Below are positions 1-36,027 of a DNA stretch of 36,027 bases, in pieces. A program made the position numbers and the translations under genes. Source of the DNA: a virus; the IMG/VR virus record IMGVR_UViG_3300025466_000099, positions 1 through 36,027 of that record; one strand, written 5' to 3'. The notes beneath the pieces are model-generated. The model saw only the letters and a program-made list of their open reading frames with translations. It ran no database searches and had not been told where the DNA came from. The number at the start of each line of letters is the position of its first letter. Positions within the stretch are counted from its first letter, which is position 1.

Positions 1-64
1 GATTGAGCCTGATGTCTTTGGCGTAATCCGGCAAAGAATTCTTGACTGTTTCAATAAAACTCAT
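1..64 (-). CDS. ahpD: AhpD-like alkylhydroperoxidase, N-terminus only (cut by window edge)
   Basis: Only the first 21 residues are inside the window; the gene continues beyond position 1. The visible peptide starts MSFIETVKNSLPDYAKDIRL, the typical opening of AhpD and carboxymuconolactone-decarboxylase-family proteins. An AAGGAG ribosome-binding site lies just before the ATG, and the gene starts 11 bases after ahpC, so the two form an operon. AhpD proteins recycle AhpC through a CxxC thiol pair coupled to lipoylated dehydrogenase subunits. That active site is outside the window, so the call rests on the N-terminus and the AhpC neighbour. Confidence 0.72.
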   Translation of the reverse strand, partial: MSFIETVKNSLPDYAKDIRLN

Positions 65-75
65 GACGTTTCTCC

Positions 76-621
76 TTATACCGACAGTGTTTGGCCGCCA
101 ATGGCACGATTACATGCACAAAGTTCTCCCGTTTGGCAGGAATCCAATACACGAAGTGTTTCTTCAGGATTTCGACCCACATCCAAGTTGTTGACAGTGA
201 CATGCTGAATAACATTGTTGGGATCAACGACAAATGTGGCACGCAGAGCGGCGCCAGCAGGAGCATAGAACGCGCCCAATTGATTGATAAGGCTGCGTTC
301 GTCCCGCGCGGTATCTGCAAACTGTGTATGGGTAATCTTGGCCAAATCTGGATGAGCCTTCTGCCAAGCCACCTTGCAGAATTCATTATCGGTACTGCCG
401 GTGAGCAGCACTGCATCGCGATCGGCAAAATCCTGATTTAGTTTGTCGTAGGCCACGATCTCTGAAGGGCAAACAAAGGTAAAGTCCTTCGGGTAGTAAA
501 CAATCACCTTCCACTTGCCTGCAAAACTGTTTTGGTCGATGGTAAAGAAAGCATCATCCGGCTGTCCCGGTTTGACTCCAACAATCTCAAACGCTTCTAA
601 CGTATCTCCTACTGTTTTCAT
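76..621 (-). CDS. ahpC: 2-Cys peroxiredoxin AhpC
   Basis: 181 residues, a full-length typical 2-Cys peroxiredoxin that reduces hydrogen peroxide and organic peroxides. The peroxidatic Cys51 sits in DFTFVCPSE, the supporting Arg127 in LRATF, and the C-terminal GELCACN supplies Cys168 and Cys170, the resolving arrangement known from actinobacterial AhpC that is recycled by AhpD. A second 2-Cys feature, Cys162, lies just upstream. The start ATG follows a GGGGATTACC leader. ahpD follows on the same strand 11 bases later. An OxyR-type operator lies 107 to 143 bases upstream, so expression is probably peroxide-induced by the host regulator. No NATAAATA late promoter is nearby. The pair looks recruited from a bacterial genome with its control region. 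AhpC is an unusual cargo for a T4-like phage. Confidence 0.95.
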   Translation of the reverse strand: MKTVGDTLEAFEIVGVKPGQPDDAFFTIDQNSFAGKWKVIVYYPKDFTFVCPSEIVAYDKLNQDFADRDAVLLTGSTDNEFCKVAWQKAHPDLAKITHTQFADTARDERSLINQLGAFYAPAGAALRATFVVDPNNVIQHVTVNNLDVGRNPEETLRVLDSCQTGELCACNRAIGGQTLSV

Positions 622-700
622 GGTAATCCCCTATTGTGTGTAGTTGTGTGTTAATACCTATTATTAACTATCACACTAATTTAGCATTTTATACACACTA

Positions 701-728
701 AATCTATGGATTTTTGATGGTTTTTCAA
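701..728 (-). promoter_or_regulatory. candidate sigma70-type promoter of ahpC
   Basis: On the minus strand TTGAAA (723-728) is followed after 16 bases by TAGATT (701-706). The -35 element overlaps the edge of the OxyR-type operator, where OxyR-activated promoters usually keep it. An alternative -10 (TATAAAA at 687-693) cannot be excluded. Confidence 0.35.
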
Positions 729-764
729 TACTTTGATTCTATTGCAGCAATAGGCAATGTCTAT
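728..764. promoter_or_regulatory. OxyR-type operator upstream of ahpC
   Basis: The plus strand reads ATAC-N7-CTAT-N7-ATAG-N7-CTAT. The published OxyR consensus has four tetranucleotides ATAG/CTAT/ATAG/CTAT spaced by seven bases. Here 15 of the 16 core positions match with exact spacing. The extra T and A positions inside the outer spacers of the consensus are only partly kept. The site lies between the tmRNA terminator and ahpC and would be read by a host OxyR, since no regulator gene is in the window. Confidence 0.72.
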
Positions 765-766
765 TG

Positions 767-800
767 AAAAATAAAAATAATAGGAGCCGAAGCTCCTATT
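767..800 (-). terminator. intrinsic terminator of the tmRNA transcript
   Basis: A perfect 9-bp stem AATAGGAGC/GCTCCTATT (779-800) closed by a TTCG tetraloop on the minus strand, followed by a T-rich run (TTTTTATTTTT). It directly follows the coding half of the permuted tmRNA. Confidence 0.92.
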
Positions 801-1087
801 ACTAACCTTTCTGTTACCAAGCGGTTAACTCTGGAAAACTACACCGTTATTAGGCGGCTAGTGCCATGTGGTAATTGCTATCGTTTGCATTTACTTTTTT
901 TTGTGCTGATTACGTCAGTCACCTTTCGGACGCATTGAGTGTATTACGCAGCCTGTCGAAACCGATATGCCCCATAGTTGGTGGAGCATCGGGGAATCGA
1001 ACCCCGGTCCAAACTGATTTTAGTTCAATGTTTACGTCGTTTATGAGTTGCGTCCAAAACGCTTTTAGCTAAGAGTTTACTACCATT
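779..1087 (-). ncRNA. ssrA: circularly permuted (two-piece) tmRNA, tag ANDSNYHMALAA
   Basis: Read on the minus strand, the acceptor half comes first. Its T arm CGGGG-TTCGATT-CCCCG is followed by the 3' acceptor strand ATGCTCC (983-989), discriminator A and encoded CCA (979-981). After five bases the coding half begins with GGGGCAT (967-973), which pairs with ATGCTCC and includes the G3-U wobble read by alanyl-tRNA synthetase, then GGTTTCGAC of the D-loop region. A second cross-piece helix pairs CAGGCTG (949-955) with CAGTTTG (1010-1016). The tag frame at 853-888 encodes ANDSNYHMALAA, then two stop codons (847-852); the resume codon is GCA after AGTAAAT. A late promoter lies just upstream and an intrinsic terminator just downstream. 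The RNA rescues stalled ribosomes with SmpB, which is not in the window. The loop between CCA and GGGG would be removed, giving two RNA pieces. The 5' end is estimated from the promoter. Confidence 0.95.
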
Positions 1088-1092
1088 AAGCG

Positions 1093-1100
1093 TATTTATA
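1093..1100 (-). promoter_or_regulatory. T4-type late promoter for the tmRNA
   Basis: TATAAATA on the minus strand, an exact match to the T4 late consensus, placed directly before the acceptor half of the tmRNA. The motif lies in the loop of a perfect 7-bp inverted repeat (ATTAAGC 1085-1091, GCTTAAT 1104-1110). Confidence 0.65.
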
Positions 1101-1135
1101 ACAGCTTAATGATCAAAAAGCAATGGATATTACCG

Positions 1136-1237
1136 TTATTTTTTAAAACAATGGATTGATATCATAGTGAGTAAAACTCCTATGGTGCCTACTGAACACA
1201 CAATAATGCCGGTGGTGATTGATAGATATAGTGCCAT
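1136..1237 (-). CDS. 33-residue predicted membrane peptide
   Basis: A short reading frame that begins MALYLSITTGIIVCSVGTIG and ends in a short basic tail (HCFKK). Residues 3-29 form one strongly hydrophobic segment, long enough to span a membrane. The start is supported by a strong ribosome-binding site, GGAGGT, seven bases before the ATG, and by an exact late promoter TATAAATA 32 bases upstream. I do not recognise a family. Size and layout fit a small phage membrane effector or a holin-like peptide, but nothing in the sequence shows which. The tmRNA promoter begins 36 bases after its stop codon. Confidence 0.62.
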   Translation of the reverse strand: MALYLSITTGIIVCSVGTIGVLLTMISIHCFKK

Positions 1238-1268
1238 GATAGTGACCTCCGTTAGTTAATCACAAAAA

Positions 1269-1276
1269 TATTTATA
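1269..1276 (-). promoter_or_regulatory. T4-type late promoter for the 33-residue peptide
   Basis: TATAAATA on the minus strand, 32 bases before the start codon at 1237. A second, weaker copy (CATAAATA) lies at 1310-1317. Confidence 0.6.
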
Positions 1277-1345
1277 CGGCTTCATTTCGTAATAAAACTG
1301 TAATATAATTATTTATGTTGAAAGAGATCTAGAGCAGCAATTTAG

Positions 1346-1436
1346 GGATGCTGTCAACCTAGCGAATTCCCCGGGGCGTTGACATCCTTCGCTTGGACTC
1401 GTTGAAGCCTTGCACCCAACCAACTGTTACACAGTT
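1346..1436 (-). ncRNA. unassigned structured RNA candidate
   Basis: A GC-richer stretch between two minus-strand genes folds into nested stems when read on the minus strand: GGGTGC (1412-1417) with GCATCC (1346-1351), which needs a G-U wobble and so favours a minus-strand RNA; a perfect 7-bp stem TGTCAAC/GTTGACA (1352-1358 with 1378-1384) around a CCCCGGGG-containing loop; and a perfect 6-bp hairpin AACTGT-GTA-ACAGTT (1422-1436). It contains no coding frame. It follows the stop of the 359-residue gene, so it could be a 3' untranslated structure, a ribozyme or a small RNA. I do not recognise the fold. Confidence 0.4.
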
Positions 1437-1459
1437 TACCCCCGCCGGATCATGAATAT

Positions 1460-2539
1460 TTAGTTTGGGATAGGGCCGGATTGATTGGCATAACAAAGCC
1501 CAAAAGGAACGGGTATGATGGGAAGGGTAAAATTTATATTGAATATGGACAGTATCTTGGCAATTTCTCTTATGAATTTCTTTATGAGATTGACACAGAA
1601 ATTATTGATGTAATTTTTCATGTCAGTCAACAGTTTTTCAAAATCCACATTGGGAATACTGACTCTGATGTTGATCGGCAATACCCAATCCAGGGGAAAT
1701 CCAATTATGGGCAATTTGAAATGTTGAATGGCATTGATCAGTTCCTGATAGGTCACTTCGGCTTTGTTATAAAGTTTTTTAGCAAATGCTACCAAAGCAT
1801 CATGTATTTGCTGTATGGTAGGAGGGTTGATCAGTAGATCGATGATTTTGCCCAAAACGGTCTTGATAAGGTTTTTCAACAATAGCGATAATGTGGGAAT
1901 GCCATAAGTGATCAGATCATAGGCTTCCAATCCAATTTCAATAATAGTGAGTATCTTTTCAATTTTTTGAAATAACAGTCCCATCAAACTGTAAAAGATT
2001 TTTTCTACCAAGGCTTCAATTTCCAGTTCTATACTTTGTATATTGATAAAAAATGGAAAAGGAATACCCAATGTTTTCAATATGGCCAATAGCTTGTCTT
2101 TTCCTTTATGATACAGTTCTGTTACCGCAGCTTTGATTTTTTCGTACAAATTGGGATCAAACAGATCACTGATATGAAGATTCAAAACAGGTAGTTTTAA
2201 ATCTAAAATGGCCAACCCAAATCTTTTTAATGCGTTATATAAAGCGTACAGCGCTGTCCAAACAGGATTCAATATTGATTGTAGCAAATAGTTATAGAGC
2301 CTTGATACGATTTTTTTAATATCTGTTATGGGGTCTATCACAAATTTGGTGTTGCAGGTAATACCCAGCAAGGGTACAGATATACCCACCACCTTGGCCA
2401 CAGTGCCTGTACTTGTGCTATTGGCAACGGCTGATTGCAATGAATCAAAGATACCCTGCATGGTAAACGAGCCTGCTAGATTTATGTGTAAAACAGGTTT
2501 TTCATGCAGGGTCAAATGTATTGCAGATGCCAGTGACAT
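1460..2539 (-). CDS. unknown protein of amphipathic and hydrophobic helices
   Basis: 359 residues. I recognise no catalytic motif. The N-terminal 65 residues are mixed and beta-like. From about residue 70 onward the chain is dominated by long Leu/Ile-rich amphipathic helices broken by short Pro-containing turns (LPVLNL, GIPFPFF, FTLPIIPVPFG). There is no signal peptide and no single clear transmembrane segment, so it may be a helical-bundle virion or membrane-surface protein. It is the last gene of the reductase operon, six bases after the LSm-like gene, and its stop is followed by the structured RNA candidate. The ribosome-binding site is weak (AAGTAATCACA before ATG), which suggests coupling to the gene upstream. 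Confidence 0.75.
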   Translation of the reverse strand: MSLASAIHLTLHEKPVLHINLAGSFTMQGIFDSLQSAVANSTSTGTVAKVVGISVPLLGITCNTKFVIDPITDIKKIVSRLYNYLLQSILNPVWTALYALYNALKRFGLAILDLKLPVLNLHISDLFDPNLYEKIKAAVTELYHKGKDKLLAILKTLGIPFPFFINIQSIELEIEALVEKIFYSLMGLLFQKIEKILTIIEIGLEAYDLITYGIPTLSLLLKNLIKTVLGKIIDLLINPPTIQQIHDALVAFAKKLYNKAEVTYQELINAIQHFKLPIIGFPLDWVLPINIRVSIPNVDFEKLLTDMKNYINNFCVNLIKKFIREIAKILSIFNINFTLPIIPVPFGLCYANQSGPIPN

Positions 2540-2544
2540 TGTGA

Positions 2545-2841
2545 TTACTTGGCCAACGCTATTCCGGTGGTGCCTTCAATATATTGATCGGCATAGTCCT
2601 GTATGGCAGGAACACACACAATGATTTGTGTCTTTGGAAGATCAACCATGTTGCATACGCCGGTGTTGATCCAGGGAATTAATCCAATATTGCCAGCACG
2701 ATCCACAATTACCACACGCATGGGCTTGGAAACTGTAACGGTGTCAGCGTTATCACTTTCAAATCTTGCCAACAGCTCTCCATCATTGGTCAATTTGACA
2801 CTTACTACATCACCTTCACGATGTGATTTTTTGATTAACAT
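2545..2841 (-). CDS. small beta-barrel protein, possibly LSm/Hfq-like, unknown role
   Basis: 98 residues starting MLIKKSHREGDVVSVKLTND. Two ATG codons lie side by side at 2842-2844 and 2839-2841; the second is chosen because AAGGAG is five bases before it and only two before the first. The N-terminal half alternates hydrophobic residues in short strands (DVVSVKLTN, ELLARFES, VTVSKPMRVVIV), the pattern of an SH3/LSm-like barrel. A conserved-looking tail ends YIEGTTGIALAK. I recall similar short proteins in T4-like cyanophages with no assigned function, so the LSm label is a fold guess only. It lies between the 129-residue and 359-residue unknowns in the reductase operon. Confidence 0.7.
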   Translation of the reverse strand: MLIKKSHREGDVVSVKLTNDGELLARFESDNADTVTVSKPMRVVIVDRAGNIGLIPWINTGVCNMVDLPKTQIIVCVPAIQDYADQYIEGTTGIALAK

Positions 2842-2852
2842 CATATCTCCTT

Positions 2853-3242
2853 TTATAATTCGCCACTTTCGGCCATCTTGAGCATGAGACTGTAGTGCTC
2901 ATATGCTTTTTTCACGGCCGGGTATTTGTCCTTAAACAACTGTTCTTGTTTCTTTTGTTCCATTAGGGCTTCAAACATATTGAAATGACCGTGGCGCACC
3001 AGATTATTAAAAACCTGTGCTTCAAATTTTGCCAGGCTTTCTAGCTCACTCTCAGATATTTCGACTGTATAAAGTCTCTCTGTTTCCAGTTCGGGGGCCA
3101 GTTCTTTGGTCATGTTATAGTCGTGGGAATATTGAAAATAAGCAACATTTTGTTTGGTCCATATGTGTGCACGTTTACTTTTGTCAAGTATTTTTATCCC
3201 GTGTTTTTCAAGCCATGATTCTAGCAGGTCTTGTTGACTCAT
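2853..3242 (-). CDS. unknown conserved phage-type protein, 129 residues
   Basis: A soluble, charged, mainly alpha-helical protein. The first 45 residues (LLESWLEKHGIKILDKSKRA, then a Trp/Tyr-rich stretch) look globular. The rest is helical with many Glu and Lys (residues 62-125). No catalytic motif or membrane segment is visible. Its ATG overlaps the stop of the upstream 48-residue gene as ATGA, so translation is probably coupled. It belongs to the nrdA-nrdB-glutaredoxin transcription unit, which suggests early expression. I cannot assign a function. Confidence 0.75.
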   Translation of the reverse strand: MSQQDLLESWLEKHGIKILDKSKRAHIWTKQNVAYFQYSHDYNMTKELAPELETERLYTVEISESELESLAKFEAQVFNNLVRHGHFNMFEALMEQKKQEQLFKDKYPAVKKAYEHYSLMLKMAESGEL

Positions 3243-3385
3243 GGTTTCAACCTACGAATGTCATTTTTGCGGCGACTGTTTTCTTGTTCTAAAAAAGCCA
3301 AACGACGCAGAATTAGATTTAGAGCCTGCGCCTGTTTCTTCAGTTGCTGTTCCATTTCTTCGACTCGCGCTTGGGGTGTTTTCAT
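3239..3385 (-). CDS. 48-residue coiled-coil protein
   Basis: A short frame beginning MKTPQARVEEMEQQLKKQAQ. Residues 6-36 show a heptad pattern of Leu/Met and Ala with many Gln, Glu, Lys and Arg, typical of a coiled coil. The tail is basic (RRKNDIRRLKP). Its stop overlaps the start of the 129-residue gene in an ATGA junction, and it begins five bases after the glutaredoxin stop. This tight packing is the main reason to accept it. No strong ribosome-binding site is visible, so it may depend on coupling to the glutaredoxin gene. Function unknown. Confidence 0.6.
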   Translation of the reverse strand: MKTPQARVEEMEQQLKKQAQALNLILRRLAFLEQENSRRKNDIRRLKP

Positions 3386-3390
3386 CTAAA

Positions 3391-3615
3391 TTAATCTGCT
3401 AAAAAATACTTAAGTTCTGTGTAGCCGCCAATCAGCTCTTCGTTGATAAAGATTTGAGGAACTGACCGTGCCGTAGGCACTTGTTCTAAAAGATCTTCCT
3501 TGCTATACCCATCTCCAATCTTTCTTTCCTCAAATTCAATGCCTTTGATTTCTAATAGACTTTTTGCCTGTTCGCAATAGCTGCAATTACTTTTGCTCCA
3601 AATTATCACTTTCAT
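3391..3615 (-). CDS. glutaredoxin, probable electron donor of the reductase
   Basis: 74 residues from MKVIIWSKSNCSYCEQAKSL. The start at 3615 is chosen because AAAGGAAA sits seven bases before it; the longer frame to 3645 would overlap the nrdB stop. Class I glutaredoxin features are complete: the CSYC redox motif near residues 11-14, the cis-proline segment SVPQIFI, and the GGYTEL glutathione-binding turn. Length is typical of phage and NrdH/Grx-type proteins. It sits 10 bases after nrdB, and T4 likewise encodes a glutaredoxin-like reductant (NrdC) for its ribonucleotide reductase. The role here is most likely to reduce the NrdA C-terminal cysteine pair. Confidence 0.93.
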   Translation of the reverse strand: MKVIIWSKSNCSYCEQAKSLLEIKGIEFEERKIGDGYSKEDLLEQVPTARSVPQIFINEELIGGYTELKYFLAD

Positions 3616-3625
3616 TATTTTTCCT

Positions 3626-4720
3626 TTAGAGATCCGGTAGTTCATGGTAATTAATATCAGAACTCATAGCCCCTACTACATAATTGGTTGATTCAGTTTC
3701 TTGTAAAGCACTCTGTTTTTTATTGATTTGAGTATGTTTATTGAACCAAGGTATAGGATTTGACTTGGGATATTCTTCCAAATATTTGATTCCAATATCC
3801 TTCAATCTGGTAAAGGCGGTCCAATCCACAAAGTCCTTGAGGATATTGGAATTGAGTCCAATTACCACGCCCTTTTTAAAAAGATAATCGGCCCAACTTT
3901 TTTCTTCCTTGATCACTTCCATGTACATGGCATAAACTTCGTCACGGCATTCCTGTTCCAGTTTTACAAAGTCAGGATCATCCTTGCCTACATTGTTAAT
4001 TATCCATGCAGTCCATTCGGCGTGTAACAATTCATCCTGCAATATCAAGCTGATGATGTTGCCGTTACCGATATAGATTTTATTTTCTACCATGGCCAGG
4101 CTGGTAGCAAAACTGACCATGAATCTAAACGCTTCCAGCGCATAGCTGGCGTTTAGTGCCAACCAGATAGCTCGTTTATGATCATGCACAGAAACCTTTT
4201 CTCCCAATTCTTTGCGACAATTCAAAGTATGCAGGTCTTCATAATATCGACCAATGTTGGCCGCCATGTCTATGATTTCTTTGGTATCGTGTATTTTGTT
4301 GAACTCATCTTTGGGAACGCCATACACATTGCGTATGATATGACTGTAGGACTTGCTGTGTATGTTTGTTTCAAAGAAACTCCACACATTGACAAGAGAT
4401 TCCATTTCCGGAACACTAACTACTGGACTAAAGATCTGCGAAGGAGCGCGTCCTTGAATACTATCTAACGCAGTTTGTCTTAAGAGATTGCTGGTAAAAA
4501 TATGTTTGACTGCATCACTGGCATCTTTATGATCCATCTTGTCTTTGGTAAGACTGATTTCTTCAGGAACCCAAAAAAAACCTCTTTGTAACTCCTCGAA
4601 CTTGGCTATCTTGGGAAATCGAAATTCTTCAAATCGCTGAACAGTGACTGCCCCGTCAAGAAACATTTTTCTCTTGAGGTAATTGGTTTTATTTGTTAAA
4701 TCGTATTGACCTTTACTCAT
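3626..4720 (-). CDS. nrdB: class I ribonucleotide reductase small subunit
   Basis: 364 residues, the usual length. It makes the tyrosyl radical needed by NrdA to reduce ribonucleotides. The di-iron ligands are recognisable: Asp86 in LDSIQG, Glu117, His121, Glu196 in EAFRFMVSFA, Glu230 and His233 in DELLH, with the radical Tyr125 in HSKSYSH. The first ligand helix reads ETNIH, so Glu117 and His121 are four apart, whereas the Escherichia coli protein has ETIH with a spacing of three; all other spacings match. The start has AAGGATATAAC before it, and nine bases separate it from the nrdA C-terminal piece. Absence of a late promoter fits an early operon. Confidence 0.96.
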   Translation of the reverse strand: MSKGQYDLTNKTNYLKRKMFLDGAVTVQRFEEFRFPKIAKFEELQRGFFWVPEEISLTKDKMDHKDASDAVKHIFTSNLLRQTALDSIQGRAPSQIFSPVVSVPEMESLVNVWSFFETNIHSKSYSHIIRNVYGVPKDEFNKIHDTKEIIDMAANIGRYYEDLHTLNCRKELGEKVSVHDHKRAIWLALNASYALEAFRFMVSFATSLAMVENKIYIGNGNIISLILQDELLHAEWTAWIINNVGKDDPDFVKLEQECRDEVYAMYMEVIKEEKSWADYLFKKGVVIGLNSNILKDFVDWTAFTRLKDIGIKYLEEYPKSNPIPWFNKHTQINKKQSALQETESTNYVVGAMSSDINYHELPDL

Positions 4721-4729
4721 GTTATATCC

Positions 4730-6586
4730 TTATAGTTTACAGGATTCGCATGAATCCTCATCCTCGATTGATTTAATAGGAACGATGACCTTTGTAACTT
4801 CGCTGTGTGTATTCAAAATATTCTTGCTGCCAGTTTTACTTATTAAACTGTAGTAGATGGTTTTCAACCCCCAACGATAGGCCAACATTAAATTTTTGGC
4901 GATCAGCGTGCCTGGAATCTTACCGTCCTTGAAATGTGCCGGAGAATAAAAGGTATTGGTAGAAATGCTTTGATCAATATAGGCAGCTAACACTGCAGCC
5001 GTTTTCAAGTATTCCACACAGTCCTTTTGATTCCACATCAATTGATATCTATTCTTTAGACGTTTGTATTCCGGCACTACCTGGACAAAGCTGCCCGCTT
5101 TGCTTTCCTTGACACTGATCAATTCCATAGGCATTTCAATACCATTGGTACTGTTAAGTACTACTGAACTGGATTCTACAGGAGCAATGGCCATTAGAGT
5201 AGCATTGCGTATGCCGTACTGTTTCATGTTAACCCGCAAATTTTCCCAGTCCAAATTGCCGCTGGGTTCAAAATTGGTAAGTTCGTCCACATTTGGGTTA
5301 CGCCTTTCCCAAGGAAATATTCCTTGTCCGTAATAGGTATGTTGACTGCGTTTGCAGGATCCTCGCTCCTGTGCCAGTTCCACACTGATTTCGGTAAGAT
5401 AAAAAGCCTGATGCTCCATCCATCGTTTGACTTCTTTGAGAGCAGATGATTCACCATATTTGAGATTGCGGCGTGCATGCCAATAGGCCAGATTGGTGAT
5501 GCCAACTCCTAGTGGTTCAAAATCTTGATTGGCCAATTGGCTTTGCACAGATAGAAAGTCTTGATAGCTCAAAAGATTGCTCAAACTACGAACCAGCACT
5601 CGACAGGCCTTGCGCATCTGTTGAGGACTGGTAAAAGCTCCCCAATTGATTGATCCAAGAGTGCAAAGAGAGATCCTGCCGTTTTCGTCTTCAATACGTT
5701 GGAATGGACGAGTGGGCAACAAGATTTCTTGGCAGAGATTACTTTGATATATAGGATCAGTCAAGGTATTAAAGGGTCCTTGATTAATCACATTGTCAAT
5801 ATTGACAAGATAAATCCTGCCAGTATCTGTTCGTTCTTTGAGTATTCCATTTTTAAAGATTTCTTCAGCAGAAACCACTTTCTTCTTGACAAACTTATCC
5901 TGTTCGTAAAAATGATAAAGTTTCTCAAATTCCTTACTGTCTCTATAATAGGCCTCGTAAAGATCAGGAACCTCATGCGGATCAAACAATGTTATATTTT
6001 CATTGTTTTTGTAACGGCGCCAAAACAGTGATGATACCACTACTGAATAATCCATTTGTCGCACACGGTTTTCTTCGGTTCCTTGATTGTTTTTCAACAC
6101 AATCAAATCTTCAAATTGAGCATGCCAAATTGGAAATGTCACAGTGCAACTGGCATTACGTATGCCACCTTGGCTATTGTGAGTCAGAACCATTGGGCCT
6201 TCTTTATTAGAAGATGCAAAAAATGTGTGAGTATCTTCTACCGTGATATCGATATAATTTTCATCATTGTCTTGCACAAAGTCAGCAGTTAATAACCTAG
6301 TGAATCCTCCTTCGGTTAATACTCGATCTTCAGTGTTAATAGTCTTTGGTAATTTTTGAACAAATGATCCCGTCTGATCCAGGCACATTATTGGATGATT
6401 TACGGAACAATTTAGTACTACACCATTTTCAAATTCCAATCGAACTTGGTCTTCTTGTTTGACAACAGTTTCCCATTTATTGGTAATTGTTTTAAAAACA
6501 ATCGTGCCTGTTTCGTCTTTACTCTTAATCTTCATACCTACTGCTAGGTCTTTAATTTGAATTTTTTTAGTTTTTACTATTTTCAT
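4730..6586 (-). CDS. nrdA: C-intein fused to the C-terminal part of ribonucleotide reductase NrdA
   Basis: 618 residues. Residues 1-137 are the C-terminal part of a split intein: a block B-like NCSVNHPIM (59-67), block F DITVEDTHTFFA (113-124) and block G VLTHN ending at Asn137. The next residue Ser138 starts the extein at SQGGIRNAS, which continues the reductase exactly where Escherichia coli NrdA reads SCSQGGVRGG. Residues 138-618 carry the rest of the catalytic subunit, including the active-site cysteines in NLCQEI and SLCTLG, the radical-transfer pair TIYY, and a C-terminal redox pair CESCKL. The start overlaps the end of the homing endonuclease by 20 bases. The reductase needs the N-terminal half at 7705-8649, joined by protein trans-splicing. 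Confidence 0.93.
   Translation of the reverse strand: MKIVKTKKIQIKDLAVGMKIKSKDETGTIVFKTITNKWETVVKQEDQVRLEFENGVVLNCSVNHPIMCLDQTGSFVQKLPKTINTEDRVLTEGGFTRLLTADFVQDNDENYIDITVEDTHTFFASSNKEGPMVLTHNSQGGIRNASCTVTFPIWHAQFEDLIVLKNNQGTEENRVRQMDYSVVVSSLFWRRYKNNENITLFDPHEVPDLYEAYYRDSKEFEKLYHFYEQDKFVKKKVVSAEEIFKNGILKERTDTGRIYLVNIDNVINQGPFNTLTDPIYQSNLCQEILLPTRPFQRIEDENGRISLCTLGSINWGAFTSPQQMRKACRVLVRSLSNLLSYQDFLSVQSQLANQDFEPLGVGITNLAYWHARRNLKYGESSALKEVKRWMEHQAFYLTEISVELAQERGSCKRSQHTYYGQGIFPWERRNPNVDELTNFEPSGNLDWENLRVNMKQYGIRNATLMAIAPVESSSVVLNSTNGIEMPMELISVKESKAGSFVQVVPEYKRLKNRYQLMWNQKDCVEYLKTAAVLAAYIDQSISTNTFYSPAHFKDGKIPGTLIAKNLMLAYRWGLKTIYYSLISKTGSKNILNTHSEVTKVIVPIKSIEDEDSCESCKL
6176..6586 (-). other. C-intein, 137 residues
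   Basis: Contains block B, F and G motifs and the terminal His-Asn before Ser+1. Its N-terminus is strongly basic (MKIVKTKKIQIK), complementary to the acidic end of the N-intein, as is common in split inteins. Because block B is on this side, the split lies just after block A. Confidence 0.88.
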
Positions 6587-7661
6587 AATCTTCTTTTGTT
6601 ATTGTTTCAATGTCGTTAAACTTAGTAGACATTTCAAATTGGCTGACCTTTAATACTGTTTTACCTCTAGTTTTTCTGTAATATTGATCTAGTAAATCTT
6701 TTGACTTAAAAAACTTACCGTCTACTTTGTAGAAAACTTTAGTGGCTAAATTAGCATAGTCATTCGAATTTGTTTGATATTCTTCTTTGCTTATTGTAAC
6801 ATTTTTTCTTTTAGGAATTGAGTAAACTGCTACATTCCCGGTATTATGATGCTCATATAACTTTTTATCGTAGTGTTCTTTTTTCACTAGTTTCCGTTCA
6901 CCGGTGATCTTATCTACTACCGGTACTAGACCAAACGTGTTTCCTACATATCTACCATTTGAATTTTTAAATTTATCTTTGGTAATAGATACTCTTGATT
7001 TAGTAACGGTGTCATACGCAACTACTAATCCTTTTGTTATTCCTACATACCTGCTGTCACTATCAAACTCAGATTTTGGAATTCTACAAGTTTTCTCAGT
7101 AACAGTATCCAATGCTAAGACATAATCTTTAAATTCAGTAGAGTGAATATTAGGATCAAAGTCAGTAGTAAATATCTTTTTAATCCCTAATTCTGTTCGA
7201 ATGTTCATCATGCCTTTTGAAACATGCATATGGTTTCCTGTAGCAAATTCTTCTACTGACACTCGATATGTGTTGCCTTCTATATCTTTACACAAAACCG
7301 AACCTGCTCCGCAGTTTGTTCCGCCGGCAGTAAGAGAATTTAAAAAACTAGGATTTCTACCAACTTGATGCTTTTGATGAAACGCTTTTTCTGCGACAAA
7401 GGCATCACTCCTAGTCTTAAAATATTCCACTCGGTATTCAAATGTATAGGGGAACTTTTTTAGTTTTTCTTTAAAATCTACTACAGTTGAACTAGTAAAA
7501 TATTTTACCAGCAAATCGTGCTTATTGCTGCCTTCTACTCCACGAGACCCCGAATAAAACTTTCCAGTTTTGGCGTCTTTTAAAGTATAACAATAATAAG
7601 CAGAATTTGTTAGCATATTTGTTATTGATCCATTATATGATTCATTTAGATAATCTAGCAT
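6567..7661 (-). CDS. GIY-YIG-type homing endonuclease with repeated DNA-binding modules
   Basis: 364 residues from MLDYLNESYNG. The start at 7661 follows GGAGG by eight bases; the longer frame to 7676 would place the start upstream of that site. The N-terminal 115 residues resemble GIY-YIG nucleases: AYYCYTL, then GKFYSGSRG with the usual Arg, a Glu in FVAEKAFHQ and an Asn in FLNSLTAGG. The remainder holds about five imperfect modules of roughly 30-33 residues with the pattern (V/L)-x-x-D-x-x-(T/G)-x-(x)-x-R-V-(S/P)-(I/K)-x-(K/E)-(E/D)-(F/Y), likely DNA-contacting repeats. It sits between the two halves of nrdA and overlaps the second by 20 bases. It presumably spreads the intein locus by cutting intein-free nrdA genes. 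Its ribosome-binding site lies within a hairpin (see 7661-7699). Confidence 0.8.
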   Translation of the reverse strand: MLDYLNESYNGSITNMLTNSAYYCYTLKDAKTGKFYSGSRGVEGSNKHDLLVKYFTSSTVVDFKEKLKKFPYTFEYRVEYFKTRSDAFVAEKAFHQKHQVGRNPSFLNSLTAGGTNCGAGSVLCKDIEGNTYRVSVEEFATGNHMHVSKGMMNIRTELGIKKIFTTDFDPNIHSTEFKDYVLALDTVTEKTCRIPKSEFDSDSRYVGITKGLVVAYDTVTKSRVSITKDKFKNSNGRYVGNTFGLVPVVDKITGERKLVKKEHYDKKLYEHHNTGNVAVYSIPKRKNVTISKEEYQTNSNDYANLATKVFYKVDGKFFKSKDLLDQYYRKTRGKTVLKVSQFEMSTKFNDIETITKEDYENSKN

Positions 7662-7699
7662 TTCGCATACCTCCATAGTATTTATGCTGGTATGCGAAA
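7661..7699 (-). promoter_or_regulatory. hairpin sequestering the homing endonuclease start, with a late promoter in its loop
   Basis: A perfect 11-bp inverted repeat, TTTCGCATACC (7661-7671) and GGTATGCGAAA (7689-7699). On the minus-strand RNA the 3' arm runs from the last two bases of the GGAGG site (7670-7674) to the A of the ATG (7661), so read-through transcripts would hide the start. The loop contains CATAAATA (7679-7686), a late-promoter-like octamer, so transcripts starting there would lack the 5' arm. Confidence 0.75.
7679..7686 (-). promoter_or_regulatory. T4-type late promoter for the homing endonuclease
   Basis: CATAAATA on the minus strand, 18 bases before the chosen start codon, located in the hairpin loop. 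The predicted start of transcription falls at or just before the GGAGG site. Confidence 0.55.
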
Positions 7700-7704
7700 A
7701 ACTA

Positions 7705-8649
7705 TTACTTATCCTCAGAATCTCCTTCGTCTATAATTTCTACCCAAGTGTCAGGAGTTACACAACAACTACGTAGATCTGCGAACCATTTCTTTAAAAA
7801 GGGCACTAGTCCTGTATGTTTGATCTCGCCATTGCGAATTGGCGCCCCTAAGGGTCGTATTCTGCCTATTTCCAGACCAATTCCGGCTCGTTTTGATGCA
7901 TATTTGGCCATCATTTCGCCGGCTGCAAAGATGCTGTCCAAAGTATCGTCACTGCTGATTAAAACGCAGCTGGAAAATTGTTTGGTAGTGGTTCCCAATC
8001 CGGCAAGCACAGGAGTGGCCAAGGTAAAATGGCCGTCGCTGGCACATTCATAATATTCTTTGACCAATTTCAATCTAGCATCTTTGGGCTCGGCATGGAA
8101 CGCTGTGGCGGCTGCAACAGCGTATCGCACTTGGGGAGTTTCAAAAACCTGACCAGTGGCACGATTTTGCACTAGATATTTTTCTGTCAGCTGTGCGATA
8201 GCTGCATAGGTATAATCTTCGTCCTTGCTGTGATCTATAAAAAGATCAATGATATTCCATTCGTCTTCGGTATACCATTCTAAAAGAGCAGGAGTATACA
8301 TGCCAAGTTCGATATTTTTTTTCACAATTGAGAAAAGTTTTGGAGGTGTGTAGGTTCCGTAAACTTCTTTTCGCAGCATGCTGACTCTTTGCCTGCCCGC
8401 CACATACTGATAATTGGTGTTGTTGATCTCGGGGTTTTCATTTTCGTCAATTAAATTTACCATGGCCTTGAGCAACAATTCATCTATGGTCTTGGTACTC
8501 ATTCCATCATGCAGTTCCAACTGGGCTTTGATCTCAATCATTGACGGACTCACGCTGTCAATTCCTCTACAATCATACGCCACCTGTCTTTGGATTTTTG
8601 AAATGTCTAACGGTACTCTTTCTCCGTTACGTTTAACCACTGTGATCAT
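7705..8649 (-). CDS. nrdA: N-terminal part of ribonucleotide reductase NrdA fused to a short N-intein
   Basis: 314 residues. Residues 1-295 are the start of the class I reductase large subunit: an ATP-cone-like N-terminus (VVKRNGERVPLDISKI), the active-site cysteine in FSSCVLIS, and AGIGLEIGRIRPLGAPIRNG of the substrate and effector region. At residue 296 the intein begins as CVTPDTWVEI, a block A motif with catalytic Cys1, and the frame stops after 19 intein residues ending in an acidic tail. The N-terminal extein ends LRSC, and its partner at 4730-6586 resumes with SQGG. AAAAGG lies before the start. No late promoter is seen, fitting early expression. Confidence 0.95.
   Translation of the reverse strand: MITVVKRNGERVPLDISKIQRQVAYDCRGIDSVSPSMIEIKAQLELHDGMSTKTIDELLLKAMVNLIDENENPEINNTNYQYVAGRQRVSMLRKEVYGTYTPPKLFSIVKKNIELGMYTPALLEWYTEDEWNIIDLFIDHSKDEDYTYAAIAQLTEKYLVQNRATGQVFETPQVRYAVAAATAFHAEPKDARLKLVKEYYECASDGHFTLATPVLAGLGTTTKQFSSCVLISSDDTLDSIFAAGEMMAKYASKRAGIGLEIGRIRPLGAPIRNGEIKHTGLVPFLKKWFADLRSCCVTPDTWVEIIDEGDSEDK
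7708..7764 (-). other. N-intein, 19 residues
   Basis: Begins with the nucleophile Cys1 and block A residues (CVTPDTW) and ends with the acidic stretch EGDSEDK before the stop. It is far shorter than the roughly 100-residue N-inteins of DnaE-type split inteins and resembles the atypical class with very short N-pieces, such as AceL-TerL. Confidence 0.88.
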
Positions 8650-8697
8650 TACTTCGACCTTTTATTATTTTAATAAACTATACTGACGCGATGATAT

Positions 8698-9132
8698 TTA
8701 CCTTGGAAAAATGACTTGAACCATATTTTCCAGATAAAGCGTTTGATCAATGTCTTGGGTATTAACTACCTCGCCTGGCGTGTAGTTTAAAATATCTATG
8801 CCATTTACAAAGACTAAATTATATAACTTTGTTTTAGAATAATCAACCATCGTTCTAACCTCAATTTGGTGATTTTTGAATGGTTCGCTGAGCTTGAGAG
8901 TGTATCCAATCATCAAAGCCAGAGTGAAGTCATCATAGCGATTTTCCACTATTATATCCCAAGGAGTGGGCCAATGTTTGAAATCGTAAGGATCCACTTT
9001 GTGATGATGAGCAATCATGGGAGCGTTGGCCCAAAATTTTGCTGTGGACTCCAAAGGATTTTCCCTATGGGTCAATGCTTTCCTAAAATCAGACCATGCC
9101 GATAATCTTTCGTCCTGAGATAGTTCAAACAT
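8698..9132 (-). CDS. conserved T4-like phage protein, unknown function
   Basis: 144 residues. The sequence has recognisable blocks ERLSAWSDFRKALTH and WPTPWDIIVENRYDDFTLAL, which I recall from hypothetical proteins of T4-like cyanophages beside tail-fibre genes. There is no signal peptide or membrane segment. Its ATG shares one base with the stop of the tail-spike gene (TAATG), so translation is coupled and the two are likely made together. A chaperone or accessory role for the spike is possible but is inferred only from position. Confidence 0.82.
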   Translation of the reverse strand: MFELSQDERLSAWSDFRKALTHRENPLESTAKFWANAPMIAHHHKVDPYDFKHWPTPWDIIVENRYDDFTLALMIGYTLKLSEPFKNHQIEVRTMVDYSKTKLYNLVFVNGIDILNYTPGEVVNTQDIDQTLYLENMVQVIFPR

Positions 9133-10742
9133 TATTGTAACTGGCTATATCTATAAGTAACTGTTCCTGCATAGGTTGGATTGATATATCCCAACACTAT
9201 GCTATTGGTAATGGTATTTAATGATGCCGTAAATATGGTACCGCCGTCGGTGGATCCAACATATGAGTAATTGTCGGTAATGGTGGCTGTGGATCCGTTG
9301 GTCAACAATGCAGTATTCACGAACAATTTGCCTTTTCTGGCAATATTGGCCGATGATATTAGTAGATTGTAGTCAATTGATGTGGCAGCTTGATATCCAT
9401 TGAAAGGCAAGTTGGCTATTGACACAGTTTGTGTTGATATGGTCAAGTTTGCAGAATAGACCGATCCATTGTTTATGTAAGTGGATCCACCTATAAACCA
9501 ACTGGCCGTTGATACGATAGAGGTAGTGGTTGAATTGATATTTGTAAATCTAGTTGAAAAGTCTCCCGACGACACATTGCCATTGGATAAAAAATTAATG
9601 ATCGGAGTTACAGGATTGAGATCACCGGTGAGATTGTTTCCGACCTCTCTGAATACATTGTAGGCGCTGACATGGTTGGTGAAATTGTTGCCGCTGTTGT
9701 TTCCAACATAGAATCCTTCACGATTGATATTTAAAAATTTGTTATTTTCTAATCGTGTACTGACAGGTCCAACGAAATTACCCAAGGCAATATTTTCTCC
9801 GTGAACCACTCCTCTATTGCAATTTGTAAATCGTGAATTTATTATAACTGTATCACGTATATCGTAGTTGGATTGTATTCCATAATACAATCCATTGAAT
9901 GTGCAGTTCTGAATAAGAAGATCTTGTGTGGGCAATGATCCTTGTCCTCTTATGTCTATTCCGGTGTAATTGATATTAGACGAGGTCGATCCGTTTACTC
10001 CAACAAATCCGCAATCAATAATGTAAGAACACTGCGCACAATCAGGACGCAGCAAGGGCTGTATAGAAGTAGATGTGGTCACTATGCTGGCATCATACTT
10101 AAAAGTAATACCAACAATGTTGATACCGTTAGGTGGAGTGGAAAAAGCAATACTGGGCCAGGTATTAGTTCCATCTGTAAATTGCAGTATTGGGCCGTTA
10201 GCTGCTATTAAATTCAAAACAGTCTTGCCTTGACCATCGCCAATTAGTGTAACGTAAGGAGGCACAAATATGGTGCCTCCTATGTAATAATTACCTGCAG
10301 GAATACGCAGTGCAGCTCTCGCGGCGTTGTTGCCGTTGAGTACAGCATCTGCATAAAATGCATTAATGGCTGCCTGTATCTGAAGGTGGGTAGGAGTTCC
10401 ATCATTGGTAGCTCCAAAATCAAATACTGTTACAAAATCATCCAGTTTGCTTTGAAAAGTTCTAGCAACTGTGCTTGTGGTAGGATATCCGGGATAGTAT
10501 CCTGGAATATGTCCTTGATATTGATAGGTGGAAGATGTAACTGAAACTGTAAAATTGAGATCATTTTGAGTTAAAATTCGTGTGTTATTACTGTTAGCTG
10601 CACCATCCGCTGTGCTTTTGCCGATGTATAGATGTTCGGTATCCTCTGCCCACCCAAATTCGCCAGGAGATAATTGCGGTATTCCTGTGACGTTTTCTTG
10701 TCCTCGACGTACCTGAATTTTTGCAATTTCAATTATGGCCAC
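9132..10742 (-). CDS. tail spike/fibre with beta-helix (pectate-lyase-like) domain
   Basis: 536 residues. The start is a GTG at 10742 with AGGAGA before it. Residues 1-55 (IEIAKIQVRRGQE, LSPGEFGWAEDTEHLYIGK) match the N-terminal module common to phage fibres and Mtd-like proteins, which attaches to the virion. Around residues 95-330 a right-handed beta-helix is indicated by VTVFDFGATNDGTPT, LRIPAGNYYIGGTIFVPP and a series of short strand repeats with Asn ladders (NCTFNGLYYG, NSRFTNCNRG, NNKFLNINREGF). The C-terminal 200 residues are Ser/Thr/Asn-rich beta structure. It probably binds or degrades host surface polysaccharide. A late promoter lies 23 bases upstream and the 144-residue gene follows in coupling. 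Confidence 0.88.
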   Translation of the reverse strand: MAIIEIAKIQVRRGQENVTGIPQLSPGEFGWAEDTEHLYIGKSTADGAANSNNTRILTQNDLNFTVSVTSSTYQYQGHIPGYYPGYPTTSTVARTFQSKLDDFVTVFDFGATNDGTPTHLQIQAAINAFYADAVLNGNNAARAALRIPAGNYYIGGTIFVPPYVTLIGDGQGKTVLNLIAANGPILQFTDGTNTWPSIAFSTPPNGINIVGITFKYDASIVTTSTSIQPLLRPDCAQCSYIIDCGFVGVNGSTSSNINYTGIDIRGQGSLPTQDLLIQNCTFNGLYYGIQSNYDIRDTVIINSRFTNCNRGVVHGENIALGNFVGPVSTRLENNKFLNINREGFYVGNNSGNNFTNHVSAYNVFREVGNNLTGDLNPVTPIINFLSNGNVSSGDFSTRFTNINSTTTSIVSTASWFIGGSTYINNGSVYSANLTISTQTVSIANLPFNGYQAATSIDYNLLISSANIARKGKLFVNTALLTNGSTATITDNYSYVGSTDGGTIFTASLNTITNSIVLGYINPTYAGTVTYRYSQLQ

Positions 10743-10764
10743 TTGATTTTCTCCTACTATGCTC

Positions 10765-10772
10765 TATTTATC
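10765..10772 (-). promoter_or_regulatory. T4-type late promoter for the tail spike
   Basis: GATAAATA on the minus strand, 23 bases before the GTG start at 10742. It is divergent from the plus-strand late promoter at 10798-10805. Confidence 0.6.
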
Positions 10773-10797
10773 GCTCTAAACTCTCTTTGCTGCTTTG

Positions 10798-10805
10798 GAT
10801 AAATA
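10798..10805 (+). promoter_or_regulatory. T4-type late promoter for the 61-residue membrane protein
   Basis: GATAAATA on the plus strand, 25 bases before the ATG at 10831. Confidence 0.6.
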
Positions 10806-10830
10806 TATGTACATAAACGGAGAATAAAAA

Positions 10831-11016
10831 ATGTTTTTAACAGTAGGCATTGTTTTGATAGCGCTAGCAGCACTGGTTTATTTGATTGTTCGACGCAATA
10901 AAAATTCCACTTCGGCAGTAACAACCAGCGTCGGACCTGCTAACCCGCCGGTATCACAGCCACACACTCCCAAACATTCCAACGACGATTCACCCGATAA
11001 GAATATACGATTATAA
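10831..11016 (+). CDS. small single-pass membrane protein, 61 residues
   Basis: An N-terminal hydrophobic segment (residues 2-20, FLTVGIVLIALAALVYLIV) is followed by a basic RRNK stop-transfer and a Ser/Pro/Thr-rich soluble tail. This is the topology of phage inner-membrane peptides, including some spanin or holin partners, but no family motif is visible. A CGGAG site precedes the ATG and a late promoter lies 25 bases upstream, so it is probably made late. It is one of few plus-strand genes here and converges on the RecB-like nuclease, with the last six bases of the two genes overlapping. Its proximity to an XhlA-like protein and a GH19 lysozyme elsewhere makes a lysis role possible but unproven. 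Confidence 0.72.
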   Translation: MFLTVGIVLIALAALVYLIVRRNKNSTSAVTTSVGPANPPVSQPHTPKHSNDDSPDKNIRL

Positions 11017-11703
11017 TTTGTAATATTCTTCCACTTTGGACAACCATTTGTCCTGATATTTGGCAAAATCTTTGGGCCAAAGGTCAAATTGTTGATATTG
11101 TAAATCTCTTGAGCACATGAATATGTGTCCTTCTCGTATGTCTGTTCCATATACTTCATTGTGAGCTAGTATATAGGCCACAAGTTGTATGTAATAGTCT
11201 TCAACCCATTCTTGTTTCTTGGGTTTATTGGTCTGTTTATAATCACACACTGAAGGATTGTTTTCATACACTGCTACCAGATCCGTCGTGCCACTATATA
11301 GTCCGGGATAGTAAAGACTTTGTTCCATGGCCCATACTTCGTTTACTTTGCTGAGTCCGTTGGCAATAATTTGATCGGCCATAGCATTGGCTTGAACATG
11401 AACTGGATTCTTTCCCGGCATGCGTTCTAGACCTGCTAGAAATCTTTCCAAATTACCGTGCATGGCGGTTCCAACCCCGGCTGCTTCTGTAGTGATTTGC
11501 TGTGCCTTTTCTGCGCCAACTCGCTTTTTCCATTCATTGAGCGCAGTCATATCCTTGGTAGCGCTCAAAATAGTGGTCACGCTGGGCAACTTTTCTCCAT
11601 CAGGAGTACGATATACTCGTTTGCGAGTTACAGGATCGTTTATTTGTTCACATTTTTTATACTGGAATTTTTCAACAAAAGGAGGAGGATTATATAGTGT
11701 CAT
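11011..11703 (-). CDS. RecB/Cas4-type PD-(D/E)XK exonuclease
   Basis: 230 residues. Conserved motifs appear in order: LPSVTTILSAT (40-49), GTAMHGNLERFL (78-89) with His82, Glu127 in AMEQSL, Asp141 in GTTDLV, the catalytic pair Asp154 and Lys156 in VCDYKQT, and the QLVAY motif (173-177). This is the standard layout of phage-encoded PD-(D/E)XK nucleases of the RecB family. There is no Cys cluster, so it is not a Cas4 iron-sulphur enzyme. It probably acts in recombination or DNA end processing. No Shine-Dalgarno site is obvious before the ATG. The gene upstream (119 residues) ends 24 bases away. Confidence 0.85.
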   Translation of the reverse strand: MTLYNPPPFVEKFQYKKCEQINDPVTRKRVYRTPDGEKLPSVTTILSATKDMTALNEWKKRVGAEKAQQITTEAAGVGTAMHGNLERFLAGLERMPGKNPVHVQANAMADQIIANGLSKVNEVWAMEQSLYYPGLYSGTTDLVAVYENNPSVCDYKQTNKPKKQEWVEDYYIQLVAYILAHNEVYGTDIREGHIFMCSRDLQYQQFDLWPKDFAKYQDKWLSKVEEYYKL

Positions 11704-11727
11704 AAATTTAATTATAACAAACTTTTA

Positions 11728-12087
11728 TTATCGTGTCAAATCCTTTACCGCATTGTGCGCCATCTGATCCACGGTTTTGCCACCTAGATCAACAGGCAGT
11801 TGTGTTTTATCCTGCTGAGATGGAACACCGGTCTTTAATACCAATCCATTTTCATTGAAATCATCAACCACAGTCATCAGTAATTCTTTCAACTTTGGAT
11901 CTTGATCAATTTCGGATGCAAACGTATCATAGTCAATTTTGCCGTAGCCCTCAGACTTGAGCAAATTGGTCACTGCTTGCCAGGACAGAGTGACCGGGGT
12001 GTGTTTGACAGCTCCCCGGCCACTGAGATTGCCCAATGCCAGTTTTAGGTCATCCGCAAAACTGTCAGTGATTTCATATAACCTCAT
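11728..12087 (-). CDS. unknown conserved phage protein, 119 residues
   Basis: A small acidic, soluble protein beginning MRLYEITDSFADDLKLALG. It is mainly helical in the first 85 residues and has a Gly/Gln/Thr-rich C-terminus. No known motif is seen. Its ATG overlaps the stop of the 502-residue gene by four bases (ATGA), so the two are co-translated. Its first residues resemble the N-termini of three other proteins in this window (12-residue pattern M-[KR]-[IL]-x-x-[IVL]). Function unknown. Confidence 0.75.
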   Translation of the reverse strand: MRLYEITDSFADDLKLALGNLSGRGAVKHTPVTLSWQAVTNLLKSEGYGKIDYDTFASEIDQDPKLKELLMTVVDDFNENGLVLKTGVPSQQDKTQLPVDLGGKTVDQMAHNAVKDLTR

Positions 12088-13592
12088 TTGGCCAGCTTGC
12101 TGATTATTGAATGTGCTTCGGATAATTTGCGAGCGCGGCGTTGTTGTCGTGATTCACGCATTTCACGCCCGGCTGTTTCTGCACCGCCTGCTGCTGCATC
12201 GCTGGCTGCGAATTCATCGCTGTCCATTTCGTCAGCATCGTTCATGGTATCTTCTTCGTCGGACATTCCCATGTTTTGCGGAATTTCGTCGGTTAGCCCA
12301 CCGGCCAATGCGGATACTGCACGGGTTATTATTTCTCGGCTCTGTGTCAAAGCATCCAATGATTGCTGCAAGGCCGGTTGTATGGTTTGTTTAAACTGAT
12401 CTGATTGTGCCTGTCCAAAATTAGCTCGAATACTGTCTGCCAGTTCAATCATGCTTTTAGTTTGATATTGTCCCACTCTCTGCATCCAAACTGTAAAATC
12501 GTTTACCATGTCAGTGCCGGCAGTGATGTCTTTGGCCTTGCCTTCTTCATCCTCTCTGATAAATCTTTTAATACCTTCGAGAATGATCGCATAATTTTCT
12601 TTTATGGTATTTTCAGGTAAGCGCCCTGTTGGTCCGCCCGTGCCGTATTTTTTCTTCAGGTGCTCAGGATATGGCTTGCCACTGGCAGTGGTTCCGGTAC
12701 GCATGGCTTTGTATTCGTCGCCGTGGGCGGCTACTCCGTTCTTGGGTCTACGTCCTAATGTATCATTGGATGGTTTGGATTGACCACCTTTCTTGGTGTC
12801 ATAGGAATAAAATTCCGATACCAAATCAGCCGAAGGAATACCCTTCTTTGATTTGATTCTTTTTAACTTGGTTGATTTTGTTTTGGCTTGTTTCATAGTC
12901 ATTGATCCCATTTTTGATTCGTCGGTTTTCTTCTCTGGAAGACCTTTCAGTTTAGTGGCAGCAAAATCGTGTGCAGCTTTCTTTGTCATGCCTTTGGCAG
13001 CTTTAGCAACAGCGGCACTGGGCGCTTTCATTTTGCCTTTTTTCACGGCATTTACCATGCCCATGAAACGCTGCTGTTTTTTGCTCACTGCTTTTTCTGA
13101 CACAATTCCTTCGGATGTCTCTTGACGAATTGGCACTATTTTATTTTTTTCTTGAGCGTATCTGGCCGCTTTTTTGGCCTTGCTCATATAACGGTCAGCA
13201 TCCTTTGAATGCTGTTCTACCTCATCGCCGTGAACAGATGATAACCCTTTTACAGTGGATTGAGCTGATTGCAGTTTCCGTTTTTTGGACACTCGGTCAG
13301 CTAGATCGCTACTAATTTCATTGACCCGAGCTGATTCGCCCAACATTTCTTTTATGCGTGTGTTTAATAAGTTTAGCATAAACTTGTCTTGCTGATATCT
13401 ATTATCGGCCAATAAATCATTAAATCCCGCGGTGCTTTCTGTTTGACTCAATTTGGTTCGCAAGTGATTGCGTGCGTCCTCTAATTCTTCTCGAGTGTAT
13501 TTGGTGAAATTGATTTTTTTCCCAAACTTTTTGAACATGGTTTCGTTCAGAACCGCGCTGGAAATGGGTATAGTGAATGTGTTTGTTTTCAT
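12084..13592 (-). CDS. probable virion protein with a DUF3008-like module
   Basis: 502 residues, very Lys/Ala-rich in the middle and acidic near the end. Residues about 168-226 (SKKQQRFMGMVNAVKKGKMK through DFAATKLKGLPEKK) match the DUF3008 pattern, normally a free-standing protein of about 60 residues. A Gly/Lys-rich linker with SYDTKKGGQSKPSNDTLG and HLKKKYGTGGPTGRLPE follows. Residues 360-440 form helices, and an acidic run (SDEEDTMNDADEMDSDEFAA) precedes a basic tail (RESRQQRRARKL). A late promoter lies 28 bases upstream and TAGGA precedes the ATG, so it is expressed late, probably as a structural or scaffold-like protein. Function otherwise unknown. Confidence 0.75.
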   Translation of the reverse strand: MKTNTFTIPISSAVLNETMFKKFGKKINFTKYTREELEDARNHLRTKLSQTESTAGFNDLLADNRYQQDKFMLNLLNTRIKEMLGESARVNEISSDLADRVSKKRKLQSAQSTVKGLSSVHGDEVEQHSKDADRYMSKAKKAARYAQEKNKIVPIRQETSEGIVSEKAVSKKQQRFMGMVNAVKKGKMKAPSAAVAKAAKGMTKKAAHDFAATKLKGLPEKKTDESKMGSMTMKQAKTKSTKLKRIKSKKGIPSADLVSEFYSYDTKKGGQSKPSNDTLGRRPKNGVAAHGDEYKAMRTGTTASGKPYPEHLKKKYGTGGPTGRLPENTIKENYAIILEGIKRFIREDEEGKAKDITAGTDMVNDFTVWMQRVGQYQTKSMIELADSIRANFGQAQSDQFKQTIQPALQQSLDALTQSREIITRAVSALAGGLTDEIPQNMGMSDEEDTMNDADEMDSDEFAASDAAAGGAETAGREMRESRQQRRARKLSEAHSIISKLAK

Positions 13593-13619
13593 AGTTCTAA
13601 TCCTAGAAAGTGTTAAAAC

Positions 13620-13627
13620 TATTTATC
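13620..13627 (-). promoter_or_regulatory. T4-type late promoter for the 502-residue gene
   Basis: GATAAATA on the minus strand, 28 bases before the ATG; it overlaps the stop codon of the gene upstream (13623-13625). Confidence 0.58.
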
Positions 13628-14090
13628 GCAGACGGCGCAGTTTTTCAAATGATCTCAAGATATTGTTTTTGGTAAGTTGTGCTTTTTTGTACGCCGTTTC
13701 TTTTTTTATCATAAGTGCTTCGTAACGATCCCACGCTTGTTGTTTGATCAAACTGTCGCATAAACGTTGGAAATTTTTCAATTCAAATAGACTGAATCCA
13801 TATTGTTTATCATCATCTAACAATTTGCAGTTGACATAATGGTTCAAGGCCAACGCATTGGCCACAAGCAGTGCAGTTTGTGGCAAATTGATTCCACTGT
13901 AGATTACATGCTGTTGGCTGTTGAAAATGTTATAAAATCCTTCATGATCTTTGACAATAGAATAATTGCCCAATCTAGTTGAACCATCTTGCTGGATCGA
14001 CGGAATGGCCACTCCTTTGGCCCTGAAATCCGCTTTGATTTCCAGGGCTAGATCTTCAACTTGTTTATAAAGATTTTCTTTTAGTTTCAT
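13623..14090 (-). CDS. unknown phage protein, 155 residues
   Basis: Begins MKLKENLYKQVEDLALEIKA. The start at 14090 is preferred over 14123 because it reduces the overlap with the upstream gene and opens a well-formed helix; neither has a strong ribosome-binding site. The centre (RLGNYSIVKDHEGFYNIFNS) looks like a short beta-sheet domain, flanked by helices with a basic C-terminus (RSFEKLRRLR). No catalytic motif is visible. It overlaps the 74-residue gene by 26 bases. I associate this layout with conserved unknowns of T4-like marine phages but cannot name a function. Confidence 0.72.
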   Translation of the reverse strand: MKLKENLYKQVEDLALEIKADFRAKGVAIPSIQQDGSTRLGNYSIVKDHEGFYNIFNSQQHVIYSGINLPQTALLVANALALNHYVNCKLLDDDKQYGFSLFELKNFQRLCDSLIKQQAWDRYEALMIKKETAYKKAQLTKNNILRSFEKLRRLR

Positions 14091-14289
14091 GACCGCGATT
14101 AATGACAATGTTTTTGCTATCATTAGTTAGCTTGTATACACCTTTCCTAACTAAATTCTGGGCGGTCCAAGTATCGTGATCATCCAAACTGGCTATTTGC
14201 ACCACAGCTTTGGGATGTCGATCGATAAATTGTTGTTCTTCATTTGTGATGACAATGGGTATACCATCCAAAATCTGATGCAGCTTCAT
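14065..14289 (-). CDS. unknown phage protein, 74 residues
   Basis: Begins MKLHQILDGIPIVITNEEQQ. The ATG at 14289 follows the stop of the membrane-protein gene by two bases; a TTG two codons earlier overlaps that stop and could be an alternative start. The chain is a small mixed alpha/beta fold with no cysteine pair or known motif, ending with a basic tail (RGHETKRKSL). It is translated in a chain of overlapping genes (14292, 14065, 13623). Its N-terminus resembles those of three other proteins here. Function unknown. Confidence 0.7.
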   Translation of the reverse strand: MKLHQILDGIPIVITNEEQQFIDRHPKAVVQIASLDDHDTWTAQNLVRKGVYKLTNDSKNIVINRGHETKRKSL

Positions 14290-14291
14290 GT

Positions 14292-14534
14292 TCAATGTGC
14301 TCTTGATAGGATCACTACCAAAGTAGATAATACTCCAGCAACCACTGTGCCTGCAGTGCCGACCAATACCTTGATCATGCTCATGTGACTTTTTTCAATA
14401 ATTTCTTGCAATCCGCCCACTTTCTTTTCAATCTGATCTAATCGATTTTCTAAATTAGAATAGCGCAAGGCGCAAAGGGCAACATGTGTTTCTAAATTGG
14501 CTGATTCAATATCTGTTGGATCCGATGGTGACAT
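14292..14534 (-). CDS. XhlA-like coiled-coil membrane protein
   Basis: 80 residues. The start at 14534 is chosen because AAGGAG lies nine bases before it; longer frames reach 14618 but overlap the upstream gene. Residues 24-50 (YSNLENRLDQIEKKVGGLQE) form a coiled coil, and residues 53-76 form one strongly hydrophobic segment (MIKVLVGTAGTVVAGVLSTL) with a short charged tail. This coiled-coil plus C-terminal transmembrane layout matches haemolysin XhlA-type phage proteins, which cooperate with holins. The homology is by pattern only. The neighbouring small genes do not include a clear holin. Confidence 0.72.
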   Translation of the reverse strand: MSPSDPTDIESANLETHVALCALRYSNLENRLDQIEKKVGGLQEIIEKSHMSMIKVLVGTAGTVVAGVLSTLVVILSRAH

Positions 14535-14565
14535 CTTGTTTTTCTCCTTACAAACCACTATTTTT

Positions 14566-14985
14566 TTACGCATGTGCCTTGATAACAGTATTACAATCTC
14601 GAGAACTTTCCAAATCAAATACTGCTTTTGTAATATTTATCGTCTCTGATAGATTTTCAATGATAGGTACCTGATTTACGTCATCTAACAGCAGCCCTAT
14701 AATGTTGCCTTGTGAATCGTGGTAGGCCTGTGTTCTGTCAGGACGGAATCTAAAAGTCCAAACCCGGTGTGTTCCTTTGTATTTAGACCCAAATCCCAGC
14801 GATTTAATGTCTAGCAATTCCACAGTAGGAGCACTATCATAGTCTATATTTGATCTAAGCCCTATACATTGCTGTAGTGTTACCCAATTTTTATACTGAT
14901 TTTGTTCCAGGACAGTGCCGTGATTTGGTCGACTAACTGGCGGTTTAGTTATATCCACAAGTGTTTTAATTTCAATAAATTGCAT
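14566..14985 (-). CDS. conserved T4-like phage protein, 139 residues
   Basis: Begins MQFIEIKTLVDITKPPVSRP and contains GFGSKYKGTHRVWTFRFRPD, blocks I recall from hypothetical proteins of T4-like cyanophages. It is predicted to be mainly beta with no membrane segment. It has a GTAGGTAC leader and a late-type promoter 28 bases upstream, downstream of a strong terminator, so it is an independent late unit. The 80-residue XhlA-like gene follows 31 bases after its stop. Function unknown; a small virion or assembly protein is the simplest guess. Confidence 0.8.
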   Translation of the reverse strand: MQFIEIKTLVDITKPPVSRPNHGTVLEQNQYKNWVTLQQCIGLRSNIDYDSAPTVELLDIKSLGFGSKYKGTHRVWTFRFRPDRTQAYHDSQGNIIGLLLDDVNQVPIIENLSETINITKAVFDLESSRDCNTVIKAHA

Positions 14986-15012
14986 TATGTACCTACTTTA
15001 TAATAGTTCAGT

Positions 15013-15020
15013 TATTTATT
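15013..15020 (-). promoter_or_regulatory. T4-type late promoter for the 139-residue gene
   Basis: AATAAATA on the minus strand, 28 bases before the ATG at 14985 and just after the terminator at 15024-15053. Confidence 0.5.
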
Positions 15021-15023
15021 ATC

Positions 15024-15053
15024 AAAAAAAAAGGCAATCTAAAAGATTGCCTT
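15024..15053 (-). terminator. intrinsic terminator after the 173-residue gene
   Basis: The stem AAGGCAATC/GATTGCCTT (15031-15053) has a short loop and is followed on the minus strand by a run of T. It lies 24 bases after the stop at 15077. The A-run at its base also gives a shorter T-run on the other strand. Confidence 0.9.
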
Positions 15054-15076
15054 CTTTTCATTATATTAATTTTGGA

Positions 15077-15598
15077 TTAATATGTGAATGCAACAACTGT
15101 TGCACTGCTGCAACTAACTGTCTGGTAAGAAGCACCAGTGGTGCCAGTGTTTACCCAGAAAGATAACGAACCTAGTGCCTGCACAGCCGACTGAATAGTG
15201 GCAGCTACCGCAGCCTGGGTTCCAGTGGTCTGTCCTGAGACAGAATCTGTAGGACCTGTGCCTAAATAGTCTGCACTATACTGGTCAACACCTAGAGTTT
15301 CTAAAGCAAAGTTGATGGTTGCTGTACTGGTAGCAGTATTTAAAGTACCAATGCGGCTTACAGTGCCAATTGTTTCTACAGCGGTGCGGAAGATTTGATC
15401 TAGCGCCCCGTTTGGTGTGCCCATCACGTTAAGCGTGTTAGCTAAGCCGGTGCTAGCAGTAACGCTGACGTTATAATCAGCATAAACAGCAGCTTTGTCT
15501 CCAGTATAGAACTGTAGGGTAAAGTCTTGTAGACCAACGCCAGCAAAGTTCTTTGGAGCGATTATTGTACCATGTACACGTGGAATTCCGAATGTCAT
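15077..15598 (-). CDS. probable abundant virion protein, 173 residues
   Basis: Begins MTFGIPRVHGTIIAPKNFAG; rich in Thr, Ser, Ala and Gly with alternating hydrophobics, typical of a beta-sandwich structural protein. No enzyme motif is visible. Expression signals are the strongest in the window: an exact TATAAATA late promoter 51 bases upstream, AAGGAGAAACTTT before the ATG, and its own intrinsic terminator. That single-gene late unit suggests high expression, as for a head-decoration or tail-tube-like protein. The leader contains a repeated GCATGATC (two copies 20 bases apart). The identity is inferred from signals and composition only. Confidence 0.8.
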   Translation of the reverse strand: MTFGIPRVHGTIIAPKNFAGVGLQDFTLQFYTGDKAAVYADYNVSVTASTGLANTLNVMGTPNGALDQIFRTAVETIGTVSRIGTLNTATSTATINFALETLGVDQYSADYLGTGPTDSVSGQTTGTQAAVAATIQSAVQALGSLSFWVNTGTTGASYQTVSCSSATVVAFTY

Positions 15599-15648
15599 AA
15601 AGTTTCTCCTTAATTTTTGATCATGCCTTTAAAGACCGATCATGCAAA

Positions 15649-15656
15649 TATTTATA
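15649..15656 (-). promoter_or_regulatory. T4-type late promoter, exact consensus
   Basis: TATAAATA on the minus strand, 51 bases before the ATG of the 173-residue gene at 15598. Confidence 0.65.
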
Positions 15657-15686
15657 CAAAAGTATCAAAATCAACAGGATAGAGCT

Positions 15687-15986
15687 TTAATCTTCGTCTT
15701 TTAGATCGCCTTCTATGATACGTAAACTGCGCAGTGTTTCTTTATTATCTCGTAACTTGCGTATGCCCCGGACAAATTTGGCAGAATCTGCGCCTTTAAT
15801 GCTGTTGATAAAACGTCTTTCCAGCTCATAAGCAGCTTCTTGATCAAAATTTTCTCTTATGGAATTTAATAAATTAATGGCAGAATCAATGATGTGGGTA
15901 GCTCGAGTTTCTAAGATGTTTTCTTGATCTTTCTTGGTAGCGAATTCGTTAAGTTCTTCCAGTAGACTGCGGGTTTTCTTTTGCAC
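15687..15986 (-). CDS. conserved T4-like phage protein, 99 residues
   Basis: The start is taken as a GTG at 15986, eight bases after AAAGGA; the longer ATG frames (16019, 16022) would begin upstream of the late promoter octamer. The protein is highly charged and helical (SLLEELNEFATKKDQENILE, RFINSIKGADSAKFVRGIRK). I recall similar short proteins in T4-like cyanophages, where they are annotated only as hypothetical. There is no membrane segment. It lies upstream of the abundant 173-residue gene, separated by 88 bases holding the latter's promoter. Function unknown. Confidence 0.78.
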   Translation of the reverse strand: MQKKTRSLLEELNEFATKKDQENILETRATHIIDSAINLLNSIRENFDQEAAYELERRFINSIKGADSAKFVRGIRKLRDNKETLRSLRIIEGDLKDED

Positions 15987-16003
15987 GATTACATCCTTTC
16001 TAA

Positions 16004-16011
16004 TATTTATC
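16004..16011 (-). promoter_or_regulatory. T4-type late promoter for the 99-residue gene
   Basis: GATAAATA on the minus strand, 18 bases before the GTG start. Its position argues against the longer ATG starts. Confidence 0.52.
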
Positions 16012-16068
16012 TTGCCCATCAAGAGATTATAGCATATTTTTTATAATGCTGTAACATGTCACATGTAT

Positions 16069-16076
16069 TATAAATA
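16069..16076 (+). promoter_or_regulatory. T4-type late promoter for the micro-ORF cluster
   Basis: TATAAATA on the plus strand, 24 bases before the first micro-ORF at 16100; exact T4 consensus. Confidence 0.62.
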
Positions 16077-16099
16077 CTTGCACACACAGAGGAAACAAC

Positions 16100-16213
16100 A
16101 TGATAGAATTCATCCATGTGATGATCCAGCCCTTTATCCGTTTCTGGAACCTTGGCCATTCACGATATCACCCATCACCCCCGCATGACGATCATGAGGA
16201 GAGATTGCCGTGA
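16100..16213 (+). CDS. micro-ORF 1, 37 residues
   Basis: Begins MIEFIHVMIQPFIRFWNLGH. An AGAGGAAAC site lies before the ATG and an exact late promoter 24 bases upstream. The first 18 residues are hydrophobic and aromatic, the rest is His/Pro-rich and charged (HSRYHPSPPHDDHEERLP). It overlaps the next frame by four bases (GTGA). No family is recognised. Confidence 0.55.
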   Translation: MIEFIHVMIQPFIRFWNLGHSRYHPSPPHDDHEERLP

Positions 16214-16278
16214 TCCAACGATTTTTTAAAAAAAATATTCAAAATCTATGTCAGCGGCTTGACAAAATACGGCAATGA
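16210..16278 (+). CDS. micro-ORF 2, 22 residues
   Basis: A GTG start overlapping the stop of micro-ORF 1, with GAGGAG eight bases before it. The peptide (VIQRFFKKNIQNLCQRLDKI) is basic and could form an amphipathic helix. It is accepted only because of the chain of overlaps; function unknown. Confidence 0.35.
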   Translation: MIQRFFKKNIQNLCQRLDKIRQ

Positions 16279-16279
16279 T

Positions 16280-16345
16280 ATGAACAGCCTTTATCAAGCC
16301 ACTTACAAGTTACAGAGGATCAATAGAAATGAAAAAAATAATTAA
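16280..16345 (+). CDS. micro-ORF 3, 21 residues
   Basis: Begins MNSLYQATYKLQRINRNEKN one base after the stop of micro-ORF 2. It is basic and polar. It has no separate strong ribosome-binding site, so it would rely on coupling. It overlaps the start of micro-ORF 4 in another frame. Confidence 0.3.
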   Translation: MNSLYQATYKLQRINRNEKNN

Positions 16346-16436
16346 TGCCATAAGAGAATTTTTTAGGATTTCTAATCAGATTCAATATAATAGACTACGT
16401 TCATTAAACCACAAATGCGAATATTGGAGAAATTAA
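16329..16436 (+). CDS. micro-ORF 4, 35 residues
   Basis: Begins MKKIINAIREFFRISNQIQY and ends HKCEYWRN. AGAGGA lies 11 bases before the ATG. It is strongly basic and aromatic, with a likely N-terminal amphipathic helix. Its stop directly abuts the start of micro-ORF 5. No family is recognised. Confidence 0.5.
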   Translation: MKKIINAIREFFRISNQIQYNRLRSLNHKCEYWRN

Positions 16437-16556
16437 ATGTACTACACCTGCTTTATGTCATTTTCACACTGGTATTTTTTAAACAGATGGATACCTCGTG
16501 CAACAGAGCAAAATGATCAATCAAATAAATCAGTAAAAAAATCCCATAACACTTGA
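16437..16556 (+). CDS. micro-ORF 5, 39 residues
   Basis: Begins MYYTCFMSFSHWYFLNRWIP immediately after the stop of micro-ORF 4, with GGAGAAATTAA before the ATG. The first 20 residues are aromatic and hydrophobic, the tail is polar (RATEQNDQSNKSVKKSHNT). Its stop overlaps the -35 element of the next promoter. Function unknown. Confidence 0.5.
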   Translation: MYYTCFMSFSHWYFLNRWIPRATEQNDQSNKSVKKSHNT

Positions 16557-16580
16557 TATATATTTAGAATAATATATAAT
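16553..16580 (+). promoter_or_regulatory. sigma70-like promoter for the 96-residue gene
   Basis: TTGATA (16553-16558), a 16-base spacer, then TATAAT (16575-16580). The -10 hexamer is perfect and the -35 matches in four of six positions. Unlike most genes here it looks recognisable by unmodified host RNA polymerase, so early expression is possible. Confidence 0.6.
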
Positions 16581-16640
16581 AAGCACATAGATAAACATCA
16601 CTATCTATGCAAGACATACATACACACAAAGGAGAAAATT

Positions 16641-16931
16641 ATGTCAAATGATTACATGCCCAAGATGCCCGAATTCAAGGTCAATGCCTCACGCAACGGC
16701 TATGAAATACGTGCAGACATTCTGGCAATGGCCAAGGATCTTGTACAAACTGAATACAGCATGAAGTTCCAGGGATGGGAATTAAGTGCCAAAAAAGATG
16801 AAAAGACTGGACAGCTGGTCAGCACAGTGGCTATGCCTTCGTTTCCGGGTCTGGATCAAGTGTTAGCAACAGCAGAACGCATGTACTCGTTTGTTGCCAA
16901 TGCTTCTGCAACAGTTACAACTAAGAAATAA
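16641..16931 (+). CDS. conserved phage protein, 96 residues
   Basis: Begins MSNDYMPKMPEFKVNASRNG, with AAAGGAGAAAATT before the ATG. Blocks NGYEIRADILAMAKDLVQTE and YSMKFQGWELSAKKDEKTG recall small proteins I associate with T4-like marine phages, but I know no function. It is soluble and mixed alpha/beta with a Thr/Ala-rich tail. It has its own sigma70-like promoter and its own intrinsic terminator at 16981, so it forms a compact single-gene unit on the plus strand between minus-strand blocks. Independent control suggests a dose-sensitive or early role, which is inference. Confidence 0.82.
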   Translation: MSNDYMPKMPEFKVNASRNGYEIRADILAMAKDLVQTEYSMKFQGWELSAKKDEKTGQLVSTVAMPSFPGLDQVLATAERMYSFVANASATVTTKK

Positions 16932-16980
16932 TGAGGTCATAGACCGATAATAATGTATAAAAGATTCTAGTTGTATAGTG

Positions 16981-17009
16981 AACCCTGGTAGAAATACTGG
17001 GGTTTTTTT
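16981..17009 (+). terminator. intrinsic terminator after the 96-residue gene
   Basis: The stem AACCCTGGTA/TACTGGGGTT (10 pairs including two G-T) around a GAAA tetraloop is followed by a run of seven T. The T-run overlaps the stop codon of the convergent HAD gene. Confidence 0.93.
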
Positions 17010-17544
17010 ATTTTATATCGATTGATTTCAAAGCGTGAATCACGGTGTCTAAACTATCTTCATCTGCTTGATATTTGATGCCAATACCTCCAGCTGCTAT
17101 CCATGCTGTGATATTGAGTCCTCTATCATCTATCAAGATATTAGGAGTTCCATCATTTTGCACAGCATATTGGCTTTTGTTAGCGGTAAAAATCATTTCT
17201 TTAGGTTGCGGATCTAGGTGTTTTTGAATCCACGCACGTTTCCATTTGGCACTGTTTTCGTGATCATTGCGCAACGGGCTGGAACATATACTGTAAGTGC
17301 CAAATTTTGCTACTACGATATCAATCAATCTGTCAGCGGTAGGAAATTTGGGCAATCTGGCAAAAAAATCTGTGCCAACCATTTTGTCCAAGGTGGGGTC
17401 TTTTTTGGCCAGGGGAATGTGTCTATAATTGCCTGATTCTATGCCTGCCATTTTGGCATACTCTGAAAAAAAGTCTGCCAACACACCATCCATGTCAAGA
17501 TATACCGTGGTATTCTTTTTGGATAAAACATCTAGTATTTTCAT
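17008..17544 (-). CDS. HAD-superfamily 5'(3')-deoxyribonucleotidase
   Basis: 178 residues. HAD motif I is VYLDMDGVLADF with nucleophile Asp17 and acid/base Asp19. The conserved ICSSPLRN segment supplies motif II, Lys residues around KWKRAWIQKHL motif III, and NILIDDRGLNITAW motif IV with its Asp pair. This matches the deoxyribonucleotidase (NT5C-like) family common in T4-type phages, which removes phosphate from deoxynucleoside monophosphates. The ATG immediately follows the stop of the protease/lysozyme gene (TGAATG), so the genes are coupled. The stop lies in the T-run of the convergent terminator. It could act in nucleotide salvage during infection. Confidence 0.87.
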   Translation of the reverse strand: MKILDVLSKKNTTVYLDMDGVLADFFSEYAKMAGIESGNYRHIPLAKKDPTLDKMVGTDFFARLPKFPTADRLIDIVVAKFGTYSICSSPLRNDHENSAKWKRAWIQKHLDPQPKEMIFTANKSQYAVQNDGTPNILIDDRGLNITAWIAAGGIGIKYQADEDSLDTVIHALKSIDIK

Positions 17545-18978
17545 TCAGTCATCTTTCTCTGTGTAATGAGTTTTATATTTTCCTGGTTCAAAAGGTTTGA
17601 TTTCTCGAGATTGTCTAGAATTCACTCCCCTCCATCCTTTTTCCCAAGCAGCAGCCCCTTGTGCTGCAGATTTCCCTTGACTGACAAAATGGTCTATGAC
17701 CTGTTGCTTGGTGGAAAATCTGGCAGCTTTGGATTCTCCTACGGGATCACGATTTAAGGGATTGAGTTTTAAAAGATCCACATATTTTTGATAAAGTGAA
17801 TGCCTATCCTGTATGTTATTGGAATCAGCATGGGAATTTATATGTTTGGTAACAATGGCTGTGTTTTTAAAATCTGTGATTTTATTTGATACGCGATTTT
17901 TCCAGTACCATATGGCGATTGAAAATTGATACTGAGGACTGGATGCCAATTCGGGATGATTGAGTAAATCTATACCCAATGCCTTTCCGGCTCTATCATA
18001 ATTATCACGTCCGGTCAGTTGTATTAGACCTCTTCCTCTATAATCCCAGGCATCACTTGATTTGATATTGCCTAAGACGTGTCTTGTATCTTTATTCTTC
18101 CAATATTTTTTTAAAAAATAATCGTGATCAAATCTTTCTTTTTTCTTAGAGCTTACTTTTTTGTCAGGGTTTTGCTTTAGATATATGTCCATATCACTGA
18201 GTTCAGTTGGGTGTACTCCACTTTTTGATTCTTTTTCAATTTGCCCCAATAGCTGTGCCAGCTCATGACCGGTAATGCCATTTTTGATGGCAAAATTCTT
18301 GATATTTTCTGCCTGTCCTGGTAGCTTGATCTGTTTTTCTATCTGTGCCAGTTTTACAGGATCGGGCATGGCCGACGACATCGCAGCTGATTTATCTTTG
18401 AGATCAGCTGTGCCTCGAGTAATCTCACCTTGCGCTTGTGATTTTGGTAGCGCTTGCTGTTGCTGCGATTGGGGAGCATCAAATGCTCCCTTGATCGCCA
18501 TGCCGCCAACAGCGGCTCCTCCTAGGGCTGTTCCTAATGCAAGATTTCCTAGGAATTTGCCTACTTTGCCTTCATCTACTATAACAGGCTTTTCGTCAAA
18601 ATATTTTCTAAATTTTTTATCAAAATTGCGCATCATAATACCAGCCACCTCGTGCGCTTGATTTTCAATAGGACTCCCGGTTTGTCCGCTGGTTGGTCCT
18701 AATTCATGCTCTACCCCTTGCTTGAAATGAACCAATTCATGCGCCAAAGTTCTTAGAATATCCAAAGGATGGCGATTTTTAATGGCTAGATAGATTGTAT
18801 TTTGATCATTGACAAATTTACCAAATGTTGGTTGTGTTTTATCCAAGATCTTTTTACGCAATTTGATCGGCGGCAAACGATCAATTTCCAACTCTCGCAT
18901 GGCAAAAGGCAAAAAATCTTTAAAAATCTCTACCAAATCAGTTTGATTATTTTCTAATAATAGTTCTTGAATACGCAT
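17545..18978 (-). CDS. fusion of a zinc metalloprotease domain and a GH19 lysozyme/chitinase domain
   Basis: 477 residues. The N-terminal domain has HELVH (80-84) in LRTLAHELVHFKQG and a downstream SPIENQAHEVAG (102-113) that likely gives the third zinc ligand, a pattern of phage metalloproteases. A Gly/Ala-rich hydrophobic stretch (142-165) and a Gln-rich linker follow. From about 205 a GH19-like domain begins, with a probable catalytic Glu250 in QIEKESKSG and the signature YRGRGLIQLTGRDNY (313-327). A separate C-terminal module (TKQQVIDHFVSQGKSAAQGA) follows residue 420. It should cut peptidoglycan and perhaps a protein. It may be a virion-associated lysin or the endolysin. The AATAAATA octamer ends only six bases before the ATG, so the true leader is unclear. 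Confidence 0.85.
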   Translation of the reverse strand: MRIQELLLENNQTDLVEIFKDFLPFAMRELEIDRLPPIKLRKKILDKTQPTFGKFVNDQNTIYLAIKNRHPLDILRTLAHELVHFKQGVEHELGPTSGQTGSPIENQAHEVAGIMMRNFDKKFRKYFDEKPVIVDEGKVGKFLGNLALGTALGGAAVGGMAIKGAFDAPQSQQQQALPKSQAQGEITRGTADLKDKSAAMSSAMPDPVKLAQIEKQIKLPGQAENIKNFAIKNGITGHELAQLLGQIEKESKSGVHPTELSDMDIYLKQNPDKKVSSKKKERFDHDYFLKKYWKNKDTRHVLGNIKSSDAWDYRGRGLIQLTGRDNYDRAGKALGIDLLNHPELASSPQYQFSIAIWYWKNRVSNKITDFKNTAIVTKHINSHADSNNIQDRHSLYQKYVDLLKLNPLNRDPVGESKAARFSTKQQVIDHFVSQGKSAAQGAAAWEKGWRGVNSRQSREIKPFEPGKYKTHYTEKDD

Positions 18979-18983
18979 CCTAG

Positions 18984-18991
18984 TATTTATT
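18984..18991 (-). promoter_or_regulatory. possible late promoter next to the protease/lysozyme gene
   Basis: AATAAATA on the minus strand, ending six bases before the ATG at 18978. The spacing is too short for a normal leader, so either the transcript is nearly leaderless or this copy is not used. Confidence 0.3.
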
Positions 18992-19020
18992 GTTTTTGTA
19001 ACAATGATATTAACCTAGAT

Positions 19021-19728
19021 TTAATACCATATACTATAATCTGTACTGTATGTCATTTCTAAAGATTCTCTTAAAATTAATCGATTTTTGGTTAAATGAT
19101 AGTGTAACAAGGCTTCAGGATGAGCTGGTAAAATACTAGGACAATATTCATCAATATAATTAATTAAATCACTATAAATTGACATATTTTCAGGAGTTGT
19201 AATAGCAAAGGTATCGCACATTCCATATCCTTGACAATAATGGCGACTGTGATTAGGTGTATAAACGAGATTTGGAACAAAATCCAATTCTTTTTTTATT
19301 TCTTGTAGACATACTTCTTTGGCTATTGCTCTATCAACTCTAGATCTAATAACCAAATCATAATGCCCCCATTTTTTTTGAATATCTTGCCTTAATAAAT
19401 CTACCTGCTTAACGCCGTGCCATTGCAATTTTGTAGCTTCGATTGATCCGATGCCGGGCAATGTTTTATATTTTTCAAGATCATAATTGCCCAGAACCAA
19501 TCTGGCTAAAACATGATTTTTTGGTAAAACTGAATTTATTTTTTCAGCTGCCCAGTTCGCGTCGGGAATATTCCACCAATTTGAAGGAATGTTGATTATT
19601 TTTTCATTATTTTGCCAAAGATAAAAAAACCAGTCTATGCGATCGGCTCCTTTAAATTGTGTAAAATGGCTTTCAAAGTCTGCCTTTTGAAATCTAGGTT
19701 GTCCTGAAATAATTATTGCAACTCGCAT
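19021..19728 (-). CDS. putative glycosyltransferase-like protein (SGQPRF type)
   Basis: 235 residues from MRVAIIISGQPRFQKADFES. The start at 19728 lies four bases after the stop of the large glycosyltransferase; the longer frame to 19869 would overlap it. The opening RVAIIISGQPRF plus a later YDLVIRSRVDRAI segment is a pattern I associate with poorly described nucleotide-sugar-dependent transferases of surface glycan clusters, where the Arg-x-Arg-x-Asp segment takes the place of a DxD motif. No membrane segment is seen. Position directly after the four-domain enzyme supports a shared glycan pathway. The family name is uncertain. Confidence 0.6.
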   Translation of the reverse strand: MRVAIIISGQPRFQKADFESHFTQFKGADRIDWFFYLWQNNEKIINIPSNWWNIPDANWAAEKINSVLPKNHVLARLVLGNYDLEKYKTLPGIGSIEATKLQWHGVKQVDLLRQDIQKKWGHYDLVIRSRVDRAIAKEVCLQEIKKELDFVPNLVYTPNHSRHYCQGYGMCDTFAITTPENMSIYSDLINYIDEYCPSILPAHPEALLHYHLTKNRLILRESLEMTYSTDYSIWY

Positions 19729-19732
19729 AACT

Positions 19733-22700
19733 TTATTCCACTCTATATGTCCACGATCCAATATGATTGCAAAGCACCGTGGTATCTGCCCATAAGGAGA
19801 ATCCTCGATCTCTAGCTTGATTACAAAAATGCACATCTTCACTGAGTGTGTTTGAGTGATCAATAGCACTATGGTAAAGGAAATGCGGATAAGGAATAGC
19901 TTTAAAAACTTCTGCCTTTATTAACACACATCCAAATCCGCATCCGTCAATAGGAACCAATCCTTGACCTTTGATGTCATTCCACTCAATGTGAGCTACT
20001 CCTCCGTGCTCGTTTTTACGCATGATCTCAATACGATGTGTTCCTGGAATTCTTTGTATATAGATTCCGCTTACGATATCTTTATCATGTGATAAAAATT
20101 TAGACAACGTATCTCTAGTAAAAGCTATATCGCTGTCAACAGCAAATAGATAATCATAATTGTGATTGATCACCCAATGTGCAATCAAATTCCTTACCTG
20201 ATCTACCTGATATCCCCAAAAATATTGAAAGTCCACCTCATATCCCGCAGGAACATCTAGATCATAAATGCTTTTAAAGGTTTCGGCCTCGATATTTCTG
20301 TTGGTAGGAATAGCCAATAAAATGCGTTTGGGGTTATTAGAAGATGAGTTATTTTCTCTGATTTTTTCTAGATTTGAGATTTCTACCGTAGGAACAACAT
20401 GATCGGTTACACCCAAAACAATTTCATTGACCGTGCGATCCTGTTCTTCTTTGTTCACCTTGTAATCATTTAATGGGCTGGCATCGTTGTAATTATAAAC
20501 AATATCAGACACCACATAGATTCTGTCAGGGTCGCAATTGGTCAGTGCGGTATAAAAAGGAGCGTTGTCACCTCCGGCTTTGTACCATTCGCCGTCTTTG
20601 TTTTGAAAAGTGCTGTCCGGTTCATATTTTAGCAGCTTGGCCTTGAATGTTCTTAAATGCGTATAGGGCATTTTCCAATTGAAATGGTACTTTTTATACT
20701 TTTTACTGGCTTTGATCACCGGCGGATAGGGTTGACTGATCAATGGAATATTGTCAACCATGCTCCAACAGGATCCATATGTGAAATCATGATCCTGATG
20801 TATGTGATTGTAGTAGGTAAACACATCTGGTCTATTAATCAAACTGTCGTCGCCGTCCAAAAACATCACTATGTCATCATCGCCGATATCCAACTGCTTG
20901 ATGATCATGATCTGATTGCACACAGCTCCTTGATTTTCATCAGCACTGGCTACATTGAATTTATGTCTTATATCAACCGGCAGTTGCGCGATAAAGTTTT
21001 CTGCCACTGTTCGACCACTGTCAGTGCTGGCGTCATCGATCAACCAATGTTCATAATTGTCGTAATCTTGTGCGGCCACACTGGCGATACAGCGTTCAAC
21101 ATAGTCTTTGGCATTGTAGAAAGGACTGACAACAATGATTCGTTTTTCCGCTATTTGCTTTGGAGCCACCCATTCTTCTTCAGTGCTGAGTCGGCGATTA
21201 AACAGTGTGTGATACTTGTTTTTGGTATACAGTGCTTGGCGGCTCTCACCACGGCTGAGATATCGTCCCAATTTGTGATAGATATGCTGTTTCCATTCTA
21301 ACGCCACAGTATCCCAACCTGCGATATCTTTGATTTGATCCAGGCTTTCCATCCTTTTTCGATGTTCTGCGGGATTTTTATACACAGCCTCTGCCATTTT
21401 AACAAACAGTTCTGCCTGCTCATCAGCATTGATGTTGGGGAATAATCCGTTTGGTGTGGCTGAATAATCAATAAGATGGCTGTAAATTCCACTGGTTTCT
21501 TCCAATCCGCCAAATCGACATCCCAGCACTGGAGTGTTTGCATATAGACATTCCAAAGTACTGATACCATAGGTTTCTGGAAAAGCTGTGGGATAGATAA
21601 GATAGCTGGATCGAGCACAAATGTCTGCCACTTGTTTTTGTCCAATAATACCAGTAAAGGTGATGGTGGGATCATTCAAATGAGGCTCAACCACCTTCAT
21701 GAATTCGGATTCTTCGGTATCATGTTCAAAGGCCTTGCCTAATTTATAGTGTCCGCCAATCACTGTCAAACGTGCTTGCGGAATACGCTGTTTGATCCTA
21801 GGCCAAACATTGTACAGCAAAGGATGCAGACCTTTGCTCATGTTGGAATTGAACATGAACATATTGGGATCTTTGTCGTCAATGTCAACTGAATCAAAAT
21901 ATTTCACGATTCCGTTGCGTGTGGTCCACATGTGCCTGCGCATTACTTCGTAGTTGCGCATGGTGGGATGGCTGCAATTCATCACATAGAATGCATGGAA
22001 ATCACTCAGTGTCCAGATCTCATCAATGGATCCGTCTGATACCAAACCCTCCAAGATGTCGTCACCCCAACAAAAAGTGTCATGCATCCAAAACACTTTC
22101 AATTTGGCATTATCTCGCATGTGCTTGAAATTTTCGTAAAGCATTTTTCTATTGGAAGTTTGCGCATAATCATAACGATTTTCTCGAATAAACGGAGTAA
22201 CGCATCTGCTGCTGATCACCACGTCATACACTTCGTTACTGTGTGCGATTTCTAACAATGGTTTATATACAACTCCATCGTATGTGCCAGGTCGTGAATT
22301 TTCTTCATCGCAGGCATTGAAAACCGTGACATCCAATCCCAACTTGACTAGTTCTCGGCTGTTGAGTATTACTGCGCTTTCGCTGCCCCCTAATCCTCGA
22401 TGATTCAGCGTATCTCCGTCATAACTGACTCCCACAATATCCACAAAGGCCACTTTGACTCGCGGATTAGGGATTGGATCAATATTGTCAGACGGCGCAA
22501 AGTGCTGTATCTCTTCGGCATTTGCAAACCTCTTGCCAAATACCTTATGTACTCGATAGTTGATCCAATTGGCTCGATCCTGCTCAAGTCGATCAAGCGG
22601 AATGTTAAACTTGTGATAAAAATGCTGTTTCCATTGCAAAGCAATGGTATCCCAAGTGGATACTTCTTTGGCTGCATTGCAGGCATACTGTTTTTGTTGA

Positions 22701-23809
22701 TGTAGATAGGGATTTCTTACCACGCTCAATACCAGATCAACATAGCGATTGACCTGTTCATCCTGATTGATCCAGGGAAACAGTCCATTGGGTTCAATGG
22801 CAAAATCTATGTAATAACCAGCCAGTTCGGTTCCAGATTCTTCCATGGCACCAAAACGTGTGCCTATGATGGGCGTGTTGTAATTGATGCTTTCAATGGT
22901 GCTGATTCCCGACGTTTCCGGAAAAGCACCAGGATAAAGATTGTAGCTGGCCTGCGCCATGATATTGGCGATTTCGGGCTGAGGAATGATTCCGGTAAAT
23001 TCTATAGAACTGTCGTGAGCTACCGAATTCTGTAGATTGATCAAATTCTGCTGTGCTTCACTGACTTCCTCATTCCTGAATTTATAGTAACCGCCGATGA
23101 TTTTTAGTCGAGCGTTTGGCAATTGCTCTTTGATTCTGGGCCAGATCTTTTGTACCAACGGTATCATGCCTTTGGTGATAGAAGCATTGTACACAAACAG
23201 ATCCGGATCTTTGGCCTTGATGTCTACCCAATCAATCCATCGATTGATTCCATTGCGGGTATGGAACATCCTGTTCTTTAACACTTCAAAATTGCGTCGT
23301 GGGCCATGAGTTGAATGTGTGGTATAACTGATGTGCCAATCACTGAGATTGAAAATCTCATCGATATAGCCCTTGACCACCAGCTGCTCCAGTATGGCAT
23401 CGCCCCAGATAAAGGTATCCTGCATCCACAGTATTTTTAATTGACTTGGTCTTTGTAGCTGTTGAAAGATAACGGGATCATAATCTCTAGGCGGAGGTTG
23501 TCGCACATGATCATACAATTCCAAAGGAGTAAATGGAATCACAGTGCGCTGGCTTATGACGATGTCGAAATTGTAATCCTGTTCGCCCAGTGCTCTAATG
23601 GGCAGATAAGTGACTCCATCATATACACCCGGCTGTGTATCATGAGAATCACAATCATTAAAAACCATGACATCAACATTGAGTTTGGTTAATTCTTTGG
23701 CGACAGAAATGATTGAACTTTCTGAACCACCTATGCCTTTCTTTTGTAGTGTGGTTCCGTCGTAGTTGAGACCGATGCAGTCAATAATAGCAATTTTAAG
23801 TTTTTTCAT
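19733..23809 (-). CDS. four-domain glycosyltransferase (two GT-B plus two GT-A domains)
   Basis: 1358 residues. Residues 1-425 and 451-880 are two related GT4-like GT-B domains, each with an opening VAFVDIVGVSYDG-type strand, a G-(I/L)-GGSES loop, a WMQDTF or WMHDTF helix, a KIIGGYYK-type strand and the FPE-(T)-(S/Y)-GIST-E nucleotide-sugar signature. Residues 889-1135 are a GT2-type GT-A domain (RIIVVSPFYNAKDYVERCIA, then DGDD at 985-988). Residues 1161-1358 are a second GT-A-like domain with DSD at 1226-1228 and a C-terminal SEDVHFCNQARDRG. The start follows AAAGGC. There is no late promoter. It would add several sugars in order. It lies between the fibre genes and the small putative transferase. 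Confidence 0.9.
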   Translation of the reverse strand: MKKLKIAIIDCIGLNYDGTTLQKKGIGGSESSIISVAKELTKLNVDVMVFNDCDSHDTQPGVYDGVTYLPIRALGEQDYNFDIVISQRTVIPFTPLELYDHVRQPPPRDYDPVIFQQLQRPSQLKILWMQDTFIWGDAILEQLVVKGYIDEIFNLSDWHISYTTHSTHGPRRNFEVLKNRMFHTRNGINRWIDWVDIKAKDPDLFVYNASITKGMIPLVQKIWPRIKEQLPNARLKIIGGYYKFRNEEVSEAQQNLINLQNSVAHDSSIEFTGIIPQPEIANIMAQASYNLYPGAFPETSGISTIESINYNTPIIGTRFGAMEESGTELAGYYIDFAIEPNGLFPWINQDEQVNRYVDLVLSVVRNPYLHQQKQYACNAAKEVSTWDTIALQWKQHFYHKFNIPLDRLEQDRANWINYRVHKVFGKRFANAEEIQHFAPSDNIDPIPNPRVKVAFVDIVGVSYDGDTLNHRGLGGSESAVILNSRELVKLGLDVTVFNACDEENSRPGTYDGVVYKPLLEIAHSNEVYDVVISSRCVTPFIRENRYDYAQTSNRKMLYENFKHMRDNAKLKVFWMHDTFCWGDDILEGLVSDGSIDEIWTLSDFHAFYVMNCSHPTMRNYEVMRRHMWTTRNGIVKYFDSVDIDDKDPNMFMFNSNMSKGLHPLLYNVWPRIKQRIPQARLTVIGGHYKLGKAFEHDTEESEFMKVVEPHLNDPTITFTGIIGQKQVADICARSSYLIYPTAFPETYGISTLECLYANTPVLGCRFGGLEETSGIYSHLIDYSATPNGLFPNINADEQAELFVKMAEAVYKNPAEHRKRMESLDQIKDIAGWDTVALEWKQHIYHKLGRYLSRGESRQALYTKNKYHTLFNRRLSTEEEWVAPKQIAEKRIIVVSPFYNAKDYVERCIASVAAQDYDNYEHWLIDDASTDSGRTVAENFIAQLPVDIRHKFNVASADENQGAVCNQIMIIKQLDIGDDDIVMFLDGDDSLINRPDVFTYYNHIHQDHDFTYGSCWSMVDNIPLISQPYPPVIKASKKYKKYHFNWKMPYTHLRTFKAKLLKYEPDSTFQNKDGEWYKAGGDNAPFYTALTNCDPDRIYVVSDIVYNYNDASPLNDYKVNKEEQDRTVNEIVLGVTDHVVPTVEISNLEKIRENNSSSNNPKRILLAIPTNRNIEAETFKSIYDLDVPAGYEVDFQYFWGYQVDQVRNLIAHWVINHNYDYLFAVDSDIAFTRDTLSKFLSHDKDIVSGIYIQRIPGTHRIEIMRKNEHGGVAHIEWNDIKGQGLVPIDGCGFGCVLIKAEVFKAIPYPHFLYHSAIDHSNTLSEDVHFCNQARDRGFSLWADTTVLCNHIGSWTYRVE

Positions 23810-23844
23810 AAGTGCCTTTATTTAATATCTGCTAGTATATTAAA

Positions 23845-23852
23845 ACTAAATA
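23845..23852 (+). promoter_or_regulatory. weak late-promoter-like octamer before the HNH gene
   Basis: ACTAAATA on the plus strand, one mismatch from NATAAATA, 25 bases before the ATG at 23877, the same spacing as other copies. Confidence 0.35.
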
Positions 23853-23876
23853 TTTGTGTCAACAGGAAATTGTAAA

Positions 23877-24320
23877 ATGAAAAAATGGTTATACACACTA
23901 TGTTTGATCAGCATTGCGGCTTTGGCTGCATCTCCTCCGATCATGCCCAATCATCAATGGACACCAGGTGCAGTGGATCCCAAATCCACTGTGGATAAAA
24001 TCTGCACTCCGCATTATACTGAACAGGTGCGTGATGTTCCTGAATCTGTTAAAAAACGGGTATTTGCCACTTATGGCATTGATCCTGCCAGCGATCACTA
24101 CGAAATAGATCATTTGATCAGTTTGGAACTGGGCGGCAGCAATGACATAAGCAATTTATGGCCCCAGAGCTATACCACCCTGCCCTATAATGCTCATCTC
24201 AAGGATCATTTGGAAAACACGCTGCACAGCATGGTATGCAAAGGAGCCGTTGATCTAGCCACTGCTCAAAAAGCCATATCAACCGATTGGATAGCTGCCT
24301 ATCAAGAATATGTCAAATAA
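23877..24320 (+). CDS. secreted HNH-type nuclease
   Basis: 147 residues from MKKWLYTLCLISIAALAASP, a clear signal peptide with no lipobox Cys. The start at 23877 has CAGGAAA before it; a GTG 21 bases upstream is less likely. The mature protein contains a YEIDHLISLELGG-type core (His and Asp), then SNDISNLWPQSY with the HNH Asn, and a second helix HLKDHLENTLHSMVCKGAVD. This is the pattern of the periplasmic HNH nucleases found in many proteobacteria. There are two cysteines in the mature part that could form a disulfide. It is the only plus-strand gene in the fibre region and sits between the multi-domain transferase and the SGNH paralogues. It may degrade DNA in the periplasm, but its purpose in a phage is unknown. 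Confidence 0.8.
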   Translation: MKKWLYTLCLISIAALAASPPIMPNHQWTPGAVDPKSTVDKICTPHYTEQVRDVPESVKKRVFATYGIDPASDHYEIDHLISLELGGSNDISNLWPQSYTTLPYNAHLKDHLENTLHSMVCKGAVDLATAQKAISTDWIAAYQEYVK

Positions 24321-24323
24321 TTG

Positions 24324-26162
24324 TTAGTAAGGTTGAGTATAAGATGGATAATTGGTATAAGGGCTATCTACCTGTCTTACAAATGCGGAAGAAAATGCTA
24401 GATTGCAGGTAGCAGTTGTGCCGGTAGAAAGACCAATACTAATCAGCAATTCTGCATAGGGCAGGGTTGTATTAAATACACTATAGTTTGATGGCATAAA
24501 CAATTCATCGCTCCAAATATCAAGCACGTCGCCTGGTAGTAAAGGCAATTGATCACTGGTATAAGGAGTGGCAGAAAAAGCATTAGAACCCCAATTAAAG
24601 CTAGCTCCGCCGGTACCGGGTAGATTGAGAGTGCCTTGCAAAAAGCTTAAATTAACTGCTGTCGAGATACTCCTCACAGTGAATCCGGCCTTAAGCCAAA
24701 TTCCAGATGTTGTGTTAGCAGCAAGGATTGTGTTAGTAACGGTGGTTGAAATAGGACTGATGAGTTGAATCAATTGAGTGCTGGTACCCGGATTGGCAAT
24801 ACCTCGGATGTTTGCCTTTAATTCTCGCCCCCAATATCGAGCATTTGCATTTTGACCAGGGGCTGAAGCTCTATCTCCTACTGTTAGTGTCACCGAAGTG
24901 TACGTTCCATTGGCACTATAGCTTGTAATACTCCACCCATTAGGTAAGTATCCTGATATATTATTATATGGCGCTATAGGAGCAGCGTTATTCATCATAC
25001 CATTGTTTAATAAGTTAGGATAAAGTGTAGTTGGAACCGGATAATTCTGTGGATAGGTATAAGCATCATCGACTGAAGACACAGGATTGGTATTTTCTCC
25101 TGCGATGAATAATGGTGTTAGTCTAGCAGATTCATTTTTGGCCACGGTATAAAATGACTGTGTGGTTGGATAGATATTATAATAAGCATCAGCGTAACTA
25201 GAATTTAGATTTCCGTTGATGTCTACCAAGTTACGATAAATGTCAACCACAGTGACTCCGGGGGTTCTCATGGCATACTGCAATAATCCTGCTCGCAACT
25301 GCGCATATCCCACGTTGGCAGCTGATGCCCATGAGCCTGCACCTAGCCCCACCGGCGGCGGAATACTTAATATTACTCTAGCGTTTAGATAATTGGTCAG
25401 TGTGTTGCAAATGGTTTTTATATTGTTAATGGCTGTGGTAGCTGAAGTAATGGCCGTTGATGTACTGGCAGTATACCAAAGATCTGCACTTCCTAATTCC
25501 ACAAAGGCATAATCAAAAGCAGGACCTGCCTGTATTTTTGGTAAAAGATTGACCATGACTCCTGAAGTAAGTTTACTATCAGGCTGCAATCCATCTAAAT
25601 CAGCATAAACTGCAACTAATCTAAAGGGATTTCCGTTGGTCATTTGTATCCATTTAAATAAAGAATTGTTTGTAACATTGCCCAGGTGGCCGATATTCCA
25701 ACCAAGTTGTCCTGGTCCTCGAGCTGAGTAATCTCCAGGAGGCATGGTTTGTCCTCCGTATGAGGAGCTGACTGTGAAGGAACTTCCGGTAGTTGAAATC
25801 ACAGGAAGTGCCGCACCGTTGAGAACGGACCAATAGTTGGTACTGCTTAAAAACTCTCCTTGATTCCAGATAAACACATATTGACCGGGTCCTTGTGTCT
25901 GTCCCAAAGGAAGATGGCTGCCACTTAGGCAATTGAATGTGGCTGTTGTACCAGAAACCACCATTCCGCCCGTAGACGTGTTAGCTTGTACGGCATATCC
26001 ACCTTGCGAAAAAAACTGCTGTCCTACGGCAAAATCTCCGATTATGATAGCTCGGTTGGCTGGTTGGAAGGTGGTCTCAAGACTGCCCTGAGATCCTATG
26101 TATCCTAAAGAAGAATATGACACTTGCGTAATAGTGTTTACAAAAGATCGTATATCAGTCAT
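24324..26162 (-). CDS. SGNH-like fibre protein, copy 1 (catalytic Ser and block III Asn lost)
   Basis: 612 residues, paralogous to the next two genes over its whole length. N-terminal LGYIGSQGSLETTFQPANRA resembles a remnant of collagen-like repeats. The SGNH block I position reads IIGDFAVG (Asp43, Phe44) where the other copies have GDSS, so the nucleophile is replaced by Phe; the codon is TTT. The block III position reads ELGSADLW instead of GTND. The C-terminal half shares SGIWLKAGFTVRS and LLPGDVLDIWSDELFMPS with the others and ends in a Tyr-rich tail. It is probably a non-catalytic adhesin now. AGGAAA precedes the ATG and a late promoter lies 26 bases upstream. Confidence 0.88.
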   Translation of the reverse strand: MTDIRSFVNTITQVSYSSLGYIGSQGSLETTFQPANRAIIIGDFAVGQQFFSQGGYAVQANTSTGGMVVSGTTATFNCLSGSHLPLGQTQGPGQYVFIWNQGEFLSSTNYWSVLNGAALPVISTTGSSFTVSSSYGGQTMPPGDYSARGPGQLGWNIGHLGNVTNNSLFKWIQMTNGNPFRLVAVYADLDGLQPDSKLTSGVMVNLLPKIQAGPAFDYAFVELGSADLWYTASTSTAITSATTAINNIKTICNTLTNYLNARVILSIPPPVGLGAGSWASAANVGYAQLRAGLLQYAMRTPGVTVVDIYRNLVDINGNLNSSYADAYYNIYPTTQSFYTVAKNESARLTPLFIAGENTNPVSSVDDAYTYPQNYPVPTTLYPNLLNNGMMNNAAPIAPYNNISGYLPNGWSITSYSANGTYTSVTLTVGDRASAPGQNANARYWGRELKANIRGIANPGTSTQLIQLISPISTTVTNTILAANTTSGIWLKAGFTVRSISTAVNLSFLQGTLNLPGTGGASFNWGSNAFSATPYTSDQLPLLPGDVLDIWSDELFMPSNYSVFNTTLPYAELLISIGLSTGTTATCNLAFSSAFVRQVDSPYTNYPSYTQPY

Positions 26163-26187
26163 GTATTTTCCTGCATTGTTGCACTGA

Positions 26188-26195
26188 TATTTATC
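26188..26195 (-). promoter_or_regulatory. T4-type late promoter for SGNH copy 1
   Basis: GATAAATA on the minus strand, 26 bases before the ATG at 26162. Confidence 0.58.
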
Positions 26196-26200
26196 ACATG

Positions 26201-28012
26201 TCAGCTATAGGGATTTTGCACCTGTCTCAAGAAAGCAGAAGCAATGGCCAAACTACAGGTGTTGGTTGTTCCGGTATTTGAAGTTATATTGATGGCAAAC
26301 GAGTTCGAAGAAGTGGTTATGCATTGCGTTCCGTAGGCCAAGAAAAATTCATCACTCCAAATATCCAGTATATCACCCGGTTTAAGTATGATAAGATCAC
26401 TGGACAGCGTAGAACTTGCATAGCTATACAGAGGATTGCCCCATGTGACAGCAAAATTGTTTGTATAAGATGTAAGTGTGTTAATAAAATTGAGATTTAT
26501 GGCTCCTGATACAGCCGCTAAATTTGAAACAGTATTGGTTGCCCGCACAGTAAATCCTGCTTTGAGCCAAATACCTGATCCGGTTCCAGCTGCCGATATA
26601 CTAGAATTAATGGTGGCAGTTGAAAGATAATTTTGCAGTGTCACTGTTTGTTTGGTTGGATTGGTCCAAGTGACCGATGAGGTCAACTCGTATCCCCAAG
26701 AAGAAGCGTTGCTGTTTTGATTGGTTCCTACCACTCTAGTAGATTGGCCTGCGAAAACACCAGTGCAGGTATTAGAATCAGTTCTCACCCATCCTGTGGG
26801 CAAAGTTCCGGTAGAATATGACAGTGATCCATTCTTGAAGGCGGAACTTCCGCTCACAGTTCCCGACATCCATCCATTCGCTAGCAAATTTGGATAAGGA
26901 GCTCCGGGAATGGGTGTGTTAACTGCATCATCAATTGTGGAAACAGCAGTTATATTGGATTCTGGAGTGAACAAGATTGACAATCGAGCAGATTCGTTTT
27001 TAACAGTGGAAAATAACCCCTGGGCCAAAGGATATACTCCTGGCGTATAGGGATCGGCGTAGTTGGCATTCATGTTGCCATTGGTATCTACTAGATTACG
27101 CATGAAATCAACCACAGTGACTCCGGGAGTTCGCATGGCATACTGCAACAACTGTATGCGTTGATAGGCAAAGGCTATGTTGGCATTTTGCACTGTGGCT
27201 GCTGAAGAATATGTTGAAGATACCGGAGGAAGTACTCCCAATATCACCCTAGCTCCGTAAGCTAACAATGATTGACAGATGTTTTGTATGTAGATGGTTG
27301 AACTGTTTGCTGCCACCAGTGCAGTGCTGGTCGAAGTGGCATTTAACAATATATCATTGGTGCCCACCTGCAAAAATGCATAATCAAATGCGGGTCCTGC
27401 TAGTATTTTGGGAACAAGTGCACTGGCCACTGCAGAATTGGTACCAGTTGTGGCATATATGGCAAGCAATCTAAAGGGATTACCATTGTACATCTGCAAC
27501 CATTTAAACCACGAGGAGTATGTGGTATTTTGAAGAGACAAGTATGTCCATCCTCCAAAATTGGGTGCGGTTCCGCGCAATGTGTAGTCCCCATTAGTCA
27601 ATGTTGATCCGCCATAGACAGCACTGACCGTAAATGTGGTGGTGTTAGGAACACTCAATATCTTTGTCCATGCTCCGTTCAGCGCGTTCAAACTGTAGGG
27701 ATATGAAAGAGGAGGAGCCCATTCGGCGCTGTTATAAAGATATACATACTGTCCTGGCAGTAGCTGATGATTTCCTGTGCACACAATGGTGGCAGTGGCA
27801 TTACTAACTACAAATCCCACTCCAGTCGCGGTGGAAATTGTGGTGGTTGTATTTTTATAAAAAACATTGGCCATAGATGAATCGCCTATCAATACAGCGC
27901 GATTTGCAGGTAAAAAATTGGTTACTGTGGATCCTTGTGATCCAGTATAGCCCGGAGTGACATTATACGATGCAAAATTTTGAATAGACGTTATAAATGG
28001 GCCAAATAACAT
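26201..28012 (-). CDS. SGNH-like fibre protein, copy 2 (GDS and GTND kept)
   Basis: 603 residues. N-terminal GYTGSQGSTVTNFLPANRAV leads into block I VLIGDSSMA (Ser45). Block III is intact (LQVGTNDILLN). The expected block V Asp-x-x-His near YADPYTPGVYPLAQGLF has Asp but no His at a matching place, so hydrolysis is doubtful even here. The C-terminal half has the shared WLKAGFTVRA, GDILDIWSDEFF and FLRQVQNPYS blocks. SGNH domains in tail fibres often deacetylate or de-esterify surface glycans. TAGGAAAAGC precedes the ATG; no late octamer lies between it and copy 3, so it may be co-transcribed from the promoter at 29870. Confidence 0.88.
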   Translation of the reverse strand: MLFGPFITSIQNFASYNVTPGYTGSQGSTVTNFLPANRAVLIGDSSMANVFYKNTTTTISTATGVGFVVSNATATIVCTGNHQLLPGQYVYLYNSAEWAPPLSYPYSLNALNGAWTKILSVPNTTTFTVSAVYGGSTLTNGDYTLRGTAPNFGGWTYLSLQNTTYSSWFKWLQMYNGNPFRLLAIYATTGTNSAVASALVPKILAGPAFDYAFLQVGTNDILLNATSTSTALVAANSSTIYIQNICQSLLAYGARVILGVLPPVSSTYSSAATVQNANIAFAYQRIQLLQYAMRTPGVTVVDFMRNLVDTNGNMNANYADPYTPGVYPLAQGLFSTVKNESARLSILFTPESNITAVSTIDDAVNTPIPGAPYPNLLANGWMSGTVSGSSAFKNGSLSYSTGTLPTGWVRTDSNTCTGVFAGQSTRVVGTNQNSNASSWGYELTSSVTWTNPTKQTVTLQNYLSTATINSSISAAGTGSGIWLKAGFTVRATNTVSNLAAVSGAINLNFINTLTSYTNNFAVTWGNPLYSYASSTLSSDLIILKPGDILDIWSDEFFLAYGTQCITTSSNSFAINITSNTGTTNTCSLAIASAFLRQVQNPYS

Positions 28013-28034
28013 TTGCTTTTCCTAAAAATTAGTA

Positions 28035-29834
28035 TCAGGCATAGGGATTTTGAACTTGTCTCAAAAATATTGACGAAAATGCTAAACTATCTGTGCAAGG
28101 CGCACTAGAACTATACACATCCAATCCTAAGATATTTATGTTAAACACTGCGGAAGAAATCACTGTGCCGTAGGGTAAAAAGATTTCATCACTCCATATA
28201 TCAAGAACATCACCTAAATTTAAAATAAATTGATCGCCATTATGTAAGTTAGAGTAATTGGAATAAGGATAAGTGCTATTTCCCCATGAATATGATACAG
28301 TTCCGGCATACGAGCCCGTTATGGTTAAAACTAGTTGACCTGACACACAGAGCGTCCCCGCTAATTGATTTGCTGGATCTGTTGCTCGAACAGTAAATCC
28401 TGCCTTGAGCCAAATTCCAGAATTTGATCCTGCTGCCAAAATATTATTATTAATGGCGGCGACTGCGATATTGGTTGTTGATAATTGTACTGATTGTCCG
28501 TTATAAGCTTCATTGTTTGAGTCTGCTTGCCAACCAATACTGGCCACAAATTCATATCCCCATCCCACAGCATTAGTATTTTGATTATTTCCCACCACTC
28601 TGGTAGAACTACTGGCTGCGGCACATGTGGTAGTTGAGATACAGTTTACTGTCCAGCCAGTAGGGGCAGTACCACTGGCATTGCCAGGAATAGTAAAATT
28701 AAAACCTCCACCTGTGCCCGACATCATGCCGTTGGCCAATAGATTTGGATACAATATTGGACCGTTAGAATAAGAGTATGTTGCCGAATCATCTAAAATC
28801 GAAACCGGAGTAATGCTGGCCAATGGATCAAAAATAGGAGCTAGTCTCGCAGATTCATTGCTAACAGCCGCTATTAGCCCGTAAGCAGTCACAAGTAATC
28901 CCGGAGTAACAGGATCATAAATGTCTGATCGTATATAACCAGTATTATCAGTTGTATTACGATAAAGATCAAATGCTGTAACTCCGGGAGTCCTCATGAC
29001 AAATTGCAGTAACGCCTGTCGCATGTAGGTAAATGCAGTTCTATATGCAAGATTTGAATTAACAGTTTGATTAAAAAGATAACCCACGCTGGGAGGAATA
29101 CCCAATATCACTCTGGCTCCATACGCCAACAGCTGTTGACATATCGTTTGTATATTGACCACTGCTACATTTGTGGAGGTAATAGACGTGGCAGTGGTAT
29201 TAGTGACGATATCAAATGTTCCGCATTGTACAAATGCATAATCAAAAGCAGGACCGGCTAAAATTTTTGGTAACAATGCTACCGAAGCAGCAGAGGTAGT
29301 GCTGTTGACTGCATGGACAGCCACCAATCTAAAAGGATTTCCGTTGTACATCTGCAGCCATTTGAACCAAGATCCGTAGGTGGTGTTCATGAGAGTGTTA
29401 CAGGACCATCCACCGGCTGGACTTCCAATCAAGGTATAGTCACCATCTGCGGTGAGTAGTCCATTATAGGTAGCACTGACTGTGAATGTTGTGGGATTGG
29501 GCACACTTAGTACCTGGACCCAAACACCATTGAGATTGTGACTGAACAACGTATCGTAGGTGTTGAAAAGATGCACATACTGCCCCGGTCCCAACAAATT
29601 GTGGTTAGCCGAACACACTATGGTGGCGGTGCCTTGATACACCACAAAAGATCCAGCAGCAGTAGAAATCGAGGGTTGACTAGGTAAATTTAACACATCG
29701 CCCATGGAGGAATCACCTATTAGCACCGCGCGATTGGCAGGTTGGAATACCGATGCAGTGGCTCCTTGAGATCCAGTATATCCCAGAGTAAAGGTGTTGG
29801 CGAATAACGTTTGTATACTGGCAGTGGTGGTCAT
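28035..29834 (-). CDS. SGNH-like fibre protein, copy 3 (GDS kept, block III altered)
   Basis: 599 residues. N-terminal LGYTGSQGATASVFQPANRA is followed by block I VLIGDSSMGD (Ser42). Block III reads VQCGTFDIV, with Phe in place of the oxyanion-hole Asn. No block V His is apparent near IYDPVTPGLLVTAYGL. The C-terminal half keeps SGIWLKAGFTVRA, LNLGDVLDIWSDEIFLPYG and IFLRQVQNPYA. It is the first of three tandem paralogues in transcription order and ends 23 bases before copy 2. A late promoter lies 36 bases upstream. It is likely a trimeric fibre-tip or side-fibre protein. Confidence 0.88.
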   Translation of the reverse strand: MTTTASIQTLFANTFTLGYTGSQGATASVFQPANRAVLIGDSSMGDVLNLPSQPSISTAAGSFVVYQGTATIVCSANHNLLGPGQYVHLFNTYDTLFSHNLNGVWVQVLSVPNPTTFTVSATYNGLLTADGDYTLIGSPAGGWSCNTLMNTTYGSWFKWLQMYNGNPFRLVAVHAVNSTTSAASVALLPKILAGPAFDYAFVQCGTFDIVTNTTATSITSTNVAVVNIQTICQQLLAYGARVILGIPPSVGYLFNQTVNSNLAYRTAFTYMRQALLQFVMRTPGVTAFDLYRNTTDNTGYIRSDIYDPVTPGLLVTAYGLIAAVSNESARLAPIFDPLASITPVSILDDSATYSYSNGPILYPNLLANGMMSGTGGGFNFTIPGNASGTAPTGWTVNCISTTTCAAASSSTRVVGNNQNTNAVGWGYEFVASIGWQADSNNEAYNGQSVQLSTTNIAVAAINNNILAAGSNSGIWLKAGFTVRATDPANQLAGTLCVSGQLVLTITGSYAGTVSYSWGNSTYPYSNYSNLHNGDQFILNLGDVLDIWSDEIFLPYGTVISSAVFNINILGLDVYSSSAPCTDSLAFSSIFLRQVQNPYA

Positions 29835-29869
29835 ATTTTTCTCAAATAATCTAGTCTATAGCTATAAGG

Positions 29870-29877
29870 TATTTATT
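29870..29877 (-). promoter_or_regulatory. T4-type late promoter for the SGNH cluster
   Basis: AATAAATA on the minus strand, 36 bases before the ATG at 29834. Confidence 0.5.
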
Positions 29878-29884
29878 AGATTTT

Positions 29885-29907
29885 TGCGCTGTGCAAAATA
29901 CAGCGCA
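29885..29907. repeat. perfect 8-bp hairpin between fibre genes
   Basis: TGCGCTGT and ACAGCGCA around a 7-base loop, just after the stop at 29918 (minus-strand sense). It is not followed by a T-run on either strand, so it may mark an RNA-processing or stability boundary and not a terminator. Confidence 0.6.
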
Positions 29908-29917
29908 TTGTGGGATA

Positions 29918-31414
29918 TCAGCTGATACCGATAGCTAGCCCTGCTATCAATCCTTTAGAACCAGCTCCATTGGGTCCATAAATTTTAGTGCTTTTAAATG
30001 GCTGGTAGAGAGGATCCCCGCAAGCAGTGGCACAAATATTGAAATTGTTAGAAAGGGTCGAGTTGTAAAAATTTGGAGAGTAGTAGGCAGCTAGACACAT
30101 GGGTAATTTTTGATTGGCCAACAAATGAAACTCTTCAGGAGGACTAGGTATGTTGGTGGCATATGGTTCACCTGCAGTCATGACAAATGCCGACGCTCCA
30201 TTGTACAAAAAACTCACTCCCAAGCTCAGGGGATAACTGAATCCGGCTGTTCCAAAAGCTCCGGGCAGCAACTGGAAATTACTTTTCCAAGGTGAAGTAG
30301 AAACTGGCAAATAATTATAATCTGCTTGATCTGCAGGTATAGAAGGTCCATTGTATTGATAACTGGAGTTGGACATATAGGCCCACATGGTGGGTAAAGG
30401 ACTGGTGCATGGATTGGTTGTGGCAAAAAGGTATCCCAAAGAAGGGGGCGATGATTGTGAACTGTCTCCAACATCCACCACATTTGTAAATGCCTGTTGT
30501 TGTAAATAGGCTTGATAAGTAGCTCCGCAATTGGCAACTTGTCTGCTGTATTGATCAACACTGGAATAATGAATGGGCATATTGAAATTGTTTGCCTGTT
30601 CGCTAATTAAAGCATTTGTGTAGGCATTGGTAAAAACGCTGGTGGCTGAATTGATTAGAGGAACTTCTGCTATACTGTAGCCCAAAAGAGCATTGTAGGT
30701 GTTTGGACAGCCCAATCTTCCATGTGCTACCACAGGAACTCCTGCGGGATTGGTTAAATTACCGGTCACGCTTATTGAAGCCCAATTTGCGGGCATGATA
30801 TTACCGCTCAATAAGGGCAAAGATGCTGCCTGACTTAAAAAGGCATTGCTGGCCCTCGCCACAGAATAAGGAGTATAAGATCCGCTGATGGTACTGATCA
30901 TGGGATTGTTGTAAAAAAAAGCGGCTGCAGACAAAAATCCAGGCAATGTGTATCCTGTGTTGGGAGATCCGGCACAACTGACAAAAAAAGGTGTGTAGGT
31001 GCTGCATATCACACACAAACAACCAAAATTTTTGATCTCGTTGGCCAAAACTTGTAGGATAGAAGATCCTGCAGCTACCCCATTATAGGCTGCCTGTGAC
31101 TGTATGGAAACTGTGGAACCTAGATAACTGTATCCATTGTTGGCTGTGCTATTTAGACCCAGTATGCTGAGACCTCCATCTGTAGATCCAAAATTAAATT
31201 GTCTTATGTTAGATGTGGGTATGTTGCGCACACTACAGTAGGCCAGTGCATCCAGATAAGATTGATTGCTAGCGCCCACTCCGCTGTTATTGGGACTGGA
31301 GTTAACCACGATAATACAGTTGTTGTTGATTGTGGGAATGTATGGGGAGTAAGGGCCTGATACAGAGCCATATTGAGGAGGATAACTGCTGGGCATTAGT
31401 AGCGTCTCACCCAT
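29918..31414 (-). CDS. TIGR03790-like protein (gingipain/caspase-like fold), fibre-associated
   Basis: 498 residues. Residues 33-75 (CIIVVNSSPNNSG, then SYLDALAYCSVRNIPTSNI) match the opening of the TIGR03790 family, where a Rossmann-like strand is followed by an RxIP segment. The middle has VVAHGRLGCPNTYNALLGYS, and the C-terminal part has FLYNGASAFVMTAGEPYATN, then CLAAYYSPNF and ATACGDPLYQPF, again in family order. TIGR03790 proteins resemble C25 (gingipain-type) folds, but the His-Cys dyad cannot be confirmed here. There is no signal peptide. It overlaps the tail-fibre gene by 19 bases, so it is co-translated with fibres and is probably a virion component. Confidence 0.6.
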   Translation of the reverse strand: MGETLLMPSSYPPQYGSVSGPYSPYIPTINNNCIIVVNSSPNNSGVGASNQSYLDALAYCSVRNIPTSNIRQFNFGSTDGGLSILGLNSTANNGYSYLGSTVSIQSQAAYNGVAAGSSILQVLANEIKNFGCLCVICSTYTPFFVSCAGSPNTGYTLPGFLSAAAFFYNNPMISTISGSYTPYSVARASNAFLSQAASLPLLSGNIMPANWASISVTGNLTNPAGVPVVAHGRLGCPNTYNALLGYSIAEVPLINSATSVFTNAYTNALISEQANNFNMPIHYSSVDQYSRQVANCGATYQAYLQQQAFTNVVDVGDSSQSSPPSLGYLFATTNPCTSPLPTMWAYMSNSSYQYNGPSIPADQADYNYLPVSTSPWKSNFQLLPGAFGTAGFSYPLSLGVSFLYNGASAFVMTAGEPYATNIPSPPEEFHLLANQKLPMCLAAYYSPNFYNSTLSNNFNICATACGDPLYQPFKSTKIYGPNGAGSKGLIAGLAIGIS

Positions 31415-33072
31415 TTGTTGATACCATTGGCCAGATATCTAAAACTGTAACCAGCGTACTGTGTTGAAGTTGTTGGTCCGCCTAGCACATTGGCAGTTAC
31501 AGCATTGCTGTCTTGCCAAGTGATAGCTCCTGTAACTGTGCTTAGGAACACCACTTCAAAATGTTGTCCATCCGCTGGATTGCCAGGCAATTTGATAGTT
31601 TGCGGAGCTGTCACAGTGGCCGTGGACGTGAAATACAATGAGCTGGTGTACTTGGGAACCTGGGTTGGTGTGGCATTGGTTGGTGTCACAGAACGATAAT
31701 AATAGCCCTGATCTACAAAAGCACCCAATCCTCCTGTGCCGGCAGCAGCACTAGGCAGTGTGTAATTGCCGATTATGAGATTGCAATTTTGATCAAGCAC
31801 TAATGAATAAAAGCCATTTCCCGCTTGAACTTGAAAAGTGCCGTCGTAGCTGTTGGTAGAACTAGAAGCACCATATCCCAATTGAACACTGAAACTGGAT
31901 CCATATCCATTAGAATATCCTGGAAGAAACTGAAAACTTCCCGCATAGCTGTTTGCACCGTATGCATTGCCGGCGCGAAGATTTATATTGCCGCCACTGC
32001 CCGACACATTAGCGGATCCTGATGTAAGGTTTAAGTCGCCGCCATTGCCCAAATTGCCAACGTTGTTGCCTGCATTGATATTTACTGCTCCGCTGGCTCC
32101 AGTGCCGATATGCGAACCCGCATTGATAACCACATTTCCTGCAGATCCTACATTATTTGTGGCCGTAACAGAACCTGCAGTGATGTATACTCCTCCGGCA
32201 CCCACGAGAGTATTGGTACCTGCAGCATTTGTGGCCACTAGATTTAAGTTGCCACCATATCCCGAAGTGGCATCTCCACTACTGACTGTCATGTTGTAGC
32301 CGTTGGTGGCTCCCACAGACGGTTTTAGGATTCCCTGTCCATTTGAATCTCCGAGATACAAAGTTCTCGCAGCGTTTGATCCTGTGGTAGAAACATAAAT
32401 CAACCCGCTGTCGCCTGCTGTTGCATAATTGTTATTATTATATTGAACAGACCCGGAAGGTCCAGCAGGAGCTGCCGCTCCTGTAGTTACAGCCAATTTT
32501 GACCAAGAAGTAGGAGTGGTATCAATGGTTACCGGGGAAGTAGGCGAGGAAAGATACCAAGTGGATCCTGCATTTGCCTGTCCGGCCAAGACTTGCACCG
32601 TGGTTCCAAAAAATGCCTGTGAACTGTTACCGGTAGCATACCAAGAGGGTCTAGTCCATGTACTGGTTGATACTATCCAAAGGCCATTTTGTGCATTGTT
32701 GACCTGATACAGCAATAACACTGTCTGCCCAACAGCGGTAACAGATCCGTCTATGGACAGTAGTCCACTAAGGGTAGCAACACTGGCTGTTGATGCATAA
32801 TTTGCCACAGGTTTGGCATTGGCCAATCCCAGCAATGCTTGAGCAGTGATTTTATAGGTTGATAGACTACCGGTATTTTCAAAAGGAAAAACATCATTTT
32901 TTTGTATAGTTGTGGCTCCATCCGGCAAATTATGAATTGGATTGCCATAGGTTTCTATATTTACGATACCGGTTGTGTTGGTACTGACCGCGATCGTGCC
33001 CTGCTGACTGGTGATTTGGAAGGGTGTTAGTCCCGATTGGATTAGATTTTGAATATTGATAATGCTTGACAT
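31396..33072 (-). CDS. tail fibre protein
   Basis: 558 residues. An N-terminal domain (NLIQSGLTPFQITSQQGTIA) is followed by a fibre-type segment containing NNAQNGLWIVSTSTWTRPSW and GSTWYLSSP, common in phage fibres. Residues 255-400 form a Gly/Asn-rich repeat (GGNLNLVATNAAG, GNVVINAG, GGDLNLTSGSA, GGNINLRAGNA), a ladder typical of a triple-stranded or solenoid beta-structure. The C-terminal domain ends ITWQDSNAVTANVLGG and WVRRY, resembling a receptor-binding tip. A late promoter lies 35 bases upstream. It lies directly after the collagen-like fibre in transcription order. Confidence 0.85.
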   Translation of the reverse strand: MSSIINIQNLIQSGLTPFQITSQQGTIAVSTNTTGIVNIETYGNPIHNLPDGATTIQKNDVFPFENTGSLSTYKITAQALLGLANAKPVANYASTASVATLSGLLSIDGSVTAVGQTVLLLYQVNNAQNGLWIVSTSTWTRPSWYATGNSSQAFFGTTVQVLAGQANAGSTWYLSSPTSPVTIDTTPTSWSKLAVTTGAAAPAGPSGSVQYNNNNYATAGDSGLIYVSTTGSNAARTLYLGDSNGQGILKPSVGATNGYNMTVSSGDATSGYGGNLNLVATNAAGTNTLVGAGGVYITAGSVTATNNVGSAGNVVINAGSHIGTGASGAVNINAGNNVGNLGNGGDLNLTSGSANVSGSGGNINLRAGNAYGANSYAGSFQFLPGYSNGYGSSFSVQLGYGASSSTNSYDGTFQVQAGNGFYSLVLDQNCNLIIGNYTLPSAAAGTGGLGAFVDQGYYYRSVTPTNATPTQVPKYTSSLYFTSTATVTAPQTIKLPGNPADGQHFEVVFLSTVTGAITWQDSNAVTANVLGGPTTSTQYAGYSFRYLANGINKWVRRY

Positions 33073-33106
33073 GTGATTCCTATATAAAAAATGTGCTACT
33101 GGCTAG

Positions 33107-33114
33107 TATTTATC
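33107..33114 (-). promoter_or_regulatory. T4-type late promoter for the tail fibre
   Basis: GATAAATA on the minus strand, 35 bases before the ATG at 33072. Confidence 0.58.
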
Positions 33115-33127
33115 AACAACTGCTGTG

Positions 33128-36027
33128 TCATGTTACTCCAGAACCCCACAATGTATAGGTATTTGTGGTAATGCAAAGCAAATTGCCAACGCCGCCTGCT
33201 GCCAGTGTGCGGTTTCCCTGTGTTCTTGATCCTCCTAGATATATAGTCAATCCAGTGGATGATGTCACAGTCACTGATGCGGCGCTGTTGTTATAGATTA
33301 TGAGGTTATTGCCTGCCACAAAAACGTTGGCCGGCACTGTTACACCGCCAGTGACCACCACCAATTTGCCGTTATCTGCAGCAACCAATGTGTATCCAGT
33401 GCCTTGGCTATTTACTGGATAATTTCTCACGTTGCCAATGCTGTCATTGATCACGTTGGTGCTAGTGATCAAACCTCCCACATACAATGCACCGCTTACA
33501 GCTGCACCGCCGGCCACAGTCAATGCACCTGTGGTAGTTGAAGTACTGGTTAGGGTGCTCAATACTTGCACAGCGGCTGTGGTGCTGGTTGATAGCAATA
33601 GTATATCTGAAGTACTGCTGGTTCCATTGAGCACAAAGTGCACGTTGTTGTTATTGTAGGTACCAATGGTTAGGTCAGAACCCACTGACTCCAAGAAGCT
33701 GGCACCTGGCAAGCTGAAGCTGTTGTTGGGGTATCCAGCAGCTGAATAACTGTAGTTGGTGCTGTTAACACCCATTTCCATGTAGTAGGTATAGCCATTG
33801 TTGGCCACTTCATAGCTGGCATAGGCCGTGTTGGTGCTGTTGTTGTTGATAAGGGTTATATTGCTGTAAGTGGTGTCGCTGCCAGCAAATGTGGCAATCT
33901 GTCCGGTAAAGTTATTAGCATATGACCCAACATTCAATGCGCCTGTTGTGCTGGTGGTATTGGATTGATAAGCTAGATTGACAGTACCTCCGATGCCCAC
34001 TCCGCCTGCCACAGTCAATGCACCAGTTGATGTAGTAGTTGAGCTGGTGGCATTTGAAATAGCAATGACGTTGGTGGTTGAGTTTCCTCTATTAGTGACA
34101 GACTGTAATGTGCTGATATCCCAAATGGTCACAGCACCTGTGGCAGTGGACACAACGGTGTCAGTGCCAGCAGTGATAGCAGTTACACCAGATCCGCTGC
34201 CTGTATATCCAATAGTACCAGTAGAACCCACTGAACCAACAAAGCCAGTAGTACCAGTAGAACCCACTGAGCCGGTATATCCAATACTACCCGTATATCC
34301 AATACTGCCAACAAATCCAGTAGTACCAGTAGAACCCACTGAGCCGGTATATCCAATACTACCCGTATATCCAATACTGCCTGTGTATCCAATACTACCA
34401 ACAAAGCCAGTAGTACCTGTAGAACCCACTGAGCCGGTATATCCAATACTACCTGTGTAGCCAATACTACCTGTATATCCAGTTGAACCGGCATAACCAA
34501 TACTGCCAACAAAGCCAGTAGTACCTGTAGAACCCACTGAGCCGGTATATCCAATACTACCTGTATATCCAGTTGAACCGGCATAACCAATACTGCCAAC
34601 AAAGCCAGTAGTACCTGTAGAACCCACTGAGCCGGTATATCCAATACTACCTGTGTAGCCAATACTACCTGTATATCCAGTTGAACCGGCATAACCAATA
34701 CTGCCAACAAAGCCAGTAGTACCAGTAGAACCCACTGAGCCGGTATATCCAATACTACCCGTATATCCAATACTACCAGTATATCCAGTTGAACCGGCAT
34801 AACCAGTACTACCAACAAAACCAGTGGTACCAGTAGAACCCACTGATCCTGTGTAGCCAATGCTACCTGTGTATCCCGTTGATCCAACAAAGCCAATACT
34901 ACCAACAAAACCAGTGGTACCTGTAGAACCCACTGAGCCGATATATCCAATACTACCTGTGTAGCCGATGCTACCGCTATATCCAATTGATCCCACAAAG
35001 CCAGTAGTACCAGTAGAGCCCACTGATCCTGTGTAGCCAATACTACCTGTGTAGCCGATGCTACCGCTATATCCAATACTGCCAACAAAGCCAGTAGTAC
35101 CTGTAGAACCCACTGATCCAGTATATCCAATTGAGCCTGTATATCCAATACTACCACTATATCCAATACTGCCAACAAAGCCAGTAGTACCTGTAGAACC
35201 CACTGAGCCGGTATATCCAATACTACCTGTGTAGCCAATACTACCACTATATCCAATACTGCCAACAAAGCCAGTAGTACCTGTAGAACCCACTGAGCCG
35301 GTATATCCAATACTACCTGTGTAGCCAATACTACCTGTGTATCCCGTTGATCCAACAAATCCAATTGATCCCACAAATCCAATTGATCCCACAAATCCAG
35401 TAGTACCTGTAGAACCCACTGATCCTGTGTAGCCAACGGATCCGGTGTAGCCAATACTACCTGTGTATCCCGTTGATCCAACAAAGCCAATACTACCAAC
35501 AAAGCCAGTAGTACCAGTAGAGCCCACTGAGCCGATATATCCAATACTACCTGTGTAGCCGATGCTACCGCTATATCCAATTGATCCCACAAAGCCAGTA
35601 GTACCAGTAGAGCCCACTGATCCTGTGTAGCCAATACTACCTGTGTAGCCGATGCTACCGCTATATCCAATACTGCCAACAAAGCCAGTAGTACCTGTAG
35701 AACCCACTGAGCCGGTATATCCAATACTACCTGTGTAGCCGATACTACCTGTGTAGCCAATACTGCCTGTGTATCCAATACTACCAACAAAGCCAGTAGT
35801 ACCAGTAGAGCCCACTGATCCTGTGTAGCCAATACTACCTGTGTAGCCGATGCTGCCGGTATATCCCGTTGATCCAACAAATCCAATTGATCCCACAAAT
35901 CCAGTAGTACCAGTAGAGCCCACTGATCCTGTGTAGCCAATACTACCTGTGTAGCCGATGCTGCCGGTATATCCCGTTGATCCAACAAATCCAATTGATC
36001 CCACAAATCCAGTAGTACCAGTAGAGC
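33128..36027 (-). CDS. collagen-like tail fibre protein (N-terminus beyond the window)
   Basis: At least 966 residues; the reading frame stays open through the right edge, so the start is not seen. Roughly the first 610 visible residues are uninterrupted Gly-x-x triplets with no proline, mostly GYT, GSI, GSV, GST, GTT and GFV. Chains without proline may form a collagen-like triple helix stabilised by Thr, or a polyglycine-II bundle as in some phage adhesins. The last 350 residues are a fibre tip: ITAGTDTVVSTATGAVTIWD, two TTGALTVAGG modules and a beta-rich end (TSSTGLTIYLGGSRTQGNRT). The gene is upstream of the other fibre genes. It is partial at its 5' end. Confidence 0.92.
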   Translation of the reverse strand, partial: STGTTGFVGSIGFVGSTGYTGSIGYTGSIGYTGSVGSTGTTGFVGSIGFVGSTGYTGSIGYTGSIGYTGSVGSTGTTGFVGSIGYTGSIGYTGSIGYTGSIGYTGSVGSTGTTGFVGSIGYSGSIGYTGSIGYTGSVGSTGTTGFVGSIGYSGSIGYTGSIGYIGSVGSTGTTGFVGSIGFVGSTGYTGSIGYTGSVGYTGSVGSTGTTGFVGSIGFVGSIGFVGSTGYTGSIGYTGSIGYTGSVGSTGTTGFVGSIGYSGSIGYTGSIGYTGSVGSTGTTGFVGSIGYSGSIGYTGSIGYTGSVGSTGTTGFVGSIGYSGSIGYTGSIGYTGSVGSTGTTGFVGSIGYSGSIGYTGSIGYIGSVGSTGTTGFVGSIGFVGSTGYTGSIGYTGSVGSTGTTGFVGSTGYAGSTGYTGSIGYTGSIGYTGSVGSTGTTGFVGSIGYAGSTGYTGSIGYTGSIGYTGSVGSTGTTGFVGSIGYAGSTGYTGSIGYTGSVGSTGTTGFVGSIGYAGSTGYTGSIGYTGSIGYTGSVGSTGTTGFVGSIGYTGSIGYTGSIGYTGSVGSTGTTGFVGSIGYTGSIGYTGSVGSTGTTGFVGSVGSTGTIGYTGSGSGVTAITAGTDTVVSTATGAVTIWDISTLQSVTNRGNSTTNVIAISNATSSTTTSTGALTVAGGVGIGGTVNLAYQSNTTSTTGALNVGSYANNFTGQIATFAGSDTTYSNITLINNNSTNTAYASYEVANNGYTYYMEMGVNSTNYSYSAAGYPNNSFSLPGASFLESVGSDLTIGTYNNNNVHFVLNGTSSTSDILLLSTSTTAAVQVLSTLTSTSTTTGALTVAGGAAVSGALYVGGLITSTNVINDSIGNVRNYPVNSQGTGYTLVAADNGKLVVVTGGVTVPANVFVAGNNLIIYNNSAASVTVTSSTGLTIYLGGSRTQGNRTLAAGGVGNLLCITTNTYTLWGSGVT
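34190..36027 (-). repeat. collagen-like coding repeat, 18-base unit in nested blocks
   Basis: An 18-base unit encoding six residues (such as IGYTGS) is repeated throughout. Blocks ending in VGSTGTTGFVGS recur 18 times in the visible part, with lengths of 24, 30, 36 or 42 residues, always multiples of six. All changes keep the frame. The array is cut by the window edge. Confidence 0.93.

Follow-up and report, generated by a model that had tools for sequence, protein, structure and literature searches.

A conserved OxyR-type operator predicted upstream of the ahpC-ahpD operon in large aquatic phages

In this work, we analysed a 36,027-nucleotide stretch of phage DNA (IMG/VR record IMGVR_UViG_3300025466_000099, hereafter the window) and identified a putative OxyR-type operator upstream of a two-gene peroxide-detoxification operon, ahpC-ahpD. 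The site recurs upstream of ahpC in related phages, where it keeps a fixed register with the promoter; the phage AhpC proteins form a single clade, and LysR domains are absent from the relatives sampled. An OxyR-type operator ahead of the phage ahpCD operon had been proposed from the window alone, and that proposal is now well supported because of the conservation of the site, its fixed spacing from the promoter, the lack of a phage LysR protein and the presence of oxyR beside bacterial ahpC. The sign of control could be either activation or repression. That host OxyR acts at the predicted operator, with one sign or the other, is in our judgement likely.

Results

The ahpC-ahpD operon and its predicted operator

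The features at the start of the window are as follows.

Positions 1 to 64, minus strand: start of ahpD, which runs off the start of the window
Positions 76 to 621, minus strand: ahpC, encoding a 181-aa peroxiredoxin of the AhpD-dependent type (Pfam AhpC-TSA, 1.7e-20)
Positions 678 to 706, minus strand: predicted ahpC promoter, with a -35 box TAGATT (706-701), a 17-bp spacer and a -10 box TAAATT (683-678), 21 bp from the operator
Positions 717 to 720, minus strand: possible fifth phased tetranucleotide, CCAT, weakly suggested by the sequence and by relatives
Positions 728 to 764, minus strand: OxyR-type operator, read towards ahpC as ATAG (764-761), CTAT (753-750), ATAG (742-739) and GTAT (731-728), with N7 between them
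Positions 765 to 803, minus strand: intrinsic terminator of the tmRNA gene with a T-rich tail, abutting the operator and separating the tmRNA from it
Positions 777 to 1095, minus strand: permuted (two-piece) tmRNA of the betaproteobacterial type (Rfam RF04321, 3.6e-23, and RF01850, 9.4e-35; ARAGORN)

The window AhpC carries its peroxidatic cysteine, Cys51, in an FVCP motif and a C-terminal pair, Cys168/Cys170, in the sequence LCACN; its closest solved relative is the alkyl hydroperoxidase C structure 2bmx (3.3e-41). FVCP is present in all 56 phage AhpCs compared and CAC in 52 of the 56. Against the AhpC equivalog model TIGR03137 the protein scored 103 bits, below the curated cut-off of 272, and it is therefore not assigned to that equivalog. 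A complete ahpD was read from contig L002 (positions 5558-6064), which is identical to the window across the 5 kb upstream of ahpC. It encodes 168 aa with a C128-x-x-C131 motif; the AhpD core domain scores above its cut-off, and the match to the full-length NCBIfam ahpD model (5.9e-35, 120.7 bits) lies below that model's cut-off of 191.95. An AhpC/AhpD pair of the same kind is known from Burkholderia thailandensis (PMC6626918).

On the plus strand the operator reads ATAC-N7-CTAT-N7-ATAG-N7-CTAT. It agrees at 15 of 16 core positions, with exact 7-base spacers, with ATAG-N7-CTAT-N7-ATAG-N7-CTAT, the OxyR consensus of E. coli. Four tetranucleotides with this score and spacing at 728-764 were the core of the original prediction, and both the coordinates and the score were reproduced. 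A check for equally good matches found no other site of at least 13/16 in the 36-kb window; whole-window shuffles (n = 200) gave means of 0.19 matches at this level, 0.01 at 14 or more and 0 at 15 or more. When only the 200 bp upstream of ahpC were shuffled, 15/16 was reached in none of 20,000 trials. On a longer, 20-position consensus that also counts the T and A inside the half-sites, the window scored only 16/20 (shuffle p ~0.001) because these internal positions fit less well. With a matrix trained on 28 phage sites, the window being left out, the window site had a z of 5.1. The CCAT at 717-720 sits one helical turn further downstream, reads CTAT in several relatives and would possibly fit an extended LysR-type footprint.

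The site lies 106 bases from the ahpC ATG. An exact 16/16 scan of viral contigs returned 80 sites on 77 stretches, none of them near ahpC or ahpD, so that the motif alone is not evidence of function.

Conservation among related phages

Relatives of ahpC were found on at least 597 stretches in public viral contigs, and the best 80 were fetched. These derive from contigs of up to 524 kb and, except for L002, show 81-85% identity. Their upstream regions were reduced to 56 non-redundant ones with little 8-mer content in common. In nearly all relatives with room for it, ahpD adjoins ahpC or lies at most about 1.6 kb away with intervening DNA. No AhpC of at least 60% identity was present in the isolate phage collection, which yielded no cultured relative through this gene.

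Scored with the E. coli consensus alone, the 55 other phages had a mean best score of 10.91, compared with 9.56 +/- 0.11 in shuffles, and a score of 12 or more was reached in 18 of them (0.9 expected). A consensus-free motif search returned an element that runs from the second half of the site through an A-tract and the -35 box TTGATT into the spacer before the -10 box. The aligned phage sites follow AT[TA]G / C[TA]AT / AT[TA][AG] with an 11-bp pitch; the fourth tetranucleotide is weakly conserved, and the A- and T-tracts in the spacers are likewise conserved. The relaxed pattern ATWG/CWAT, which was suggested by and partly tuned on these same phages, occurred with at most one mismatch at 11 places in 20 phage records, nine of the 11 being ahpC sites.

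Promoter and register

Taken by itself, the window promoter at 706-678 matches the consensus poorly; it was placed there because TTGATT-17-TACAAT stands 20-22 bp after the site in the relatives, and it would put the transcription start at about 671. Other promoter-like hexamers in the window are TTGAAA (728-723) and the pair TAGACA-16-TAGAAT (763-736), which overlaps the operator. The -35-like hexamer originally described as adjoining the site is less secure than the site itself; promoter-like matches are at chance level locally (3 observed, 3.4 expected).

The register was analysed in the 56 phage regions with the promoter located separately from the site. A good OxyR-like site lies 19-22 bp before the conserved -35 box in 33 of the 56, the spacing being exactly 20 bp in 27 of 52; in eight further regions of the 56 it lies one helical turn closer (9-12 bp). 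The mean site score was 9.96 at the 20-bp spacing and below 8 at all other spacings tested. The distance from site to ATG varies, from about 79 to 139. A fixed register is what an operator working with its promoter would be expected to show, and we regard it as the strongest evidence in the analysis.

A recognisable site was absent from 13 of the 56 regions. Among these are L003, L004, L005 and L009, although in the AhpC tree no other sequences are closer to the window. In some other relatives ahpC stands close behind another gene. Probably, the operator is ancestral in these phages and was then lost several times. L003, L004, L005 and L009 have in common another promoter region upstream of ahpC, with GAGTATG-TTATACTC, which is possibly a different operator.

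Candidate regulator and origin of the operon

A phage-encoded OxyR was sought through the LysR helix-turn-helix domain (PF00126, E<=0.01), which was found in none of 23 related phage records, several of them fragments. In Legionella, Zymomonas and some Burkholderiales, a divergent LysR gene lies beside the ahpC orthologue. Six of these neighbouring LysR proteins were read, and all have a GHCL...C cysteine pair; one matches the OxyR structure 4x6g (1.4e-98). OxyR models were the best match for the three that were scanned, with scores below the curated cut-offs, so that "OxyR-like" is the strict term for these bacterial proteins. When the phage-site matrix was applied upstream of bacterial ahpC genes, 26 of the 58 regions had a z>2; these include L165 and L167, where the site is flanked by ahpC on one side and the divergent oxyR-like gene on the other. 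An OxyR-like protein occurs in 89 of 100 Burkholderiales genomes, in every case below the model's curated cut-off.

Phylogenetically, the phage AhpCs constitute one clade (support 100/100) nested in Burkholderiales sequences, as sister to Collimonas with moderate support. The window tmRNA has the betaproteobacterial model as its best match. Judged indirectly, from the tmRNA model and the AhpC tree, the host group is likely to be the Burkholderiales.

Neighbouring genes

The gene directly upstream of the ahpC operator is the tmRNA, with the tag peptide ANDSNYHMALAA; the original prediction had made no reference to it. The possibility that 728-764 is part of the tmRNA terminator was rejected, since the hairpin and its T-rich tail stop before the site. 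Permuted tmRNAs were predicted near or upstream of ahpC in L013, L024, L028, L043, L049, L073, L076 and L080 as well, so that tmRNA and ahpCD are paired in several phages. The tags of these relatives are unusually long, at 26-30 aa (e.g., ANAKAITTEAEVMTFTWDLPANESRYALAA in L028). The aquatic phage Melnitz (PMC9004378) also has a two-piece tmRNA of the permuted form; in contrast, the window tmRNA adjoins ahpCD and matches the betaproteobacterial model.

Further into the window, NrdA (4730-8649, minus strand) is split in two ORFs (profile positions 62-347 and 346-795). The ORF that splits it (6567-7676, 369 aa) has no Pfam or PHROG match and is perhaps a mobile endonuclease insertion or an intron. 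A glutaredoxin gene (3391-3645, minus strand) lies beside the ribonucleotide reductase gene nrdB. Among the relatives, ARAGORN listed CUA-anticodon tRNAs as Pyl in L011, L015, L017, L020, L026 and L039; these may be amber suppressor tRNAs.

Discussion

From these observations we infer a course of events that takes in OxyR binding, activation over repression, timing within infection, a benefit to the phage and the host group. An ancestral phage would have taken the ahpCD peroxide-detoxification cassette, with its LysR-type OxyR operator, from a burkholderial bacterium. The phage would make no OxyR; instead, host OxyR would bind the four phased tetranucleotides in the infected cell, with a weak sigma-70 promoter two helical turns downstream of it. 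Once oxidised by H2O2, OxyR would recruit host RNA polymerase and bring about transcription of ahpC and ahpD. AhpC (Cys51, Cys168/170) would then reduce peroxides and AhpD (CxxC) would recycle AhpC, and the removal of peroxide would protect replication and perhaps also the phage class Ia ribonucleotide reductase. We consider it probable, on the strength of sequence comparisons, that the cassette carries a bacterial operator and is activated by host OxyR. The original prediction had spoken of regulatory capture. The OxyR-type operator on phage ahpCD stands, but inheritance with a bacterial cassette, followed by retention, describes its history better; acquisition of ahpCD from a bacterium together with the operator, kept under selection, is the best reading.

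Activation is ranked ahead of repression on account of the position of the site, which leaves the conserved -35 box free. An operator that lies upstream of the -35 box, and not across it, is the usual layout for activation. The main rival has OxyR acting at the same operator chiefly as a repressor, the reduced form holding the ahpC promoter down and peroxide relieving it. There are grounds for this: OxyR represses ahpC in B. thailandensis, where binding was seen by EMSA (PMC6626918), at P22 gtr it may activate or repress according to the site (PMC2909390), and the pair TAGACA-16-TAGAAT overlaps the window site. However, that overlapping pair is no better than chance, and the relatives' site stands 20-22 bp upstream of the conserved -35 box without overlap; we therefore consider repression as the main mode rather unlikely. 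It is also conceivable, if quite improbable, that 728-764 is bound by a host regulator of the LysR type other than OxyR, or by a phage factor that recognises a similar sequence. The conserved A- and T-tracts of the spacers would suit such a factor, and the T-N11-A form is common to sites of the LysR family. Nevertheless, the spacing of the four tetranucleotides is that of OxyR, ahpC and ahpD are classic OxyR targets, oxyR lies beside the bacterial orthologues, and the 23 phage records held no LysR helix-turn-helix.

Activation by host OxyR must also be weighed against readings in which the site does nothing. If it were a functionless leftover of the donor promoter, its conservation would reflect common descent only, and the single phage AhpC clade and the loss of the site in some lineages would be accounted for. 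We regard this as very improbable, given that the site and its register persist though other intergenic DNA has diverged (56 regions with little shared 8-mer content), that the distance to the ATG has changed and that spacings one helical turn shorter recur. A chance match in AT-rich intergenic DNA is barely credible: the 80 exact matches that viral contigs contain away from any ahpC do speak for it, but the 0/20,000 result in shuffles and the family-wide recurrence at one place, that is, the conservation, contradict it.

The OxyR operators of bacterial ahpC genes, as represented by the E. coli consensus and by B. thailandensis ahpC (PMC6626918), likewise consist of four phased tetranucleotides upstream of the gene; in B. 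thailandensis, as in the phages, AhpC ends in a CxC motif and has AhpD for its reductant. The phages differ from these bacteria in that those sampled encode no OxyR and in that the first and third half-sites are ATTG-type. Use of the host peroxide regulator by a phage had been thought uncommon, but phage genes under OxyR are already known, namely P22 gtr (PMC2909390), Pf4 xisF4 (PMC12395586) and, as cited in PMC11281485, Mu mom (Bolker and Kahmann 1989). As these accounts present them, host OxyR acts on a phage-borne gene in all three, as proposed for ahpCD, and the genes serve O-antigen change, excision and DNA modification in phages that are temperate, filamentous or present as prophages; phage ahpCD, in contrast, is a peroxide-defence operon on contigs of up to 524 kb. 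Host stress regulators are similarly read by phage promoters in cyanophages, whose genes come under host PhoBR (PMC10976474), although there the signal is phosphate stress and the regulator a two-component system, whereas ahpCD would involve peroxide and a LysR regulator. Conserved sites for a host master regulator also occur in promoters of alphaproteobacterial phages (PMC9437464), but CtrA is a cell-cycle regulator with many sites per region, and phage ahpCD has a single operator at a single operon. No report of OxyR operators on phage ahpCD was found in the open-access literature searched.

More broadly, we see an even chance that widespread large aquatic phages switch on their own ahpCD through host OxyR only under oxidative stress, and that the operator and its helical register are under purifying selection. 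If true, these phages would read the redox state of the infected cell through a sensor that the host encodes, while the antioxidant response, in the form of detoxification genes, would be encoded by the virus. Peroxide would then join phosphate and the cell cycle as host signals wired to phage genes. The analysis provides a defined element of 37 bp and a promoter prediction, along with numerous naturally occurring variants, some without the site; with these it could be asked whether infection or the environment imposes a peroxide stress that limits phage growth.

Follow-up and report, generated by a model that had tools for sequence, protein, structure and literature searches.

Permuted, two-piece tmRNAs of phages are already documented in the literature: such an RNA was described for the phage Melnitz and 53 two-piece tmRNAs were predicted among 18,146 phage genomes (PMC9004378), 79 phage sequences are held in the tmRNA database (PMC11915505), and huge phages have been found to carry both tmRNA and SmpB (PMC7162821). 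The stretch of DNA analysed here, in the following termed the window, comprises the 36,027 bases of an IMG/VR virus record and contains an intact, circularly permuted tmRNA gene on its minus strand (1089-776). The original prediction regarded such a gene in a T4-like phage as unusual; this part is not upheld, as the type had been published (PMC9004378) and is common in IMG/VR, where a pattern scan of viral contigs retrieved at least 119 stretches with the permuted-tmRNA core, most of them with readable tags. The gene is a new member of an already known kind: phage permuted tmRNA. The new part, worth testing, is the conserved locus in which it is linked to clpX. According to the reading that we favor with a probability of about 0.6, the gene encodes a functional two-piece tmRNA of the betaproteobacterial type within a conserved locus (nrdA-nrdB-grx...tmRNA...clpX), the tags of which would feed ClpXP, including the phage ClpX. 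Gene structure, covarying helices, synteny and clpX linkage are directly established.

Structure and conservation of the permuted tmRNA gene

In the Rfam gathering search, both permuted tmRNA families scored above their curated cut-offs: RF04321 (tmRNA_permuted) matched positions 850-1039 of the minus strand (120.3 bits, cut-off 47, E 3.6e-23), and RF01850 (beta_tmRNA), the top model of its clan, matched positions 777-1095 of the same strand (115.7 bits, cut-off 84, E 9.4e-35). ARAGORN concurred in calling a permuted tmRNA, the tag of which, ANDSNYHMALAA, is closed by two stops; the permuted tmRNA that had been proposed, together with the covariance-model search as its check, is confirmed by these results. 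The core pattern (T-arm, CTCCACCA, spacer, GG, GGTTTCGAC) occurred once in the window (0 expected from shuffles), and the RNA fold had a z value of −4.0 that was equalled by none of 100 shuffles.

The acceptor half precedes the coding half in this gene. Along the minus strand, a replacement 5' segment of the acceptor piece (1039-1007; Rfam, alignment and covariation) holds the 5' strand of the P2 helix (GACG, 1038-1035, pairing with CGTC, 932-929) and is followed by the T-stem-loop, the acceptor 3' strand ATGCTCC, the discriminator A and an encoded CCA at 981-979 (segment 1006-979; Rfam, pattern and covariation). The intervening segment of five nucleotides (ACTAT, 978-974; pattern scan and sequence) would be removed in processing. 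The coding piece starts with G973, its 5' end being formed by the acceptor 5' strand GGGGCAT, with G-U as the third pair, and the GGTTTCGAC motif (973-955; Rfam, pattern and alignment). The tag reading frame (888-847; ARAGORN and sequence) consists of the resume codon GCA, ANDSNYHMALAA and two TAA stops, and the tag comprises 12 residues with HM before the ALAA end; an intrinsic terminator with a 12-bp stem, a UUCG loop and a T tail was read at 803-776. The predicted tag frame, G-U pair, encoded CCA, UUCG-capped terminator and piece ends at 979 and 973 are all present in the sequence.

The window tmRNA was aligned with nine other phage permuted tmRNAs (n = 10). The acceptor paired in 98.6% of the cells, the T-stem in 100% and the P2 helix in 57.5%, the latter partly via alignment shifts; the acceptor-stem U-G pair was invariant in all ten phages. 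Cells with compensatory double changes numbered 28 compared with 9.0 in shuffled alignments (0 of 500 shuffles as high). Since the acceptor, T-stem and P2 helices covary among the ten phages, the tmRNA gene is under selection.

The tag ending NYHMALAA was present in no cellular tmRNA among 84,980 genomes, Leu being searched as CTN only; its single genome_contigs match (L415) is not a tmRNA. Two matches of the pattern scan (L003, L054) were rejected as permuted tmRNAs, each consisting of a tRNA with a standard tmRNA downstream of it. In several phages (L072, L257, L008, L011, L216 and others) the tags are stretched between an ANDxxY start and an LAA end, e.g. ANDDVYTEEYALAA and ANDESYTEDFEEEFALAA, and some phage tags end in RLAA or AMAA; compared with the tags commonly seen in bacteria, those of phages seem to vary more widely. 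A permuted tmRNA (76.6 bits), unannotated in GenBank, was also located in Xanthomonas phage X1 (OQ427096.1, 121009-121337), approximately 3 kb upstream of the ribonucleotide reductase genes.

Promoter region and proposed origin of the acceptor piece

A T4-type late promoter had been proposed to drive the gene. An exact TATAAATA is located on the minus strand at 1100-1093, just upstream of the RNA start (motif scan and sequence); the site is late-promoter-like, is preceded by TGT (extended -10) and has no good -35 element. By itself this motif proves nothing, because its count in the window is near chance (4 versus 2.7-3.0 expected); the overlapping record G001 contains 7 copies (4.8 expected), and the 228.8-kb relative G020, with 6 versus 15, is below expectation. 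Directly upstream of gp23, TATAAATA was absent in the seven records read; 18 copies were counted in 50 kb of T4 for comparison. An unbiased count upstream of open reading frames revealed an enrichment of TAAATAT (18 versus 2.5 expected) and TAAATAC (13 versus 1.8) in G020, and ATAAATA was likewise enriched upstream of open reading frames in the window and G001 (12 versus 3.1). These words would agree with a variant form of the T4 late motif, and the tmRNA site fits them; variant late motifs are known from T4 relatives (PMC2988020).

The same site doubles as a sigma70 extended -10 (TGTTATAAA), and the homologous position is occupied by TTGACA-17-TATAAT or a near match in many syntenic relatives (L239, L253, L266, L300, L302, L307 and others). 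The latter arrangement is typical of early or constitutive transcription; several phages of alpha type combine TTGACA with TATAAATA. Late transcription of the tmRNA is therefore possible in the window phage, as suggested by the exact motif and its fit to the enriched ATAAATA-like words, but given the unenriched exact word, the extended -10 and the TTGACA-17-TATAAT of the relatives, the proposed promoter type is only partly supported, and the family pattern leans towards transcription by host sigma factor. A second TATAAATA (1276-1269) precedes an open reading frame for a hydrophobic peptide of 33 residues (MALYLSITTGIIVCSVGTIGVLLTMISIHCFKK) with an SD-like GGAGGT; this unit (1276-1139, minus strand) is situated directly upstream of the tmRNA.

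Comparison with relatives identified positions 1089-1052 (minus strand; TTAATGGTAG...TTTTGGAC) as a remnant of the 5' portion of an earlier permuted-tmRNA acceptor piece. It matches the 5' part of the acceptor piece of L310, L411 and L026, where it is continuous with the T-arm; in the window, the leftover piece is followed by 12 bases and then by another acceptor-piece segment of different sequence, which runs into the T-arm. The same two-piece arrangement is present in L022, the T-arm, acceptor and spacer of which are identical to those of the window; there, an HNH-NUMOD3 homing endonuclease gene (731-1192, plus strand) lies inside the permuted tmRNA gene, with the replacement acceptor segment beyond it. 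The P2 helix was exchanged on both strands (GGTAG:CTACC in L026, L310 and L411 versus GACG:CGTC in the window). These arrangements suggest that part of the tmRNA gene was at one time replaced by an endonuclease element, the later loss of which left a scar; as judged from this homing-type scar, the tmRNA gene itself would be a target of mobile elements.

Phage context and linkage to clpX

Two further IMG/VR records, G001 (37,170 bases) and G002 (10,292 bases), matched the window with 100% identity over 9,061 and 5,547 bases, respectively; both reach beyond its left edge, and the three assemblies agree at the tmRNA locus. As the locus is held at full identity by two other records, it is not chimeric, and the concern that phage and host DNA were joined at this point is removed; together with the synteny in relatives, the identity led us to reject a chimera or host remnant. 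In these relatives the genes for a phrog_298 exonuclease, NrdA, NrdB, glutaredoxin, the permuted tmRNA, (AhpC and an AhpD-like protein), ClpX and an exoribonuclease are arranged in this order on one strand; the synteny is kept in more than ten diverged relatives (protein identities mostly 40-90%), the tags of which are unlike that of the window. In the window, glutaredoxin (3645-3391) and nrdB (4720-3626) are encoded upstream on the minus strand as conserved tmRNA neighbors of the lineage, and an AhpC/TSA peroxiredoxin (621-76, minus strand; 76-81% identity in relatives) is the next gene downstream, with the AhpD-like gene beyond it (annotation and synteny). The latter, a carboxymuconolactone decarboxylase gene (8998-9504 in G001), adjoins the phage ahpC, and the pair is kept in relatives. 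A RimK-like ATP-grasp gene (ribosomal protein S6 modification) lies between tmRNA and clpX in G001 (12185-13066) and also in G023.

The closest GenBank NrdB is that of Xanthomonas phage X1 (64%). The window nrdA is split in two open reading frames (8649-4730, minus strand): the upstream one ends with ...RSC-CVTPDTWVEIIDEGDSEDK, the downstream one opens with an intein-like domain ending ...THN-S, and between them a frame of 369 residues has a start that appeared GIY-YIG-like by eye. This broken nrdA resembles a split intein whose N part is short, accompanied by a free-standing endonuclease. The large relatives measure 229-353 kb, and the Gp23-type capsid genes in G015, G025, G028 and others bear out the assignment to T4-like phages; no Gp23-type capsid match was obtained in the window contigs, which are fragments, or in the 228.8-kb G020. 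The window very probably represents one piece of the genome of a large T4-like freshwater phage.

The ClpX of G001, encoded 6.3-7.5 kb beyond the left end of the window, is a full-length protein of 413 residues with zf-C4_ClpX and AAA_2 domains and aligned to a solved ClpX with an E value of 1.4e-125; its GYVG, RKH, TRDV and VGF motifs correspond to the pore-1, RKH, pore-2 and ClpP-binding loops. In E. coli ClpX, the RKH loop is required for degradation of ssrA-tagged substrates (PMC7112951). A 129-residue protein, the gene of which overlaps clpX, was rejected as an SspB-like adaptor: its structure model (pLDDT 84) gave nucleoside deoxyribosyltransferase-like proteins as best folds, and no match had E <= 0.001. 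Of 52 records, 27 had a ClpP above the cut-off, among them those of the large relatives G012, G015, G020, G021, G025 and G028, and the protein was canonical in all four sequences read; none was found in the two contigs of the window phage, both fragments. SmpB was found in none of the 52 records, control genomes scoring positive; of the complete phage trans-translation/ClpXP pathway, ClpX is thus present, and no phage SmpB was detected.

When the search was directed outward from ClpX, a permuted tmRNA exceeded the cut-off in 28 of 49 ClpX-bearing records (29 of 50 minus phage X1, since X1 is without ClpX), compared with 2 of 36 control records (T4 relatives and NAMPT-bearing phages; ClpX in 0 of 36). 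The Fisher p value of this association is 3e-7, or 2.8e-4 if the clade of the window is left out, and these p values overstate independence because the records are related. No standard tmRNA was above the cut-off in 20 of the 21 ClpX records lacking a permuted one. The X1 DNA ligase as control query gave zero matches. Four relatives chosen by NrdB alone hold both tmRNA and ClpX. In the reverse direction, a full ClpX was above the cut-off in just 2 of 46 permuted-tmRNA phage records (many of them fragments), one being G001; in consequence, ClpX characterizes certain lineages rather than tmRNA-bearing phages in general.

These figures bear on the strongest alternative, that the tmRNA serves ribosome rescue alone and that clpX is nearby because the gene order was inherited, the two genes having no functional connection. 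It would accommodate the many permuted-tmRNA records without ClpX, among them that of the complete phage X1, as well as the clustering of the tmRNA label on the ClpX tree (6 changes versus 15.6 if shuffled), and other phage roles are possible for ClpX. However, the association is seen again in several distinct ClpX clades besides that of the window (13 of 13 members tmRNA-positive, the window phage counted), and tmRNA and clpX are 7-20 kb apart in 12 of 13 genomes measured (61 kb in G056), including 7-14 kb in four large genomes of the window's ClpX clade; the crude combined p value, treating records as independent, is 0.0015. We consider rescue alone a possible explanation, but clearly the less probable one.

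Proposed function and comparison with described systems

In the favored reading of a tmRNA that feeds ClpXP, a single precursor would be transcribed from the promoter at approximately 1100, and the 5-nt spacer would be cut out by host RNase P and 3' processing. The RNA would be used by host AlaRS, EF-Tu and SmpB for the rescue of stalled ribosomes, and the stalled chains would be given the tag (A)ANDSNYHMALAA, so that peptides tagged by the phage tmRNA would bear AANDSNYHMALAA. Tagged chains would be passed on to ClpXP, the host enzyme being supplemented or replaced by the ClpX of the phage and, in the larger relatives, also by a phage ClpP; the likely benefit would be the recycling of ribosomes and amino acids as mRNAs break down during infection. 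The linked phage ClpX outside the window lends strength to the earlier suggestion that the phage uses its own tag to direct proteolysis; the functional coupling of tmRNA and ClpX is one that we infer. As ClpX is the enzyme by which proteins with such tags are recognized and unfolded, this linkage suggests that the phage may supply not only the tag but also a component of the machinery for destroying tagged proteins.

Alternatively, the phage tmRNA could be a decoy, tying up SmpB or ribosomes and inhibiting trans-translation of the host. Such an inhibitory role was reported for the tag-less tmRNA of phage DS6A, expression of which in E. coli inhibits the endogenous tmRNA (PMC11915505), and the absence of a phage SmpB would agree with it; nevertheless, the tag frame of the window is intact, from the resume codon to the ALAA end and the two stops, and related phages retain diverse tags of the same design, so that this role is improbable. 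A functionless captured host tmRNA fragment or assembly chimera, to which the beta-type sequence and the recombination indicated by the upstream leftover piece might point, hardly merits consideration given three identical assemblies, syntenic relatives with different tags, helices preserved by compensatory changes and a tag known from none of the cellular tmRNAs searched.

The tmRNA-ClpX locus makes the purpose of phage tmRNAs concretely testable, i.e. by asking whether the phage ClpX prefers the phage tag. If the favored reading is true, phages carry their own route of protein degradation, which would provide natural tags for controlled proteolysis. A further-reaching and rather tentative proposal is that large T4-like phages possess a tag-and-destroy system in which the tmRNA tag is matched to their own ClpX (with ClpP), only SmpB being host-derived; the phage would then control ribosome rescue and the destruction of tagged proteins independently of host ClpXP regulation.

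A literature search, covering neither most subscription journals nor any bioRxiv preprints, retrieved no paper that links a phage tmRNA with a phage ClpX. The Methylophilales phage Melnitz and the pelagimyophages (PMC9004378) share with the window the permuted tmRNA, the T4-like myophage type and the lack of a detected integrase, and for the Melnitz tmRNA maintenance of the hijacked machinery or tagging of host proteins was likewise proposed. In contrast to the Melnitz tmRNA, which has alphaproteobacterial affinity, lies downstream of an early promoter and is tied to a glutamine riboswitch (PMC9004378), the window tmRNA is of beta type and clpX-linked, and no riboswitch was found in the window. 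With the betaproteobacterial permuted tmRNA (RF01850) it has gene order, acceptor, T-arm, P2 and terminator in common, but is distinguished by its 5-nt spacer, its 12-residue tag with HM before ALAA and its location in a phage. An annotated tmRNA and clpX are also present in the Sinorhizobium jumbo phage AP-J-162, which has several Clp proteins; there, however, neither a linkage of the two nor a joint system was reported, a role in replication was proposed for ClpX, and the host is alphaproteobacterial (PMC11242549). The T4-like phage pf16 likewise contains part of the ssrA/ClpXP delivery pathway, but in the form of the adaptor SspB without a tmRNA (PMC5587285), whereas the window phage combines tmRNA and ClpX.
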